Positions 1 through 64,000 of a stretch of DNA of 64,000 nucleotides are shown here, piece after piece. Origin of the DNA: Yoonia sp. (lineage in GTDB: Bacteria; Pseudomonadota; Alphaproteobacteria; Rhodobacterales; Rhodobacteraceae); contig NZ_JAGYJK010000006.1 of the NCBI RefSeq assembly GCF_018402175.1, positions 1 through 64,000 of the forward strand, in the 5' to 3' direction. Below the pieces are notes generated by a model, which was not told the origin of the DNA, did not search any database, and saw nothing but the letters and a program-made list of their open reading frames with translations. Every line of letters starts with the position of its first letter. Position 1 is the first letter of the stretch. Made by a program: the position numbers and the translations under genes.

Positions 1-49
1 GGGCTGGATAAGTAGAATTTTCTCGGCGAGATGAACGAGGAGATTTCGA

Positions 50-232
50 ATGAAGACAAGCAGATACACTGAAGCACAGATCATCGCGATCCAGCGGCAG
101 GCTGAAGGCGGTGTGCCGGTGGCCGAGCTGTGCCGTGAACACGGGATGAGCGACGCGTCATTTTACAAATGGCGGGCCAAGTATGGCGGCATGGATGCGT
201 CGACGGCCAGCCAGAAAAGATTTAACATATAA
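50..232 (+). pseudogene. IS3-family transposase OrfA, truncated
   Basis: The first ~50 residues (start MKTSRYTEAQIIAI, then the helix-turn-helix with HGMSDASFYKWRAKYGG) are a typical OrfA N-terminus of an IS3-family (IS407-like) element. Full OrfA is near 85-90 residues. Here the similarity stops near position 203, after which the frame runs into unrelated AT-rich DNA and ends at 232. OrfB is absent, so this is a dead fragment. It marks the left edge of the acquired island that carries the restriction-modification genes. The start has a fair Shine-Dalgarno stretch (GAGGAGA) a few bases upstream. Confidence 0.85.
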
Positions 233-425
233 ATCCTCCAGCTTTAAGCAGAGAATTACGCCCAAGAGCTTTATTCAACGGATCCCAACCCTAAGCAAGG
301 CCATGGGCATCTTCTACTCAAGACTGAGTCGGGCGGGTGATCGCAACTGTACTGTTAGCTCAACCCTTGAAATACCATCGAGGGCAGCCATAGTCCTAGC
401 AATAATATAACAAAGGAGTCCGAAG
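233..425. other. AT-rich leader without a recognisable gene
   Basis: This stretch lies between the IS3 fragment and the putative restriction gene. No protein family could be recognised in any frame. Its AT content is clearly higher than in the phosphonate region, and it presumably holds the promoter of the next gene. An AAAGGAG Shine-Dalgarno sequence sits at 412-418. Confidence 0.5.
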
Positions 426-1607
426 TTGTCGTTCTCAAATATCAGAACTGCGGTATGTGCGGCTGTGCCCTCGCTACACAATGAGGAATATTGGAGCACC
501 AAGGAAGCTGCATTGATAATATCATATACCAGTAGAAATACGGGTGACCTCCACAAAACTGTGAGAGATGCAAATAATTACAATCCCCGGTCACACAAAA
601 CCCACATCGATATTACCTCTGGAAATGATGTGCCCATTGGGCTGAGCCCCGTACTTGATTTCTTGGACGCTCGACCCGAGCTCGGCGATCGGGAATTCGC
701 GGCACGCCTAAACAGACAGAACCTAATCTCCATAGGTGGTTTCGCACCATTCACTTCGGATTGGCAAAATTATAAAATTCATATAGCCCCATTTAGCCGC
801 AACGATAACACTAACCCCAGTGTGCAGCTACTGCAATATGGTGATCTGCTCCCATTACGTGAGACTCTTACTGTTGGTCAATCAATGATCCTTATCAAGG
901 ATATAAGTGGAATATTTGATGTTTTTGGTGTAAATACAGATAACGATATCCAACAGATGTTAGCAGGCAAAACAAAGAGAATGTTTCTAAACAATCATTC
1001 CGTTGTTCCGGGACCCGAACACGCTCTAGAAGCTAACACTGCTATTGCTGAGGAAAAGGGAACGAAACAGAAGCCTTCGAAAACGAGTGCAAAACCGTCT
1101 CGTGTCCAAGATCCACTCATTAGGAGATTGATAGAAAACCGTGGTATGCAAGTAGTCCGAGAGTACTATACTAACATAGGATGTATTGTAACAGACGTCC
1201 ACACAGCTGAAAAGGCAATTGCTGCTGGACTTGAACCATATCCTGGGTTTGACCAACAAGTTCGAAATGCAGAAGCTCTTGTTGCAAATTGTGAAACCAA
1301 AGCTACCACCACCAATGGTGCTTATGTTGAGCTAACTCTGAACGAATTAAAGAATTTAATTGATGATAAATTTGCCCAGCTTTGCGTCGTTCATTCAATT
1401 GTTCTAATTAGTGGGTCCGAAGGGGATACGGTCGCGACTGGTGGAACACTGTTGCAGCTTAAAGTTCAAAGGAGCGAAGAACTGAAGCAAGCCATCCAAC
1501 ACCTTGCCAAGATAAATGAAAATCTAAAGTCGATTGATGCGACAATTTCAGCATCGTCCATAAAGGTATTGGTTTCGACAAACACAGATGCTCTAGTAAG
1601 GCTCTAG
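426..1607 (+). CDS. Putative restriction endonuclease (PD-(D/E)XK-like, DUF3883/Mrr-type C-terminal domain)
   Basis: This is a 393-residue protein starting at TTG with AAAGGAG seven bases upstream. Residues 1-200 match nothing I recognise. Residues 205-228 form a charged Lys/Ser linker. Residues 229-393 resemble the nuclease fold of DUF3883/Mrr-like proteins: a GFD motif with Asp276, then Cys-Glu290-Thr-Lys292 followed by VELTLNEL, fitting the D...ExK catalytic arrangement. It is convergent with two cytosine-5 methyltransferase genes and ends 9 bp from the first, the usual setting of a type II restriction gene. The endonuclease role is inferred from context plus this motif; the recognition sequence cannot be told. 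AT-rich codon use marks it as acquired. A different DNA-binding or defence role remains possible. Confidence 0.6.
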   Translation: MSFSNIRTAVCAAVPSLHNEEYWSTKEAALIISYTSRNTGDLHKTVRDANNYNPRSHKTHIDITSGNDVPIGLSPVLDFLDARPELGDREFAARLNRQNLISIGGFAPFTSDWQNYKIHIAPFSRNDNTNPSVQLLQYGDLLPLRETLTVGQSMILIKDISGIFDVFGVNTDNDIQQMLAGKTKRMFLNNHSVVPGPEHALEANTAIAEEKGTKQKPSKTSAKPSRVQDPLIRRLIENRGMQVVREYYTNIGCIVTDVHTAEKAIAAGLEPYPGFDQQVRNAEALVANCETKATTTNGAYVELTLNELKNLIDDKFAQLCVVHSIVLISGSEGDTVATGGTLLQLKVQRSEELKQAIQHLAKINENLKSIDATISASSIKVLVSTNTDALVRL

Positions 1608-1616
1608 AAAAGATGC

Positions 1617-2654
1617 TTAAGCATACTCTTCGAGGAGATTTGAAATGGCTGCTTGAGCTAGGGGAACTGGCACCGCATTGCCGATCAGTCGGTAGGTTGG
1701 AGTGTACCTGCATTCTAGATTTAAGCGAAGCTGTTCAAAGTGGTCTGGGAATCCTTGAAGACGAAATCCTTCTAAAGGAGAAATTCGCCTGACGATATCG
1801 TTCTCGCATGCATCACGGCTGTGATCAGGGTTCGGCTTTTCTCCAAAGATGTAACGTTCGGAAAAATAGTTATCTTGGTTAGCACGATGCCACTTCGCCA
1901 TTGTAGCAGTGATTGGGCGGGAGATAGCTCGGTCTATTCGAATGTCGCCTTGCCACTTTATATTGCGCCTTAAAACAGTTTTTCTTGTCTTAAACGGAAT
2001 GATGTGATCTTTGTCTAGGCTGCGCTCTAGAAGATGCCAAGTTGTTGGGTACAAGCCGTTATTTCTAGATGTACGCTGAAGTGTAGGGAGTGTCCCCTTC
2101 TTCTTAGTGTCTTTTCTTACGCCACAGAAAAAAATCCTACGACGCTGCTGAGGAACACCAAAATCACTCGCACAAAGGTCGAGGATGTGGGTGTGGTAGC
2201 CAGCAAGTTCAAGTTCACCAACAATCTTGGCAAGGGTTTCTCCCTTTCCAAGATTTCGTATTTTCTGTACATTTTCGAGTACGAATAGTTTTGGCCGATA
2301 ACTTCGAAGTATGTCACAGATTTTGAATATTAATGTGCCGCGTGGGTCATCAAGTCCTAGACGATGGCCAATATTGGCAAACGGCTGACAAGGGAATCCA
2401 GCTAGCAAGAGGTCGAAATCTGGAAGATCAATTAGCTGATCGTCGGTCGGAAAGGTTAAGTCAGTTCTTATGTTGTTAACATCGTCTATGAATAGCTCGT
2501 CAGAACCGAAAGAGCGCTGGTAAAATTTCTTGCATAGCGGATCGGAGTCAGACGATGCGACTGGGATCAATCCGCCGAAATCGTGATTTAAAAGCCCTGC
2601 TGCAAGGCGAAACCCACCGATTCCACAAAATAGATCAACATACCTTATGGTCAT
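1617..2654 (-). CDS. DNA (cytosine-5-)-methyltransferase, first of a pair
   Basis: This 345-residue enzyme transfers a methyl group from S-adenosylmethionine to C5 of cytosine. Motifs appear in order: motif I DLFCGIGGF (residues 7-15), motif IV GFPCQPF with catalytic Cys89, motif VI LENV (126-129), motif VIII QQRRRIFF (169-176), a short target-recognition region, and motif X LIGNAVPVP near the C-terminus. The start chosen is the ATG at 2654, because it begins right before motif I and overlaps the stop of the upstream methyltransferase as ATGA. The longer reading to 2783 only adds out-of-frame sequence of that gene. It is translationally coupled to its partner and convergent with the putative nuclease, so the three probably form one restriction-modification system. 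Confidence 0.93.
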   Translation of the reverse strand: MTIRYVDLFCGIGGFRLAAGLLNHDFGGLIPVASSDSDPLCKKFYQRSFGSDELFIDDVNNIRTDLTFPTDDQLIDLPDFDLLLAGFPCQPFANIGHRLGLDDPRGTLIFKICDILRSYRPKLFVLENVQKIRNLGKGETLAKIVGELELAGYHTHILDLCASDFGVPQQRRRIFFCGVRKDTKKKGTLPTLQRTSRNNGLYPTTWHLLERSLDKDHIIPFKTRKTVLRRNIKWQGDIRIDRAISRPITATMAKWHRANQDNYFSERYIFGEKPNPDHSRDACENDIVRRISPLEGFRLQGFPDHFEQLRLNLECRYTPTYRLIGNAVPVPLAQAAISNLLEEYA

Positions 2655-4087
2655 ATGATGCCAAACTCCTCGATAGTCGCACGGATAGCTCGGCCTACTG
2701 CTCGAGCGACGAGCGGAGAGACTGCATTCCCAATCTGCCGGTACCACTCGTTCGGATAGCCTAAGAATAGGTAGTCGTCGCAAAAGCCTTGGACTCGAGC
2801 GGCCTCTCGAGGGGTGAGGCCGCGTGCCTGATTCGGGTGAATATACATGTGACAGTCGTAGTACATGTGAGCAGTTATCGTCTTACAAGGCTTCCGTGGG
2901 TCCAGCTTGTAGAATTTGTCTTTAAATATGCCGTCTCGTGATTTGTATGGATTGATATCGTGAATAGATGCCGCCGATGAATCTTCACCGGGCGCAAGTC
3001 TTCTATATATCTCGATGTCGCGTTGGTTATTGTATTTTGCTCTGTGGTTAAAAAGAAAGAGCGGCACCTGTCCGTTATTCAGACAAGTGGAGTAGGGTGT
3101 TAGAGCCATCGGATATGACGAAATAGTATATCCAAACCTTTCGTTCTCCAATTCTGTTCTATTTCTAATATTTTTGGCCTCCAGCACAGGGAGATCCATA
3201 ATCGCATCGGCAAGTGTGAAGGTGGGAATCGTCGACTTTTCGTTTAGCAGCCGATCTTGGAAATATTTAAAGATCATACTGAATTTCTCGTGGTTTCGAG
3301 TTTTTACGGCTAAAATAAAAACACGTTCTCTATTTTGAGGAGCTCCAAAGTCAAGTGCGTTAAGTTTGACCGCCGCACAAGTAAAGCCGTGATCAACAAA
3401 ATCATTTTGGAGTTTTGGCAATCCAGACATCATCAGTGGAACATTCTCCATCAAAGCTACTTGCGCTTCGCAATGGTCAATTGCTGAAAGAAACCGTCTG
3501 TAAAGCTGGTTCCTTGGGTCGTCGCTTAGACGCTGTCTATTTGCATTGCTAAACCCTTGGCATGGAGGACCACCTACAACCAATGGTGCGGTAGGTAGTC
3601 CTTTTAGAACCACGTCTTGCTCAATTGAGGCATGAATGATCTGCTCCGCAGCTAAGTGCGGTCTATTCACCCCATAGGTCTGCAGTGCAGCATTATCACT
3701 GTCTAGTGCGCAGATCGGCATAAAGCCAGAGTCTTCCAGTCCGATCGAGAGACCTCCAGCCCCCGCAAATAGGTCAATAAACGGAATTCCAATTTTCGAT
3801 TCTTGTAATATTTGTTTTCGTCCATGATCGCAGAAACGACCAATTGGGCATTTAAAACATGTGGGCTTCGTGTCGTGACAGTAGAGCTTGCCAATCGCCC
3901 GTAGTTTCAATATCCGATCACGACTTGAAAGTTGTGACGTGCCAAGTCCACCTATGCGGCTTGCTACTCGTCTTTCATCCTCGGCTGATCCGTCGACTGC
4001 GGAAAAGCGTGCGACGTCGAGGATACGCATGCTGAGGGCTTCCCAAGGCTTGCTAGTCTTTTTTACGATTTCACAAGCAGCATTCAA
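2651..4087 (-). CDS. DNA (cytosine-5-)-methyltransferase with an N-terminal Nth-type [4Fe-4S] motif
   Basis: The protein has 478 residues. Methyltransferase motifs run from residue 104: DLFAGAGGLS (motif I), GGPPCQGFSN with catalytic Cys176, MENV (213-216), QNRERVFI (251-258) and a C-terminal QIGNAV. The ~100 residues before motif I are unusual. They contain Cys70, Cys77, Cys80 and Cys86 spaced C-X6-C-X2-C-X5-C, the iron-sulfur loop of endonuclease III/MutY glycosylases, preceded by a segment like that family's C-terminal third. The catalytic Lys/Asp part of a glycosylase is missing. The start is TTG at 4087 with GGAGGGG just upstream; no other start exists before the in-frame stop at 4178-4180. 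Two C5 methyltransferases next to one nuclease often methylate the two strands of an asymmetric site (inference). Confidence 0.88.
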   Translation of the reverse strand: MNAACEIVKKTSKPWEALSMRILDVARFSAVDGSAEDERRVASRIGGLGTSQLSSRDRILKLRAIGKLYCHDTKPTCFKCPIGRFCDHGRKQILQESKIGIPFIDLFAGAGGLSIGLEDSGFMPICALDSDNAALQTYGVNRPHLAAEQIIHASIEQDVVLKGLPTAPLVVGGPPCQGFSNANRQRLSDDPRNQLYRRFLSAIDHCEAQVALMENVPLMMSGLPKLQNDFVDHGFTCAAVKLNALDFGAPQNRERVFILAVKTRNHEKFSMIFKYFQDRLLNEKSTIPTFTLADAIMDLPVLEAKNIRNRTELENERFGYTISSYPMALTPYSTCLNNGQVPLFLFNHRAKYNNQRDIEIYRRLAPGEDSSAASIHDINPYKSRDGIFKDKFYKLDPRKPCKTITAHMYYDCHMYIHPNQARGLTPREAARVQGFCDDYLFLGYPNEWYRQIGNAVSPLVARAVGRAIRATIEEFGII

Positions 4088-4411
4088 AGCTCCCCTCCAA
4101 ATTAACGGATCAAACTCTACGCTAGATGTTGAGACTCTAGCTGTGTTCCCTACCGGTTGTAGATGTATAGTTGGACGTCACAGTTTGCACAAGATGGGTT
4201 TCAGAGCCATCCAATAGTTAAAATATGACATATGTCTTGGCGAGCAGGCCACTTGTACAATATCAATTGGCGACACTTGACCTCGACTCGGGAGCTAGTG
4301 TTCAGCGCCTGAAATAGGATTCCCAAAGCCGCTCAGCCTTGGCATGAATGGCGGATGAGACGCACCGACATCTGCCTTTATCTTGGCTTCGCCGACCGCT
4401 CCGAGCTTTAA
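4088..4411. other. Gene-free junction between the methyltransferase and an IS630 remnant
   Basis: This stretch holds no recognisable gene. On the minus strand the methyltransferase frame stays open for 30 more codons (to the stop at 4178-4180) without a usable start codon, which hints that the 5' part of a longer fused gene was lost. The right part merges into the degraded left end of an IS630-type element. Confidence 0.45.
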
Positions 4412-4681
4412 GCTCTACTGACCAACCGCAACACGCCGCGCAAACTCACCTAGCGGGCGGGTATTGTGCTTGCGACAAGTGATGGCGTGGGGACGGTTGA
4501 GATCATGCGGCGGACGGGCATGTCGAAGCCGACGGTTTGGCGCTGGCAGGAACGGTATCTCGATGAAGGTGTGCCGGGGCTCAAGCGCGACAAGACGCGG
4601 CCCTCGCATGTTCCGCCGCTTCCTAGAGAGATCCGGTTAAAGGTGATCGCTAAGACTGTGCAGGAGACGACGCGCAATGCC
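4412..4681 (+). pseudogene. IS630-family transposase, N-terminal remnant
   Basis: The frame reads ALLTNRNTPRKLT, then a TAG codon at 4451-4453 where the family has Trp, then a helix-turn-helix segment with VEIMRRTGMSKPTVWRW and a linker ending near IAKTVQETT. This is the DNA-binding N-terminus of IS630-type transposases common in Rhodobacteraceae. The catalytic DDE domain is absent: similarity stops at about 4681, where unrelated sequence is joined. The nonsense codon and the truncation show it is dead. Confidence 0.8.
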
Positions 4682-4723
4682 GATCTGGGCGAAGGCTCTC
4701 TGCGCTCAATTAGGAGAATGCTA

Positions 4724-4891
4724 ATGACCAATGTTGATGAACGCCTAGCAGTCGGGTCAGGACATATGGAGGCCGGCGTGCTTGCCGAGCCGATTGCCGC
4801 TTACGCGGCTCACCTGTCTGGCCTCGGTTACACCGCGCTGACGATCAAGGGATATATTCGCGCAAGCAAATCCTATTCAATAACGGGATAG
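4724..4891 (+). pseudogene. Tyrosine recombinase/integrase, N-terminal fragment
   Basis: An ATG with AGGAG seven bases upstream opens a 55-codon frame containing EPIAAYAAHLSGLGYTALT. This resembles the start of the SAM-like core-binding domain of tyrosine site-specific recombinases, of the kind found in tandem integrase modules. The catalytic domain is missing: the frame breaks near 4870 and runs into the 3' end of the opposing HEPN gene. The family call rests on a short stretch and is tentative. Confidence 0.5.
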
Positions 4892-5538
4892 AACGGCTTT
4901 CCCCAGTTTTCATTGGGATTGTCCATCATGATGTCGATGAGCACTGGCATCAGGAAACCAAGGATCTCGGCGCCGTCCCGAACCTGGGATCGGTTCACGC
5001 TGCTGTTCCAAGTTGATCCACCGTGAACAAGCTGATTCCGCAACACATATAGCCGGTCAAAGACGAAGCTAAGAACGCGCGCGCTGTCGCCTGCTTGGAA
5101 GGACTGCGCGAAGGATCGGGCCGAGGTCTTGAAGCGATCCTCCCAATCCTCGAACCCGTCAATCCCATTGTGGTATTGCCAGAAGGGATTGAAGACAAAA
5201 CGGTTCTCCATAAGCATCCGAACTGGGCCGGAGAACCGCTGCCACAGCGCTTTGTAGATAAGGCGTTCTTTATCAAGTGCGACCAGCCGCCTGAAATAGT
5301 CTACAAAGGCTGCGCGTTCCCCTAAGGCTACCGCTTGAAACTCGCGTTCGTCCGCATAGGCAGCATTGAACGCAATCCAAAGGAAAATGAAGCGCGCATC
5401 ATCATCCTCGGCGCACGCCTCTGCACGACCGATCCAACTGATGGCTCGATGAGCGCGCAGTCCCATCGTTTTGGGGAAGCCTTCGCGAATGGCGCGTTGT
5501 TTTGCTTTCAAGGCCGCATGGTCGAGACCGTTTTTCAT
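4873..5538 (-). CDS. HEPN-domain protein
   Basis: This is a 221-residue soluble alpha-helical protein. Near the C-terminus it has RNQLVHGG (Arg167-X4-His172), the R-X4-6-H signature of HEPN domains, which in many toxin and defence proteins forms a ribonuclease site. The upstream FIFLWIAFNAAYA helix is typical of Apea-like HEPN proteins. The start at 5538 was chosen because AGGA lies eight bases upstream; a longer reading to 5601 would enter the preceding gene remnant. It follows the decayed WYL-domain regulator by 22 bp on the same strand, so the two were probably one operon. The gene looks intact although its neighbours are fragments. Nuclease activity is not proven by sequence; some HEPN proteins are non-catalytic. 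Confidence 0.75.
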   Translation of the reverse strand: MKNGLDHAALKAKQRAIREGFPKTMGLRAHRAISWIGRAEACAEDDDARFIFLWIAFNAAYADEREFQAVALGERAAFVDYFRRLVALDKERLIYKALWQRFSGPVRMLMENRFVFNPFWQYHNGIDGFEDWEDRFKTSARSFAQSFQAGDSARVLSFVFDRLYVLRNQLVHGGSTWNSSVNRSQVRDGAEILGFLMPVLIDIMMDNPNENWGKPFYPVIE

Positions 5539-5560
5539 AATTAATTCCTGTTCAACATCG

Positions 5561-6310
5561 TCATGGCAAAGCGTCGAAATCTGACCTTTGGTGACCTGCA
5601 ACCAATTCGCGCAAGCCTGTGGGCGCTGAGACTTCCACTTTGTCGCCCCATTGAAAAAATTGCCATGCTATTTCTAGCCAACCCGCTGCCACGAACGTGC
5701 CGATCAGGCTGCCGTCGCCCTGCAGCTCGATGGTTTGGGTTGGGTGAAAACGGAATTCGGCTGTGTGCTCTGCGGCAGCAGGTGTGAAGCGCTATACGGC
5801 TTTGCCGTATCGTTTGTGATTGTGATAGACACCAAAGGCCATCGCCATATAGTTCGCGAGGGAGAAACTCGGAGCCAATTGGAAGCTTTTGTTCAGAACC
5901 TGTGCTTCTTGAATGCGGTTCATGCGGAAGTTGAGGATTTCTTTGCCACGGGCAGGTTGCCTTACCACAAGATAGCTGCGGTGTCCCAGCAGCATGCCAT
6001 GCGGCTCGATCACGCGCGGCTCAGCGCCCTTTGCTCAATCGCAAACGCGCAATCGGAACGGGCCACGCAGCGCTTCCATGACCGCATCTGTCACGGCAGG
6101 CTTAAGTCCTACGGTAGGGCCGGGTCACGCGACCCGGCCAGATGCAGCCAGCACGACATCTGCATCGGCTTCCGACCGAAGTGCGTTTCTAGGGTTCAAG
6201 CGCACCAAGAGCACATCGCGTAGATCCTACAGTGCGCGTGAATGTCGTAGCCGACCTTTGTCGCAAGCAGTACGTGCGGCGATTTCCAGAGCTTCAATCG
6301 CCGTCTGCGG
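5561..6310 (-). pseudogene. WYL-domain transcriptional regulator, decayed
   Basis: Reading the minus strand in one frame recovers most of a WYL-domain regulator: PGPTVGLKPAVTDAVMEAL, EPRVIEPHGMLLGHRSYLVV, EILNFRMNRIQEAQVL, then FRFHPTQTIELQGDGSL and VAAGWLEIAWQFFQWGD. The frame is broken by a TAG at 5792-5794 (where Trp is expected), TGA at 6035-6037, TGA at 6125-6127 and a TAG further upstream. A one-base loss near 5638 precedes the last ~20 codons, which end at the TGA at 5561-5563. The N-terminal helix-turn-helix part is lost where the IS21 end begins, near 6310. Several nonsense codons make this a true pseudogene, not a sequencing slip. WYL proteins often repress defence genes, and its HEPN neighbour fits that. 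Confidence 0.8.
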
Positions 6311-6311
6311 G

Positions 6312-6403
6312 TTTCGGTAATTCCCGGACAAGCATTTCAGTAAATCCCGGACACGCGTTTCGGTAAATCCCGGACAGGGATTTCGCTAATTCCCGGACAG
6401 CTC
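6312..6403 (+). repeat. Four 23-bp tandem repeats at the IS21 left end
   Basis: Four copies of a unit TTTCGGTAAATCCCGGACA plus four variable bases begin at 6312, 6335, 6358 and 6381, an exact 23-bp period. IS21-family elements carry such multiple terminal repeats as transposase-binding sites. They mark the left end of the element and the place where it interrupts the WYL gene. Confidence 0.85.
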
Positions 6404-6482
6404 CGGGAAGGCTTGGGAGCGGTTGGTCATCGCCTGCGCCGTCACGGCATTCTGCCTGTCTTGAACAAGACCGGGAGGGACA

Positions 6483-7163
6483 ATGCCGAGACAGAAGCGA
6501 GCGAGGCGCACGACTGTGCAAGACATACGAGCGATACTGCGACTGACGCATGAACAGGGGCTTTCGGCACGTGAGGTTGCCGCGCGTCTGAAGCTCAGTA
6601 AAACGACGGTGGCGACTTATTTGAACCGGGTCCGTGAGGCGGGGCTGAACTGCTGGCCGCTGCCCAAGGGGCGGGATGACGATACCACGCTGAAGCAGGT
6701 TCTGTTCCAGCGCGTGGGGCGTCCACCCCGGGATCTGACCGAGCCCGATTGGCCGAAGATGGCAGCAGAGATGAAGCGCAAGGGCGTGACGCTTTTGCTG
6801 CTTTGGGAGGAATATCGGGCGGGTCACCCAGACGGCTATGGCTACACGTGGTTTTGCGAGCGTTACAGGGAGTTCGAGAGCCGGGTCAGTCCTCGTTACC
6901 GTAACCGCCATGAGGCTGGTGCGGTGATGCAAACCGATTACGCGGGCCACACCATTCCAGTCACTGATCCGGCGACCGGCCGCGAGCACCGCGCCCAAAT
7001 CTTCGTCGCGGTGCTTGGTGCATCCAATTACACGTTCGCCTGGGCCAGCCTGAGTCAGAAGCTACCTGACTGGATCGACGCCCAGGTTTCCAATGATCTG
7101 GACAGCACTTGTTATCTATACTGTTTCGCTCATCCGCCAGTCGCGTCGCAAACGCCACCCTGA
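6483..7163 (+). pseudogene. istA: IS21-family transposase IstA, truncated
   Basis: The first ~200 residues are a good IstA: an N-terminal helix-turn-helix (LSAREVAARLKLSKTTV), the EEYRAGHPDGYGYTWFCERY segment, and the start of the DDE core (VMQTDYAGHTIPV, with the first catalytic Asp). Full IstA is about 500 residues. Similarity ends after LPDWIDAQV near 7086, and the last 25 codons are unrelated. The rest of istA, istB and the right terminal repeats are missing. The element was cut by a later rearrangement that brought in an IS5 fragment. Confidence 0.9.
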
Positions 7164-7199
7164 CATCATCTTACCTCATTCAGTCTAACGACGGGGTGA

Positions 7200-7340
7200 C
7201 AGATTTCATCGTGATACGACAAAGGGTTCCGCTGCACCTGCGTGTCGATAGCACCTGCATGAAGGTCGAAGGGCAAGGCGAGCGGAACGCCCGCAAGCAT
7301 GGCGGCCGCAAACGGTGCGTCTGGCGCAAGGTCCACGTCC
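7200..7340 (+). pseudogene. IS5-family transposase, internal fragment
   Basis: The frame contains VPLHLRVDSTCMKVEGQGE followed by RNARKHGGRKRCVWRKVH, the well-conserved core of IS5-type transposases around the first catalytic Asp (VDST). Nothing before about 7190 or after 7337 in the frame fits the family, so only an internal piece remains. From 7341 to 7509 no feature was recognised; that stretch separates the insertion-sequence graveyard from the phosphonate cluster. Confidence 0.7.
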
Positions 7341-7509
7341 CCGGCATTTGGGCGCATGTTTTGGCCTTTATCCAATATGGACGAAACCTTTGGCCGTCAT
7401 GTGCGGAACGGCTTTTGTCCTTTGACAAGCCTGACCTGCCGCCACCAAAGCGGGCCAGTCAAACGGAGATCTTGTTCTCGTGACGTCGCCGTCGGTCGTA
7501 ACCGTCAGA

Positions 7510-8655
7510 TCAGAACACCCGTCGTCCCGCACTATAGGTCTGTTGCACCATTGCGGTATCGTCCAGCAGGCTGAACACGACCAGATCGGCCCGCTGTCCG
7601 GGGGCCAGCCTGCCACGGTCCTGCAATCCGGCGGCCTGTGCGGGGGCGGTGGTGACCGTCGCCATCCCGCGCGCCAGATCGTCCCAGATCAGCCCCAGCC
7701 GCACCGCCGCCAGCAGCAGCGATGCAGGCACATAATCGGATGACAGAATATCCAGCCGGTCGCGCGCCGCCAGATCAGAGGCCGCCACATTGCCCGAATG
7801 CGACCCGCCCCGGATCAGGTTGGGCGCGCCCATGATCGTGGCGATCCCATGCCCGTGGCACGCATCAGCCGCCGCCAGGCTGGTGGGAAATTCCGCCAGC
7901 GTCACGCCATGGCCATGGCTGGTTGCGACCTGTGCTTGGGTCGTGTCGTCATGGCTGGCCAGGACCGCGCCAAGCCGGTTTGCCGCCGCGACCGTCGCCG
8001 CCTCATGCGCCGTGCCGTATTGCGCCTGCAACCCGTAAAGGAAATCGACATAGCCTGCGAATTCATCCGCGCTCAGGTTGTTCTTGCCGCGCACATAGGC
8101 CTCGAACTTGGTGATATCGGCAAATTGGCGTTGCCCCGGCGTGTGATCCATCATGGAAATGATGCCGATCCCGTCGCTGTCGCTGAATTCATCCAGCTCT
8201 GCGATCAGGGTTTCGGAACAGATTTCAGCCCGCAGATGCAGGTGGTGGCTGATCCGCAGATGGCCTGCCGCGCGCATCGCCAAAATCTCGTCCGCCATCT
8301 GGCGCGCATATTTGCCATAGCGTTTGCCGCCGCCCGATGTGATCGACCCGACCCTGATCGCGTCATAGACGGTGGTGATCCCGCAGCCCGCCAATTCACG
8401 GTCATGCGCCATGATCGCGGCACGATAGGGCCAGTCGACCTTTGGCCGTGGCGACAGGTGCCGTTCCAGATTGTCGGTATGCAATTCCACCAGACCGGGG
8501 GCCAGATAATCGCCCCCCAGATCGACCGCGCCTTTGGGCACGTCCGCCCCTTGGGCCATATCTGCGATAACGCCATCCTTGATGGTCAGTGATCCGGTCA
8601 CGACCTCGGTTTCCAAGATCAGGCGGGCGTTGGCAAGAATGATAGGCTCTGTCAT
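7510..8655 (-). CDS. phnM: PhnM, alpha-D-ribose 1-methylphosphonate 5-triphosphate diphosphatase
   Basis: This 381-residue amidohydrolase-fold enzyme removes pyrophosphate from the triribosyl phosphonate intermediate to give ribose 1-methylphosphonate 5-phosphate, the substrate of C-P lyase. The metal-binding start of the barrel (LVELHTDNLERHLSPRP), the DHTPGQRQ segment and the late SDYVPASLL are characteristic. Length matches the family (about 380). It is divergent from the DUF1045 gene, with only 34 bp between the two start codons, so their promoters must be intertwined. A second PhnM-like gene lies at 15124-16311. The start ATG at 8655 opens the family's usual N-terminus. Confidence 0.93.
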   Translation of the reverse strand: MTEPIILANARLILETEVVTGSLTIKDGVIADMAQGADVPKGAVDLGGDYLAPGLVELHTDNLERHLSPRPKVDWPYRAAIMAHDRELAGCGITTVYDAIRVGSITSGGGKRYGKYARQMADEILAMRAAGHLRISHHLHLRAEICSETLIAELDEFSDSDGIGIISMMDHTPGQRQFADITKFEAYVRGKNNLSADEFAGYVDFLYGLQAQYGTAHEAATVAAANRLGAVLASHDDTTQAQVATSHGHGVTLAEFPTSLAAADACHGHGIATIMGAPNLIRGGSHSGNVAASDLAARDRLDILSSDYVPASLLLAAVRLGLIWDDLARGMATVTTAPAQAAGLQDRGRLAPGQRADLVVFSLLDDTAMVQQTYSAGRRVF

Positions 8656-8689
8656 GTCGGTGTCACGATACTTTTGCTAAAGGATTGGC

Positions 8690-9364
8690 ATGTTCGAAAG
8701 ATTTGCAATTTTTTACACAGTGACCGGCCCGCTGGCCGATTTCGGCGCGGCTTGGCTGGGCTGGGACAATGCGGCAGGCCGCGTGGTGCCGCATCCCGAT
8801 ATCGCGGGGATCGACGTGGCACAGGTCACGGCGACACCGCGCAAATACGGGCTGCATGCCACGATGAAAGCCCCGTTCCGCCTGTCCGCCGACAGCGGCC
8901 CTGCGGCGCTGCAACGGGCTGTGGCGGATTTCGCCACCCGTCATGCGGCGGTGGATATCGGACACCTGGCCTTGGGGCAGGATCACGGCTTTGTCGCCTT
9001 GCGCCCTGTCGCGCCGCCCGCGGCCCTGCACGATCTGGAACGCGCCATCGTGACCGAACTTGACGATCACCGCGCGCCGCTGACCGAGGCCGACATCGCC
9101 CGCCGCCGCAAGGCCCCGCTGACGCGCAGGCAGGACCAGCAGATGCTGGACTGGGGCTATCCTTATATCTTTGACGATTTCCATCTGCATCTGACGCTGA
9201 GTGGTCAATTGCCCGATGCGCAGGCGGCACGGGTCGTGGCGGGGTTGCAGCCGCTGGTTGCGCCGCTGATTGCGGACCCTTGCATCATCGACGCTCTCAC
9301 GCTGATGGGGCAGGATGGGGCGGGCCTGTTTCACCAGATCCACCGCTACACCTTGACCGGATAA
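8690..9364 (+). CDS. DUF1045 phosphonate-metabolism protein (2H phosphoesterase fold)
   Basis: This 224-residue protein belongs to a family found almost only beside C-P lyase genes. Two His-X-Thr-type motifs of 2H phosphoesterases are visible: HATMKAPF near residue 62 and HLHLTLSG near residue 168. The enzyme class opens or makes cyclic nucleotide phosphate bonds. No phnP (5-phosphoribosyl 1,2-cyclic phosphate phosphodiesterase) is seen in the window, so this protein may perform that last step; that is inference. AAAGGA lies eight bases before the ATG. Its 3' end overlaps the end of convergent phnN by 19 bp. Confidence 0.85.
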   Translation: MFERFAIFYTVTGPLADFGAAWLGWDNAAGRVVPHPDIAGIDVAQVTATPRKYGLHATMKAPFRLSADSGPAALQRAVADFATRHAAVDIGHLALGQDHGFVALRPVAPPAALHDLERAIVTELDDHRAPLTEADIARRRKAPLTRRQDQQMLDWGYPYIFDDFHLHLTLSGQLPDAQAARVVAGLQPLVAPLIADPCIIDALTLMGQDGAGLFHQIHRYTLTG

Positions 9365-9888
9365 AGCAGGCGCAGCACCGCCCCAAGGGTGGTGTCCAGA
9401 TCGGCGCTGTTGTCGATGCTCACCGCCTCTATCCCCGCAGGCAAGGCATGATCCGCACGATCAAGCCTGCGCGCGATGTCATCCGCCGCCTCGCGCCCGC
9501 GCGCGGCAAGGCGGGCTGCCAGCACATCGCGCCGCGCGGTCAATTGGATCACCATGAACGGGTCAAACTGCGCCTTGGCCGCAGGCAAGGCCGCGCGCGA
9601 CAGGTTCGCCAGCATATCCCGCCCCGCCGCCAGATCATCCAGCACCGTCGCGGGGATGGCGTAATGCAGGCCATGCGCAGGCCAATGCAGCGCGAAATCG
9701 CCCTGCGCCGCGCGGGCGTGAAACGCATCCGCGGTCACACCGTCAAAATCCTCGCCCCCTGCATCGCTGGGGCGCGTGATCACACGGCGCACCAAGCGAA
9801 GGCGCGGATCACGGGCGGCCAGCGCGGCCATTACCGAATCCTTGCCGACACCGGACGCCCCGACAATGGCGATGAACCGGCCTGTCAT
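9346..9888 (-). CDS. phnN: PhnN, ribose 1,5-bisphosphate phosphokinase
   Basis: This 180-residue guanylate-kinase-like P-loop enzyme phosphorylates ribose 1,5-bisphosphate to PRPP, recycling the sugar left by C-P lyase. The Walker A motif GASGVGKDS is at residues 9-17 and VITRPSDAGGEDFDGVT matches the substrate-binding segment. The ATG at 9888 is preferred because it overlaps the phnL stop as ATGA and gives the normal N-terminus MTGRFIAIVGASG; the reading to 9936 only extends into phnL. It is the last gene of the phnGHIJKLN run. Confidence 0.93.
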   Translation of the reverse strand: MTGRFIAIVGASGVGKDSVMAALAARDPRLRLVRRVITRPSDAGGEDFDGVTADAFHARAAQGDFALHWPAHGLHYAIPATVLDDLAAGRDMLANLSRAALPAAKAQFDPFMVIQLTARRDVLAARLAARGREAADDIARRLDRADHALPAGIEAVSIDNSADLDTTLGAVLRLLYPVKV

Positions 9889-10568
9889 GCGGCAAGACCG
9901 GGGGTAAAGCCGGTCACATCCACCTGCCGGTCGCAAAGCGCCTCGCGCGCGGCATGGTCGTGGAAAATCCCGATGATCGCGGCACCGCGCGCCTTGGCCT
10001 CTTGCACCATCGCCAGCACGGTGGCGCGGTTGGTGGGGTCAAGGCTCGCCGTGGGTTCATCCAGCAACAGCGCGGGATAGGCAAAGGCGAATCCCCGCGC
10101 GATATTGACCCGCTGCTGTTCGCCACCCGAAAAGGTCGTGGGGCTAAGCCCCCACAGCCGTTCGGGGATATTCAGCCGTGCCAGCAGAGTGGCGGCCTGC
10201 GCGCGGGCCTCATCCGCCCCCGTGCCGGTCAGCAGCAAAGGTTCAGCCACCACGTCGATCGTCGGCACCCGTGGCACCACCCGCAAAAACTGGCTGACAT
10301 AGCCCAGCGTGCGGCGGCGCAGCGCGATCACCTCGCGCGGGGCGGCGCTGGCGACATCGGTATCACCCACCATGATCCGGCCCGATGCTGTCAGGTAATT
10401 GCCATAGATCATCCGCATCAGCGTGGATTTGCCCGCCCCCGATGCGCCGACCAAGGCCACACATTCGCCCGCAGCCACTTGCAGGCTTGCCCCCGCCATC
10501 ACGGGAATGACGGTGCTGCCCTGATTATGCAGGGTAAAGCTTTTCGACACGTTTTCGACAGAGATCAT
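9885..10568 (-). CDS. phnL: PhnL, C-P lyase system ABC-type ATPase
   Basis: This 227-residue ABC ATPase has Walker A GASGAGKST, signature FSGGEQQRVNIARG and Walker B LLLDEPTASLD. PhnL belongs to the C-P lyase core, not to an importer: with PhnGHI and PhnM it is needed for attaching ATP ribose to the phosphonate, probably as a dissociable partner of the core complex. It starts two bases after the phnK stop and overlaps phnN by four bases, showing tight coupling in the order K-L-N. Confidence 0.93.
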   Translation of the reverse strand: MISVENVSKSFTLHNQGSTVIPVMAGASLQVAAGECVALVGASGAGKSTLMRMIYGNYLTASGRIMVGDTDVASAAPREVIALRRRTLGYVSQFLRVVPRVPTIDVVAEPLLLTGTGADEARAQAATLLARLNIPERLWGLSPTTFSGGEQQRVNIARGFAFAYPALLLDEPTASLDPTNRATVLAMVQEAKARGAAIIGIFHDHAAREALCDRQVDVTGFTPGLAA

Positions 10569-10570
10569 CT

Positions 10571-11341
10571 TTACACCTGCAAGACAGAGGACACGAGGAG
10601 TTGGGTATAGCCGTGCTGCGGATCATCCAGCACCTGATCGGTCAGGCCGGTTTCCACGACATGGCCGTCTTTCATTACCATCAGCCGGTCGGCCAACAGC
10701 CGCACGACGGCCAGATCATGGGTGACGATAATCGCACTCAGCCCCATGTCGCGCACCAACCCGCGCAAAAGGTCCAGCAAACGCGCCTGCACCGACACAT
10801 CCAGCCCCCCTGTCGGTTCATCCATGAACACCAGACGCGGCCCCGTGACCAGATTGCGCGCGATCTGCAAACGTTGCTGCATCCCGCCGGAAAAGGCGGT
10901 GGGGCGGTCGTCGATCCGGTCTTGGGTAATCTCGACCCGGCCCAACCAATCAATCGCCTGTTCGCGGATGTCGCCGTAATGGCGCGCATTCACGGCCATC
11001 AGGCGTTCACCCACATTGCCGCCCGCGCTGACATTCATGCGCAGCCCGTCGCGGGCATGTTGATGCACAAAGGCCCAGTCGGTACGCCCCAGCATCCGGC
11101 GTTCGGGTTCGGACATGGTGACGGTGTCGCGCAACCCGTCACTGCGGGTGGCGAAACGCACAGCACCTTGATCCGGCCTCAGATGGCCTGCCAGACAGTT
11201 CAGCAAGGTGGATTTACCCGACCCGCTTTCGCCGACGATGCCCATGACCTCGCCGGGGTAAAGATCAAAGGACACATCGGTGCAGCCGATGCGCGCGCCG
11301 TAATATTTGGCAAGGTTTTCGACCTGCAACAGGGGGGTCAT
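10571..11341 (-). CDS. phnK: PhnK, C-P lyase core-complex ABC-type ATPase
   Basis: This 256-residue ABC ATPase has Walker A GESGSGKST, signature FSGGMQQRLQIARNL and Walker B LVFMDEPTGGLD. PhnK docks on the PhnGHIJ core and is needed for phosphonate growth in Escherichia coli. The ATG at 11341 overlaps the phnJ stop as ATGA and gives the expected N-terminus MTPLLQVENL; the longer form to 11368 reads through phnJ. It resembles oligopeptide-importer ATPases, but the operon position between phnJ and phnL is decisive. Confidence 0.93.
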   Translation of the reverse strand: MTPLLQVENLAKYYGARIGCTDVSFDLYPGEVMGIVGESGSGKSTLLNCLAGHLRPDQGAVRFATRSDGLRDTVTMSEPERRMLGRTDWAFVHQHARDGLRMNVSAGGNVGERLMAVNARHYGDIREQAIDWLGRVEITQDRIDDRPTAFSGGMQQRLQIARNLVTGPRLVFMDEPTGGLDVSVQARLLDLLRGLVRDMGLSAIIVTHDLAVVRLLADRLMVMKDGHVVETGLTDQVLDDPQHGYTQLLVSSVLQV

Positions 11342-12168
11342 GCGGCATCCTCCACGCGGGTGGCACAATAATCGGTGTCCGAGCAGATGAACATACGCCC
11401 GCCCGCGTCATCGGTGATCAATTCATCCAGATAGCTGCTGGTCGATCCGCAAAGCGCGCAGGCGTGGTCAGCCTTGGTCGGCTGGAACGGATAATCGTCG
11501 AAATCCAGACTGACGACCTTTGTATAGGGCGGCAGCGCATAGATCCGCTGTTCGCGGCCCGCGCCGAACAGCTGGATCGCGGCCATGTCCAGTTTCGGAT
11601 TATCGAATTTCGGGATCGGGGACGGGTCCATGACATAGCGCCCTTCGACCTTGACCGGATAGGCATAGGCGGTGGCGATATCGCCGTGCTGGCTAATATC
11701 CTCGTAAAGTTTCACATGCATCAGACCGTAATCTTCCAAAGCATGCATCTTGCGGGTTTCCACCTCGGAAGGTTCCAGAAAGCGCAGGGGTTCGGGGATC
11801 GGCACCTGATAGACGATGATCTGCCCCTCGCGCAGTGCCTGTTCGGGAATCCGGTGGCGGGTCTGGATCACGCTGGCCTCGCCCGTTTTCTCGGTCACGG
11901 CGACACCGGCGGTGCGCTGGAAAAACCGCCGGATCGACACCGCGTTGGTCGTATCATCGGCGCCTTGGTCGATGACTTTGAGCGTATCATCCGGCGTCAG
12001 CACGGCGGCTGACACCTGCACGCCGCCGGTGCCCCAGCCATAAGGCATCGGCATTTCGCGGCTGGCGAAAGGCACCTGATAGCCGGGGATGGCAAGTCCT
12101 TTCAGGATCGCGCGGCGGATCATCCGCTTGGTCTGTTCATCCAGATAGGCGAAATTATACTCTTTCAT
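11338..12168 (-). CDS. phnJ: PhnJ, carbon-phosphorus lyase (radical SAM)
   Basis: This 276-residue catalytic subunit cleaves the C-P bond of ribose 1-methylphosphonate 5-phosphate by radical S-adenosylmethionine chemistry, giving methane (from methylphosphonate) and the 1,2-cyclic phosphate. The C-terminal cysteines follow exactly the family pattern C-X2-C-X21-C-X5-C (CALC ... CSDTDYC), which binds the [4Fe-4S] cluster. Length matches the family. The ATG at 12168 (MKEYNFAYLDEQTKRMIRR) overlaps the phnI stop, while the reading to 12297 goes through phnI in another frame. Intact, although upstream phnI carries a frameshift. Confidence 0.95.
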   Translation of the reverse strand: MKEYNFAYLDEQTKRMIRRAILKGLAIPGYQVPFASREMPMPYGWGTGGVQVSAAVLTPDDTLKVIDQGADDTTNAVSIRRFFQRTAGVAVTEKTGEASVIQTRHRIPEQALREGQIIVYQVPIPEPLRFLEPSEVETRKMHALEDYGLMHVKLYEDISQHGDIATAYAYPVKVEGRYVMDPSPIPKFDNPKLDMAAIQLFGAGREQRIYALPPYTKVVSLDFDDYPFQPTKADHACALCGSTSSYLDELITDDAGGRMFICSDTDYCATRVEDAA

Positions 12169-13248
12169 TCCGCAGCCTCCTGCATCTGCTGCGCATCGCG
12201 GCGCAATTTGCGGATCAGTTCCAGTTCGGACTGGAAATCGACGTAATGGGGCAGCTTGATATGCTCCAGAAACCCTGTCGCCTGAATGTTGTCGCAATGG
12301 TACAGCACGAATTCCTCGTCCTGCGCGGGCGCGCCAAGGTAATCCTCGCCCAGTTCGGCCCAGCGCAGCGCGCGGTCCACCAGCGCCATGGAAATCGCCT
12401 TGCGTTCGGTCATGCCGAACACCAGCCCGTAACCGCGGGTGAATTGCGGCGGCTGGGTTTTGGAGCCTTGAAACTGGTTGACGGTTTCACATTCGGTCAG
12501 GGTGATTTCGCCGATCTCGATGCTGAACCCCAGTTCGGGGATATCCATTTCCACCGCGACACGTGCCGATCCGCAATTCCGCAACAAAGGCGTGGTTGCG
12601 CGCATAGCCGCGCTGGGTGGAATAGGCCATGCCAAGGGTGAACCCTTCATCCGCACGGGTCAGCGCCTGCAGGCGCAGCGCGCGGCTGGCGGGCAGTTCC
12701 AGCGGTTCGCGGGTCAGATCGGGGGGCGTCGTATCGCCCGTTGGTTCCGGCTGGATCAGGTTTTCACGGTCCAGAAACCCCATGATATGCGGGGTCGGGC
12801 CGTGCAGCGGGGCGGCTTCGGCCACCTGCCCTGCCTCGCCATCAGCGGCGAGTTTGAAATCCAGCAAACGATGCGTGTAATCAAAGGTCGGCCCCAGAAC
12901 CTGCCCGCCCGGCGCGTCCTTGAAGGTCGCCGACACCCGCCGGTCACAGGCCATCGCCCCTGTATCGACAGGCAACGACCCACCGAAACGCGGCAGGGTG
13001 GTGCGATAGGCGCGGATCAGGAAAATCGCCTCGATCAGATCGCCGCGCGCCTGTTTGATCGCCAAAGCGGCCAGATCGGGATCGTAAAGCGAGCCTTCGG
13101 CCATCACGCGGTTGACGGCCAGCGCCATCTGTTCGCGGATTTGCGCGACGCTCAGTTCCGGCACCGCCGGATCGCCGCGCCGTTCCTCGGCCAGCCAGGC
13201 ATGGGCATTGTCGATGGCCCGTTCGCCACCCTTGACGGCAACATACAT
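12165..13248 (-). pseudogene. phnI: phnI, C-P lyase core subunit, interrupted by a +1 frameshift
   Basis: PhnI is the nucleosidase-like subunit that, with PhnGHL, couples ATP ribose to the phosphonate. The N-terminal ~240 residues (MYVAVKGGERAIDNAHAWLA to HAFVAELRIG) read in one frame. The remainder (VAVEMDIPELGF, ECETVNQFQGSKTQPPQFTR, YHCDNIQATGFLEHIKLPHY) continues in another. The switch is near 12560-12568, and one extra base restores a 360-residue protein of normal length (1084 nt, one more than a multiple of three). The start ATG shares one base with the phnH stop (TGATG). Flanking genes are intact and coupled, so a sequencing error is plausible; if real, the pathway would be blocked. 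Confidence 0.88.
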
Positions 13249-13808
13249 CAGCCGATCCTCGTGCTGCGCGGCAAGGCAGCCAGCCGGTCGCCGCAAGTGA
13301 AGATAAAATCAAGCCCGCGCGGGAAAAGTGCTGCATTGCGCTGGAACGGCGCGATGGCGGGCAAGGACAGATGCGCCTGATCCTTGATCCCCGGTCCACG
13401 CAACACAGCACCCGAATTGGTCAGTTCCGGCAATTCAATGATCAAGGTGGCGGATCTATCGGGATATTCCGATGACCCCAGCGGGAAATCATCCAGCGGC
13501 AGGGCATCCCAATTGCCATAGGCGAAATGCGCCAGACCGGCGGTCACAACAGGTGCTGCGCAGTGAAAGGTGATCCAGTCGCGCAGGGCGGCGGTGTCGT
13601 GGCCCGCGCCCAGAAACAGCGGCGTTTCGGGATCACACAAGGTCAGCAGCGCGACACCGGCGGCGACGGATACCGGCGCAGGCGGCAGAGCGCCCGCCAG
13701 CGTGACAATCGTGCCGGGCTGCGCCATCGCCGTCATGATCGCGCGAAAGGCATGGGCGGCATCCACGGGCGGCGTAGCGAACCCGCCATCTAGCGTCTGG
13801 ATTTGCAT
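13248..13808 (-). CDS. phnH: PhnH, C-P lyase core subunit
   Basis: This 186-residue subunit of the PhnGHIJ complex takes part in forming the ribose 1-phosphonate nucleotide intermediate. Recognisable features are the N-terminal FRAIMTAMAQPGTIVTL, LCDPETPLFL, PLGSSEYPDRSATLI and the C-terminal PRGLDFIFTCGDRLAALPR. The ATG at 13808 shares one base with the phnG stop (TGATG); the TTG one codon earlier is an unlikely start. Length fits the family (about 190). Confidence 0.93.
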   Translation of the reverse strand: MQIQTLDGGFATPPVDAAHAFRAIMTAMAQPGTIVTLAGALPPAPVSVAAGVALLTLCDPETPLFLGAGHDTAALRDWITFHCAAPVVTAGLAHFAYGNWDALPLDDFPLGSSEYPDRSATLIIELPELTNSGAVLRGPGIKDQAHLSLPAIAPFQRNAALFPRGLDFIFTCGDRLAALPRSTRIG

Positions 13809-14263
13809 CAATCCTCTCCTCTGACCATGGTGAAAAAATCGACCTTGGTGGCGGCGGCCTTGGCCGCGCGGGTGGCACGGCGGGTAGAGGCGGCTTCGCG
13901 CAAAGGGGACAGTATGGCGCGGTCAACCTGCCCTGCGGCATCGGTCTGCATCAGCGCGTCGATCAGGGCGGCGTGCAGCGCATGGGTCCGGTCGCGCCCC
14001 TGCACATAGCCATGCCCGACCGTGCCATCCGCCAGCCGGACCGAGGCACGGGTCACCGACATTTCGCCCAGATTGAACGCAGCACCCACGGCCCCTGCCC
14101 GCCCGCGCACCATGACAGCGCCGATTTCGGGCGCGCGCAGCACATGATGCACGGGGGCCATGCCACCCGCCGCCCAAAGCTGTGCCAGCTCGCCCGCCGG
14201 TGCCTTGGCCAGCAGGCCAAGCCAGTCCTTGCGCGCCGTTTGAGAATCGATTGTCGCCTGCAT
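13808..14263 (-). CDS. phnG: PhnG, C-P lyase core subunit
   Basis: This 151-residue protein is the first gene of the phnGHIJKLN operon and forms the PhnGHIJ core with its neighbours. The segment TARKDWLGLLAKAPAGEL followed by the APEIGAVMVRGRAG and FNLGEMSVTRASVRL strands are typical of the family. The promoter should lie in the 88-bp region shared with divergent phnF, where two CTAGACA repeats are found. Confidence 0.92.
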   Translation of the reverse strand: MQATIDSQTARKDWLGLLAKAPAGELAQLWAAGGMAPVHHVLRAPEIGAVMVRGRAGAVGAAFNLGEMSVTRASVRLADGTVGHGYVQGRDRTHALHAALIDALMQTDAAGQVDRAILSPLREAASTRRATRAAKAAATKVDFFTMVRGED

Positions 14264-14299
14264 CTAGACACCTGCCATGCTTTACTATACAACTAGACA
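14264..14299. promoter_or_regulatory. Candidate PhnF operator pair
   Basis: The heptamer CTAGACA occurs twice (14264-14270 and 14293-14299), 29 bp apart, between the divergent starts of phnG and phnF. HutC-type GntR regulators, the subfamily of PhnF, commonly bind sites built from TAGACA-like half-sites. A role in repressing both genes is therefore plausible but untested. Confidence 0.4.
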
Positions 14300-14351
14300 A
14301 ATCATAGCCGAACCGCCCTTCCCTGCCAATCCCTGCAAATGTGAAACTTCC

Positions 14352-15069
14352 ATGACACGCACCCCGATCTGGCAAGCCATCGCCACCCGCCTGCGCGACG
14401 AGATCGCCGATGGCATCCACCGCCCCGGCGACAAACTCCCGACCGAGGCGGCGCTTGCCACGCGCTTTGGCGTGAACCGGCACACGGTGCGGCAGGCGCT
14501 GGCGGCACTGGCGGCCGAAGCGCTGGTGCGGCCACGGCGCGGCGCGGGCGTGTTCGTGACGGCGACCCCCACCGATTACCCCATCGGGGCGCGCGTGCGG
14601 TTTCACCAGAACCTGCGCGCCGCCGGTCGCAGCCCCGCAAAACAGATGCTGGCGCTGGAAACCCGCGCGCCCAGCCCTGCGGAACGGGACGCGCTGGGGC
14701 TGACCGAGGGCCATGTCCATGTCTATGAAGGGCTGTCGCTGGCCGACGGGCAGGTGATCGCGCTGTTTCGCTCGGTGTTTCCGGCGGCGCGGTTTCCCGC
14801 ACTTTTGACCCATTTGCAGACTGATCCGTCCGTCACCGCCGCCCTGCGCAGCCTGCGGGATCAGCGATTACACCCGCGCCAGCACGCGCATCACCGCGAA
14901 ACTGGCCAGTGCGACGCAGGCGCTGCATCTGGGGATCGACGAAGGCGCGCCAATCCTGCGCACCAGCAGCATCAACGTCGATGCAGACGGCACCCCCGTC
15001 GAGGCCGGGCTGACATGGTTCGCAGGCGACAAGGTCACGCTGACGTTATCGGATCAAGAGACGTCATAA
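14352..15069 (+). pseudogene. phnF: phnF, GntR/HutC-type phosphonate regulator, with a +1 frameshift
   Basis: The N-terminus is a GntR winged helix-turn-helix (MTRTPIWQAIATRLRDEI, PTEAALATRFGVNRHTVRQ), followed by a UTRA-type effector domain. After SVTAALRSL (about 14860) the frame is lost. The family's C-terminal part continues in the next frame (ISDYTRASTRI, LHLGIDEGAPILRTSSINV, GLTWFAGDKVTLTL) to the TAA at 15067-15069. The span is one base longer than a multiple of three, so one extra base, probably in the GGG run, explains the break. The start at 14352 is preferred over the upstream 14277 reading, which enters the operator region. It is divergent from phnG and co-directional with the second phnM. 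Confidence 0.87.
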
Positions 15070-15123
15070 GGCTGACATACTCCACCTATATCGACGTCAA
15101 AACATTTCAGATTGAGCAGTAAA

Positions 15124-16311
15124 ATGGCACGCACGCACATGATGCGCCTGACCGGGGCGCAGGTTCTTTCCGACGGCGATTTTGCCCAAGACGATCTGTG
15201 GATCGACGGGGCGCAGATCGTGCAACCCGCCGGTGCCGCCGACCGGCAGATCGACCTGTCGGGGTATCTGGTCCTGCCCGGCATCATCGACCTGCATGGC
15301 GATGCGTTTGAACGGCATCTGGCCCCGCGCCCCTCTGCCCCGTTTCCGGCCGCGATCGGGTTGCAATCGGTGGACCGCGATGCCGCGTCCAGCGGTGTGA
15401 CCACCGCCTGGATGGCGCAAAGCTGGGGCTGGGAAGGCGGCGCGCGCGGCCCCGATTTCGCGGTGCAATTCATGCGCGATCTGGCGGCGTACAAGCCCCG
15501 CGCGCTGACCGACCTGCGCATCCAGCTGCGGTGCGAAACCTATACTGTCGATACCGCCGACCAGCTGATCGCCGCGGTGCGCGACCACGGGATCGATTAC
15601 GTCATCTTCAACGACCACCTTGGCGAAGCATTGGACATGATCAAGACCGATCCCGAGGCGCTGTCGGTCTGGGGCAAGCGCGGTGGCCGCGATCTGGCGG
15701 GGTTCATCCGTCTGTTGCAGGACACCAAGGCGCTGTCGGCCCGCGTGCCACGCTATCTGTGTACGCTGGCGGCGGCCTTTGACGAATTGGGTGTCAAATA
15801 TGGCAGCCACGATGACCACGATGCCGCAACCCGCGATTATTACGGCATGATCGGGGCCAAGGTCTGCGAATTCCCGACCCGTCATGCGCCCGCCAACGTG
15901 GCCAGGGCCAACGGCGATCCAGTGCTGATGGGCGCGCCCAATGTCGTGCGTGGCGGGTCGCAATCGGGCAATATCGCCGCGACCGACCTGATCCGCGCGG
16001 GGCTGTGCGATGCGCTGGTGTCGGATTACCATTACCCGTCGCTGGCCAATGCCGCCTTTACGCTGGCCGATACCGATATCCTGCCCTTGGGCCGCGCATG
16101 GGAGATGATTTCGACCAATCCCGCGCGCATCATGGGGCTGGAGGATCGCGGCGTAATCGCACCCGGCAAACGTGCTGATCTGGTGATCTGTAACGCCCAG
16201 ACGCGCGCCATCGAAGGCACGCTGGCCGCTGGTCGCTGGTCTCATCTGTGCGGTGATTTGGCCGACCTGATCAGCGCCGCCCCCATGCGCATGGCCCATG
16301 CGGCGGAATAG
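15124..16311 (+). CDS. phnM: PhnM-like alpha-D-ribose 1-methylphosphonate 5-triphosphate diphosphatase (second copy)
   Basis: This 395-residue amidohydrolase has the PhnM signatures YLVLPGIIDLHGDAFERHL, SHDDHDAATRDYYG, GAPNVVRGGSQSGNIAA and SDYHYPSL. It differs noticeably from the PhnM at 7510-8655, so the two are paralogues and not a recent duplication. It starts 54 bp after phnF on the same strand, suggesting one transcript. Its TAG stop directly abuts the stop of the opposing hexapeptide transferase at 16312, leaving no room for a terminator. ATG 15124 was preferred to the TTG at 15112. Alternative substrate preference within phosphonate breakdown is possible. Confidence 0.88.
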   Translation: MARTHMMRLTGAQVLSDGDFAQDDLWIDGAQIVQPAGAADRQIDLSGYLVLPGIIDLHGDAFERHLAPRPSAPFPAAIGLQSVDRDAASSGVTTAWMAQSWGWEGGARGPDFAVQFMRDLAAYKPRALTDLRIQLRCETYTVDTADQLIAAVRDHGIDYVIFNDHLGEALDMIKTDPEALSVWGKRGGRDLAGFIRLLQDTKALSARVPRYLCTLAAAFDELGVKYGSHDDHDAATRDYYGMIGAKVCEFPTRHAPANVARANGDPVLMGAPNVVRGGSQSGNIAATDLIRAGLCDALVSDYHYPSLANAAFTLADTDILPLGRAWEMISTNPARIMGLEDRGVIAPGKRADLVICNAQTRAIEGTLAAGRWSHLCGDLADLISAAPMRMAHAAE

Positions 16312-16926
16312 CTATTCGTAACGGTCTAGGAAATCTTCGGCGCGCAGCTTGCGGAAATCATCCAAGGCTGCGCGCAACCGGTCGTGCGGCCAGTCCCACC
16401 ATGCCAGCGCCAGCATCCGTTCCGCGACCGCATCGCTGAACCGCGCGCGCAAAGGCACGGCGGGAATGCCCGCGACGATCATGTAAGGGGCCACATCCTT
16501 GGTCACGATCGCGCCACCGGCGATCACAGCACCATGGCCAATCGTCACCTCTGGCCGGACCTGCGCGCCATGCCCGATCCATGTATCATGGCCGATCATT
16601 GTGCGCCGTGTTTGCCTGTGTGCGAACCATGCGGCATCATCAGCCGCATCGTCAAAATAAGACGCGGACCGATAGTGAAAGTGATGCAGGCTGGCCTTGT
16701 CCATCGGGTGGTCGGTGGCGCCAATCCGCACAAAGGCAGCGATATTGGCGAATTTGCCCAGGGTGGTGTTGGCAATGTCGGCATAGCGGTCGCAATAGCT
16801 GTAATCGCCGATACTGCTATGGGCGATGCGGCTGCCCTGCCCGATTTCGACGAAGGCGCCGAAACTGGCATCCTCGATACTGCAATCCGCATGGAGGAAC
16901 GGCGCATCCGCTGTCAGCCTTGCCAT
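16312..16926 (-). CDS. Phosphonate-cluster hexapeptide-repeat acetyltransferase
   Basis: This 204-residue left-handed beta-helix transferase belongs to the family of hexapeptide transferases that accompany phn genes. Repeats such as IGDYSYCDRYADIANTTLG, IGHDTWIGHGAQV and IGHGAVIAGGAIVTKDV, plus GIPAVPLRARFS, are visible. In phosphonate gene sets an acetyltransferase can modify aminoalkylphosphonates; the true substrate is not known for this family. The ATG at 16926 shares one base with the phnE stop (TAATG), so it is the distal gene of the phnCDEE operon. Confidence 0.85.
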   Translation of the reverse strand: MARLTADAPFLHADCSIEDASFGAFVEIGQGSRIAHSSIGDYSYCDRYADIANTTLGKFANIAAFVRIGATDHPMDKASLHHFHYRSASYFDDAADDAAWFAHRQTRRTMIGHDTWIGHGAQVRPEVTIGHGAVIAGGAIVTKDVAPYMIVAGIPAVPLRARFSDAVAERMLALAWWDWPHDRLRAALDDFRKLRAEDFLDRYE

Positions 16927-18254
16927 TAATGTCCATCCCCGTCGCCCTTGATCAGCTTGCGCCGCAACCAGCCGGAAATCGTATCCATCACCATCACCAT
17001 GATCACGATCAAGATGATGTAATAGGTCACCTTTTCCCAATCGTTCTGGGTCTGCATCGCCTGTGTCAGGAACAACCCGATACCGCCGCCCGTGATCGCG
17101 CCGATGATCGTCGCACTGCGGGTGTTGGATTCAAAGTAATACAGGATCTGCGACAACAGGATCGGCGTGACCTGCGGGATCACCCCGAAACGATAGCGTT
17201 GCACGGGTTTTGCGCCGGTGGATTGCACGCCTTCGATTTGTTTTTCATCGACGTTTTCCAAGGCTTCGGAAAAGCTTTTGCCGAAACTGCCGGTATCGGT
17301 GACCAAAATCGCCAGCGCGCCGGTCAAAGGGCCGGGGCCAAAGGCGCGGCTCAGGATGATGGTCCAGATCAGACCATCCACCCCACGCACAAAGTCGAAC
17401 ACGCGCCGCACGGCAAAACGGACAGCCACGACAGGCGCAAAGTTCTTGGCGGCCAGAAAGGCCAGCGGCAAGGCGATGATCGCCGCCCCAAAGGTGCCCA
17501 GAAACGCCATCAGCACGGTTTCGCCCAAGGCCCACATCACATCCGTGTGCCGCCAGAGCGTATTGCCCCAGAAATCCTGCCAGGCGCCCACGATATTGCT
17601 GCGGCTGTCGTCTAGCTGCGGACCGGTCAGGATATCGCCCAGTCCGACCCCGTGATAGGGGCTGGTCAGGGTGAAAAAGAACAGCTCCCAGCCATTGGAA
17701 TAGCGGAACACCTCGGCCTTGGACCTTGTATAGGTCAGACGGCCGGCATCGGTGGTAATCGACACGCGCGTATCGGATGCATTGACCCAGTCAGGCGCGG
17801 GATCGGGCAGATTGGTGACGACGACATCATTCACCAATTGCAGGGTGATCGTGTCGAAATCGGGGCTTTCAAAGGTGACCAGCGTATCATCGAGATAGCG
17901 CACAAAGTTCCCAGCCCCCAAGTCCACCACCATATTGGTGCCATCGACGCTGACCCATTCAGGATATTCCCCGGCAGGGTATGTGCCGGCGCGCGACCCT
18001 TCGATGGCAAAGGACAGTTCCGCATCGCGGTTGTCGCGGGCGACATGGGTTTTATAGCTATAGGCATCGGCCACCAGCGTGCGCGCATTGTCCATCCGTG
18101 CGCGATCAGCCAGACCGGCCACATCAAAGGCGATGAAGACATAGACCAGATAGGCCAAGATCACGGCAGGCACGGCAAGTGCGATACGTTTCTTGCGGGT
18201 GAACAGATCGGCGGTTTGCTGGCGCAGGTCGCCATTGGTGGACAGCATCGTCAT
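16926..18254 (-). CDS. phnE: PhnE, phosphonate ABC transporter permease (long form)
   Basis: This 442-residue inner-membrane permease has an N-terminal membrane segment (ALAVPAVILAYLVYVFIAF), then a ~150-residue region likely to be periplasmic. The C-terminal half is the membrane domain with the ABC coupling loop (SFGKSFSEALENVDEKQIEG). The periplasmic insert makes it longer than the ordinary PhnE (about 270) and is typical of the second PhnE in Rhizobiales and Rhodobacterales. It overlaps the upstream phnE by four bases and the downstream transferase by one. Confidence 0.92.
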   Translation of the reverse strand: MTMLSTNGDLRQQTADLFTRKKRIALAVPAVILAYLVYVFIAFDVAGLADRARMDNARTLVADAYSYKTHVARDNRDAELSFAIEGSRAGTYPAGEYPEWVSVDGTNMVVDLGAGNFVRYLDDTLVTFESPDFDTITLQLVNDVVVTNLPDPAPDWVNASDTRVSITTDAGRLTYTRSKAEVFRYSNGWELFFFTLTSPYHGVGLGDILTGPQLDDSRSNIVGAWQDFWGNTLWRHTDVMWALGETVLMAFLGTFGAAIIALPLAFLAAKNFAPVVAVRFAVRRVFDFVRGVDGLIWTIILSRAFGPGPLTGALAILVTDTGSFGKSFSEALENVDEKQIEGVQSTGAKPVQRYRFGVIPQVTPILLSQILYYFESNTRSATIIGAITGGGIGLFLTQAMQTQNDWEKVTYYIILIVIMVMVMDTISGWLRRKLIKGDGDGH

Positions 18255-19123
18255 GCCTGATACCCCTTGACCAGTTTGTTGCGGTAATAGCTGGAAATCT
18301 GGTCGAAAAACACGATTGTCAGGAACAGCAGCACGAAAATCGCGGCTGCCAGATCGAACCGGCCCATGCCAAATGTCATCGCATTGCGCAGTTCATAGCC
18401 GATGCCGCCAGCGCCGACGAAGCCCAGAATGGCCGAGGCGCGGATGTTGATCTCGAACCGCATCAATGTGTAGCTGAGGTAGTTGGGTGCCACCTGCGGG
18501 ATCACCCCCAGCATCATCCGCTGCGACCAGTTCGCCCCGACCGAAGCCAGACCTTCGACAGGTTTCAGATCGGCGTTTTCGGCGACTTCAGAGAACAGCT
18601 TGCCCAAGGCACCAGCGGTGTGGAACGCAATAGCGATCATCGCTGGGATCGGTCCACCACCAAGGATAAAGATCAGCACCAACGCGATCACGATTTCGGG
18701 CAGCGCGCGCATGATATCCATGATCCGCCGGAACACAGGGATCAGGCGGGGCCATTTCGCAAGGCCGCGTGTGGACAACAGCGACAGCACCAGCCCCAGC
18801 AGGGCCCCGACCAGAGTTGATACAGCCGCGATATTGATCGTCTCGATCAGCGCGGGGAAATAGGTGGCCAGATTGGCGGGCATCCGGTCGATCCGGTCCC
18901 AAGCTTCGCTGACGACACCGGCAGGAAAATCGAAAAGCTGTGGCAGACCTGCCCAGAACCCGCCCGCGCTGCGCGCGTCCACGGTCTGAAAGCCAGTCAC
19001 CATCAAGACAACAAAGATCGCCAGAATGATCCCGCCATAAGCGCGTCTGCGGCGCGTCATCGCCATGTAATTGTCACGCATCGACTGCGTGCCCAAAGAT
19101 GTGGATGCGGAAAGTTCTGCCAT
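18251..19123 (-). CDS. phnE: PhnE, phosphonate ABC transporter permease (short form)
   Basis: This 290-residue permease has about six membrane segments and the coupling loop AGALGKLFSEVAENADLKPVE. It pairs with the longer PhnE encoded directly downstream (four-base overlap) to form the channel of the phosphonate importer. It follows phnD after a 66-bp gap that contains a strong hairpin. CAGGGAC precedes the ATG. Confidence 0.92.
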   Translation of the reverse strand: MAELSASTSLGTQSMRDNYMAMTRRRRAYGGIILAIFVVLMVTGFQTVDARSAGGFWAGLPQLFDFPAGVVSEAWDRIDRMPANLATYFPALIETINIAAVSTLVGALLGLVLSLLSTRGLAKWPRLIPVFRRIMDIMRALPEIVIALVLIFILGGGPIPAMIAIAFHTAGALGKLFSEVAENADLKPVEGLASVGANWSQRMMLGVIPQVAPNYLSYTLMRFEINIRASAILGFVGAGGIGYELRNAMTFGMGRFDLAAAIFVLLFLTIVFFDQISSYYRNKLVKGYQA

Positions 19124-19138
19124 GTCCCTGCCTTGTCA

Positions 19139-19172
19139 CAAAAAAGGCGGGCCCGGCTGATGCCGGACCCGC
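19139..19172 (-). terminator. Hairpin between phnD and phnE (attenuator or terminator)
   Basis: An 11-bp GC-rich stem with one mismatch (19147-19157 against 19162-19172, loop of four) is followed on the minus strand by six T residues at 19145-19140. It has the form of a rho-independent terminator placed just after the binding-protein gene. Partial termination here would give more PhnD than permease. Confidence 0.7.
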
Positions 19173-19189
19173 TTTTGATAGGGTTTGTC

Positions 19190-20095
19190 TTAGTTCATCT
19201 GGCTGCGACGAACCGCGATGATGGTCTCATAGGCGTCATGGCCGATTGGTGTGAAACCGGCGGTTTCGCCAGCGGCCACACCATAGGCGCAGGCTTCGTC
19301 GACAGTGTGCAGATTGGCGGTCAGTTCGACCATCGTGGCTTTGACATCATCGGGCAGCGCGGTGCGCAGCACGATTGGGCCTTCTGGGATCGGCTTGGAT
19401 TTCCAGATTTCGACCAGATCGTTCATGTCGACCAGACCGGCATCGGACGCACGACGCAGCGCGCCCGAGTTATAGCCATCTTCCCAATCGCCCAGACCAT
19501 CGGCCCAAGTCACACCAGCGGCGACATCGCCATTGGCCACGGCAACGATTGTCTGCTCGTGTCCGCCGACGAACACCACGTCAGAGAAGAATTCACCGGG
19601 TTCCATCGGGTAACCTTCGGCTGGGATTTCGACCAGCGGGATCAGGTAGCCGGATGTGGAGTTCGGATCACCGAAAGCGAAAACCTTGTCCTTCATATCG
19701 TCCAGCGAAGTGATGCCGCTGTCAGCGCGGGCGAAACCGATGGAATGATAGGTGAAAGATCCGTCAAGGTTGGTTTTGACAAGGATCGGTTCCACCGCAT
19801 CGGGGTCTTCGACATAGACGGCGGCATAGGCAGAAGCACCCAGCCATGCCATGTCCAGCGTGCCACCGATCAGGCCCTGGATGACGCCGTTGTAATCAGC
19901 GGCGGTGAACAGGCGTGTTGGGACGCCCAGTGCTTCTTCGGTATAGGCGCGGAAACATTCGTTGGACGCCAGACGGTCCTGTGCGTTTTCGCCGCCCAAC
20001 AGGCCGATGCGGAATTCGGCGATTTGATGACCGCCCGCAAATGCGGATGTGGTCAGGGCAGTCGTCATCAATGCGGTCGCGATGATCTTTTTCAT
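19190..20095 (-). CDS. phnD: PhnD, periplasmic phosphonate-binding protein
   Basis: This 301-residue secreted receptor starts with a signal peptide (MKKIIATALMTTALTTSAFA). Family motifs follow: FRIGLLGGENAQDR, DYNGVIQGLIGGTLDMAWLG and FAFGDPNSTSGYLIP, the last lining the phosphonate pocket. The ATG at 20095 with GAGAG upstream is the right start, since it begins the signal peptide; the longer reading to 20149 is not. It delivers phosphonates to the PhnE/PhnC transporter and is the second gene of phnCDEE. Confidence 0.95.
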   Translation of the reverse strand: MKKIIATALMTTALTTSAFAGGHQIAEFRIGLLGGENAQDRLASNECFRAYTEEALGVPTRLFTAADYNGVIQGLIGGTLDMAWLGASAYAAVYVEDPDAVEPILVKTNLDGSFTYHSIGFARADSGITSLDDMKDKVFAFGDPNSTSGYLIPLVEIPAEGYPMEPGEFFSDVVFVGGHEQTIVAVANGDVAAGVTWADGLGDWEDGYNSGALRRASDAGLVDMNDLVEIWKSKPIPEGPIVLRTALPDDVKATMVELTANLHTVDEACAYGVAAGETAGFTPIGHDAYETIIAVRRSQMN

Positions 20096-20145
20096 GTCAG
20101 TCTCTCTTGGTTGAATGCACCCCAGACGGGGCGCGGGGGAAAGGG

Positions 20146-20964
20146 TCAAAGGGCGGCGGCTTGTTCCATCATGGCGGTCGCAGCAGCGCTTTGTTCGATC
20201 TGGGTCGAGGTCATGCTTTCGGAAAAGCTGTCATCGGCACCGTAAATGTCGCGGGCCACACCGGTGGTCAGCTGGTCGGGCGTGCCGTCGAACACGATGC
20301 GCCCGTCGCGCATCCCGATCACGCGGTCGCAATAGCGGCGCGCCGTATCGAGCGTGTGCAGGTTGGCGATGACCATGCGCCCGTCTTCTTCGTGGATGTC
20401 GCGCAGGGCCTGCATCACGACCTGCGCATTCATCGGGTCAAGCGACGCGATAGGCTCGTCCGCCAGAATGATGCGCGGGTCCTGCATCAGCGCGCGCGCA
20501 ATCGCCACACGCTGTTGCTGGCCACCGGACAAAGCCTCGGCCCGTTTGGGGGCGTGGGCGGCCATGCCAAGACGGTCAAGGATGTCGATCGCCTTGTGAA
20601 TATCGGGGGTTGGATACAGGTTGAACATCGTCGCCAGCGTGGACTGGCGGTTCAGCGTGCCGTGCAGCACGTTGGACACGACATCCATGCGCGGCACGAG
20701 GTTGAACTGCTGGAAAATCATCGCGCATTGCGATTGCCAGCTGCGCTTGGCCGCGCCACGCAGGGCGGTGACATCCAGCCCGTCAAAGGTGATCTGCCCC
20801 GATGTCGCATCCGACAGCCGGTTCAGGATACGCAACAGCGTTGATTTTCCCGCGCCGGACCGGCCGATGATGCCGATCATCATGGGCTTGTCCACGGTGA
20901 AACTGGCCGCGTTGACAGCCGTGTTCGCACCAAAAGTTTTTGTGACTTTATCAAATTTCAGCAT
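20146..20964 (-). CDS. phnC: PhnC, phosphonate ABC transporter ATPase
   Basis: This 272-residue importer ATPase has Walker [10 protein letters not shown], signature [13 protein letters not shown], Walker [13 protein letters not shown] and the switch His in NLHTLD. It is the first gene of the importer operon and lies 50 bp before phnD. The ATG at 20964 is preferred to a TTG six bases earlier. A long C-terminal tail (about 35 residues, rich in Ser/Thr/Ala) goes beyond the usual PhnC length of about 260. No clear Pho box was found in the 160 bp up to the divergent NikR-like gene. Confidence 0.94.
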
Positions 20965-21128
20965 GACCAACCCCTTGTTCTGGGGGTCAGATAGCCCTGC
21001 TGCGATTCACATTTGTGTCGCTTTCACGAAGTTTATGTAACGGCGTATCCGCGCGCCTTTTGCAAAGAACGTTGCCCTTGGCGCGGCTTTGCCCGATGCT
21101 GGGCCCAGCAACCGCAGGTAAGCCCCCG

Positions 21129-21593
21129 ATGAAACGTATCACCATGACCCTGGACGATGATCTTTTGGCGGCGGTCGATGCGCATATGGATGCCTCTGGT
21201 GCCACCAACCGGTCAGAGGCGATCCGCGATCTGGTCGCGCGCGCACTGGCCCCACAGGCACCGTCCGATGCCGCCTGCTTTGGCATTGCCAGCTATACGG
21301 TCGAACCCGATATCCGCGATCTCGCCCGCAAGGTGCCACAGGTCCGGCAGGACCATCACGACCAGTTCGCCGCCGCCCTGTCGGTACCGGTGGATCATGC
21401 CACCTCGCTCGAAGTGGCGGTGCTGAAAGGATCAGTGGCCGAGGTGGAAACCATCGCCAATGCGCTGTTTCTGGAACGCGGCGTGCGGCATGGCCGTCTG
21501 GCGCTGGTCCCCGTCGTGGTCGAGGATCACAGCCACGCCCATGGCAACGGCGCGCCGCACCGGCACGCCCGTGTCGTCAACCGGTTTGCGTGA
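21129..21593 (+). CDS. NikR-like ribbon-helix-helix regulator with altered metal site
   Basis: The 154-residue protein has an N-terminal ribbon-helix-helix domain (MKRITMTLDDDLLAAVD, TNRSEAIRDLVARAL) and a C-terminal ACT-like domain (LEVAVLKGSVAEVETIANAL), as in the nickel repressor NikR. Aligned by eye to E. coli NikR from memory, the nickel ligands His76, His87, His89 and Cys95 fall on Gln74, Ser85, Pro87 and Ser93; His76, His77 and a C-terminal His-rich tail (HSHAHGNGAPHRHA) are present instead. It may sense another ligand or metal. No nickel transporter lies nearby: its neighbours are phnC (divergent) and arsJ (convergent, 17-bp overlap of the 3' ends). The ATG at 21129 starts the domain. 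Confidence 0.8.
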   Translation: MKRITMTLDDDLLAAVDAHMDASGATNRSEAIRDLVARALAPQAPSDAACFGIASYTVEPDIRDLARKVPQVRQDHHDQFAAALSVPVDHATSLEVAVLKGSVAEVETIANALFLERGVRHGRLALVPVVVEDHSHAHGNGAPHRHARVVNRFA

Positions 21594-22833
21594 CCGACCG
21601 GTCCAGCCTGCCTGCCGCCAGCGCCGACAGCGCCACCATCACCGCCGCTGTCCCCAGCATCAGCCCCAGCCCCCCCGCCTGATAGGTCAGCCCCGACAGC
21701 AAGGTGCCTGACAGCCGCCCCGCCGCATTGGCCATATAATAGAACCCCACATCCATCGTGACCCGTTCGGCCTTGCTGAAGGACAGGATCAGATAGGAAT
21801 GCAGTGCCGAATTGACCGCAAAGATCGCGCCGAACACCAGCAGCCCCAGCACCAGCGTCACCGTCAGCCACAGCTGCGGGCCCGTGGACAGCACCGCCGC
21901 CGATGTCAGGATCGCAGGCACCGCTGCCAGCCCCCAGGCCCATTGCCGTGCGGCCCCGATCAGGTCCGCCGCGGGCCGCGTATCCGCGCGCAGCAGCTTG
22001 GGCGCGGCCGCCTGCACCGCGCCATACAGGATGATCCAGACCGCCATGAAGGTCCCGATCATGAAAAACGCGGTCCGGTTGCCTGCGACGGTCCCGTCCG
22101 ACAGCACCGCATAGAAATAGATCGGGATACCCACGACAAACCAGATGTCACGCGCACCGAACAGGAACACGCGCGCGGCACTCAGCCAGTTGACGTTGTG
22201 GGATTTGGAAAAGACTTCGGTGAATTTGGCACCCTTGCGCCCTTTGGGCAGGCCCGCAGGCATGAAGGCCAGCACCGCCAGCAGGATCACCGCCAGCACG
22301 GCGGCCATGGCCAGCACCGCCGCCGTGAAACCCAATGTCGCCAGCAACACCGCCCCCAGCAGAAAGCCAAGACCCTTGACCGCGTTCTTTGATCCGGTCA
22401 GCAAAGCCACCCAGCGGAACAGACCACCATCGGGGGCCAGTATCTTGACCGCCGATTTGGACGCCATCTTGGCCAGATCCTTGGCCACACCGCTGGCCCC
22501 CTGCACCAGCATGACGAAAACAACCGATGTGCCGATGGCCCAGGTCGGATCAAGCTGCGCCAGCGCCAGTAGCGCCAGAACCTGCAACCCCAGCCCCAGA
22601 TAAAGCGTCAGGGTCAGCCCGAACCGTGCCGCGATCCAGCCTGCGGACAGGTTCGTCACGATCCCAGCGATTTCATACAGCACGAACAGATAGGCCAGCT
22701 GCACCGGCGAAAAGCCCAGCGTGTGAAAATGCAACAACACCAGCATCCGCAGCGCGCCATCGGTCAACATGAACGCCCAATAGGACGCGGTGACCGCGAT
22801 ATAGGCGTTCATCCCTGCCGCGCGGGCGGTCAC
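21577..22833 (-). CDS. arsJ: ArsJ-type MFS efflux transporter
   Basis: This ~418-residue, 12-helix major facilitator protein begins [20 protein letters not shown] and contains [20 protein letters not shown] and [16 protein letters not shown], which fit ArsJ. ArsJ exports 1-arseno-3-phosphoglycerate, made by a dedicated glyceraldehyde-3-phosphate dehydrogenase from arsenate, so the pair gives arsenate resistance. The GAPDH gene lies directly upstream with a GTGA overlap, which supports the call. The start is either the overlapping GTG at 22833 or the ATG at 22812. The 3' end overlaps the NikR-like gene by 17 bp on the opposite strand. Confidence 0.88.
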
Positions 22834-23834
22834 AGCGACGCCCCGACCATCAAGGCCACATCGACCAGACGATGCGCATAGCCCATTTCATTGTCATACC
22901 AGACGTAAAGTTTCACCTGCGTCCCGTTCACCACCATCGTGGACGGCGCATCCACGATCCCCGACCGCGTGTCATTGGTATAATCGGCAGAGACCAGCGG
23001 CCGTTCCTCATAGCCAAGGATGCCTTTGAGCGGGCCGTCGGCGGCGGCTTTCATCAGCGCGTTGATTTCCTGCGCCGTGGTCGGGCGCGGCACTTCGAAC
23101 ACGCAATCGGTCAATGATCCGTTCAGCAAGGGCACCCGCACCGCATGGCCGTTCAGCCTGCCGGCCAGTTCGGGATAGATCAGCGTGATCGCGGTCGCAC
23201 TGCCCGTCGTCGTCGGGATCAGCGAATTGAGCGCCGAGCGCGCACGCCGCAAATCCTTGGCAGGCCGGTCGACGATGGTCTGGGTGTTGGTGACGTTATG
23301 GATCGTTGTGATCGACCCATGCGTGATGCCGATCCCGTCCAGCAGCACCTTGACCACGGGGGCAAGGCAGTTCGTCGTGCAGGACGCGGCCGTGACAATC
23401 TGATGCAATTTCGGATCATAAGCATCGGAATTGACGCCATAAACGATGTTTGCCGTCGGCCCGTCCTTGACCGGTGCGGACACCACGACCTTTTTCACCC
23501 CTGCCGCGAAATAGGGGGCGAGTTTGGCGGCGGTCTTGAACACGCCGGTGCAGTCGATCACCACATCGACACCGTCCAGCGGCAGGGCGGCAATGTCCTT
23601 GGTCCCGATAAAGGGCAGTCTTGTGCCATTGATCGTCAGGCTGTCCGCGTCATGGGCGAAATCGGCATCCCAGCGGCCATGCACCGTGTCGAATTCCAGC
23701 AGATGCGCCTGCATCGCAGGATCGCCCACGGCGTCATTGATCCATGCGATCCGCGCACCTTTTTCCAACAGCGGTTTCAGCGCGAGCTTGCCAATCCGGC
23801 CAAGGCCGTTGATCGCATAGGTGGTCATGATCAT
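22830..23834 (-). CDS. Glyceraldehyde-3-phosphate dehydrogenase of the arsenic operon
   Basis: This 334-residue dehydrogenase has the NAD-binding start [19 protein letters not shown], the active-site [11 protein letters not shown] with catalytic Cys and the C-terminal [17 protein letters not shown]. Lying between arsR-arsC and arsJ, it probably uses arsenate in place of phosphate to form 1-arseno-3-phosphoglycerate for export, as described for ArsJ-linked GAPDHs, and is not the main glycolytic enzyme (inference from context). The first ATG at 23834 overlaps the arsR-arsC stop as ATGA; the ATG at 23828 is also possible. Confidence 0.92.
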
Positions 23835-24658
23835 ATCTCCGATGGGGATTGTGCAATCTGATCGACCGCTTTTTGCAGCGACATCCTGTCAAGGCTGGCG
23901 ATGGGCAGGGCCGTGAACAGCTTGATCCGGTTGGCCAAGGCCCCATAGGCGCCCTGGAAGGCCAAGCTTTTCTCGGCATCCGTGCCGGTGGCCTTGACCG
24001 GATCGGGCATGCCCCAATGGGCGCTGACGGGCTGGCCGGACCATGCGGGGCATTCTTCGTTCGCGGCCTGATTGCAGACGGTAAAGACGAAATCAAAGGC
24101 GGGCGCATCGGGGCCGGTAAAGACATTCACGTTCTTGGACGACAAGTCCGCAATGTCATGCCCCTTGGCGCGCAACACGTCGAGCGCGAAAGGGTTCAGT
24201 TCCGACCGGGGCAAAGTGCCTGCCGAATAGGCGTTAAAGCGGTCGCCCGCCTCTTTGCGCAGGATCGCTTCGGCAAAGATCGACCGGGCGGAATTACCGG
24301 TGCAGATGAAAAGCACGTTATATTTGGGCTGGGTCATGGGGCTTCTCGCAAAGGGCGCGGGTGCGCAAAGGTCGGGCCTGCCCCGACAGCAATCATTGAA
24401 AAGATAATCAAAGGTCTGGTTCACCGCTGCCATAGCGATGGAATATTGCAGAGATGTGGCAATGCGGTCCTGCGTGACCAGACCGGCCTGCATCAGCGCG
24501 GACAGATAGGCCGACAGGGTCGATGGCTTGATATCCAGCGCCTGCGCCAACTCGCCCGCTGGCACGCGGTCGGGATAGCGCCGCATCAGCAGGCGGAACA
24601 GGGCCAGCCGTTGGGGATGGCCAAGGGTCGTCAGGCGGATGCTGATATCTGTTTCCAT
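23831..24658 (-). CDS. ArsR repressor fused to ArsC arsenate reductase
   Basis: This 275-residue two-domain protein has an ArsR winged helix at residues 1-98 ([35 protein letters not shown]) ending in [10 protein letters not shown], whose Cys90, Cys91 and Cys98 could bind As(III). Residues 110-275 are a low-molecular-weight-phosphatase-type arsenate reductase with the CX5R loop CTGNSAR (Cys119, Arg125). Normally these are two proteins. The joint (residues 99-109) is short and in frame, and the ArsC part even retains a Met where a separate gene would start, so the fusion looks old and functional. It heads the operon arsRC-GAPDH-arsJ, and a palindrome overlaps its start codon. Confidence 0.9.
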
Positions 24659-24680
24659 ATTTCACGAATATACGAAATAT
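24657..24680 (-). promoter_or_regulatory. Candidate ArsR operator
   Basis: An inverted repeat ATATTTC (24657-24663) and GAAATAT (24674-24680) flanks an AT-rich ten-base centre directly at the start codon of arsR-arsC. ArsR-family repressors bind such AT-rich dyads over their own promoters, so autorepression released by arsenite is likely. Confidence 0.5.
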
Positions 24681-24735
24681 AAAACACGACAAGCCGCTTT
24701 GCGCGGTTTTACAAAAACTTCACAGGGCGGGCCTG

Positions 24736-25356
24736 TCAGGCGCGGTCCAGCACCCAATCGGCCATGGCGGGCAGCAACGCATCCACCAGCGCCTGAAACC
24801 CCGCGACGATGGCGGCAGGGCTGTCACCGGCGACAGGCACCGACTGGCTGAACCGGCGCGCGCCGATCACCCGCTGGTCGCGGTCATCCAGCACGGTCAG
24901 CGTGATGTCGATCGCAGCCACCGGGATACGATCCGCGCCGATGGTCACGTCGAACGCATCGACGCGGGTCAACAGCGCGCTGTCCGGCACTGGCCCACCC
25001 TCACGCGGTCCGACATAGCCGATCCGGCCCGTGCCAGAGATCGCCCGCACCAAAAGCGACTGCACCACGCGGGGCAGTTCAGAGGTCCAGCGCCCATCGG
25101 GCAGATAGGTGATCGCAGCTGCATCGGGCCGGACCAAGATCCGGTCTGTGCTGATCGCCGCGGTCGCATCGGGCAAGGCGACCAACAAAGTCCGCCGCGT
25201 CTGGCGCCCTGTCGTGCCGCCGCTGGATGGGATCAGGTCATAGGTATCCAGCGCGGTACCCGCCGCGTTCAGCGCCGACACAGCACTGCATCCGCCAAGG
25301 GCGACGGCCCCACCGATGATGGCCAGTCTGCGCGTCAGTTGGATGGGAGTCATCAT
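24736..25356 (-). CDS. ABC-type transport auxiliary lipoprotein (PqiC/MlaB-operon type)
   Basis: This 206-residue lipoprotein has a signal peptide ending in the lipobox VALGGC, so it should be acylated and anchored facing the periplasm. The body (YDLIPSS, DRILVRPDAAAITYLPDGRW, LLVRAISGTG) matches the auxiliary lipoprotein family that accompanies MCE transporters and is related to PqiC. It is the last gene of the mlaEFD operon, six bases after the MCE gene. It probably links the inner-membrane complex to the outer membrane. Confidence 0.87.
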   Translation of the reverse strand: MMTPIQLTRRLAIIGGAVALGGCSAVSALNAAGTALDTYDLIPSSGGTTGRQTRRTLLVALPDATAAISTDRILVRPDAAAITYLPDGRWTSELPRVVQSLLVRAISGTGRIGYVGPREGGPVPDSALLTRVDAFDVTIGADRIPVAAIDITLTVLDDRDQRVIGARRFSQSVPVAGDSPAAIVAGFQALVDALLPAMADWVLDRA

Positions 25357-25362
25357 GTCATA

Positions 25363-27057
25363 TCATCTCCGGTATTCGGGAACGCGGTTGTCCAGGATGA
25401 ACCCCGCAGGATCGTTTCCGATCCGCCGCGTCAGCGTATTCAGCGTTGCAACAAGCCCGCGCGCCTCGGCGGCAAGCCGGCTGAGTTCGGTCAGCCCACC
25501 GGTCGAAAAGTCGCTGATCCCCGGCGCCGCTTGCGCGACGGCATCCTGCACCTGCACCATCACTTGATCGGCCCGCGCGATCAGCGCACGCAAATCAGCG
25601 GCGATGGCTGGCACGTCGGCGGTCACATCCTCGACCGCCGTGCTGATCCTTTCGGCGGATAGGCGCAGATCGGACAGCACCGGCCCAAGGTCGGTCTGCA
25701 ACACGTCATTGGCGCTGTCAAAGGTCGTCTGCGCCGACCCCAGCGCGCCATCGACCACCCCCAACGTGGTGTTCAACGCCGCAAGGGATGTCTGCGCCTG
25801 CGCGATCAGATCGGTGGCGGCGGTCAATGCGGCCTGACCATCATCGGCCAAGGGCGTCAGCCGTCCGGTGAAACCTGTCACATCGGCAGCCACATCCTCG
25901 ACCGCGACAGAGGCTGTCTGCACCGCGCGGCGCACATCGGCCACGATCAGCGGCAGGTCGGTATTGACCACGGTTTCCACGGTGGCCACGGCGGCGCGCA
26001 CTTCGGCGATCAAGGCGGCACCGTCGCCTTCGACCAGTACCTCCAGGCTTTCGGACGCGGTGGTCACGGCGTCAAAAGCAATCGTCGCATCGGCCAGCGT
26101 TGTTTCCAGCTCGACCAGCCGCGCATTCAGCAGTGCCGCCGTTTCCCCAAACCCGTCCAGCGTCCGGCCCGTGCGGGTCTGGATATCCTGCACGGCGGCC
26201 GTCGTTTGCGCCACGGTCTCGGACACCTGCGCAAGGATCATCGGGATCTGGTCGCGCAGCAGGTTTTCCGCCAGCGTAAAGGCACCAACCGCACGGTCCA
26301 GCATCGGGCCGGTCGTGTTCAGCACCACATCAGCGGATACAAAGGCCTGTTGCACGGCCACCAGCGCACTGTCGGTGCTGCGCAGGGTGATTTCCACCGC
26401 CTCGCCGATGGTATCCAGCCGTTCGGTGAACTGGGTGATTTGCGCGGTCGCATCCCGCACGGTGCCGCTGATTTCGGAAAAATCGCTGAGCGCCTGATCC
26501 AGCCGGCCCGTGGTGCGCGACAGGTTGTGCAGGATATCCGCGACCAGCGCCTGATTTTCAGCACCTGCAAAGCCCTGCACTTGCTGCAACAAAAGCCGCG
26601 CCTCGGCCAGAAGGTTCGGCGCATCCTCGACCAGCGCCTGTACGGTCGAACGGCGCGATTCGATGATCGGCAGCCCACCTGCGAATGTCTCGATCGGGGC
26701 AGCCATCTGCTCCGTCGCGGATAGAGAGATAAAGGCGACCCCCGTCACCCCCTGCGATTGCAGCTGCGCAATCGTGGCGGTGCTGACCGGTGTGGCCGCG
26801 TCAACCTCAATGATCGTGAAAACCTTGGACGGGTCATCCTCGAAGATGCGCAACCCGATCACAGAGCCGACCGCGATCCCGTTATAAGTGACGGCACCCG
26901 CAGCATCCAGCCCGCTGACATCATCAAGCAAGATGCCATATGTCACATATTGCCTGTCCAGCTGGACCGAAGCGAGCCAGATGAAAAACCCCAGCGTGCC
27001 CAGCAGCGCCGCCAGCGTGAAAATCCCGATCAGGATGAAATTGGCACGGGTTTCCAT
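25363..27057 (-). CDS. MlaD-family MCE protein, long coiled form
   Basis: This 564-residue protein has one N-terminal membrane helix (NFILIGIFTLAALLGTLGFFI), one MCE domain at about residues 38-120 (YGILLDDVSGLDAAGAVTYN, IAVGSVIGL) and a very long alpha-helical tail of about 400 residues rich in Ala, Val, Thr, Asp and Gln in heptad-like order. MCE proteins form hexameric tunnels for lipids; long helical tails can form a needle across the periplasm, as in PqiB/YebT-like systems. The start shares a base with the ATPase stop (TAATG). E. coli MlaD has only 183 residues. Confidence 0.9.
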   Translation of the reverse strand: METRANFILIGIFTLAALLGTLGFFIWLASVQLDRQYVTYGILLDDVSGLDAAGAVTYNGIAVGSVIGLRIFEDDPSKVFTIIEVDAATPVSTATIAQLQSQGVTGVAFISLSATEQMAAPIETFAGGLPIIESRRSTVQALVEDAPNLLAEARLLLQQVQGFAGAENQALVADILHNLSRTTGRLDQALSDFSEISGTVRDATAQITQFTERLDTIGEAVEITLRSTDSALVAVQQAFVSADVVLNTTGPMLDRAVGAFTLAENLLRDQIPMILAQVSETVAQTTAAVQDIQTRTGRTLDGFGETAALLNARLVELETTLADATIAFDAVTTASESLEVLVEGDGAALIAEVRAAVATVETVVNTDLPLIVADVRRAVQTASVAVEDVAADVTGFTGRLTPLADDGQAALTAATDLIAQAQTSLAALNTTLGVVDGALGSAQTTFDSANDVLQTDLGPVLSDLRLSAERISTAVEDVTADVPAIAADLRALIARADQVMVQVQDAVAQAAPGISDFSTGGLTELSRLAAEARGLVATLNTLTRRIGNDPAGFILDNRVPEYRR

Positions 27058-27854
27058 TATTCGGTCTCTTTCGGCTTGGCCGGCGGGGTGGCGGCTCTTG
27101 CGCGCGGGCCGTGGAAATATTCATGCACCCAAGGATGATCAAGGGCCAGCATCTCTTGCATCGTGCCGACGGCAAGCACTTTTTTATCGGCCAGCACCGC
27201 GATCCGGTCGCAGATCGCGTGCAGACTGTCCAGATCATGCGTCACCAGAAACACCGTCAACCCCAGTGATGTCTGCAATTGCTTGATCAAGGTATCGAAC
27301 GCCGCGGCGCCAATCGGGTCCAACCCCGCCGTGGGTTCATCGAGAAACACGATTTCGGGATCAAGTGCGATGGCGCGGGCAAACCCCGCCCTTTTGCGCA
27401 TCCCCCCCGACAATTCGGACGGATAATTGTCCTGCGCCCGGTCCGGCAGCCCGACCATGCGCACCTTGATTCCCGCCAGCAAGGCGCGCAGGTCATCATC
27501 AAGGTCCAGCTGTTCGCGCATCGGCGCTTCGACGTTCTGGCGCACGGTCAGCGATGAAAACAGCGCGCCGTCCTGAAACATGACCCCCCAGCGCCGCCGC
27601 AGCGCGCGGTAATCATCGGCATCGGTGTCGCGCACATTCTGGCCGAACACCTCGATCCGGCCTTCGGCGGGCTTCAGCAGCCCGACAATGGACCGCAACA
27701 GCACCGATTTGCCGGTCCCCGACCCGCCCACGACGCCGATAATCTCGCCGCGTTTGACGTCAAGGTCCAGCCCGTCATGCACCACGGTCGTGCCAAAGCG
27801 CGTCACCAGCCCGCGCACACGGATGATCGGATCGATGTCAGGATCGCTTGGCAT
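27057..27854 (-). CDS. mlaF: MlaF-type lipid transport ATPase
   Basis: This 265-residue ABC ATPase has Walker A GGSGTGKSV, signature LSGGMRKRAGFARAIALDP and Walker B IVFLDEPTAGLDP. The GMRKR variant is typical of MlaF. It powers phospholipid movement through the MlaE permease and MCE protein. The ATG at 27854 shares one base with the mlaE stop (TGATG). The longer reading to 28118 is excluded because it goes through mlaE. Confidence 0.93.
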   Translation of the reverse strand: MPSDPDIDPIIRVRGLVTRFGTTVVHDGLDLDVKRGEIIGVVGGSGTGKSVLLRSIVGLLKPAEGRIEVFGQNVRDTDADDYRALRRRWGVMFQDGALFSSLTVRQNVEAPMREQLDLDDDLRALLAGIKVRMVGLPDRAQDNYPSELSGGMRKRAGFARAIALDPEIVFLDEPTAGLDPIGAAAFDTLIKQLQTSLGLTVFLVTHDLDSLHAICDRIAVLADKKVLAVGTMQEMLALDHPWVHEYFHGPRARAATPPAKPKETE

Positions 27855-28997
27855 CACACCCCCACAATCGCGAAAAAGATCGAAAACAGCGCATCCGCCA
27901 CGATCACCATGAAAATCGCCATGACCACCGCGGCAGAGGTCTGCCGCCCCAGGCTTTCGGCGTCGCCCCCGACCTTCATGCCTTGGAAACAGCCGATGAT
28001 CCCGATGATCAGCGCAAAGAACGGTGCCTTGATCATGCCCACGTTGAAATGCCAGACATCGGTATTGCTGACCAGCCGCGCCTGAAACACCGCTGGTGAC
28101 ACGTCCAGTTCGATCCACGACATCAACGCGCCACCAAACAGCCCCGATACATTGGCGATCAGCCCCAGCGCGGGCAGCATCAGCACCAGCGCCAAAACGC
28201 GCGGCAAAATCAGGATCGCCACCGGATCAAGCCCCAGCGTGCGCATGGCGTCGATTTCCTCGCGCATTTTCATCGACCCGATGGCGGCGGTAAAGGCCGA
28301 CCCCGACCGCCCCGCCACGATGATCGCGGTCAACAGGATGCCCAGTTCGCGCAGGATCGAAATGGCGATCAGATCGACGACGAACACTTCGGCCCCGAAC
28401 TGGCGCAATTGCGCAGATCCCTGAAACGCCAGCACGACCCCGATCAGAAAGGCCATCAAGCGCCACAATCGGCACGGCCTGCACCCCAACCTGCTGGCAG
28501 TGATACACGACAGAGGTCAGCCGCAGCCTGCGCGGATGCCGGATCACGCCGCCCATCGCCCCGATGACCTGTCCGAAAAACGACAGCATTTCCAGCGCGT
28601 TGCTGCCCGCCAGCGCAACACGGCGTCCCAGCGTTTCAAGATGGTCCACCAGCCGCACCGGCGGTTTTGCCGCTGCGGCTTTCGGTGGCAGGTTGGTGCG
28701 TACGGCCTCGATCAGCTGGGTCTGCGCGGCGCTGGCACCGGTGATCCCTGACGCCGCACCCGCCGATGTCCGGCCAGCGAGATCCAGCAAGAACCAGGCC
28801 CCTGCCGTATCCACATGCGCCAGCCCGGCGATATCGACCGCCTCGGCCCGCGATGCCTGCTGCCGGATCGCGTCAAGATCGAGATCGGCAAAACTGTCGA
28901 TCGTCAGCCGCCCCTGCACCGACAGCCGCGCGCCATCGCTGTCAAAGCGGGGCTGGCCGGACATATCCGGTGCGGTTTGCAATTGGGTGGCGGACAT
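27854..28997 (-). pseudogene. mlaE: mlaE permease with N-terminal STAS domain, interrupted by a +1 frameshift
   Basis: The N-terminal part (about 180 residues) has a STAS/MlaB-like domain (LSVQGRLTIDSFADLD, VDIAGLAHVDTAGAWFLLDL) and the first permease segment. The rest, with ALMAFLIGVVLAFQGS, ELGILLTAIIVAGRSG and AIGSMKMREEIDAMRTLGLD, is in another frame. The break is near 28460, where an extra T in GCGCTTGATGG (minus strand) explains it; removing it gives one 380-residue STAS-MlaE protein. The span is one base over a multiple of three. GAGGAAAAC precedes the start. Since the operon downstream is intact, a sequencing error is plausible. Confidence 0.88.
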
Positions 28998-29172
28998 GTT
29001 TTCCTCGGATCACAGCGGCGGGCGGCGCGTCCCTTGGGTCGCATATCGCCACGACCTGGGCAAGCGCGGGCTGCACTGCAGGTTGATTTGCGTCAAGGCA
29101 GCCACCCCGCCGATCTGCGATGCATAAGGAACGTGCGACAGTGTCGCGCGCTGCAACATAAAGGAAATCACC

Positions 29173-30025
29173 ATGGACCGTTTGACAGCCCTGATCATCG
29201 TCGATGCCGCCTGTTCCGACGACCGCATCCGCCATTATATCGCCAGCCTGCCCGCAGATGGCGTGCATCTGTCGGTGCTGGTGGTCGGTGCCGCCCCGTC
29301 CCTGCCGATGTGGGCCTATGGGTCGGCACCTTACGGGCCGATCATCTTTCCCGAAAACTGGCATGAAACCTATCAGGCCGGCGGCAGCGACGTCGCTGAT
29401 CGCGCCGATGTGATCGAAAAACTGTTGCAGGCGGCCGGTGTCGCCGGTGATGTCACCTCTGCCTATGGCGAAGCCTCGGTGCTGGATGACCAGATCGCGG
29501 CCCGCGCGGCGCTGTGCGATGTCGTGCTGATCGATCCGGCGCTGGCCGATGCAAGCCTGACATTCCAGCAGGCGCTGGAAGGGGTGCTGTTCAAAACGCC
29601 GGTTGCTGTCGCGTTGAACGCGGCGGGGGTCGACCGCGTGCTGCAGGCCAAGCACCCGATGCTGGCCTGGGACGGCAGCCTGCCTGCGCTGCGCGCATTG
29701 CACCGCGCCTTGCCGATCCTGCGGCAGGCCGCACAGGTGACCATCCTTGTCGTCGATCCCAACCCGCATGGCCCCGAAGGCCAGAACCCCGGCAGCGATG
29801 TCGCCACCTGGCTGACGCGGCATGGCTGCAATGTCACCCTGCAGCAATCGCCCAGCGCGGGGCAGGATATCGGCAGCTGCATCCTTGCCCGCGCGGGCGA
29901 GATCGGCGCCGACCTGATCGTGATGGGCGCCTATGTCCATTCGCGCGCGCGCCAGCGTATTCTGGGTGGCACCACGCAGATCATGGTCAGCCAGACGGAT
30001 CACGCCGCTCCTGCTGGCGCATTGA
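29173..30025 (+). pseudogene. Universal stress protein, frameshifted at its last residues
   Basis: This protein of about 284 residues has two Usp folds. The second carries the ATP-binding pattern DLIVMGAYVHSRARQRILGG followed by TTQIM. The family ends in a hydrophobic strand and a His; here ITPLLLAH and a TGA (30023-30025) appear only if one extra base near 30000 is removed. As written, the frame runs on to 30462, antisense to the phasin gene, which is surely artificial. The function is cytoplasmic stress adaptation, unspecified. A good ribosome site (AAGGAA) lies upstream of the ATG. Confidence 0.83.
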
Positions 30026-30072
30026 ACGGGCAGCGCCGGGTCTTGGCATCCGGCGCTGGTTCCTCTGGCGGG

Positions 30073-30399
30073 TCAGTCAGCGACGGGGTGCTGCCCTGCC
30101 GCCATCTTGCCGGTGATCGTGATCAGCTTGCCGGTTTCAGCCTGATACTGGTCAATCGCCTTTTGGATGAACACGGCCTGCACATGCTGGGCCTCGGCCA
30201 GCGATGTGCAGCGCAACAGGGCCTGCTGCAATTCAAGATCTTCCTTGAAACGGGCCGCGACAAAGGTCGCCAGCGCAGTGCTGACCTGTGTCATCGTCTC
30301 GATCCATGCGGGGTTCATCCAGTTTGCGGCGGGTGCCACGGCTGCAAGCGTGTCCAGCACATCGGGCGCAAATCCGTCTTTGTCGGTGTCTTTGGTCAT
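30073..30399 (-). CDS. Phasin-family protein
   Basis: This 108-residue, largely helical and amphipathic protein contains WIETMTQVSTALATFVAARF, ELQQALLRCTSLAEAQHVQ and a FIQKAIDQYQAET segment, the pattern of small phasins that coat polyhydroxyalkanoate granules. The start chosen, ATG 30399 with GGAGGACC just upstream, excludes the reading to 30447. It lies end-to-end with the universal stress protein gene. No PHA synthase gene is in the window. Confidence 0.75.
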   Translation of the reverse strand: MTKDTDKDGFAPDVLDTLAAVAPAANWMNPAWIETMTQVSTALATFVAARFKEDLELQQALLRCTSLAEAQHVQAVFIQKAIDQYQAETGKLITITGKMAAGQHPVAD

Positions 30400-30472
30400 C
30401 GCGGGTCCTCCTTGGCGGTCGGGATGCACGATGATGCCATAGATCACGCGCCCTGCCCTTGACCTGCGTCAA

Positions 30473-31198
30473 TCAGGCGGCGCGGGTGATCAGCACATCG
30501 CCCCAGATCGGCAGATGGTCAGAGGCCAGCAGGCTTTGCCGTGTCTGCACCACGCCACCATCGGTCAGCGTCAGGCCAGGGCCCAGCGCGATCCGGTCCA
30601 ATGCGGCCATCGGCATGGCGGCATGAAACGATTTGCCCGGCGCATGGACGGTAAAGGCAGCCCGCAACGGGTCCAGCCCGCGCGTGGCCGACCATTCGTT
30701 GAAATCCCCCAAAACCGCCGTGGGCCGCCCGTCAGGGGCGACAGCGGCGCTGATCGCGGCCAGCTGGCGCTGGCGGTGAAACCGGGTCAGGCCCAGATGG
30801 GTGGCGATCACGCTGAACGGCCCGCTTGCATCCATATCGATGCGCAAGGCCCCGCGCGGTTCCAGCCCCGGCAGGATCAGGCGTTTGACATCCGTCACAA
30901 GACTGCCGCGCCGGACCAGCACCGCATTGCCATGCCAGCCCAGACTGTCGCCATGCGTGGTGACCGGAACCAGATCGTAATCCGTGTGTTGCCTGATCAT
31001 ATCGGGCGACAAGGCCCCGGGCCTGCCACGCCATCTGAAATCCGCCTCTTGCAAGGCGATGACATCGGCGTCGAGGCCCGCCAGAATATCGACGATCCGG
31101 CCCGGATCATAGCGCCCGTCAACGCCTTTGGCCTTGCGGATGTTATAAGATGCCAGCCGCAGGGGACGTGACTTGTGAGGGACGGGTGTCATCCCCAT
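30473..31198 (-). CDS. Endonuclease/exonuclease/phosphatase-fold hydrolase
   Basis: This protein of about 241 residues has the EEP fold motifs LASYNIRKAKGVDGR, DVIALQEADFRWRG (metal-binding Glu), VIATHLGLTRFHRQRQ, AVLGDFNEW and the C-terminal SDHLPIWG. Members cleave phosphodiester or phosphomonoester bonds in nucleic acids, phosphoinositides or lipids; the substrate here is unknown. ATG 31198 and ATG 31192 are equally likely. It is divergent from the membrane protein gene at 31238, with about 40 bp between the starts. Confidence 0.85.
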   Translation of the reverse strand: MGMTPVPHKSRPLRLASYNIRKAKGVDGRYDPGRIVDILAGLDADVIALQEADFRWRGRPGALSPDMIRQHTDYDLVPVTTHGDSLGWHGNAVLVRRGSLVTDVKRLILPGLEPRGALRIDMDASGPFSVIATHLGLTRFHRQRQLAAISAAVAPDGRPTAVLGDFNEWSATRGLDPLRAAFTVHAPGKSFHAAMPMAALDRIALGPGLTLTDGGVVQTRQSLLASDHLPIWGDVLITRAA

Positions 31199-31237
31199 GA
31201 TATAGGCACGCCCCGCGCGGATGAAAGAGACAGCAAA

Positions 31238-31900
31238 ATGACCCAAGCGTCAGAGCATAACAACACACGCATGCGGCTGATGGCTCCGATCTGGGTCGCG
31301 CTGGCGCTGGCCGCGATCTGGGCCGCATGGGAAGGCTGGTGGCCGCTGGCGGCGATGTCGACGCTGGCATTTTTCCTGTCGATGGCGCCGATCCTGCTGG
31401 CGTCGCGGTACAATATCGCGCTGCCGCTGCCGTTTCTGGTCGCCACGGTTGGTTTTATCATCGCCTCGCTGATCTTTGGCGAGGTGTTCGACATCTATTA
31501 CCGGATCTGGTGGTGGGATATGGCGCTGCATGGGTCGTCGGCGGTGGCGCTGGGGATGATCGGCTTTTTGTTCATCTACATGCTGTTCGCGGGCGACAGG
31601 TTCGCCGCGCCGCCCGGTGCCATCGCCTTTTTGTCCTTTACCTTCGCCTTAAGCATCGGTGCGCTCTGGGAGATTTTCGAATATGGCATGGACCAGACAT
31701 TCGGCACCACTATGCAGAAAAGCGCCGATGACACGATGATCGACCTGATCACCGATGCCATCGGCGCGGTGATCGGCGCGCTGGCGGGCTATGCCTATCT
31801 CAAGGGGCGGTCAGCCGGCGTATTGGGGCGGCTGATCCGCGATTTCATCACGCTGAACCGGCATCTTTATGCAAAAGGCCGGTCGCGCGATGATAAATAA
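31238..31900 (+). CDS. DUF2238/YjdF-like integral membrane protein
   Basis: This 220-residue protein has about six hydrophobic helices and the conserved segments WWWDMALHGSSAVALG, ALWEIFEYGMDQTFG and DTMIDLITDAIGAVIGA, which match the YjdF/DUF2238 family of inner-membrane proteins of unknown function. The D-x3-D-x3-D and HE-like residues in membrane segments suggest a metal-dependent enzyme-like core. The start at 31238 was chosen over 31175 because the longer form enters the divergent gene. Confidence 0.75.
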   Translation: MTQASEHNNTRMRLMAPIWVALALAAIWAAWEGWWPLAAMSTLAFFLSMAPILLASRYNIALPLPFLVATVGFIIASLIFGEVFDIYYRIWWWDMALHGSSAVALGMIGFLFIYMLFAGDRFAAPPGAIAFLSFTFALSIGALWEIFEYGMDQTFGTTMQKSADDTMIDLITDAIGAVIGALAGYAYLKGRSAGVLGRLIRDFITLNRHLYAKGRSRDDK

Positions 31901-31903
31901 GCG

Positions 31904-32665
31904 CTAAAGGTTGCTGCGATCAGCCCAGCCTGCAAAGGTTTTTTCCAGCGCGACCACGATGTAATAAAGCAAGATCCCCAACAGCGCCAAGGCGATCAAG
32001 ACGGCAAACATCAGCGGATAATCCGAATTGGTCTTGCCGCTGTCGAACAGCGCCCCCAGACCGCGCCCGTGCGGCGACACGATTTCCATCAGATTGGTCC
32101 CGATAAAGGCCAGCGTGACCGACACCTTCAGCGCGCCAAAGAATTCGGGCAGCGTCTTGGGCAGCGCGATTTTCCAGAAAATCGTGGATTGCGAGGCACC
32201 CAGTGACCGCAGGATATCGCGGTATTCGGGTTCCAGCGTGGACAGCCCGATAGAGACCGATACGGCGATGGGAAAGAAACTGATCATGAAGGCGATCAGC
32301 ACCGTGTTGAAATCATGCCAGCCCACGAACATCAGCGCGACGATCGGCACGACAGTCGCCTTTGGCACCGCGTTGAAACCGACCAGCAGCGGATAAAGCG
32401 CATCACGCATGGTGCGCGAAAAGCCCATGACCATGCCCAGCGCCGTGCCGAAGACGACAGCCAGCAGCAGCCCCGCCACCGTGCGCCACAGGGTCTGCCA
32501 GCCCATCGTCAGGAACAATTCCCAGTATTTGGCATAGGCGGGGGGCAGATCGCTGGGCGCAGCCATTTTGAACGTGGGCCAGCCCATGACCCAGACCAAA
32601 GCTTCCCATGCGACCAGAAAGATCAGCAAAGCCGCGACCGGCACATAGACCTGCCGCGCGGTCAT
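31904..32665 (-). CDS. ABC transporter permease, SsuC/TauC/ThiX type
   Basis: This 253-residue inner-membrane permease has six membrane segments and the coupling loop ILRSLGASQSTIFWKIALPK. It belongs to the nitrate/taurine/sulfonate/pyrimidine importer group. It overlaps the ATPase gene by four bases (ATGA). With the ATPase and binding protein it forms a complete importer; the ligand cannot be set from sequence alone. Confidence 0.9.
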   Translation of the reverse strand: MTARQVYVPVAALLIFLVAWEALVWVMGWPTFKMAAPSDLPPAYAKYWELFLTMGWQTLWRTVAGLLLAVVFGTALGMVMGFSRTMRDALYPLLVGFNAVPKATVVPIVALMFVGWHDFNTVLIAFMISFFPIAVSVSIGLSTLEPEYRDILRSLGASQSTIFWKIALPKTLPEFFGALKVSVTLAFIGTNLMEIVSPHGRGLGALFDSGKTNSDYPLMFAVLIALALLGILLYYIVVALEKTFAGWADRSNL

Positions 32666-33462
32666 GCCGATGCCTCGGCGGGGACGCGGCCTTGGGCGAC
32701 CTCGATCTGGTGGCGCAGGGTGTTGAGCATGGTTGCAGCCTCGGGGGTGTAAAGATGGTCCAGCGTGCGCAGGCCGGTATCGGGGATATCCAGCACATAT
32801 TGCGTGCGCGCAGGCCGGCCCGACAGGACCACGACCTGATCGGCCAGAAAGATGGATTCGCGCAGATCATGGGTGATCAGCACGCCGGTAAAGGGTTCCT
32901 CGGCCTTCACGCGGTGCATGATCTGCCACAGGTCTTCGCGGGTAAAGGCATCAAGCGCACCGAAAGGTTCGTCCAAGATCAGCACCTCTGGCGCATGGAT
33001 CAGCGCACGGCACAGCGAGGCGCGCTGTTTCATGCCACCGGACAATTCGGACGGGCGCTTGTTTTCGAACCCTTCCAGACCGACCAAAGCCAGCAATTTG
33101 CGCGCGCGGTCTTCGCCTTGGGCCTTGGACAGCTTCGTCGGGACGATTTCCAGCGGCAGCAGCACGTTTTGCAGGATCGTGCGCCATTCCAGCAGCACGG
33201 GATTCTGGAACGCCATGCCGACATTCGCCCGCGGGGCGGTGATGCGGGTGCCATGCACCCGCACCTCGCCCTGATCGGGGATCAAAAGGCCCGCGATCAG
33301 CCGCGTCAGGGTGGATTTCCCACAGCCCGACGGGCCAACAACGGCGACAAAGCCCCCTTCCGGCACGGACAGTTCCAGCCCGTCCAGCACCGGCAAAGGG
33401 CCAGAGGCGGTGCGATAGGCATGCCGCACCCCCGTGATGTCAATCAGGTTATCCAAGGTCAT
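32662..33462 (-). CDS. ABC transporter ATPase, SsuB/TauB/ThiZ type
   Basis: This 266-residue ATPase has Walker A GPSGCGKST, signature LSGGMKQRASLCRALIHAP, Walker B LILDEPFGALD and the switch His in ITHDLRE. It energises the adjacent permease. Its start overlaps the binding-protein stop as ATGA, so the order is binding protein, ATPase, permease on one transcript. Confidence 0.92.
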   Translation of the reverse strand: MTLDNLIDITGVRHAYRTASGPLPVLDGLELSVPEGGFVAVVGPSGCGKSTLTRLIAGLLIPDQGEVRVHGTRITAPRANVGMAFQNPVLLEWRTILQNVLLPLEIVPTKLSKAQGEDRARKLLALVGLEGFENKRPSELSGGMKQRASLCRALIHAPEVLILDEPFGALDAFTREDLWQIMHRVKAEEPFTGVLITHDLRESIFLADQVVVLSGRPARTQYVLDIPDTGLRTLDHLYTPEAATMLNTLRHQIEVAQGRVPAEASA

Positions 33463-34463
33463 TCAGCCAGTGAAAATCCGCCCTCGGGCAGATAGGCGCT
33501 GGTGAAATACATGGCTGCATCTGGCGTGTTGACGAATTCATAGGTCGTGGCGATCTGGTCGATCGCATTGGCCATGCGCGCGTCGTCGATGATGCCGAAC
33601 CCGTTGGCCATGACCCAATCGGTCGCCACGTTGTCCTGAATGGACAATTGCAGGCGGCGCAGCTCCAACGCTGCATCAGCAGCCGGGTTGCGTTCAATCA
33701 GCATCGGGATCACGGCTTCGGGGTCGGCAATCGCCGTTGCCCAGCCTTCGGCGACACCTTGCAGAAAGCTGCTGATCAGCTCTGGATTGGCGGCGGCGAA
33801 ATCGGTGTTGACGATGATGACGTTGCCATAGAGATCGACGCCGTGATCGGCCATCAGCAGCGTGACCAGATCATCCTCTGGCACGCCCAGACGCGCGGTG
33901 TTCAGGTAGGATGTGAACGAAAAGCCGGTGATCGCGGCAACATTGCCTTCGGCCAGCATCGGTTCGCGGGTCGGAAAGCCCACGGGTTCCACGGTGATGG
34001 CACCCATATCCAGCCCGTTTTCAGCCGCAAAGATCGGGAATTGCGCCCAGGCGCCGTCAGGTGGCGGCGCGCCAAGGATCTTGCCTTGCAGGCTTTGGGG
34101 CGTGTCGTCGATGCCCAAGGACCGCCGCCCGATGACGGCAAAAGGCGGTTTGTCATAGATCATCATCGCGCCGATCACGGGCGCGCCGGGGTTCTGGTCA
34201 AGAAATTTGATCAGGCTGTTGATATCGGCCATGCCCACAGGGAAAGCCCCTGTCGCCACCTTGGGGATCGCGTCAAGCGACCCGTCACCGGCAGACACCG
34301 TGACATTCAAGTCGAGCGCCGCGAAATTGCCATTGTCGATTGCCGCGAAATAAGGGGCAGCTGGCCCTTCGAAACGCCAGTCGAGCGTGAAAGGCAGATC
34401 AGTCTGTGCGTGAACGGCCGATGCCCCCGTCAGCGCGACAACCAAAAAAGTACGATTGAACAT
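33459..34463 (-). CDS. ABC transporter substrate-binding protein, NMT1/THI5-like
   Basis: This 334-residue secreted receptor has a signal peptide ending at VHA-QT. The fold markers TLDWRFEGPAAPYFAAIDNG, VGMADINSLI and the LAEGNVAAITGFSF region fit the NMT1/THI5 (ThiY, SsuA, TauA) family. Possible ligands are pyrimidine precursors of thiamine, sulfonates or related small organics. No thiamine, taurine or sulfonate genes adjoin, and no convincing TPP riboswitch was found upstream. Confidence 0.87.
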   Translation of the reverse strand: MFNRTFLVVALTGASAVHAQTDLPFTLDWRFEGPAAPYFAAIDNGNFAALDLNVTVSAGDGSLDAIPKVATGAFPVGMADINSLIKFLDQNPGAPVIGAMMIYDKPPFAVIGRRSLGIDDTPQSLQGKILGAPPPDGAWAQFPIFAAENGLDMGAITVEPVGFPTREPMLAEGNVAAITGFSFTSYLNTARLGVPEDDLVTLLMADHGVDLYGNVIIVNTDFAAANPELISSFLQGVAEGWATAIADPEAVIPMLIERNPAADAALELRRLQLSIQDNVATDWVMANGFGIIDDARMANAIDQIATTYEFVNTPDAAMYFTSAYLPEGGFSLAE

Positions 34464-34749
34464 GTTTTTCCCCGTTGGTGTTTGATCCAGTCGGACCCAG
34501 ATTTCCCCTGCGCCCGCAAAGACGCCAGCCGCCGTGGCACATGCCGGTCAAACCCGCGCCACATCGACCATGATTTGCCCGATTGTTGTGCAGTTTGCCA
34601 CAAAAGCAAGCAAAAATTCTGCGGGCCGCCAGACCACGCCCTGACAAAAAAACAAAGATGTGACGCGCGCGCTGTTGCGCATCGGCAAAGGTGGTGCCAA
34701 TCACGCAGCAGCCAAAGGGCCTTTGGCCAAGCATAACTGGAGAATACAG

Positions 34750-35052
34750 ATGAATATTCGGTCAAAACTGCTGTTGTTGGCAGGCCTGTCACTGGCAGCC
34801 TGCACCGAACTGGCAACGACCGGCACCGCAGTTGACGGGTCGCGCTTTGTGGCAGACCTGCCCGAAAGCGTGCGCGCGATTGCGGCACCGGGACAGAACC
34901 TCGACAAGGTCGTGTTTCTGGAACAGGATAATTGCTATTGGTACGAACATGCAGGCCCGGTCGAAACCACCCTGCTGCCGCTGCGCACCGCGCGCGGCAA
35001 CACGATCTGCGCCGAACAGCCCACAGCGCCGGTGGTACCCGCCGCGACCTGA
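34750..35052 (+). CDS. Small lipoprotein
   Basis: This 100-residue protein begins with a lipoprotein signal (MNIRSKLLLLAGLSLAAC), so Cys18 should be lipidated. The mature part has two further Cys, in NCYWYEH and NTICAE, which could form a disulfide. I do not recognise a function. The ATG at 34750 was chosen since it begins the signal; a longer reading to 34660 would hide it. It is convergent with the L,D-transpeptidase gene. The preceding 286 bp (34464-34749) hold no recognised feature. Confidence 0.72.
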   Translation: MNIRSKLLLLAGLSLAACTELATTGTAVDGSRFVADLPESVRAIAAPGQNLDKVVFLEQDNCYWYEHAGPVETTLLPLRTARGNTICAEQPTAPVVPAAT

Positions 35053-35085
35053 CCGCCTTGACTGCGCCGCAACAGGCGCAGCCGC

Positions 35086-35829
35086 CTAGCTGCGGGCGGT
35101 GATGTCGTTTTCGGTGGGATAAAGAATCGCACTGACGCCGGTGTTCACCTCTTCGTAGAGCCCGATGATATGGGCCATCACCATACGCACACAGCCCGAA
35201 CTGGCCCGCCCGCCAATCGACCGCGGGCTGGGGGTGCCGTGGATGCGCAGATAGGTGTCGCGGTTGCCATCAAATAGATAGAGCGCCCGCGACCCCAAGG
35301 GGTTATCCGGCCCGCCGTCCATTCCGTTGGCATGTTGTTCATAGGTTTCAGGCTCGCGTTCGATCATCGCATCGGTCGGCCGCCATGTCGGCCATTTCGC
35401 CTTGCGCCGGATCGTATAGGTGCCGGGTTCGTACAGATTGCCCCGTGCGATCGCCACGCCATAGCGCATCGCCGTCCCGTCGCCGCGCACATGATACAGA
35501 TAGCGCGCCACCGCATCGACGTGGATGTCACCGGCGCGCAAACCGTCATTGGCCTGCACCAGCGTTGGCAGGAAACGCGGGTGAAACCCCCAGGGGTTCG
35601 ACGTCATCGGATCGTAATTGGCAGGTATGACGCGCCGGTCCCAGATCGGCCACATCTCTGGCGGGGATACTGGCGGCGGCGGTGGCGGCAGATCAGCGAA
35701 TTCCGGCAGATCGGCTGTGACCGGATCCTGTGTCAGCGTGTCGATGGCGGGATCAGACAGGGTTTGCGCCGCAATTGGCTGTGAAAACAGGGCAGCGCCT
35801 GTCACAATGAAATGGCGGCGGTTCAGCAT
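35086..35829 (-). CDS. L,D-transpeptidase (YkuD domain)
   Basis: This 247-residue exported protein has a signal peptide (HFIVTGAALFSQPIAAQ). The YkuD catalytic motif is complete: IHGTPSPRSIGGRASSGCVR, with His and the nucleophilic Cys in the H-X14-17-S-S-G-C-V-R arrangement. It makes 3-3 cross-links in peptidoglycan or attaches proteins to it, in the periplasm. A Pro-rich stretch after the signal (DLPPPPPPVSPPE) is a flexible linker. It is convergent with the small lipoprotein gene. Confidence 0.92.
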   Translation of the reverse strand: MLNRRHFIVTGAALFSQPIAAQTLSDPAIDTLTQDPVTADLPEFADLPPPPPPVSPPEMWPIWDRRVIPANYDPMTSNPWGFHPRFLPTLVQANDGLRAGDIHVDAVARYLYHVRGDGTAMRYGVAIARGNLYEPGTYTIRRKAKWPTWRPTDAMIEREPETYEQHANGMDGGPDNPLGSRALYLFDGNRDTYLRIHGTPSPRSIGGRASSGCVRMVMAHIIGLYEEVNTGVSAILYPTENDITARS

Positions 35830-35956
35830 GGTTCAGGTCCAACTCTGGCGTCAAAGATCAGTTTATCTCTAGGCAGGGCCAAAGACCCTGACAAGGGCTT
35901 TAGGGCACAAGTCTTTACACAGCCGTGCGACGTGGTCTTCATGGAACACTGCGCAA

Positions 35957-36973
35957 TCAGGATTGTTCCAGCACGATCTTGCCCTTGGCGGTGCCGGTTT
36001 CGATCATCGCATGGGCCTTGCGCAGGGTTTCGGCGTTGATCGGGCGCAGGACTGTATCCAGCGTGGTCCGCAACCGGCCCGCGTCGATTTCATCCGCGAC
36101 ATAGCTTAGCAAATGATGCTGCGCGATCATATCGGGGGTCTGGAACATCGCGCGGGCGAACATGAATTCCCAATGCAGGCTGGCAGCCTTGGTTTTCATC
36201 GCGGCCATCGGCAGCGGCACGTCGGTATTGTCGATGGACACGATCCCGCCTTGCGGGCGGATCAGTTCGACCGCCGCATCCCAATGGCGCATATCGTTGA
36301 ACACGGCGATATGATCGACATGATGCAGCCCCAGCGCGCGGACCTGTGCCACCATGTCGGCGCGATGGTCGATCACATGATCGGCCCCCAGTTCGGTGAC
36401 CCAGGCGGTGGTTTCCGGCCGTGACGCGGTGGCGATCACCACCAGCCCCGCCGCCTTGGCCAGCTGGATGCCGATGGACCCGACGCCGCCCCCTGCCCCG
36501 ATGATCAGGATGCTTTGCCCCGCATCCGCCCCGTCACGGTCGATGCCCAGCCGGTCAAAAAAGGATTCGTAAGCCGTGATCGTCGTCAGCGGCAAGGCCG
36601 CAGCCTGTGCAAAGCCCAAGCTGGCAGGCTTGCGCCCGACAATACGTTCATCGACCAGCTGGAATTCCGCGTTCGCGCCCGACCGCGTGATGTCGCCGGA
36701 ATAATAGACCTCGTCGCCCACAGCGAACAGCGTCACATCCGGCCCCACGGCCGCGACCACGCCGGCGGCATCGTAGCCCAGCACGCGCGGCGGGTTTTCC
36801 ACCACGTCGGCACCTTTGGATTTGCGGACCTTGGTATCGACCGGATTGACCGACACCGCCTTGACCGCGACCAGAATGTCGCGCCCCGCAGCCACGGGCT
36901 GGGGCAGATCGACATCGACAAAACAGGCAGGGTCGGTCACCGGCAGGTAACGGGTCAGGGCGACAGCTTTCAT
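35957..36973 (-). CDS. Zinc-binding alcohol dehydrogenase family protein (quinone-oxidoreductase-like MDR)
   Basis: This 338-residue medium-chain reductase has the N-terminal SVNPVDTKVRKSKG, GYDAAGVV, the NADPH-binding GAGGGVGSIGIQLAKAAGL and the conserved LPLTTITAYESFFDRLGI. The catalytic zinc cysteines of alcohol dehydrogenases are absent, so it is probably an NADPH-dependent enone/quinone reductase. The CoA-transferase gene on the same strand lies 15 bp downstream of its start region in transcript order before it, so they may share a transcript. Confidence 0.88.
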   Translation of the reverse strand: MKAVALTRYLPVTDPACFVDVDLPQPVAAGRDILVAVKAVSVNPVDTKVRKSKGADVVENPPRVLGYDAAGVVAAVGPDVTLFAVGDEVYYSGDITRSGANAEFQLVDERIVGRKPASLGFAQAAALPLTTITAYESFFDRLGIDRDGADAGQSILIIGAGGGVGSIGIQLAKAAGLVVIATASRPETTAWVTELGADHVIDHRADMVAQVRALGLHHVDHIAVFNDMRHWDAAVELIRPQGGIVSIDNTDVPLPMAAMKTKAASLHWEFMFARAMFQTPDMIAQHHLLSYVADEIDAGRLRTTLDTVLRPINAETLRKAHAMIETGTAKGKIVLEQS

Positions 36974-36988
36974 GGGTTCATCCTTTGG

Positions 36989-38170
36989 TCAGTCATCAAG
37001 GCTCAGTTGGGCGAGTATCTCTTGGCTGTCCTGACCGCAATGCGGCGGCGGCAAACGATATGTCACGGGCGTGCGCGACAGTTTCAGCGGATTGCCCAAC
37101 AGCCGGACCTGCCCTTTTTGCACATCCGCGCGCGGCATCGCCACGACCATGTCGCGCGCCTGTGCCTGATCCGACCCAAGGGCCAGATCAATGGTGTTGA
37201 CGGGGCCGACGGGCACCTTGCGCGCCTCCAGCCCTGCGATCACCGCGGCCAGCGGGCGTGCGGCCAGCCGTGGGCCGATCACCGCAAGCAAGGCATCGCG
37301 GTTCTGCGTCCGCGCCAGATTGGTCGCAAAACGCGCATCGGTGACAATATCCGCACAGCCCAGAAAATCGCAAAACCGCGCGAACTGGCTGTCATTGCCG
37401 ACCGCGATGATCGCATGGCCATCGGCCACGGCAAAGACGTGATACGGCACGATATTGGGATGCCCGTTGCCACGGCGCTGCGGCAGATCGCCGGATTCAA
37501 GGTAATTGGTGCCTTCGTTGATCAACCAAGCCAATTGGCTGTCCACCAAGGCGATGTCGATATGCTGGCCTTCGCCGGTGCGTTCCTTGTGGCGCAAGGC
37601 GGCAAGGATGCCGACGGTCGCATACATGCCGCACATCACATCGGCGACACCCACGCCGACCTTCATGGGCGCGCCGTCAGGTTCACCAGTCAGGCTCATG
37701 ATACCGCCAAAGCCTTGGGCCATCAGGTCATAGCCGGGTTTGTCACGGTTCGGGCCGGTCTGCCCAAACCCCGAGATCGAACAATAGATCAGCCCAGGCT
37801 GGCGCGTCAGCAGATCATCCGGCCCCAACCCGTATTTCGCCAACCCGCCGGGTTTGAAGTTTTCCACCACGATATCGGCAGACCGCGCCAGCGCGCGGAC
37901 CTGCTGCTGGCCAAGCTCTGTGCTGATGTCGATACTGACGGATTTCTTGTTGCGGTTGGCGGCCATGAAATAGGCCGACAGATCGGTGGGTTGGCCGTCC
38001 GTGTCACAGACATTGGGCGGGCCCCAGCCGCGGGTGTCGTCTCCCCCTGTCGCGGGGTTTTCGACCTTGATCACCTCGGCCCCCAGATCGCCCAGCAATT
38101 GCGTGCAGGTCGGCCCCGCCAGAATACGGGTCAGATCCAGAACCGTGATCCCGTCAAGTGCGCCCGCCAT
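36989..38170 (-). CDS. Family III CoA-transferase (CaiB/BaiF)
   Basis: This 393-residue enzyme moves CoA between carboxylic acids. Conserved parts are VLDLTRILAGPTCTQLLGDL, EVIKVENPATGGDDTR, NRNKKSVSIDI, SISGFGQTGPNRDKPGYD (with the catalytic Asp region) and GLEARKVPVGPVNTI. The start at 38170 was chosen because MAGALDGITVLDL is the normal N-terminus. Its acid substrate cannot be named. The stop lies 15 bp from the start of the MDR reductase gene. Confidence 0.9.
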   Translation of the reverse strand: MAGALDGITVLDLTRILAGPTCTQLLGDLGAEVIKVENPATGGDDTRGWGPPNVCDTDGQPTDLSAYFMAANRNKKSVSIDISTELGQQQVRALARSADIVVENFKPGGLAKYGLGPDDLLTRQPGLIYCSISGFGQTGPNRDKPGYDLMAQGFGGIMSLTGEPDGAPMKVGVGVADVMCGMYATVGILAALRHKERTGEGQHIDIALVDSQLAWLINEGTNYLESGDLPQRRGNGHPNIVPYHVFAVADGHAIIAVGNDSQFARFCDFLGCADIVTDARFATNLARTQNRDALLAVIGPRLAARPLAAVIAGLEARKVPVGPVNTIDLALGSDQAQARDMVVAMPRADVQKGQVRLLGNPLKLSRTPVTYRLPPPHCGQDSQEILAQLSLDD

Positions 38171-38659
38171 GCCTGCTGTCTCCCCTGACCATACCGGCGT
38201 GACTGTCTTTGGCGGGCAGAGCGACGTCAAGGGCTGGTCGGGGCGGTGGATCGCGGCGGGTTGTGATTTGCATCCTTAACGTGTATTTTCGCGCAGGTGG
38301 CAGCATCCTGACCCAGCGTGGCGCGGATCAAGCAACAAGACCGGATCACGCGGTGGGCTGACGGGAGTGACCGCGTTTTCAGGCTGCGCCACGCGATTGA
38401 ATACACGCCACAGATTCGCCACAATTTGCCTTATTTTAGTCATATTTTAATACTTTACCGCATGACGCTCATGTGCCGGTCTTGGTGACACAACGTCACC
38501 TTGGTGAAACCTGTCCTTTAGGCAAGGTTTCCAGCAAGGCATGCATGAAAGGCATTGACCGACTAAAAATGGATGCCGTAAAATACAACCAAGCCGCGTG
38601 TATGAGTAAATTTTATATTAAGTGTTGCGGATTGCGGACGCCGGATCGGTGACTGCTGA
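38171..38659. other. Long intergenic region, AT-rich in its middle
   Basis: No recognised gene lies in these 490 bp. The part 38410-38460 is strikingly AT-rich compared with its surroundings. A 35-codon frame on the plus strand (38545-38652) has a possible AAGG ribosome site, but its product has no known relative to me and no supporting evidence. A small RNA or leftover of a deleted gene is possible. Confidence 0.4.
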
Positions 38660-38690
38660 TTTGCTGGCAGGACTTGGTCTTGCCAGCAAA
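38660..38690 (-). terminator. Perfect 10-bp hairpin downstream of the Gfo/Idh gene
   Basis: TTTGCTGGCA (38660-38669) and TGCCAGCAAA (38681-38690) form a perfect stem with an 11-base loop, 20 bp beyond the stop of the minus-strand oxidoreductase gene. Only a weak T-rich stretch follows, so termination efficiency is uncertain. Confidence 0.55.
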
Positions 38691-38709
38691 GTTTCTTCCT
38701 TCCAATCCG

Positions 38710-39831
38710 CTATAGCCCGACCACCTGCGCAGCCGTGACAGGCGATTGCGGCAGGCTGACCGCCTGTCCCGTCCGCGCGCTTTGCTGTGCGGCCATGCCG
38801 ATGGCGACAGCCGCTGCCCCGTCCTGCACCGTCACCTCGACCACGCCTTCACCGCGCACAACAGCGTTGAACCGCTGGTGCTGGTAGAATGTCGATCCGT
38901 TGTGATCACCCGCCTCCAGCAAGGTCGGATCGACCGGAATTTCGGACACGAACGGACCCTTGGGGTCACGCGGGCTGATGATCAGTTGCGGCACGGGCGG
39001 CGCACCCAGCGCCAGCGGCCAGAACCGGCCCGGCCCCGGCACAAGCGCCTCGATCTTGCCAGATGGGCCCACGGCGCTGATTTCTTCTTGATAGCGCGAT
39101 CCTTCGGCGAACATGCACAATTCCAGCATCGCGCGCGACCCACGCGCGAAATCGACGATCACATAGGCATTGTCCCAAATATCCGGCGCCTGCCCGTCAT
39201 AGCGTTCGTCGATATGGTTCACCGCCTGCCCCGCGCTGGCCATCACGCGGACGGGTTCGTCCTGCAGGATCAGGCGCATCAGGTCAAAGAAATGACAGCA
39301 TTTTTCAACCAGAGTGCCGCCGGTCTTGGCGTTGAACCGGTTCCAGTCGCCGACCTTGGGCAGGAACGGAAAGCGGTGTTCGCGGATCGTCAGCATCCGC
39401 ACACCGCCCGTGGCCGCCGCGGCTTGCGCGACCAGCGCGGCAACGGGCGGCATATAGCGGTATTCCATCGCCACCCAGACGGGATGCGGGTAACCGGCGA
39501 ACAGATCCTCCACCAGCGTCGCCTCGGACGGGTTGGTGAACAGCGGCTTTTCGCATAGGATCGGCAGGGGCCGCGTCGCCACGATCTGCTGCAATTGCGG
39601 CACATGCAGGTAATTCGGGCTGACGATGACCACCGCATCCAGATCGTGATAGGCCAGCAACGCATCAAGGCTGTCCGCGACATGCGCACCACCCGCCAGC
39701 ACCGATGCCGCCTGCGCGAGGTCTGGCACCGGATCATAGACCACAGACACCCGCCCATGCGGCAGCAGGTTGATATTCATGATATGTTCGCGGGCCATCA
39801 TGCCGCAGCCGATCAGCCCGTAGTTCACCAT
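38710..39831 (-). CDS. Gfo/Idh/MocA-family NAD(P)-dependent oxidoreductase
   Basis: This 373-residue protein has an N-terminal Rossmann fold (YGLIGCGMMAREHI), the DAVVIVSPNYLHVPQ segment, the family motif EKPLFTNPSEA and a C-terminal beta-sheet domain (GTLVEKCCHFFDLMRLI). Members oxidise sugars, inositols and similar polyols. The start is ATG 39831 or the GTG at 39846, which overlaps the GntR stop; coupling with the regulator is clear either way. It probably acts in the same catabolic route as the divergent monooxygenase operon. Confidence 0.87.
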   Translation of the reverse strand: MVNYGLIGCGMMAREHIMNINLLPHGRVSVVYDPVPDLAQAASVLAGGAHVADSLDALLAYHDLDAVVIVSPNYLHVPQLQQIVATRPLPILCEKPLFTNPSEATLVEDLFAGYPHPVWVAMEYRYMPPVAALVAQAAAATGGVRMLTIREHRFPFLPKVGDWNRFNAKTGGTLVEKCCHFFDLMRLILQDEPVRVMASAGQAVNHIDERYDGQAPDIWDNAYVIVDFARGSRAMLELCMFAEGSRYQEEISAVGPSGKIEALVPGPGRFWPLALGAPPVPQLIISPRDPKGPFVSEIPVDPTLLEAGDHNGSTFYQHQRFNAVVRGEGVVEVTVQDGAAAVAIGMAAQQSARTGQAVSLPQSPVTAAQVVGL

Positions 39832-39842
39832 TTGCACGTCGT

Positions 39843-40550
39843 TCACCCTTTTCCCATGCGCGAGATATATTGCGCCCGGTCCGCATCGAACCAAGTGCGC
39901 GAAAATTCGACAGGCACGCGGCCTGCCAGATATGAATTGCGTTCGATGTAACCGGCCACGGCCCCTGCCGGCAGATGAAAATCGGGCGGCGTCCAGTCGG
40001 GCAAAGGCGTGACGCCGATCCGGTCCTCGGCCGCGGCGATCACCAGCCCCAGCCGGTCGCGGTAAAACAGATACAGCGATTCCAGCAGGTCATCCGGCCC
40101 GATGGCGGGCGCATAGCCCCCGTCGAGCCAGATTTCCTCCAGCCCGACCAGCACCCCGCCCAGCCAGCGCAAGCGCCTGATCCGGTGGCCCAGCGGATGG
40201 GCGCCAAATGGCCGTGCATCCGCTGGCTTGGGCAACAGAGCGACCGACAGCACCTGCGCTGTCGGCAAACCGCCACCGCGTTTCAATTCGAGCCGGAAAA
40301 ACGTATAGACCGACTCCACCTGTTCGCGGTGCCGGACATAATTGCCCGACCCCTGCACCCGTTCCAGCAAACCCTTGGATTCCACATCGGCCAGCGCCTT
40401 GCGCAATGTGCCGACAGCAACGCCCAAAGTCTCGGCCATCTCGCGTTCAGGCGGCAGGCGCGCGCCATCGGCCAGATGTCCGGCAGCGATTTCACGGATC
40501 AGCATTTCGCTCAGCTGCACGAATTTCGGCAAGGCAGAGGGTGTCGCCAT
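39843..40550 (-). CDS. GntR-family (HutC-type) transcriptional regulator
   Basis: This 235-residue regulator has a winged helix-turn-helix (LIREIAAGHLADGARLPPE, REMAETLGVAVGTLRKAL, VQGSGNYV) and a UTRA effector domain. The start ATG 40550 begins the domain; a reading to 40589 goes into the promoter region. It is divergent from the LLM monooxygenase operon and coupled to the Gfo/Idh gene, so it is the likely local repressor of both directions. Confidence 0.88.
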   Translation of the reverse strand: MATPSALPKFVQLSEMLIREIAAGHLADGARLPPEREMAETLGVAVGTLRKALADVESKGLLERVQGSGNYVRHREQVESVYTFFRLELKRGGGLPTAQVLSVALLPKPADARPFGAHPLGHRIRRLRWLGGVLVGLEEIWLDGGYAPAIGPDDLLESLYLFYRDRLGLVIAAAEDRIGVTPLPDWTPPDFHLPAGAVAGYIERNSYLAGRVPVEFSRTWFDADRAQYISRMGKG

Positions 40551-40594
40551 GGCCCTGCCCCTCCCCGGCGCGCCAGCTAATTGATACACTATTG

Positions 40595-40627
40595 TTGCAC
40601 ATATCCGCCCGTGCTACGCAAGTGCAA
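40595..40627. promoter_or_regulatory. Candidate operator between gntR and the monooxygenase operon
   Basis: An inverted repeat TTGCAC (40595-40600) and GTGCAA (40622-40627) with 21 bases between sits midway in the 103-bp divergent intergenic region. Its place suits a GntR operator, but short six-base arms may also arise by chance. Confidence 0.3.
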
Positions 40628-40653
40628 TCATCACGTCCTTGGGAGGGGAATCA

Positions 40654-41811
40654 ATGACTGTCGTGCCCGTCACCAGCGCCGATCTTGATGCGGCAGAGGT
40701 GTCTTGGTTTTCCGCCCTGTGTTCGGATGATTACCAGTTTCTGGGCGTGCCGGATGGCGATCTGCGGTCGTCATGGGACCATTGCCGCGACATCGCCCTG
40801 ACCGCCGAGGCGCAGGGGTTCCGCAACATCCTTGCCCCTTCGTCTTATCAGGTCGGTCAGGACACGCTGTCTTTCGTCGCGGGCATGGCGCCCTTGACCG
40901 ACAAGATCAATTTTCTCGCCGCGATCCGCTGTGGCGAGGTGCAGCCGATCATGCTGGCGCGCACGATTGCCACGCTGGACCATATGCTACAGGGGCGGCT
41001 GACGCTGAACGTCATCAGCTCCGATTTCCCCGGCGAAGTGGCCGATAGCAAATACCGCTACAAACGCAGCCACGAGGTCGTGGAGATCCTGCGCAAATGC
41101 TGGACGCAGGACGAGGTCAGCCATGACGGCGAGATCTACCAGATCAGCAAACTGACCACCGATCCCGCCCGCCCCTATCAGCACAACGGCGGTCCGCTGC
41201 TGTATTTTGGCGGCTATTCGCCGGATGCCTTGGAACTTTGCGGCGCGCAATGCGATGTCTATCTGATGTGGCCCGAGACCCGCGATGTGCTGGCGCAGCG
41301 GATGAAGGATGTCCACGCAAGGGCCGCCGCCCATGGCCGCACGCTCGATTACGGTCTGCGCGTGCATATGATCGTGCGTGACACCGAGGCCGAGGCCAAG
41401 GACTATGCCGATTATATCGCCAGCAAGCTGGACGACGAATATGGCAAACTGATCCGCGACCGCGCCCATGACAGCATCAGCCTTGGGGTGGCGCATCAAT
41501 CGCGCGCGCGCGAATTGGCGGATCAATTCGGCTATACCGAACCGGGGCTTTGGACAGGGATCGGCCGCGCGCGGTCGGGCTGTGGGGCGGCGCTGGTGGG
41601 GTCAACCGACCAGGTCCTGTCCAAGATCGAAGACTACCAAAAAATGGGCATCCGTGCTTTCATCTTTTCAGGCTATCCGCATATCGCCGAGGCCGAACAT
41701 TTCGGCGCACGGGTGATGCCACATCTGAAAACCTGCTCGCTGCCGCATGCCTATGGGCGCGTGCCAACCGCAACACCAGCCACGCCCTTGGGCATAGGAC
41801 AACGCCGCTAA
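40654..41811 (+). CDS. LLM-class flavin-dependent monooxygenase (SsuD-like)
   Basis: This 385-residue bacterial-luciferase-fold enzyme uses FMNH2 and oxygen. Typical segments are GFRNILAPSSYQVGQDTLSF, FLAAIRCGEVQPIMLARTIA, LDHMLQGRLTLNVISSDFP and LLYFGGYSPDALELC, close to alkanesulfonate monooxygenases. GGGAGGGG lies eight bases before the ATG. It is followed, with TAATG overlaps, by an aldo/keto reductase and a flavin reductase, the latter probably supplying its reduced flavin. The substrate is not known. Confidence 0.9.
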   Translation: MTVVPVTSADLDAAEVSWFSALCSDDYQFLGVPDGDLRSSWDHCRDIALTAEAQGFRNILAPSSYQVGQDTLSFVAGMAPLTDKINFLAAIRCGEVQPIMLARTIATLDHMLQGRLTLNVISSDFPGEVADSKYRYKRSHEVVEILRKCWTQDEVSHDGEIYQISKLTTDPARPYQHNGGPLLYFGGYSPDALELCGAQCDVYLMWPETRDVLAQRMKDVHARAAAHGRTLDYGLRVHMIVRDTEAEAKDYADYIASKLDDEYGKLIRDRAHDSISLGVAHQSRARELADQFGYTEPGLWTGIGRARSGCGAALVGSTDQVLSKIEDYQKMGIRAFIFSGYPHIAEAEHFGARVMPHLKTCSLPHAYGRVPTATPATPLGIGQRR

Positions 41812-42701
41812 TGCAACGCATCCAGATCACCAATGACCTTTCCTTCAGCCGCATCATCTATGGCATGTGGCGGCTGGGCGATGATACCGACACCAGCCCC
41901 AAACATGTGCAGGCCAAGATCGAATCCTGTCTGGCCCAGGGCATCACCACGATGGATCAGGCCGATATCTATGGCGGCTATATGGCCGAAGAGATCATGG
42001 GCCATGCGCTGCGCGCAGCCCCCGCGCTGAAACACCAGATCGAGATCGTGACCAAATGCGATATCATCGTCTCTGCCGGGCGCTATGCAGGCGCGGGGGT
42101 GAAGCATTATGACACGTCAGCGGCGCATGTGACGACCTCGGTCGATCATTCGCTGCGGCTGATGGGGGTGGACCGGATCGACACGCTGTTGATCCACCGG
42201 CCCGACCCGCTGATGGACCATCACGACACAGGGGCCGCGCTGGACGCTTTGGTCGCATCCGGCAAGGTGCGCAGCGTCGGCGTGTCCAATTTCAAACGGC
42301 ATGACTGGACGCTGCTGCAATCGGCGATGCAAACGCCGCTGATCACCAACCAGATCGAATTGTCGCTGACGGCCAATCAAGGTTTCACCAATGGCGATGT
42401 CGCCTATTTGCAGGAACGCGGCGTGCCGATCATGGCCTGGTCGCCCCTTGGCGGCGGCGCGCTGATGACCGGCACCGGGGCTGTGCAGGACGCACTTGCC
42501 GCCGTGGCCGCTGAACAAGCTGTGGACAGCGCGGCTGTTGCCGTCGCATGGTTGCTGGCGCATCCCGCACGGATCATGCCGGTGATGGGCACCAATGCGA
42601 TTGGCCGGATCAAAACCCTATCTGACGCATTGAAAGTCACGATGGACCGTGAGACCTGGTTCACACTTTATACCGCAGCCCTTGGCCAGGAAGTCCCCTA
42701 A
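41811..42701 (+). CDS. Aldo/keto reductase
   Basis: This 296-residue TIM-barrel NADPH-dependent reductase contains the family markers GMWRLGDD, TTMDQADIYGGYMAEEIMG with the catalytic Asp and Tyr, IDTLLIHRPDPLMD, GKVRSVGVSNFKRHDW and VPIMAWSPLGGGAL. The ATG shares its first base with the stop of the monooxygenase gene (TAATG). In the cluster it may reduce an aldehyde or ketone released by the monooxygenase; this is inference. Confidence 0.9.
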   Translation: MQRIQITNDLSFSRIIYGMWRLGDDTDTSPKHVQAKIESCLAQGITTMDQADIYGGYMAEEIMGHALRAAPALKHQIEIVTKCDIIVSAGRYAGAGVKHYDTSAAHVTTSVDHSLRLMGVDRIDTLLIHRPDPLMDHHDTGAALDALVASGKVRSVGVSNFKRHDWTLLQSAMQTPLITNQIELSLTANQGFTNGDVAYLQERGVPIMAWSPLGGGALMTGTGAVQDALAAVAAEQAVDSAAVAVAWLLAHPARIMPVMGTNAIGRIKTLSDALKVTMDRETWFTLYTAALGQEVP

Positions 42702-43210
42702 TGCCCCAGACATTCGACCCGCAGACCGACAGCACCCGTTTTCGTACGGCCCTCGGGTCCTTTACGACCGGCGTGACCGTCATCACCACCGACAGCCCAG
42801 AAGGCGCGATCGGGATCGTCGCCAACAGCTTTGCCAGCGTCTCGCTCGACCCGCCGCTGGTGCTGTGGTCGCCGGCGAAATCCTCCAAAAGGTTCGAACA
42901 TTTCGCCGGCGCGCGGCGCTTTGCAATCCATGTCATGGCCGCCGACCAGCGCGATATCTGCGCGGCCATCCTTGGCTCCAAGACCGCGATCCGCAATGTG
43001 CCAACGCATCTGTCGCATTGCGGCATGCCGATCATCGCAGGCGCGCTTGCCACCTTCGAATGCAATCTCGAAACCAGCCATGACGCGGGCGATCATGTGA
43101 TCATCGTCGGCCGCGTAACCAAGGCGCACCATACCGAGGGCGAGCCCCTGACCTTTCATGGCGGCCAATACGGCACCTTCGCACCACACCATCCACCATC
43201 TTCAGAGTAA
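42701..43210 (+). CDS. Flavin reductase family protein
   Basis: This 169-residue protein of the flavin reductase (HpaC/DIM6-NTAB) fold contains LGSFTTGVTVITTDSPEG, IVANSFASVSLDPPLVLWSP and GDHVIIVGRVTKAHHTEGEP. It reduces free FMN or FAD with NAD(P)H and should feed the LLM monooxygenase two genes upstream. The ATG shares one base with the aldo/keto reductase stop. Confidence 0.9.
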   Translation: MPQTFDPQTDSTRFRTALGSFTTGVTVITTDSPEGAIGIVANSFASVSLDPPLVLWSPAKSSKRFEHFAGARRFAIHVMAADQRDICAAILGSKTAIRNVPTHLSHCGMPIIAGALATFECNLETSHDAGDHVIIVGRVTKAHHTEGEPLTFHGGQYGTFAPHHPPSSE

Positions 43211-43226
43211 AAATATCCCGGGGGAA

Positions 43227-43243
43227 TTGCCCCGCAGGGGCAA
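43227..43243. repeat. Hairpin in a GC-rich intergenic repeat
   Basis: TTGCCCC-GCA-GGGGCAA is a perfect 7-bp stem with three-base loop, followed by another GGGGGC...GCCCC pair. The surrounding phrase (AAAATATCCCGGGGG onward) resembles a dispersed intergenic repeat I associate with roseobacters. It may act as an mRNA processing or partial termination signal between the monooxygenase and TRAP genes. Confidence 0.5.
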
Positions 43244-43286
43244 GGGGGCAGAGCCCCGAAAGCGCAACAAAACAGGGGAGGAGCCG

Positions 43287-43883
43287 ATGTCGGTCCTGTT
43301 TGGTATCTTATGGCCGCTCGAGCGGTTCAACACCGCGGTACTTGCCATCGGCAAGCTGATCGCGGTGACAGCGCTTGCCGTGATGGTGGCCCTGATCCTC
43401 GGACAGGTCTTTTTCCGCTATGTGCTTAGCGATGCACCAAACTGGACCGAAGAAGGCGCGCGGTTCGGGATGCTGTGGATGACAGGGCTGATGGCGCCGC
43501 TGGCCTACCGGATCGGCGGTTTCGTGGCGATCGACATGCTCGAACGCGCCCTGCCCCGTCTGCTGGCGGGTCTTTTGACGCTGCTCCTGCTGGCGATTTC
43601 GCTCTGGGTGCTGGTGATTGCCTGGGAACGGGGCCTGAACAACCATCTGCTGACGCTATCAGGGCGCGGCTGTTCGTCGTCGCTGCAATGGGCCTTCGGG
43701 GTCGAGATCGGCAAATGCGGCGCGCGGTTCCAGAATAATTACCAATATGCCGCGCTCTGGGTCGGGGTGAGCCTGCTGATCGCGGTCAATGTCGAACTGA
43801 TGCTGCGGCAGCTGATCACGCTTCTGGGTCAAGGTGACCGGCTGACATCGTTCAAACAGACCGACATGGCAGGGGCCGAATAA
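43287..43883 (+). CDS. TRAP transporter small permease (DctQ type)
   Basis: This 198-residue protein has four membrane helices and the family motif QVFFRYVLSDAPNWTEEGAR followed by MLWMTGLMAPLAYR. There is an unusual extra loop with three Cys before the last helix (GRGCSSSLQWAFGVEIGKCG). The start is ATG 43287 with GGGGAGGAG upstream; the reading to 43158 enters the flavin reductase gene. It forms the membrane unit with the next gene. Confidence 0.9.
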   Translation: MSVLFGILWPLERFNTAVLAIGKLIAVTALAVMVALILGQVFFRYVLSDAPNWTEEGARFGMLWMTGLMAPLAYRIGGFVAIDMLERALPRLLAGLLTLLLLAISLWVLVIAWERGLNNHLLTLSGRGCSSSLQWAFGVEIGKCGARFQNNYQYAALWVGVSLLIAVNVELMLRQLITLLGQGDRLTSFKQTDMAGAE

Positions 43884-45451
43884 TGCTGATCCTGTTTTTG
43901 CCACTGTTCCTGATGCTGATCCTGATCGGCCTGCCCGTGGTCTTTGCGCTGATGGCCGCGCCTTTCGCCATGATCATGGCCGAAGGCGATACCCGCAACG
44001 TGGTGGCAGGGCTTTACCGCAACCTTTACAACGGCATGGACAGTTTTCCCCTGATGGCGCTGCCCTTCTTCATGCTGGCGGGCGAGATTATGAACCGTGG
44101 CGGCATCACCATGCGGTTGGTGGAATTCGCCCAAGCCTTTATGGGCCATCTGCGCGGCGGGCTGGCGCATGTGAACATCCTGTCCTCGATGCTGTTCGCA
44201 GGCCTGTCAGGGTCTGCCGTGGCCGATACATCCGCCATCGGCTCCACCATGATCCCCGCGATGGAAAAGAACGGCTATACCCGCCGTTTCGCCGCGGCGA
44301 TCACCGCGGCCAGTTCGGTGATCGGGCCGATCATCCCGCCATCAGGCATCATGATCATCTATGCCTATGTGATGGGCGAAAGCGTCGCATCGCTGTTTCT
44401 GGCAGGCATCGTGCCGGGGATTCTGGTGGGTGTCGGGCTGATGGTCATGGTCCGGCTGATGGCCGACCGCTATGATTTGCCCAAGGCCGAACGGATCGTC
44501 CATAAAAACCAGACCATCACGCCAGTGGAATATTGGGTCAGCTTTGCCCTGCTGCGGGTCAATTTCGCGGGACTGCTGATCGCGCTCTATTCCTTTGTCG
44601 CCGGCCCTGTCGGGCTGGCGCGCGTGAATGACGCGGGCGACACGGTGCATGCGCTGAACCTTTGGGTCGTGTTCGCCGCCCTGCTGATCGCGTCGCATTT
44701 CATCCTGATGGGCTATCGCAAGCGCGTCACATCCGATTTCCGCATCGTGTGCAAAAAGGCGGTCGCACCGCTGCAAACGCCGATCATCATTCTGGGTGGC
44801 ATCCTTGTCGGTGTCTTCACCCCGACCGAAGCCTCGGCCATCGCCGTCGCCTATGCGCTGATCGTGTCGTTCTTCGTGCTGCGGTCGATGAAACTGCGCG
44901 ACCTGTCAGGCGTGCTGACACGCTCGGCCATCGCCACATCGGCGGTGCTGTTGCTGGTCGGGGCCGCTGTCGCGTTCAAGACTGTCGTGGCCTTGTCATA
45001 TGCGCCGCAGATATTGTCGGATTATATCCTGTCGCTGTCCGAGAATCCGCTTGTCCTCTTGTTTCTCATCAACGTGTTATTGTTCATCGTCGGCATGTTC
45101 CTTGATGCGGGACCGGCGATCATCATTCTGGGGCCGATCCTTGGACCAATCTTTGTCGACATGGGCGTGCATCCCGTGCATTTTGCCATCATCATGAGCG
45201 TGAACCTGACCGTGGGGCTGGCGACACCACCCATGGGGCTGGTGCTGTTCGTGGCCTCGACCGTGTCGGGCGAACGGGTCGAGACTATCGCTCGCGCCAT
45301 TCTGCCGTTTCTGGCGGTGGAAATCGCCGTCATTTTCCTGATTACCTATGTCCCCGCCATTTCGATGACGGTGCCATACTTGGCAGGCTTTCTGGGCTGC
45401 GCGCCCGAAGTCGGCTTTTCCGCCTGTATCAGCCCCGCGCCGATACAGTAA
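43883..45451 (+). CDS. TRAP transporter large permease (DctM type)
   Basis: This 522-residue protein has about 12-13 membrane segments and typical phrases LPFFMLAGEIMNRGGITMRL, ADTSAIGSTMIPAMEKNGY and GPIIPPSGIMIIYAYVMGES. The middle (about residues 190-270) is longer than in standard DctM (about 430), with an extra loop and helices, as found in some TRAP subfamilies. It drives sodium-coupled uptake together with DctQ and DctP. The ATG overlaps the dctQ stop (TAATG). Confidence 0.92.
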   Translation: MLILFLPLFLMLILIGLPVVFALMAAPFAMIMAEGDTRNVVAGLYRNLYNGMDSFPLMALPFFMLAGEIMNRGGITMRLVEFAQAFMGHLRGGLAHVNILSSMLFAGLSGSAVADTSAIGSTMIPAMEKNGYTRRFAAAITAASSVIGPIIPPSGIMIIYAYVMGESVASLFLAGIVPGILVGVGLMVMVRLMADRYDLPKAERIVHKNQTITPVEYWVSFALLRVNFAGLLIALYSFVAGPVGLARVNDAGDTVHALNLWVVFAALLIASHFILMGYRKRVTSDFRIVCKKAVAPLQTPIIILGGILVGVFTPTEASAIAVAYALIVSFFVLRSMKLRDLSGVLTRSAIATSAVLLLVGAAVAFKTVVALSYAPQILSDYILSLSENPLVLLFLINVLLFIVGMFLDAGPAIIILGPILGPIFVDMGVHPVHFAIIMSVNLTVGLATPPMGLVLFVASTVSGERVETIARAILPFLAVEIAVIFLITYVPAISMTVPYLAGFLGCAPEVGFSACISPAPIQ

Positions 45452-45477
45452 TCACCAGCATCCACAGGGAGGATACC

Positions 45478-46533
45478 ATGCTGAAAAAACTGACCCAACT
45501 TGCCATGACCGCCGCCGTGCTTGTCACGCCGATGGCCCTGGCTGCACAGGATTTCACGATCCGCGCGACCGCCAATTCCAACACCGATGACGAAGATTAC
45601 GACGGTCTGGTCGTGTTCAAGGATTATGTCGAAGCGGCCTCCAACGGACGCATCGCGGTGGAACTGTTCATCGGTACGCAGCTTTGCGCCACCGGCGAGG
45701 AATGCCTTGAAGGCGTCTCCGAAGGGTCCATCGACGTCTATATCTCCACCTCGGGCGGGGCCGCGGGGATTTTCCCTTATGTGCAGGTGCTTGACCTGCC
45801 CTATCTGATGTCCTCCGACCGCGTGGCCGAGGCCGTGCTGCAAGGCGATTTCGTACGCACCATGCGCGATATGGCACTGGCTGACAGCGGCAACACGATC
45901 CGCCTGATGACCATCGGCAATACCGGCGGCTGGCGCAACTTTGCCAATACCGAACGCCGCGTGCAGACCCCTGCCGATCTGCAAGGGCTGAAGCTGCGCA
46001 CGGTCGTGGCCGACCTGCCGATCCAGCTGGTCGAGGCGATGGGCGCATCCGCCACCCCGATCCAGTGGCCAGAGCTGTTCACATCGCTGCAAACCGGCGT
46101 TGTCGAAGGCACCGCCAACGGTATCACCGATATCATGAACATGAAGTTCCCCGATGCCGGTCTGCAATACCTGACGCTGGACGGCCATTCCTACATGGGG
46201 GCGCTGTGGTGGATGAACAACGACGCTTTCCTTGCGATGCCAGAGGACCTGCGCCGCGTCGTGGTCGATGGGTTTGCCGCACTTCAGCAGGCGACATTCG
46301 CCTCGCCCAAGCGTAAATCCATCGCGGCTTACGAGGCATTCGTTGCAGGTGGCGGTGACCTTTACGTCCCATCGCCCGCGGAAAAGGCGCTGTTCGCCGA
46401 AGCCGCAGCGCCGGTCTATGACTGGTTCAGCGCCAATGTCCAAGGCGGCCCCGATATGCTGACCGCCCTGCAAGACGCTGTCGCCAAAGTCGAGGCCGAT
46501 ATGGCTGCAGGCTATGAGAGCGATCTGAACTGA
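45478..46533 (+). CDS. TRAP transporter substrate-binding protein (DctP type)
   Basis: This 351-residue periplasmic receptor has a signal peptide (MLKKLTQLAMTAAVLVTPMA then LAAQ). The fold contains VELFIGTQLCATGEECLEGV, PADLQGLKLRTVVADLPIQL with the ligand-binding Arg, and WPELFTSLQTGVVEGTANG. Ligands of this group are organic acids or sugar acids; the cluster with Gfo/Idh and LLM enzymes suggests a carboxylate, but this is not shown. GGGAGG precedes the start. Confidence 0.92.
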   Translation: MLKKLTQLAMTAAVLVTPMALAAQDFTIRATANSNTDDEDYDGLVVFKDYVEAASNGRIAVELFIGTQLCATGEECLEGVSEGSIDVYISTSGGAAGIFPYVQVLDLPYLMSSDRVAEAVLQGDFVRTMRDMALADSGNTIRLMTIGNTGGWRNFANTERRVQTPADLQGLKLRTVVADLPIQLVEAMGASATPIQWPELFTSLQTGVVEGTANGITDIMNMKFPDAGLQYLTLDGHSYMGALWWMNNDAFLAMPEDLRRVVVDGFAALQQATFASPKRKSIAAYEAFVAGGGDLYVPSPAEKALFAEAAAPVYDWFSANVQGGPDMLTALQDAVAKVEADMAAGYESDLN

Positions 46534-46546
46534 TAAGGGTCCGGAC

Positions 46547-46640
46547 GGCGGGGTAAACCCCGCCCTACCGCACCAAATTGCGTAGGTCGGGGTTATCCCC
46601 GACCTATTTTCGTGGCGACGGAGTGAACCCCGCCCTACGC
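46547..46640. terminator. Bidirectional hairpins between dctP and sulP
   Basis: Two perfect stem-loops lie in the 100-bp convergent gap: GGCGGGG-TAAA-CCCCGCC (46547-46564) and a 10-bp stem TAGGTCGGGG/CCCCGACCTA (46583-46592 with 46597-46606) followed by TTTT. A third half-copy (CCCCGCCCTACGCC) reaches the sulP stop. They should end transcription from both sides and belong to a dispersed family of GTAGGG-type palindromes. Confidence 0.75.
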
Positions 46641-48347
46641 CAATACCCCCTGCACCGCATCGTATTGCGACAGGAAAACCTTGCCTGTCAGCTGATGCAG
46701 GAAATGCTGTTCGGCCAGACGGTCCATCACGGGGCCTTTCACCTCTGACAGATGCAGTTTCACGTCCATCTCGCGCAGGCGGTCGTTGATCGCCTCCAGC
46801 GATTCCAGCGCGCTGAAATCAATCTCGTTGATCGCCGCACATTGCAGGATGACGTGCCGCACCTCTTTGTCACCGGCAACGCGGGCCTGAATCCGGTCCT
46901 CCAGATAACGGGCATTGGCAAAATAGAGGCTTTCATCCACCCGCAGCGTCACGATGCTGGGGTGCGTGATGACCTTGTGGCGCAGGATATTGCGGAAATG
47001 TTCGGTACCAGGCACTTGGCCCACTTCTGCGATATGCGGCTTGGACGACCGGTACAGATGCAACAGCACCGACAAAAGCACACCGGCGGAAATCCCCGCC
47101 TCGACCCCCAAGGCCAGCGTCAGCAGGATCGTCGTGGCGACAGCCGCGAAATCACCACGGTTATAAGCCCAGCTGCGTTTGAGGATCGAGAGATCCACAA
47201 GGCTCAGCACCGCCACGATGATCGTCGCAGCCAAGGTCGCGGTCGGCAGGAAATAGATCAGCGGCGTCAATGCGACGGCCGCAATCGCCAGCCCCACGGC
47301 GGTGAACGCCCCCGCAGCCGGTGTCGCCGCACCCGCATCGAAGTTCACGACAGACCGCGAAAATCCGCCCGTCACCGGAAAGCCACCTGTCAGCGATGCG
47401 CCGATATTGGCGACCCCCAGACCGATCAATTCCTGATCGGGGTCGATGCGCTGGCGTTTCTTGGCGGCCAGCGTCTGCGCCACGGAAATCGATTCCACAA
47501 AGCCGATGATCGAGATCAGGAAAGCGGGCAGCAGCAACTGCCCCAGCAAAGCAGGCGAAAAGGATGGCAGGGTGAACGGCGGCAGGCTTTGCGGCACATC
47601 GCCCACAATCTTGACGCCGCGCGCGTCCAGCCCCCAGTACCAAACCGCCGCCGTGGTCGCCACGACCACCACGATGGGGCCGAGTTTCACCAGAAACCCC
47701 GTCAGCCCCGCACCAAGGCCCAGCTTGGTCAGCACAGGTTTCAACCCCTTGCGCACCCAGAACAAAAACCCCGTCGCCAGCACGCCGATCAGCGCGGTGA
47801 TCCAGTTGATCCCGCCCAGATTGCTGCCGAGCGACACCACCAGTTCGGCAAGGTTATGCCCGTCCGCGCTGATCCCAAGGATATGTTTCAACTGGCTGGC
47901 CGCGATGATGATCCCCGAGGCCGTGATGAACCCCGCGATCACCGGATGCGACAGGAAATTCGCCACAAATCCCAGCCGGAACAGGCCCATCGCGACCAGA
48001 ATGACCCCTGACAACCCCGCCAGCGACAGGGCGGCCACAGCATAGCCCATGGTGCCTTGTTCCACGATATTGCTCAGCGCGGCCGCCGTCATCAGCGACA
48101 CTACCGCGACCGGCCCCACGGCCAGGCTGCGGCTGGTGCCGAACACGGCATAAAGCATGATCGGCACGATCGAGGCATAAAGCCCCGCCTCGGCCGGCAG
48201 GCCCGCCAGCAGCGCATAGGCAAGCGATTGCGGGATCAGCATGATCGTCACGATAAAAGCAGCGGTCAGGTCATTGCCAAGGTCGGAACGGGTATACTCC
48301 CGCCCCCATGTCAGGATGGGCAGGTAACGGGTCAAACGGGTATTCAT
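46635..48347 (-). CDS. SulP-family anion permease with STAS domain
   Basis: This 570-residue SLC26/SulP transporter has the N-terminal signature DLTAAFIVTIMLIPQSLAYA followed by AGLPAEAGLYASIVP, about 12-14 membrane spans, and a C-terminal STAS domain (about residues 430-560: VTLRVDESLYFANARYLED, VILQCAAINEIDFSALESLE). It imports sulfate or another anion such as bicarbonate. The preceding genes on the same strand are a DUF2892 protein and a Crp/Fnr regulator, and the three probably form an operon. Confidence 0.92.
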   Translation of the reverse strand: MNTRLTRYLPILTWGREYTRSDLGNDLTAAFIVTIMLIPQSLAYALLAGLPAEAGLYASIVPIMLYAVFGTSRSLAVGPVAVVSLMTAAALSNIVEQGTMGYAVAALSLAGLSGVILVAMGLFRLGFVANFLSHPVIAGFITASGIIIAASQLKHILGISADGHNLAELVVSLGSNLGGINWITALIGVLATGFLFWVRKGLKPVLTKLGLGAGLTGFLVKLGPIVVVVATTAAVWYWGLDARGVKIVGDVPQSLPPFTLPSFSPALLGQLLLPAFLISIIGFVESISVAQTLAAKKRQRIDPDQELIGLGVANIGASLTGGFPVTGGFSRSVVNFDAGAATPAAGAFTAVGLAIAAVALTPLIYFLPTATLAATIIVAVLSLVDLSILKRSWAYNRGDFAAVATTILLTLALGVEAGISAGVLLSVLLHLYRSSKPHIAEVGQVPGTEHFRNILRHKVITHPSIVTLRVDESLYFANARYLEDRIQARVAGDKEVRHVILQCAAINEIDFSALESLEAINDRLREMDVKLHLSEVKGPVMDRLAEQHFLHQLTGKVFLSQYDAVQGVLA

Positions 48348-48405
48348 CTATTTCTGGCCAGTTGGGCCGCTTGCAAGGGCTGCAAGCGGAAAGGTGAGCG
48401 CAAGA

Positions 48406-48619
48406 TCAGACCTTGCAGGTACGCATGCCAAGAATGGTGTAGAGCGGGCAGGACCGCGTTGCGGCAACCCCCAGCATCACCAAGCCTACCACGATAGAGA
48501 GGATCGTAGCGAGAGTGCTGTCAAACAGCGCCATGCCGCTGACAAAAGGCAACGCCAGACAGAACGATACCCAAGATGCCACGGATGATCCGGTCGAGAG
48601 TGCCAACATTAACTGTCAT
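48406..48619 (-). pseudogene. DUF2892 (YgaP-type) membrane protein with a +1 frameshift
   Basis: The start MTVNVGTLDRIIRGILGIVL is the typical N-terminus of small two-helix DUF2892 proteins. The second half, LALPFVSGMALFDSTLATIL to VVGLVMLGVAATRSCPLYTI followed by LGMRTCKV, is in another frame. Removing one T near 48561 joins them to a normal 70-residue protein; the span is one base over a multiple of three. The C-terminal CPLYTILG is the family hallmark. In other bacteria the domain is attached to rhodaneses or lies in sulfide-detoxification operons. Confidence 0.82.
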
Positions 48620-48701
48620 TTCAAAGGCTCCTTCATCAAGCTGCCAAAGGTCTAGCGCAATCGCCCCACCTGTGTCGGTGATATTGTCACAGACCCAATG
48701 G

Positions 48702-49373
48702 TCAGCCGTGATGCCGCGCCACATCCTGCAATCCTGCACGATCCGCGATCATGACGGCCCCGCGCGCCTGCGCGATCCAGCCGCGGCGCTGGAATTCCTG
48801 CAACTGGCGCGACACGACTTCGCGCGCGGTGCCCAGCTCGACAGCCAGTTTCTGATGCGTGGTGGCGATCCGGTCATCGCCATGCGACAGTTTCAACAGC
48901 TTGTCGGCAAGCCGCACGTCGATCCGCTGGAATGCGACCTCGTCAATCATCAAGAACAGATCGGTGATCCGCTTGGAAAAGGCGGCAAAGACGAAATTGC
49001 GAAAGGATTTGGACTGCGCGACCAGATCATCGAACACATCGCGCGGCACGGCAGCGGCCCGCACATCGGTTTCGGCAATGCCCGTGGCGGCGTAATCATC
49101 ATAGGCCAGCAGGCAGGCCGTGGTCAGCACGCAGCTTTCGCCCGCCTCGATCCGGTACAGCACGATCTCGTGGCCGGTGTCGGACACTTGTTGGACACGC
49201 ACGGTGCCCGCCAGCAGGAACAGCATGTTTTCCGGCGATTTGCCGGGGCCGAAAATCACTGTGCCCGCAGGGGCCGTCACAACCGCGCTACGCGCCAAAA
49301 GCTGCGCCTTGATGGCGGGTTCCAGCCGCGCCAGCCCGGCAAACCTGTCCAGCCACATGTCGTCCTGCGCCAT
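48702..49373 (-). CDS. Crp/Fnr-family transcriptional regulator
   Basis: This 223-residue protein has an N-terminal cyclic-nucleotide-binding-like barrel (PAGTVIFGPGKSPENMLFLL, IVLYRIEAGESCVLTTACLL) and a C-terminal winged helix (THQKLAVELGTAREVVSRQL). The Fnr iron-sulfur cysteines are lacking; a lone Cys in GESCVLTTACLL may sense redox or sulfide. It precedes the DUF2892 and sulP genes on the same strand and probably regulates them. Confidence 0.88.
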   Translation of the reverse strand: MAQDDMWLDRFAGLARLEPAIKAQLLARSAVVTAPAGTVIFGPGKSPENMLFLLAGTVRVQQVSDTGHEIVLYRIEAGESCVLTTACLLAYDDYAATGIAETDVRAAAVPRDVFDDLVAQSKSFRNFVFAAFSKRITDLFLMIDEVAFQRIDVRLADKLLKLSHGDDRIATTHQKLAVELGTAREVVSRQLQEFQRRGWIAQARGAVMIADRAGLQDVARHHG

Positions 49374-49418
49374 TCTTTCCGCCTCGCTTTGTTACAAATA
49401 CTCCCCGCGCGGCGCGCG

Positions 49419-50606
49419 TCACCCACGCCGGATCAACACGCCCAGATCGGCAACATTGGTGCCGGTCGCGCCGGTCAGCAACAGACCATCCGCCTGCGCC
49501 AAGGCGGTATAGCTGTCGTTATTGGCCAAAAGCGGTGCCAGATCCGCAATCTTGCTCAAACTGTCCTGATCCACAATGCCACCTGCGGCATCGGTCGGCC
49601 CGTCGCGCCCGTCGCTGCCCGCCTGCAGGCAGGTCCAGTCCCCCCAGCCGCGGTCTGCGGCGGCGATGGCGATGCGCAGCGCCAGTTCCTGATTGCGCCC
49701 GCCACGGCCGGTGCCTTGCAGCATGACCGTCGTCTCGCCCCCCCAAAGCGTGATACCCGGGCGCGCCTGATCGCAGATCAGTTGCGCGGCATCGGCCACG
49801 TCGCCGGTGACGGGTGCGGCGATCACATGCGCCACACCCGCCGCCTGCGCCATGGCGGCAACGCTTTGCCCGTTCGATCCGATCAGGATGTTGCGCGCGG
49901 CAGGCAGGTGCGGCGCGGGGCGGGCCTGCGCCAGATGATCGCGCACCGATGGCGGCACGCGGTCCCACAGGTTGGCATCGCGCAGCAGCGTTTCCGCCTG
50001 CGCCGCTGTGCCGATGGGCGGCGCGGTCGGTCCGCTGGCAATTGCGCTCAGATCGTCGCCCACGACATCGGACAGGATCAATGCGGTGACTTTGTTGGGG
50101 GCGGCATGGCGCAGAAACCCGCCACCCTTGAGATCTGACAATTGCTGGCGGATCAGGTTCATGGCGCGGATGTCCAGCCCCGAGGCCAGCAGCAGATTGT
50201 TCACCGCGATCTTGTCGGCCAATGTCAGCGCGCCTGCGGGGGCAGGCAGCAAGGCCGACCCACCGCCCGAAATCAGCGCCAGCACCGGGCCTTTGGCCGC
50301 GCGCAAGGCCGCGATCACCGCCTGCGCCGCTTTTGCGCCACTTTCATCCGGCACCGGATGACCCGCGGCAAACACCTCTGCCCCGTCCAGCGGTTGGGCG
50401 TTTTCGTAATTGGTCACGACGATGGCTGGCACACCGGAAAAGCGGGCCAAGGCCGCCTGCGCCATGCCGCGCGCGGCCTTGCCGACCGCCACGATCAGCG
50501 CCGGCTCCGGCAGATCATCCAGATGGCGCGTCACCGCCGCCACCGGATCAGCGGCCTGCACACCGGCGTCAAACAGCCGCCGCGCGGTGCTGCGCATATC
50601 GTTCAT
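49419..50606 (-). CDS. Glycerate 2-kinase (MOFRL/TtuD type)
   Basis: This 395-residue enzyme phosphorylates D-glycerate to 2-phosphoglycerate. Markers are ALIVAVGKAARGMAQAAL, GHPVPDESGAKAAQAV, LISGGGSALLPAPAG, LSDVVGDDLSAIASGPTAP and the C-terminal MOFRL domain with SDGRDGPTDAAGGIVD. The start ATG 50606 is favoured by AGAGG upstream; the reading to 50642 begins within the palindrome. It may serve a serine-cycle, tartrate or photorespiratory type route. Confidence 0.9.
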   Translation of the reverse strand: MNDMRSTARRLFDAGVQAADPVAAVTRHLDDLPEPALIVAVGKAARGMAQAALARFSGVPAIVVTNYENAQPLDGAEVFAAGHPVPDESGAKAAQAVIAALRAAKGPVLALISGGGSALLPAPAGALTLADKIAVNNLLLASGLDIRAMNLIRQQLSDLKGGGFLRHAAPNKVTALILSDVVGDDLSAIASGPTAPPIGTAAQAETLLRDANLWDRVPPSVRDHLAQARPAPHLPAARNILIGSNGQSVAAMAQAAGVAHVIAAPVTGDVADAAQLICDQARPGITLWGGETTVMLQGTGRGGRNQELALRIAIAAADRGWGDWTCLQAGSDGRDGPTDAAGGIVDQDSLSKIADLAPLLANNDSYTALAQADGLLLTGATGTNVADLGVLIRRG

Positions 50607-50628
50607 ATCGGACCTCTTTTCGGCCTGC

Positions 50629-50654
50629 GTAAGGTGGATCATGATCCACCTTAC
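50629..50654. repeat. 26-bp perfect palindrome between xylA and the glycerate kinase gene
   Basis: The arm GTAAGGTGGATCA (50629-50641) is followed directly by its reverse complement. It lies 18 bp beyond the xylA stop and 23 bp before the glycerate kinase start, and resembles the palindrome at 63907-63932. It probably works as an RNA hairpin ending the xyl transcript, though it may instead be an operator. Confidence 0.6.
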
Positions 50655-50671
50655 CTGCCGGATTTACAAGG

Positions 50672-51973
50672 TCACAGGTAGCGGTTCACCAGATTTTCCA
50701 GCCGTTCCTGACGGCCCGACCGTGGCGCAGGGTTGATCCCTTCCGCCATCACACTGGCGGTGATCGCATCCAGATCACTGGCCAGCAGCGCACGGCCCGC
50801 CTCTGTCTCCCAACCCGCGTAACGGGCATCGCGCGCGGATTCGAGCTTGCCATCTTCCAGCATCGCCGCTGCCGCCTTCAGCCCCGCCGCACAGGCATCC
50901 ATGCCGCCGACATGCGCAAGGATCAGATCCTCGGCATCAAGGCTCTGGCGGCGCAATTTGGCGTCAAAATTGGTCCCACCCGTGGTGAAACCACCGGCGC
51001 GCAGCACCTCGTAATAGGCCAGCGCCATTTCGGGCACATTATTGGGAAACTGGTCAGTATCCCAGCCTGACTGGTAATCGTTGCGGTTCATATCGATGGA
51101 CCCGAAAATCCCCAATTCACGCGCCATCGCCAGTTCATGTTCAAACGAATGGCCCGCCAGAATGGCATGGCCCTGTTCGATGTTCATCTTGACCTCGCCT
51201 TCCAGGCCAAACTCCTTAAGGAAACCGTAAACCGTGGCGACATCGTAATCATATTGATGCTTGGTCGGCTCTTGCGGTTTGGGTTCGATCAGGATCGCGC
51301 CTTTGAAACCCATCTTGTGCTTGTAATCGACGACCATCTGCAACATCCGCCCCGCCTGCGCGCGTTCGCGGCCCATGTCGGTGTTGAGCAGGGTTTCATA
51401 GCCTTCGCGCCCGCCCCACAGGACATAGTTTTCGCCGCCCAGTTTCATGGTCGCATCCATGCAGGTCTTGATCGTGGCGGCAGAAAACGCGAACACATCA
51501 GGATCAGGGTTTGTCGCCGCCCCCGCCATGAACCGTTTGTGCGAAAACAGGTTCGCCGTGCCCCAGAGCAGTTTGACGCCGGTGGCTTCCATCTTGGCGG
51601 CGAAATAATCGACAATCTCTTCCAGATTGCGGGTGTTTTCCGCGAAACTGTTTCCTTCGGGGCGCACATCGGCGTCGTGGAAACAGAAATAGGGCACGTT
51701 CAATATCTCGAACATCTCGAACGCGGCATCAGCCTTCATGCGGGCTGCATCCATGCTGTCGCCGAACCATGGCCGGTCAAAGGTTTGTCCACCGAACGGA
51801 TCACCACCCGGCCATGCAAAGGAATGCCAATAGGCAGCGGCAAAGCGCAGATGATCCTTCAGCGTCTTACCCATCACCACCTCGTCGGGATTGTAATGGC
51901 GGAAGGCGAAGTCATTGTCGCTGTCCGGCCCCTGATAGGTGATGGCGGGGATGCCTTTGAAGAAATCGGTCAT
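50672..51973 (-). CDS. xylA: XylA, xylose isomerase
   Basis: This 433-residue class II isomerase converts D-xylose to D-xylulose. The catalytic [13 protein letters not shown] (His and Asp pair), the metal-binding [37 protein letters not shown] and [15 protein letters not shown] are all present. The start overlaps the xylB stop as ATGA, so it is the last gene of the operon xylFHGBA. It is cytoplasmic and needs Mg, Mn or Co. Confidence 0.97.
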
Positions 51974-53409
51974 GATAGTCCTTTCAGTGCGGTATAGCTG
52001 GCGCGATAGCGCGCATGGGCCTGCGAAAAGGCCGCGGTCAGTTTGGTGTCGGGGTCGATCGTGCGGGCGATCTTGGGCGCTGTGGCAATCTCGGCCCCAG
52101 CCCCCGTTGCCGCCATCAGCCCAAGGCGGGCCGCCCCATATGCCCCGCCGAAATCACCCGCGACAGGCAGGGCGATGGGCAGGTCCAGCGATGTGGCAAT
52201 CGCCTGCACCCAGTAATCCGACCGCGACCCGCCGCCGACGGCGATCAGGCGGGTGATCTTGGTGCCGGTGCTGGCCAGCGCGTCATGGCAATCGCGGATC
52301 GCATGGGTCACACCTTCCAATACAGCACGCGCCATCACCGCGCTGTCGGTTGCGTGATCCAGATGCAAAAACGCGCCACGGATCGCGGCATCATTATGCG
52401 GGGTCCGTTCCCCGCCCAGATAGGGCAGAAACAGCGGCTTGCCCGGCGCCTGCAAGGCCCCCAGATCAGCGGTCAGCGTGGCGGCGGGTTTGTCCGCCAC
52501 ATGCGCAAACCAGTTCAGCGCATCGGCAGCAGCAAGGATCACGCCCATCTGGTGCCATGTGTCAGGCAAAGCATGGCAGAACGTATGCACAGCACTGGCG
52601 GCATCGGGCTGATAGGCATCGCTGGCCGCGAACAGCACGCCGGATGTGCCCAGCGAGACAAAGGCATCGCCTGCCTTGACCACACCGACACCCACGGCGC
52701 TGGCGGCATTGTCACCCCCGCCGCCCGCAACGACCACGCCATGCGGCAGGCCCCAACGGGTCGCCAATGCATCACGCAGCTGCCCCGACACGTCGGAGCC
52801 TTCCACCAATCGCGGCATCTGCGCGCGGGTCAGGCCGGTCGCGGCCAGCAGGTCATCGGACCAATCGCGCTTGGCCACGTCCAGCCAGCTGGTGCCAGCA
52901 GCGTCCGACATTTCGGCCACAGCCTCGCCCGTCAGCCACAGGCGCAGGTAATCTTTCGGCAGCAGAACACGGGCGACACGGGCAAAAATCGCGGGTTCAT
53001 GCCGCGCCACCCAGACAAGTTTCGGCGCGGTAAAGCCCGCAAAGACGATATTGCCGGTCAGCGCGCGGAACCGCGGGTCGGCGTCCAGTTCAGCCGCCTC
53101 AGCGGCGGAACGCGTATCATTCCACAAGATACACGGGCGAAGCACCGCGTCACTCGAATCCAGCAAGGTCGCACCATGCATATGCCCCGACAGGCCAATA
53201 CCGCGGACAGCACCCAGCGAAACCTGCGCCGCCAAAGACTGCATCACGGCATCTGCCGCATCTAACCAACTGGACGGTGCCTGCTCGGACCACCCCTGCG
53301 CCAGGCGTGCGACCTGTAATGGGGCCGTCGCCTCGGCCAAGATGGCCTGCGCGTCGTCGATCAGAACAGCCTTGAGACCCGAGGTTCCCAGATCAAGACC
53401 AATATACAT
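51970..53409 (-). CDS. xylB: XylB, xylulokinase
   Basis: This 479-residue FGGY-family kinase makes D-xylulose 5-phosphate. It has the N-terminal [30 protein letters not shown], the central [15 protein letters not shown] and the C-terminal [16 protein letters not shown]. It overlaps xylA by four bases and follows xylG by one base. The product enters the pentose phosphate route. Confidence 0.95.
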
Positions 53410-53410
53410 A

Positions 53411-54181
53411 TCAGTTTTGTTGTTTTTTGGGGTTTTTTCCCATGATAATCATCGACAGGATATCATCCTCGGTCACATCCTCGACACGTTCGTTGCCGAT
53501 CAACTGACCGTTTTTCATCACGGCCACACGGTCACACAAGTCCATCATTTCGCGGGTGTCGTGACTGATCAGGAATATCCCAAGCCCTTGGTTTTTCAGC
53601 TCTTTGATCAGATCAGCGACCATTTCCGTTTCGTGGACGCCCAAAGCCGCTGTCGGTTCATCCATGATCAGGATGCGTGCGTTGAAATAGACCGCGCGCG
53701 CAATTGCCACCGATTGACGCTGGCCACCCGATAGCGCGCTGACAGGCTCTTTGAACTTTTTGAAATTCGGATTGAGCTGCGCCATGATCCTGCGGGTTTC
53801 AGCTTCCATGCTGGCATCATCCAGAAACCCAAACCGGGTCGTCAATTCGCGCCCCAGAAACAGATTGCTCGCGGCGTCCAGATTATCGGCCAAGGCCAAG
53901 GTCTGATAGATCGTCTCGATATTCAAATTCCGGCTATCACGCGGGCTGGTAATCTGGGCTTTCTTGCCTTCGATCCAGAACTCGCCACTATCGGCCTGAT
54001 AGGCGCCAGACAGGCACTTGATCAGCGTGGATTTGCCCGCTCCGTTGTGGCCTAGAAGGCCCACAACTTCACCAGCATAAAGATCGAGCGACACCCCATC
54101 GACAGCACGGATGCCGCCAAAGGCAATCGAGATATTCCGCATTTCAACCAGCGGGGTCCCTGAACGTAAATCAGTCATCAA
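53411..54181 (-). CDS. xylG: Sugar ABC transporter ATPase, single-domain XylG type
   Basis: This 256-residue ATPase has Walker [10 protein letters not shown], signature [15 protein letters not shown] and Walker [12 protein letters not shown]. Unlike E. coli XylG (513 residues, two nucleotide-binding domains) it has only one, as in FrcA-like alphaproteobacterial sugar importers, so it should act as a dimer. It lies between the permease and xylulokinase genes. Confidence 0.92.
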
Positions 54182-54190
54182 AAGGTCCCC

Positions 54191-55528
54191 TTACTTGACG
54201 TTTTTGCGGTAGAGATTGTCGAGGTAGACAGCGAGCACGAGAACCGAACCAACGACGATCTGCTGCACGGATGTATCAAAACCGATCAAGACCATGCCCG
54301 ATTGCAGACTTTGCATCACCAGGGCACCCAGAATTGCGCCATAGATCGTACCGATGCCACCCGCCAGTGATGTCCCGCCGATCACCGCTGCGGCGATCAC
54401 ATAGAGTTCGTCCAACAGGCCCAAGGCGTTTGTCGCAGAATTCAGACGCGCGGATGCCACAACAGCAGCCAGTCCCGCCAATGACCCCATCAACATAAAG
54501 ATGCGCATCGTCATCCATTTGACATTAATGCCTGCCAGCTCTGCCGCTTCGGGGTTTCCACCGATGGCAAACACATTGCGGCCAAACCGCGTGCGCTTGA
54601 CCAGAATGGTCATCAAGACCCCGACAACCACAAGGATCAGCACAGGAATGGCAAAGCCATGACTGATGAAAAGACCTTCGGGCGGAACGGTGATGTTATT
54701 TGCTGCGGCATATTGGTTCACGATGCCGCGCGGCCAAGGATAGGAATTCACCAACAGGACAGATCCGATAACAAGCGCGCATGACGTGCCGCCGACGGTC
54801 AGTTCACCCCATATCGGGCGTTGTGCAAAGCCGTGTCTTTGGCGACTCCGGCGGCTTGAAACCATCATCCAGACGATGGCGATGCAAACGATAATCCCGA
54901 CAACCCAACTGCCCGTAGCGCCGATCGTGCCATATGGACCGCCACCCAAAAGCTGGAAGGTTGAATCCACAGGCGAGATCGTTTTGCCGTTATTCGCCAG
55001 AAATGCCGCGCCGCGCCACACCAAAAGCCCGCCCAGCGTGACGATAAAGGCCGGGATCCCGCGATAGGCAATCAACCAGCCGTGAAATGCACCAATCGTC
55101 ATCCCCATCAGAATGCCGATGGTCGCGGTGACGATCCAGATCAGCGGATGACCCAAGCCCAGATATTGCGGCAAGATTTCAACCTGAACGATCCCCATTG
55201 TCATGCCGGTCACGCCCAACAGCGCGCCCACGGACAAATCAATGTGGCGGGTCACAATCACCAGCACCATCCCTGTCGCCATGATGCCAATCGACGAGGT
55301 TTGCACGGACAGGTTCCACAGATTGCGCGGCGTTAACATGGCGCCGAACCCGTTGAAAACCGCGCCATAGATATGAAAACCGAACCAGATCAAGGCAAGC
55401 GCGCCAAACATCCCCAACAGGCGGGTATCAATTTCAGTCCCTTTGAGAAACTTGCCTATCAGCCCAAGGTCTTGCTGGCCGCTTTTGGTTTCAGCAGAGG
55501 CGTCAGAGGCCTCGGTCGTATCAGTCAT
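54191..55528 (-). CDS. xylH: XylH, xylose ABC transporter permease
   Basis: This 445-residue inner-membrane permease of the ribose/xylose importer family has about 10-12 hydrophobic segments, the phrase GMVLVIVTRHIDLSVGALLG, the FIVTLGGLLVWRGAAFL helix and the C-terminal GGTSLAGGIGTIYGAILGAL. The ATG at 55528 begins MTDTTEASDA; the reading to 55642 extends into the terminator and is unlikely. An alternative ATG lies at 55549. A strong hairpin separates it from xylF. Confidence 0.93.
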   Translation of the reverse strand: MTDTTEASDASAETKSGQQDLGLIGKFLKGTEIDTRLLGMFGALALIWFGFHIYGAVFNGFGAMLTPRNLWNLSVQTSSIGIMATGMVLVIVTRHIDLSVGALLGVTGMTMGIVQVEILPQYLGLGHPLIWIVTATIGILMGMTIGAFHGWLIAYRGIPAFIVTLGGLLVWRGAAFLANNGKTISPVDSTFQLLGGGPYGTIGATGSWVVGIIVCIAIVWMMVSSRRSRQRHGFAQRPIWGELTVGGTSCALVIGSVLLVNSYPWPRGIVNQYAAANNITVPPEGLFISHGFAIPVLILVVVGVLMTILVKRTRFGRNVFAIGGNPEAAELAGINVKWMTMRIFMLMGSLAGLAAVVASARLNSATNALGLLDELYVIAAAVIGGTSLAGGIGTIYGAILGALVMQSLQSGMVLIGFDTSVQQIVVGSVLVLAVYLDNLYRKNVK

Positions 55529-55639
55529 ACTCTTGTTCCCATGTTGCATTGGCCAAGCAACCGCAACTCTATCCGGCAATGAAAATGCGGCGGCTGTCAC
55601 TGCGTCTGGACATGGCTGTTGGCCAGACTGACATGCCGG

Positions 55640-55680
55640 CAAATAAAAGACCGGCGCCCGGTTTGTGCCGGGCGCCGGTC
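55640..55680 (-). terminator. Strong hairpin with T-tract between xylF and xylH
   Basis: A perfect 13-bp GC-rich stem (55649-55661 with 55668-55680, six-base loop) is followed on the minus strand by TTTTATTTG. It looks like a rho-independent terminator 10 bp after the xylF stop. Partial read-through would make the binding protein more abundant than the membrane parts. Confidence 0.85.
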
Positions 55681-55690
55681 AGTTCACAGC

Positions 55691-56716
55691 TTATTCGCAG
55701 CCAGCAACGCCAGCGATCGCGCCTTCACAAGCTTGCGCTTTCGAGATGTGGCCTGCGTCGATTGCAACATTCAGGTTGTCGCGTGTCAAAGGTGTTGGGT
55801 CCAGCAGGATCGCGTTCACAGGGATCCCCTTCTCACCGTTCGAGAAGACACCAGCGCCGTCGATGGCCGCCATGGCTGTACCGCTTGCAAGGTCAGATGC
55901 GATCTGACCGGCCGCAGCACCCAATGCGCGGGCGTCTTTCCAGACGGATACTGTCTGCAAACCACGTGCAACGCGGTTGATCGCAGCCAAATCACCGTCT
56001 TGACCGCCAACCGGGATCACAAGACCCTGGGCGCTCAGCGCTGCAACAACACCGCCGGCCATGCCGTCGTTCTGGGACAGAACCGCATCAACGTCGTTGT
56101 TGTTGGCGGTCAGGATCTGCTCCATGTTGCGCTGCGCGCTTTCTGGCTTCCACGCGTCAGAGAAGGCTTCGCCCACGATCGTGATCGCACCCGAATTGAC
56201 GCTGTCGCCGATGACTTCCATCATGCCCTGCAGCAAGAAACCGGCATTCGGGTCACCTGGGTCACCTTTGATGATGGCGTAATTGCCTTCAGGCTGCACA
56301 TCCAGAACGGATTGCGCGATGATCCGGCCAACGCCGACGTTGTCAAATGTCAGATAAAATGTGCGGTCATCTTCGATCAGACGGTCATAGCCGATGACAG
56401 GGATGCCTTCGTTGGCGGCTGCGTCGATTGCAGGCCCGATCGCATCTTTGTCCCAAGCGTTAATGATCAGGACGTCAACACCTTGGCTCATCAGTGCCTC
56501 GATGTCTGTCAGCTGCTTTGCCGCAGACGACTGCGCATCGGCGGACACATAGGTGTTGCCGTTGGCTTCAATCGCAGCGACCATGGCAGCTTCATCGATT
56601 TTCCAGCGCTCTTCTTGAAAGCTGGCCCAAGATACGCCAACGCGCATGCCCTCTGCCAAAGCAGCCGAGTTGAAACCGACCACGGCAATTGCCGCGACGA
56701 GAATGGATTTATGCAT
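55691..56716 (-). CDS. xylF: XylF, periplasmic D-xylose-binding protein
   Basis: This 341-residue receptor has a signal peptide (MHKSILVAAIAVVGFNSAAL then AEG). The fold shows VGVSWASFQEERWKIDEAAM, VLIINAWDKDAIGPAIDAA, NEGIPVIGYDRLI and VLSQNDGMAGGVVAAL, characteristic of XylF. ATG 56716 starts the signal; the form to 56743 is rejected. It is the first gene of the xylose operon, divergent from the ROK repressor with 209 AT-rich bases between, where the promoters and operator must lie (a TTGACA at 56807-56802 on the minus strand could be a -35 box). Confidence 0.95.
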   Translation of the reverse strand: MHKSILVAAIAVVGFNSAALAEGMRVGVSWASFQEERWKIDEAAMVAAIEANGNTYVSADAQSSAAKQLTDIEALMSQGVDVLIINAWDKDAIGPAIDAAANEGIPVIGYDRLIEDDRTFYLTFDNVGVGRIIAQSVLDVQPEGNYAIIKGDPGDPNAGFLLQGMMEVIGDSVNSGAITIVGEAFSDAWKPESAQRNMEQILTANNNDVDAVLSQNDGMAGGVVAALSAQGLVIPVGGQDGDLAAINRVARGLQTVSVWKDARALGAAAGQIASDLASGTAMAAIDGAGVFSNGEKGIPVNAILLDPTPLTRDNLNVAIDAGHISKAQACEGAIAGVAGCE

Positions 56717-56925
56717 GTTTTCCTCCCAATGATGTGCCCCCATGCACTGAGGGCGCGGGTTTTTGACCCCACGAAAGCCAAAATGCCAAATTTAATTCAG
56801 TTGTCAAAATAAAAATTGCCGAAAATTAGAAAATTTCGCTTTTCGACCGCAGAAAAATTGGGCAGACTTTGAAAACACCCGTAAACCACTCGGTCTCTGG
56901 TCATTAATAATTCAGGCCGTAAATT

Positions 56926-58191
56926 ATGTACGACGTTATCTCATCGCAAAGCGACGAATCGCCCGCCCCAGCTGGGTGCGGCCCGCTGCTGCCGGCCACC
57001 CATGGCGAGAGCAAACCGTTGCGCCAGCAGATTTTTGAGCATGTCCGCGCCGAAGGCCGCGCGGCCCGGACAGACGTGACCCGCGCCTTGGGAATCAGTG
57101 CCGGATCAGCAACGACACTGACCGCTGACCTGATCACCGCAGGCCTGTTGCGCGAGGTTGAGGGGCTGACACGCGAATTGGGGCGTGGACGCCCGCCCGT
57201 CGCGTTGGAAGTGGTCCCCGAAGGTCGCTACGTCATCGGAATCAAACTGTCGGACGAGGTCCATTCCGCCGTTTTGACAGACTTCGCAGGCCAGATGCTG
57301 GCCGATGCATCCTTGGCGACCCTGCCCACACGCAAATCTATGGATGCGATTCTGGAAGAAATCGACGCCTTGATGGATCTGGTACTGAAAGCTGCGGGCA
57401 AATCGCTGTCCGATATTTCCGCGGTGGGTGTCGGGTTGTCAGGTCTGGTTGACCACAGCACTGGCATGGTCGCCTGGTCCCCTTTGCTGAGCGGACGGGA
57501 TACGGATTTCCAGACCGCCTTTGTCGGGCGTTTCGGCGTGCCGCTGCTGGTGGACAACGATTCCAACGTCCTGACCCTTGCCGAACTGTGGTTTGGCGCG
57601 GGGCGGTCGATGTCGGATTTTGCCGTCGTCACGATCGAACACGGTGTCGGGATGGGGCTGGTGCTGGATAATCGGCTGTTTCGGGGATCGCGCGGGATGG
57701 GGCTGGAATTGGGCCATACCAAGGTGCAGCTTGATGGCGCGCTGTGTCGGTGTGGCCAGCGTGGGTGTCTTGAAGCCTATCTGGCCGATTATGCCCTTGC
57801 CCGCGAAGCCGCGACCGCCCTGCACCGCAATCCGCGCAATCAGCAAAGCGCGCATGCGATGCTTGATGCCTTGTTCTCGCAGGCGAAATCCGGGAACGAG
57901 GCGGCGCGCACGATCTTTCGCCGCGCGGGGCGCTATCTTTCGGTGGGTCTGTCGAATGTCATCCAGCTTTTCGATCCTGAATTGATCATTCTGTCCGGCG
58001 AGCGGATGCAATACGATTACCTGTACGCCGACGAGGTGATTGCCGAAATGCAAAAACTGACGCTGACATCGGGGCGCGCACCGTGCCGTATTGAAACCCA
58101 TGCATGGGGTGATCTGGTGTGGGCGCGGGGTGCCACCGCTTTGGCATTGGCGGCCGTCACGGACGCGGCCTTGGGTGAAGCGCGGGCATGA
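56926..58191 (+). CDS. xylR: ROK-family transcriptional repressor of the xylose operon
   Basis: This 421-residue protein has an N-terminal winged helix (RQQIFEHVRAEGRAARTDVT, LGISAGSATTLTADLI) and a C-terminal ROK domain with the zinc motif CRCGQRGCLE and the ATP-site-like DNDSNVLTLAE. The divergent location next to xylF fits the ROK-type XylR of alphaproteobacteria, released from DNA by xylose. Its stop overlaps the start of the CRTAC1-like gene by four bases (ATGA). Confidence 0.9.
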   Translation: MYDVISSQSDESPAPAGCGPLLPATHGESKPLRQQIFEHVRAEGRAARTDVTRALGISAGSATTLTADLITAGLLREVEGLTRELGRGRPPVALEVVPEGRYVIGIKLSDEVHSAVLTDFAGQMLADASLATLPTRKSMDAILEEIDALMDLVLKAAGKSLSDISAVGVGLSGLVDHSTGMVAWSPLLSGRDTDFQTAFVGRFGVPLLVDNDSNVLTLAELWFGAGRSMSDFAVVTIEHGVGMGLVLDNRLFRGSRGMGLELGHTKVQLDGALCRCGQRGCLEAYLADYALAREAATALHRNPRNQQSAHAMLDALFSQAKSGNEAARTIFRRAGRYLSVGLSNVIQLFDPELIILSGERMQYDYLYADEVIAEMQKLTLTSGRAPCRIETHAWGDLVWARGATALALAAVTDAALGEARA

Positions 58192-59669
58192 TCCGGTTTG
58201 TGGTCCTGTGCCTGATGGCCATGCCTGCAACGGCGCAACCAGTTTTTGAAAATCGGTCGGACGCCCTGCCTACCCATGTCTATGGCGGCGGATGGGAACA
58301 TTTTGTCGGCGGCGGTGTCGCTGTCTTCGACTGCAACGGCGACACGTTGCCCGATATTTTTGCAGCGGGCGGCGAAAACCCCGCGGCCCTATTCATGAAC
58401 GCCGGCGACTTTCGCTTTCAACCTGTCGGCTTGCCGGACATGTCCGGCGTGACAGGTGCGTATCCTGTGGACATCAACGCCGACGGACATATGGATCTAT
58501 TCGTTTTGCGGGTCGGGCAAAATCAGGTGCTTTTGGGCAGCGGGGCCTGTGGTTTCGACACAGGGTTCCCGCTGCCGGCGGATGACGCATGGTCCACAGC
58601 TTTTTCGGCATGGTGGGAAGATGACGGCTATCCTGTCATGGCTGTCGGCAATTATGTGGATCGCGCCAATCCCGACGGCCCGTTCCAGGTCTGCGACGCA
58701 AACCAGATTTTGCGCCCCTCGCCGCAAGGCAGCTACCAAAGCACGGCGCTGACGCCAGGCTTTTGCCCCTTGTCGATCCTTGCCGCCAAGGATGCGCGTC
58801 AGCGATCCACTTTGCGGATATCGAACGACCGCCAATATTATGTGCGCGGTGGCTATGAACAGATGTGGGATATCGAGGACCAACGCTTTCTCGGGCCTGA
58901 AGACAACTGGAAACAGGTCTCGCTCTGGGGGATGGGGATCGCCAGCCGCGACCTGACCGGCGACGGGCGCGACGAGGTTATGCTGACCTCGATGGGGGAT
59001 CAACTGATGCAGGTGGCCCAGCCTGACGGCACCTATGCCAATGCGCCCTTTAGTATCGGGACCTATGCCCATCGCCCGCATACCGGCGATGACGGGCGGC
59101 CATCCACCGGCTGGCACGCGGAATTCGCCGATGTGGATAATGACGGTCGCGCTGATCTGTTCATCGCCAAAGGAAATGTGGACCAGATGCCGGGGCTGGC
59201 GATGGCTGACCCCAATAACCTGTTGATGCAACAGCCCGATGGCACATTTGTCGAGGCAGCCCAGACCGCAGGCGTCGCCACAACGGCGCGGTCACGGGGT
59301 GCGGCTTTGGCCGATTTCGACGGCGACGGGCGGTTGGACCTGATCGTCGTAAACCGCCGCGCCCCGCTGGAGATTTACCGCAATGTGACGGACGGCACCG
59401 GCAACTGGCTGACCGTGGCGCTGACCCAGTCGGGCGGCAACCGCAACGCCATCGGCGCGGTTGTCATGGTCACGACGGACAGCGGCAGGCAAAGCCAGCA
59501 AAACACCATCGGCGGTGGCCATGCGGGCGGCAAGGCGCTGCCGCTGCATTTCGGTCTGGGCGATGCGGATCGTGCGACAGTGACCGTGACATGGCCCGAC
59601 GGGGCGCAAAGCACGCATCAGGTGCAGGCGAATGCGTCCCTAACCTTCGGGCATCCGCGCGACCGTTAG
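58188..59669 (+). CDS. CRTAC1-like FG-GAP/VCBS repeat protein with ASPIC/UnbV-type C-terminus
   Basis: This 493-residue secreted protein has a signal peptide (MIRFVVLCLMAMPATAQ). Several FG-GAP calcium-binding repeats are seen: FDCNGDTLPDIF, DINADGHMDLFVL, DLTGDGRDEVML, DVDNDGRADLFIA and DFDGDGRLDLIVV, as in beta-propeller folds. The C-terminus (NRNAIGAVVMVTTDSG, LHFGLGDADRATVTVTWPDG) is the ASPIC/UnbV domain. The function is unknown, perhaps surface binding. It is coupled to the ROK repressor by ATGA and overlaps the end of the convergent MauG-like gene by 30 bp. Confidence 0.9.
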   Translation: MIRFVVLCLMAMPATAQPVFENRSDALPTHVYGGGWEHFVGGGVAVFDCNGDTLPDIFAAGGENPAALFMNAGDFRFQPVGLPDMSGVTGAYPVDINADGHMDLFVLRVGQNQVLLGSGACGFDTGFPLPADDAWSTAFSAWWEDDGYPVMAVGNYVDRANPDGPFQVCDANQILRPSPQGSYQSTALTPGFCPLSILAAKDARQRSTLRISNDRQYYVRGGYEQMWDIEDQRFLGPEDNWKQVSLWGMGIASRDLTGDGRDEVMLTSMGDQLMQVAQPDGTYANAPFSIGTYAHRPHTGDDGRPSTGWHAEFADVDNDGRADLFIAKGNVDQMPGLAMADPNNLLMQQPDGTFVEAAQTAGVATTARSRGAALADFDGDGRLDLIVVNRRAPLEIYRNVTDGTGNWLTVALTQSGGNRNAIGAVVMVTTDSGRQSQQNTIGGGHAGGKALPLHFGLGDADRATVTVTWPDGAQSTHQVQANASLTFGHPRDR

Positions 59670-60953
59670 GCCGCTGGGCACCGCATCGGGGATACCCAGA
59701 ACGCCCGCCTGCGCATTGGGATCGGTCAGACTGTCTAGAAAGGCCAGCAAGGCATCAACGGCGGCATCGTCACCCGCGACCGGCGCAACCGTCACCGCCG
59801 CGGCAATCGCGGCACTGTCAGACAGCCCGCGGCTGTCATCGACCGGCAGGTCGGGCAGAAGCGCAAGGTCAAGTGTGTAAGCCTCCAGCGCCGCCACCGG
59901 ATCAAGATGCGCGACCAGAAATTCGCGCAGATCGGCATAGGCCCCCGAATGGCCATAAGGGCCGGTCAGCGCCACATTGCGCAGGCTGGGCGTACGAAAG
60001 GCATACATATCCGCCGGATCACCCGTGACACGGAACCGTCCCAGATCGCTGGCATGGCTTTCGAACCGTTCGGCCTTGCCCGGTCCGATCTGCGGCACGC
60101 CCATTGCGTGAAACTGGTGGTCGGTCAGGAAAGGGCCGGCATGGCAGGACACGCAGCCTGCATCGCCGTAAAACAGCGCCATGCCTGTGGCGGCGGGTTC
60201 GGGCAATGTGGCCTCGCCGCGCAGGACCGCGTCAAAGGGGGCATTGTCGGACCGCCATTCCAGTTCCATGAAAGCCGCGACAGCGTTGGATATATCGGTG
60301 AACCCGATCTGGTCGGGGCTGTCGATATGGTCATAAACGGCAATGAAGGCATCGCCATAGGCCGGAATATCCGCGACGCGTTGGGCGATGATGTCCCAAG
60401 CCCCGCCCTGCCCCGTGATCATGCCGCGCCGCACCGCCTGGGCCACATCGTTTTCGCTGTAATGCCCGGCCATTTCATCGGCCGACAGCACCGGAAACAT
60501 CGTCTGCGCCGACAAAAGCGAGACAAAGCCCGCCACCATGTCATCGGCCAGCGGTGTGCGCAGGCCGCCGGGGCGGGCGGGATCCACCTCGATCCGGCCA
60601 TCGGCAAACAACACGCTGAATTCATGGGCGCCGAGATTGAACAAGGCGGGCGAATTGCGCGGGATCCGCTGTTCGGGCATATTGGCCGCATCGGCCACGC
60701 GGTCGGGGCCAAGCCCCTTGCCGCCATCGCCCAAGCCCAGCGACAGCCCGTCGCTGGTGCCAAAATCAGGATGGTGACAGGTCGCGCAAGACACATCGCG
60801 GTTGCCTGACAGGATCGGGTCGTAGAACAACAGCTGGCCCAATTCCGCCTCGATCAGGCTGACAGGCTTGAAATCCGCATCCGTCAGCGGCGGTGGCAGA
60901 TCCTGCGCTGCCGCACTGCCCGCCATGACGGTAAAACCCAAAACCAGACGCAT
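59640..60953 (-). CDS. MauG/CcpA-like di-heme cytochrome c peroxidase family protein
   Basis: This 437-residue periplasmic protein has a signal peptide (MRLVLGFTVMAGSAAAQ) and two heme c sites, CATCH at residues 56-60 and CVSCH at 267-271. RTPSLRNVALTGPYGHSGAY near residue 340 is a family hallmark. Relatives reduce peroxide or carry out oxidative protein modification. It is convergent with the CRTAC1-like gene (30-bp overlap); such pairs of FG-GAP proteins and di-heme cytochromes recur in proteobacteria, so the two may work together. ATG 60953 starts the signal. Confidence 0.92.
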   Translation of the reverse strand: MRLVLGFTVMAGSAAAQDLPPPLTDADFKPVSLIEAELGQLLFYDPILSGNRDVSCATCHHPDFGTSDGLSLGLGDGGKGLGPDRVADAANMPEQRIPRNSPALFNLGAHEFSVLFADGRIEVDPARPGGLRTPLADDMVAGFVSLLSAQTMFPVLSADEMAGHYSENDVAQAVRRGMITGQGGAWDIIAQRVADIPAYGDAFIAVYDHIDSPDQIGFTDISNAVAAFMELEWRSDNAPFDAVLRGEATLPEPAATGMALFYGDAGCVSCHAGPFLTDHQFHAMGVPQIGPGKAERFESHASDLGRFRVTGDPADMYAFRTPSLRNVALTGPYGHSGAYADLREFLVAHLDPVAALEAYTLDLALLPDLPVDDSRGLSDSAAIAAAVTVAPVAGDDAAVDALLAFLDSLTDPNAQAGVLGIPDAVPSGLTVARMPEG

Positions 60954-61013
60954 GTGATCCCCCCCGTGTTGCGCGGATCGTATCACTTGCCAAAATGCTC
61001 TGGCAAGCCTGCG

Positions 61014-62294
61014 TTATTCCATCCGCTTGCGAATCCGGCTGACCAGGGTCCAAACCAGAAGCAAGACAATTGGCGTAGCCACGGCTGTCATCACAGGTTT
61101 GGTGATGCCGAACGCCGCTTCCAGCGGGGCGGCCATGTAAAGCGCCAGATTGACGGCGTAATAGCTGATCGCGACGACGGACAGCCCCTCGACCGTGCGT
61201 TGCAGGCGCAGTTGCAGATCGGCGCGCTTGTCCATGCTGGTCAGCAATTCCTGATTCTGCGCCGAACGTTCCACATCGACCCGGGTGCGCAACAGATCGC
61301 CCGCCCGCAGCGCGCGTTCAGACATCGCGTAAAGCCGCGCCTCGGTGGATTTGACGGTGCGCATCGCGGGATCGAAACGGCGCATCATGAATTCACCGAA
61401 TGTCTGGCGACCGGCAAAGCGTTCTTCGCGCAGAACCGAAATGCGCTGGTTGACGATGGTTTCATAGGCCCCCGCCGCCCCGAACCGGAATGTGGTCTGC
61501 GCGATCGTATTCTCGATCTCGGCCGAGACCTGCAACAGCGATTGCAGCACCTTGGCGGCGTCGGCCATCGGCAGGCGCATGTCTTCCAGCAGGCTGGTCA
61601 GGATCTGGTCGAATTCCGCCATCTTCGGCCCCAGCGAGCGCGCCTTGGACAAGGCCAGCATCGACATCGCCTTGTAGGTTTCGATCTCGCACAGGCGCTG
61701 GACGACACGGCCGATCCGGCGGTCATCGACATGCGGCCGCGCGAAAACCGCAAAACGCATATGCCCTGCGGTATCGATGCGAAAATCGCCCGCGATCACC
61801 AGATCGTTTTCCACCACCCGGCTGATGGCAAGACTTTCCGGCACGAACCAATCTTTTGCTTTTTCAACGATGCCGTCATCACCCTCGACCACCTCGATCC
61901 GGATCAGGGCGGATGTCACGCGGGTACCCGGCGCCTTGGACAGCCAATCATCGGGGAAAACGTCAAAGGTTGCGGCATCGAAAGGGCGCACTGCGACCCC
62001 GTCGCCAAAGACCGTGTAGGTCACGAATTCAGTATGGCTTTCCCATTTCAGCTGATGCTTGCCGATGGTGCCGAAATAATGCGTGGCATCGGGTTGTGGA
62101 TGCTGCGCGCCGAACCGGTCCAGCAGGTCGATCAGATGCGCGCGGTCCGCCGCACGGTCACGGCCCGCCGCATTGCTGGCAGGCTTGATCGCCAGATAGG
62201 CCGCACGGCTGGGCGCGCCCACGGCCGGAAATGGCCGCGCATGCAGTTCATTCGCCATGGTATAGCGCAGGGGATGGTCGGCAATCGGCGGCAT
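61014..62294 (-). CDS. DUF3422 family membrane protein
   Basis: This 426-residue protein starts with HPLRYTMANELHARPFPAVG, the conserved N-terminus of DUF3422, and ends with two hydrophobic segments (GLSVVAISYYAVNLALYMAA and VATPIVLLLVWTLVS) that anchor it in the inner membrane with the large N-terminal part in the cytoplasm. The middle is helical with possible coiled coil. Function is unknown; the family is common in Rhodobacteraceae and other proteobacteria. Confidence 0.9.
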   Translation of the reverse strand: MPPIADHPLRYTMANELHARPFPAVGAPSRAAYLAIKPASNAAGRDRAADRAHLIDLLDRFGAQHPQPDATHYFGTIGKHQLKWESHTEFVTYTVFGDGVAVRPFDAATFDVFPDDWLSKAPGTRVTSALIRIEVVEGDDGIVEKAKDWFVPESLAISRVVENDLVIAGDFRIDTAGHMRFAVFARPHVDDRRIGRVVQRLCEIETYKAMSMLALSKARSLGPKMAEFDQILTSLLEDMRLPMADAAKVLQSLLQVSAEIENTIAQTTFRFGAAGAYETIVNQRISVLREERFAGRQTFGEFMMRRFDPAMRTVKSTEARLYAMSERALRAGDLLRTRVDVERSAQNQELLTSMDKRADLQLRLQRTVEGLSVVAISYYAVNLALYMAAPLEAAFGITKPVMTAVATPIVLLLVWTLVSRIRKRME

Positions 62295-62437
62295 GGTCAG
62301 GCGCTTTCACAAACAGATGACGACCACACTAGCGCAGCAAATCAGAGTGTAAATATAAAATCGTTGATTTATAATTACTTAGTCGCACACAAAGGTATAC
62401 GGTGGACGGCACGGGGCGGGGCGGGCTAGAAAACGCC

Positions 62438-62989
62438 ATGTCGCGTATCTTGTTGTTCAACAAACCTTATGGCGTGCTGTCGCAATTCACCGATGCGCGC
62501 AGCCCCTCGCCGCGCCCGACGCTGTCGGGCTTTGTCACCGTGCCCGGCGTCTATCCCGCAGGCCGTCTGGACCGCGACAGCGAAGGATTGCTGGTCCTGA
62601 CCGATGATGGCGCCTTGCAGGCGCGGATCGCAGATCCACGCCACAAACTGCCAAAAACCTATCTGGTGCAGGTCGAAGGCGCGCCGACTGACGCCGATCT
62701 GGCCCCGCTGCGGCACGGCGTGACGCTGAACGATGGCCCCACGCGGCCTGCTCAGGTGCAGTTGATCGCACCCCCCGCCTTGTGGGAGCGCGACCCACCT
62801 GTCCGGTTTCGCAAAGCGGTGCCGGATCAGTGGATCGAGATCACGATCCACGAAGGTCGCAACCGGCAAGTGCGCCGGATGACCGCGCATATCGGTTTTC
62901 CGACGTTGCGGCTGGTGCGCTGGCGGATCGGGGATTGGACATTGGACGGGCTGGCGCCGGGTGGCTGGCGGGATGCCGCGCTGCTGTGA
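62438..62989 (+). CDS. rluE: Ribosomal large subunit pseudouridine synthase, RluE type
   Basis: This 183-residue RsuA/RluB/E-family enzyme isomerises a uridine of 23S rRNA. Markers are LLFNKPYGVLSQFTD, the catalytic motif YPAGRLDRDSEGLLVLTDDG with Asp, KTYLVQVEG and GRNRQVRRMTAHIGFPTLRL. No S4 domain is present, as in RluE. The ATG at 62438 begins the domain; the ORF start at 62402 is too early. The last residues end 84 bp before the 3' end of the tRNA gene on the opposite strand. Confidence 0.92.
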   Translation: MSRILLFNKPYGVLSQFTDARSPSPRPTLSGFVTVPGVYPAGRLDRDSEGLLVLTDDGALQARIADPRHKLPKTYLVQVEGAPTDADLAPLRHGVTLNDGPTRPAQVQLIAPPALWERDPPVRFRKAVPDQWIEITIHEGRNRQVRRMTAHIGFPTLRLVRWRIGDWTLDGLAPGGWRDAALL

Positions 62990-63072
62990 TGTGACGGCAG
63001 GTGCGCAAGGTTTTTTTCGGACGAAAAACCTTCGGCGCGCGGACTGGTCTGTCGGGGTGACACGCCAGACAA

Positions 63073-63159
63073 TGGTGCGGTCGGGGGGACTCGAACCCCC
63101 ACGAATGTTACTTCACAGCGACCTCAACGCTGCGCGTCTACCAATTCCGCCACGACCGC
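63073..63159 (-). tRNA. tRNA-Leu (anticodon GAG), CCA encoded
   Basis: The minus strand folds as a class II tRNA: acceptor GCGGTCG/CGACCGC, D-loop with AATTGGTAGACGC, anticodon stem CAGCG/CGCTG around loop TTGAGGT (anticodon GAG), a long variable arm, T-arm GGGGGTTCGAGTCCCCC, discriminator A and an encoded CCA (63075-63073). It reads CUC/CUU leucine codons. Confidence 0.95.
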
Positions 63160-63223
63160 AAGTCCATAGGCTGGTAAGTGCCGTTCTCATAGACGAGGCG
63201 ATTTGCGATGCCAAGGGGAAATC

Positions 63224-63910
63224 ATGTCCCTTTCCATCGCCCATCTGGGCGCTTATCTCCAACGCATGGTAGACTGGATCATCAGTGACGGGCTGACAGC
63301 CTATGACGACGCGCTGGCCTTTATGGAGGCCCGCGTGAACGCGATCATCGCGGGCGCGGCGAATGAATGTATCTGGCTGCTGGAACATCCGCCGCTTTAT
63401 ACCGCCGGCACCTCGGCCAAACCGGCGGACCTGATCACGCCCGACCGCTTTCCGGTCCATGACGCGCGGCGCGGCGGCGAATATACCTATCACGGGCCGG
63501 GGCAGCGGGTTGTCTATGTCATGCTCGACGTCGGCAAACGCGGGCGCGACCTGCGCCGCTTTGTGCAGGATCTGGAAAACTGGGTCATCGGCACGCTGGA
63601 CACTTTCAACATCAAGGGCGAGATCCGGCCGGGCCGCGTCGGCGTCTGGGTGCAGCGCCCGGACAAGCCGCGCAATGCGGACGGCGCGCTGGCCGAGGAC
63701 AAGATCGCCGCAATCGGGATTCGCATGCGCAAATGGGTGTCGTTCCATGGCCTTGCGATCAATGTGGACCCAGACCTGTCGCATTTCGATGGCATCGTCC
63801 CCTGCGGTATTCGCAATCACGGCGTGACGTCGCTGGTGGACCTTGGCCTGCCTGTCAGCATGGCCGATCTGGATGTTGCCCTGCGGCAGCGTTTCGCGGA
63901 TATCCTGTAG
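63224..63910 (+). CDS. lipB: LipB, octanoyl-[acyl-carrier-protein]:protein N-octanoyltransferase
   Basis: This 228-residue enzyme transfers octanoyl from ACP to lipoyl domains, the first step of lipoate synthesis. Seen are [54 protein letters not shown] with catalytic Lys and [13 protein letters not shown] with catalytic Cys. ATG 63224 with AGGGGA upstream is preferred; the ATG at 63266 would start nearer the conserved domain. The stop codon lies inside a 26-bp palindrome. Confidence 0.94.
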
Positions 63911-63932
63911 GGTGGATTTCAATCCACCCTAC
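63907..63932. repeat. Palindrome overlapping the lipB stop codon
   Basis: Twelve-base arms (63907-63918 and 63921-63932, GTAGGGTGGATT and its complement) with a two-base centre start inside the last codons of lipB. It should form a very stable hairpin in the mRNA, probably a terminator or RNase barrier. It belongs with the palindromes at 46547-46640 and 50629-50654. The last 68 bases of the window show no further gene. Confidence 0.7.
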
Positions 63933-64000
63933 GCGGTCAGTGGGTCCCCAGCCTGCGCCAATTTAACCCAGCATCCAGACCGTATCCGCAGTTGCCCATA

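Follow-up and report, generated by a model that had tools for sequence, protein, structure and literature searches.

What kind of restriction system is formed by two DNA methyltransferases that face a single protein of 393 residues? The question is raised by a three-gene restriction-modification locus of Yoonia sp., located at positions 426-4087 of the window, i.e., the whole stretch of 64,000 nucleotides analysed here. The genes encode R, M2 and M1 (Table 1); all three frames are complete, and the coordinates and the length of R given in a first-pass annotation were confirmed. Both methyltransferases match PF00145 and retain the C5 motifs I, IV (PCQ), VI (ENV), VIII and X, and their genes overlap in the ATGA at 2651-2654; the same annotation had rightly described them as two coupled C5 methyltransferases facing R. 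Because M2 starts at the ATG of this overlap, it has 345 residues and not the 388 of the maximal open reading frame. The TTG start of M1 at 4087 is preceded by GGAGG, and AAAGGAG lies 7 bases upstream of the TTG start of R.

Table 1. Coordinates of the locus, its domains and its flanks in the window.
Feature	Position	Strand	Description
R	426-1607	+	putative restriction endonuclease, 393 aa, TTG start at 426; B3 reader and DUF3883-like nuclease
AAGGAG	413-418	+	ribosome-binding-like sequence, 7 bases ahead of the R start
B3-type DNA-recognition domain	504-995	+	LlaJI.R1 type (predicted), R residues 27-190
Divergent DUF3883/NOV_C-like domain	1101-1415	+	R residues ~226-330, found with a purpose-built profile
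Codons of D276, E290, K292	1251-1301	+	putative catalytic residues; stretch that includes their codons
M2	1617-2654	-	C5-cytosine DNA methyltransferase, 345 aa; PF00145, E 1.5e-64
M1	2651-4087	-	C5-cytosine DNA methyltransferase, 478 aa; PF00145, E 3.6e-52
C-x6-C-x2-C-x5-C	3830-3880	-	MutY/Nth-type four-cysteine loop, M1 residues 70-86
Truncated IS3-like transposase piece	50-232	+	60 aa; HTH_Tnp_1, E 1.8e-17; NCBIfam transpos_IS3, E 5.6e-8, below cut-off
Truncated HTH transposase-like piece, right flank	4466-4891	+	HTH match; DNA repeated in the genome
Truncated IS21-like piece, right side	6483-7163		E 9.2e-34, below the model's cut-off

The locus looks foreign. Its G+C content is 45.4%, compared with a mean of 61.7% (sd 1.8) and a minimum of 55.2% among 267 stretches of equal length from positions 7001-64000, and pieces of transposases lie on both sides, in agreement with its earlier description as an AT-rich block between insertion-sequence debris. 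The DNA of the left piece occurs only once in the genome, and the stretch 4300-4900 has three further partial copies elsewhere in it. The window begins at the end of the contig, which leaves 425 bases to the left of R.

The first 200 residues of R had been taken to belong to no known family. Its predicted structure shows instead that the N-terminus is a B3-type DNA-reading domain of the LlaJI.R1 type; R thus carries the B3-fold site reader that marks the specificity protein of LlaJI-type systems, and EcoRII/UbaLAI-like enzymes also have such a B3 domain, as effector or reader. Full-length R has no significant match in Pfam, NCBIfam or PADLOC, the one Pfam match (E 0.1) being far below the cut-off. 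The link from the reader to 6c5d rests on the predicted structure, because the reader profile (A3) matched nothing in the PDB.

The C-terminus of R had been described as DUF3883-like, and this description holds. The domain stays below the Pfam gathering cut-off for DUF3883/NOV_C (PF13020) and is not detected by the profiles of two other DUF3883 subgroups; with a profile built in this analysis, R scores 27.4 bits compared with at most 9.9 in shuffled sequences, and none of the 1753 scored shuffles reaches the real score. Asp276, Glu290 and Lys292 are found where the annotation had placed them, and the D, E-x-K and T-x-N-E motif of DUF3883 is present, in a domain that is highly divergent from the family. 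Both AF2 runs are weak at the C-terminus, one of them with a pLDDT of 51.3. The list of structure matches (VIA) for this weak model contains no nuclease and nothing informative, and this absence is no sign of a different fold. No Pfam match to an EcoRII-C/MvaI-type catalytic domain was found in the C-terminus, with the same weakness of its predicted structure. R has no match to an AAA domain, and the residues past 225 are DUF3883-like. R appears to be a B3 reader joined directly to a putative nuclease, without the GTPase motor or the separate nuclease subunit of LlaJI-type systems.

LlaJI, a type II system with McrBC-like subunits from the Lactococcus lactis plasmid pNP40, resembles the locus in having two adjacent C5 methyltransferases. 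However, it uses an R1 protein with a GTPase and a separate R2, whereas R is one protein with neither, and the N-terminus of the pNP40 R1 is not matched by our reader profile. The LlaJI methyltransferases (GACGC/GCGTC) have only the C5 core in common with M1 and M2, and the target-recognition region of M1 differs. We considered GACGC as the target of the locus and rejected the transfer from pNP40, whose methyltransferases lack an M1-type recognition region; a look for the targets of the closest relatives gave no result. An asymmetric target is plausible from sequence comparison, because the target-recognition regions of M1 and M2 differ from each other. EcoRII and UbaLAI have a B3 reader domain, as R does; there the reader is joined to PD-(D/E)XK nucleases of subfamilies other than that of the DUF3883-like tail, and we know of no second methyltransferase in either system, whereas the locus of R has two. 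The type IIS systems HgaI and MhoVI are described as combining two C5 methyltransferases with one restriction enzyme, as here; R.MhoVI apparently has 520 residues compared with the 393 of R (PMC12376442). An HhaI-like system cited in the same paper has a palindromic target despite its two C5 enzymes. The first-pass annotation had called the locus a candidate for an undescribed system. This applies only to the particular fusion of a B3 reader and a DUF3883-like domain; B3 readers and the two-methyltransferase arrangement itself were already known, the latter from LlaJI and HgaI. In the literature, judged by titles and the openings of abstracts, we found no fusion of such a reader with DUF3883.

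The closest relatives of M1, which form one group (starred) with the M1 of the locus, are found in Clostridia and Pedobacter (L006, L008, L010, L011 and L003); the Pedobacter enzymes are 54% (M1, over 376 columns) and 49% (M2) identical to those studied here. By sequence, the B3 reader of these loci is the same as that of R; unlike in R, it is fused to an McrB-like AAA domain, and in L006, L008 and L010 a weakly LlaJI-R2-like gene adjoins the reader-AAA gene. Both L006 genes match type II REase models in PADLOC. The partner is not constant across 89 related M1-M2 loci: 53 have an McrB-like AAA protein, and the remainder have DUF3883, HNH, another PD-(D/E)XK-like protein or a reader on its own. 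On a quick M1 tree, at least 13 changes of partner are required. The reader-HNH loci L034, L059 and L088 have the same type of M1-M2 pair and, as in the case of R, a partner convergent with the methyltransferase genes, with HNH where R has DUF3883. Their partners, like those of L039, L050 and L080, are single chains of 355-398 residues. No AAA gene was detected within 3.5 kb of M1 either in these reader-HNH loci or in L014, L017 and L037, which encode 386-residue PD-(D/E)XK-like proteins. The DUF3883 group (L039, L050, L080 and others) resembles R only weakly at the N-terminus (P 0.004, probability 9%), and its C-terminal profile fails to detect R. A DUF3883 neighbour in Rhodovastum (H24, L005) was rejected as a direct relative, as BLAST finds no match between it and R.

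R itself is an orphan. Searches with the full-length protein found no relative in plasmids and phages (tblastn), in viral contigs, or in genome contigs, the last searched with short exact patterns of one sequence that recover close relatives only; among 398 genomes of the phylum only its own genome matched. The C-terminus alone found nothing in plasmids and viral contigs. The reader profile A2 matched only the own genome among the same 398, nothing in 365 genomes from the phylum of G803 (a search without a known positive), and two of 371 genomes from the class of G802, namely the L010 genome and G1013, the latter with another reader-AAA protein. A second reader-DUF3883 fusion of the kind found in R was not seen in these 398, 371 and 365 genomes. 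M1, at E <= 1e-60, likewise matched only its own genome among 295 genomes of the family.

We favor, with a probability of roughly 0.7, the explanation that the locus is a horizontally acquired, type II-like system in which M1 and M2 mark a target, and R reads it through its B3 domain and cuts unmethylated DNA through its DUF3883 domain, free of a motor. As distinct C5 enzymes produced from a single coupled message, M1 and M2 would together mark both strands of one target, probably an asymmetric one; the B3-type domain would read this same target, and the PD-(D/E)XK-type DUF3883 domain with its three candidate residues would cut at or near the site of R. In this way R would retain the plan of the LlaJI R1 subunit with a nuclease domain in place of the GTPase motor, and because of this replacement both GTP and a separate R2 nuclease should be dispensable. 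The locus would be expected to protect its host against phages.

An alternative explanation is that R contributes target recognition to a larger machine, whose motor (a helicase or McrB-like) has its gene elsewhere or past the contig end, and that R alone binds DNA without cutting it. The McrB-like partners in most of the related loci, the occurrence of DUF3883 on long frames of ~1000 residues and more, and the nearby end of the contig are in line with this explanation. We consider it unlikely, as R has a nuclease-like domain of its own and no AAA domain, the single-chain partners described above have no AAA gene detected close by, and the 1062-residue reader-AAA partner of L006, searched against the whole genome of the window, matched only the reader of R. 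An R2-type nuclease query gave no match in the same genome, in a search without a known positive for proteins that diverge and with the contig ending 425 bases left of R.

The orphan status of R, its highly divergent DUF3883 domain and the transposase debris on both sides would also fit a decaying locus, in which M1 and M2 still methylate and R is inactive or unexpressed; however, three complete frames, the good ribosome-binding sequences ahead of R and M1, and the retained D, E and K residues make this improbable. Least probable of all is that R acts as a modification-dependent (type IV-like) enzyme or as a regulator, and not as a type II nuclease. The HNH tail of the L034 partner does resemble a type IV model (E 7.2e-9), and readers of McrB homologues are described as binding, depending on the family, either modified DNA or plain sites (PMC7680126). 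However, R lies in one block with two methyltransferases, and its nearest functional relative, LlaJI R1, binds a specific site and works alongside protecting methyltransferases (PMC1459862).

The exchange of partners among the relatives permits a wider reading, to which we give distinctly less than even odds as a whole. M1 and M2 may act as a fixed address label, with one B3 reader lineage and an isospecific C5 pair setting the target, and with a killing module that was swapped repeatedly (GTPase motor plus R2, HNH, PD-(D/E)XK, DUF3883, Mza/AIPR). R would then represent a swap from motor to nuclease, by which a translocating restriction machine dependent on GTP became a single-chain enzyme, and M1, by virtue of its glycosylase-type four-cysteine loop, would be an iron-sulfur DNA methyltransferase. 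Profile A6 of this cysteine module matches MutY (E 2.6e-5), and a similar pattern is present in 25 of 89 related M1s; a narrow search of the literature found no iron-sulfur C5 methyltransferase. If the module does hold an iron-sulfur cluster, then this would be, as far as that search tells, a new feature for cytosine-5 methyltransferases.

If the explanation that we favor is correct, then one pair of target-marking methyltransferases can be served by a GTP-driven motor or by a plain fused nuclease, depending on the bacterium. It would become directly testable whether the LlaJI/McrBC-like motor is dispensable, and what the motor adds. The B3-type reader, which escapes the profile libraries used in this analysis, would gain a role, and the combination of this reader with M1 and M2 would provide a search pattern for unannotated restriction enzymes.

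The gene layout and base composition that the first-pass annotation had described for the locus are correct: its coordinates, low G+C content and flanking transposase fragments were all confirmed. The genes for the putative endonuclease R and the methyltransferase M2 converge, with nine bases between their stop codons. The G+C content of the locus is 45.4%, against a minimum of 55.2% among 267 equal-length stretches of positions 7001-64000. Position 1 of the window is a contig end, and transposase fragments are found to the right of the locus as well as to its left. Further right, typical high-G+C DNA resumes with phosphonate genes (PhnM and a protein of the phn operon). Beside the locus lies the gene for an orphan protein of 242 aa; it contains an RNQLVH stretch, gives a HEPN (RiboL-PSP) match below threshold (E 0.12) and is possibly a toxin or defence remnant.

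Features of the locus and its surroundings in the window
Feature	Position	Strand	Remarks
Transposase fragment, 60 aa	50-232		left of R
R	426-1607	+	TTG start after clear purine-rich ribosome-binding sequence
M2	1617-2654	-	start overlaps M1 stop in ATGA
M1	2651-4087	-	TTG start after clear purine-rich ribosome-binding sequence
M1 residues 70-86, C-x6-C-x2-C-x5-C	3830-3880	-	putative MutY/Nth-type loop in N-terminal extension
Orphan protein	4873-5601	-	beside locus
IS21-family transposase, truncated	6483-7163	+	E 9.2e-34, below cut-off; debris right of locus
Phosphonate genes	7510-9364		right of insertion

M1 and M2 are both complete C5-cytosine DNA methyltransferases (PF00145; motifs present) with different target-recognition regions. 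In tblastn searches of plasmids, a Pedobacter plasmid (54% and 49% identity) and a Treponema plasmid were found to carry the same ordered pair; on both an AAA ATPase follows, and on the latter also an annotated LlaJI-family nuclease. With a profile built on the recognition region of M1, 175 loci were confirmed in genome contigs, of which the best 80 were used; together with 7 from viral contigs and the 2 plasmid loci they form a set of 89, in which conservation of that region is partly by construction. An M2-like second methyltransferase is present in all 89, at most 2.5 kb away (start to start) in 88. Another layout of a methyltransferase pair with a single nuclease occurs on a Lactococcus plasmid (L120, 6465-7514, minus strand), where two adjacent C5 methyltransferases are faced by a convergent gene whose annotation is PLD-domain restriction endonuclease.

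The four cysteines in residues 70-86 of M1 may form a metal-binding module of the MutY/Nth type. Among the 89 related M1s, 25 have the pattern C-x(2,9)-C-x2-C-x5-C in their N-terminal extension, all of them with gene order M2-M1; one, L040, is apparently a chance or degenerate match. The window is the sole M1-M2-order member with the pattern. Of these 26 extensions, 14, the window's among them, went into a profile that matched MutY structures (E 2.6e-5) and endonuclease III only at E about 1, and the window's M1 alone reached E 0.048 against a MutY model. In these glycosylases this region holds the iron-sulfur loop.

The C-terminus of R is supported as a DUF3883-type putative nuclease. The Pfam scan did not report DUF3883 in R, and PF13020 received no call in the window's genome. 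Eight DUF3883 domains were taken from other genomes of this class, of which seven lie on frames of 966-1224 aa and one on a 323-aa frame; the profile built from them scored 27.4 bits on the last 170 residues of R, the best of 1753 scored shuffles reaching 9.9. Without its closest member the profile scored 18.6 bits (best of 1734 shuffles, 9.3), and without the two closest 13.9 bits (best of 1720, 10.3); the last is the cleaner test, because those two had originally been chosen by motif search. With phmmer alone one such domain was matched (E 1.5e-4, among 1974 sequences). R was not detected by profiles of the DUF3883 partners in related loci (539 of 1457 scored shuffles do as well) or of a 281-aa DUF3883 type (611 of 1548), and a pooled 21-domain profile was marginal (78 of 1494). 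In an unaided MAFFT alignment, poor elsewhere, the putative catalytic residues D276, E290 and K292, together with T294, fall in columns that are conserved among the DUF3883 partners. AF2 gave no confident fold for the C-terminal part; the nuclease reading thus has support from sequence and stays putative.

The effector gene beside the pair, its partner, varies among the 89 loci. It is a McrB-like AAA protein in 46, joined by DUF3883 in 6 more and by HNH in 1; DUF3883 occurs alone in 11, HNH in 4 (in L051 merely a 136-aa piece), HNH_2 in 2, a PD-(D/E)XK-like 386-aa protein in 3 and, with a DUF3883 gene, in 1 more (L043), a lone reader in 5 and an uncharacterised type in 3. No partner was found near the pair in 7 loci, some on contigs that end too soon; among these, an upstream gene of L018, L019 and L022 encodes a protein whose tail is DUF3883-like (of the two scanned, L018 and L022, only the latter is confirmed by Pfam), and L078 has AAA_5. 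In L027, L030, L060, L070 and L084 the DUF3883 gene lies between M2 and the AAA gene, placing both effectors in one locus. Lone 200-aa B3-type readers stand directly after the M2-M1 pair in L013, L015, L016, L021 and L026; in L013, the one examined, Mza/AIPR genes adjoin and the genes before the pair match MzaD and MzaE models. In L048 and L066 (about 8438-13724) the M1-M2 pair is followed by a 356-362-aa protein with HNH-like cysteines, without a significant family match in L048, and by two more large genes (486/484 and 914 aa).

At least 13 partner changes are required on a quick tree of M1 in which 86 of 88 rows carry a label (the short L067 and L092 left out), compared with a mean of 30.6 for shuffled labels. 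Partners thus mostly descend together with M1, and exchange is repeated yet exceptional. The starred branches alone force seven changes for AAA and four for DUF3883. Loci with AAA and another effector were scored as AAA, L043 as PD-(D/E)XK-like, and the partners of L018, L019, L022 and L078 were added by hand; the tree search was short and gave a long-branch warning, so the count is a guide only. The window's M1 forms a long branch; its starred group of nine rows otherwise consists of seven AAA loci and one contig that breaks off early.

The system would work like the type II B3-plus-nuclease design of EcoRII and UbaLAI, in which nuclease parts are joined to a B3 domain. In reader and methyltransferases it is kin to the LlaJI-like group, but the GTPase is absent and the methyltransferase recognition regions differ, so we do not class it as LlaJI. 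The LlaJI target GACGC is not transferable, because the window's M1 has no recognition region in common with M1 and M2 of the Lactococcus lactis plasmid pNP40. In a literature search of titles and abstract openings, none described a restriction enzyme that joins B3 and DUF3883. For archaea, DUF3883 has been listed as a group of presumed type II REases (PMC10609329). A LlaJI-like four-gene operon of Clostridium cellulovorans is described as a barrier to DNA uptake (PMC11779793).

Searches of the window's genome with a reader-AAA query, which matched only R, and with an R2-type nuclease query, which gave no match, agree with a motor-free R, as does the second match of the reader profile among 371 genomes of a relative's class, again a reader joined to AAA; they leave the likelihood of this reading unchanged. 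Most likely, M1 and M2 would mark both strands of one target, and R would read the unmarked target with its B3 domain and cut with its DUF3883 domain, with no motor.
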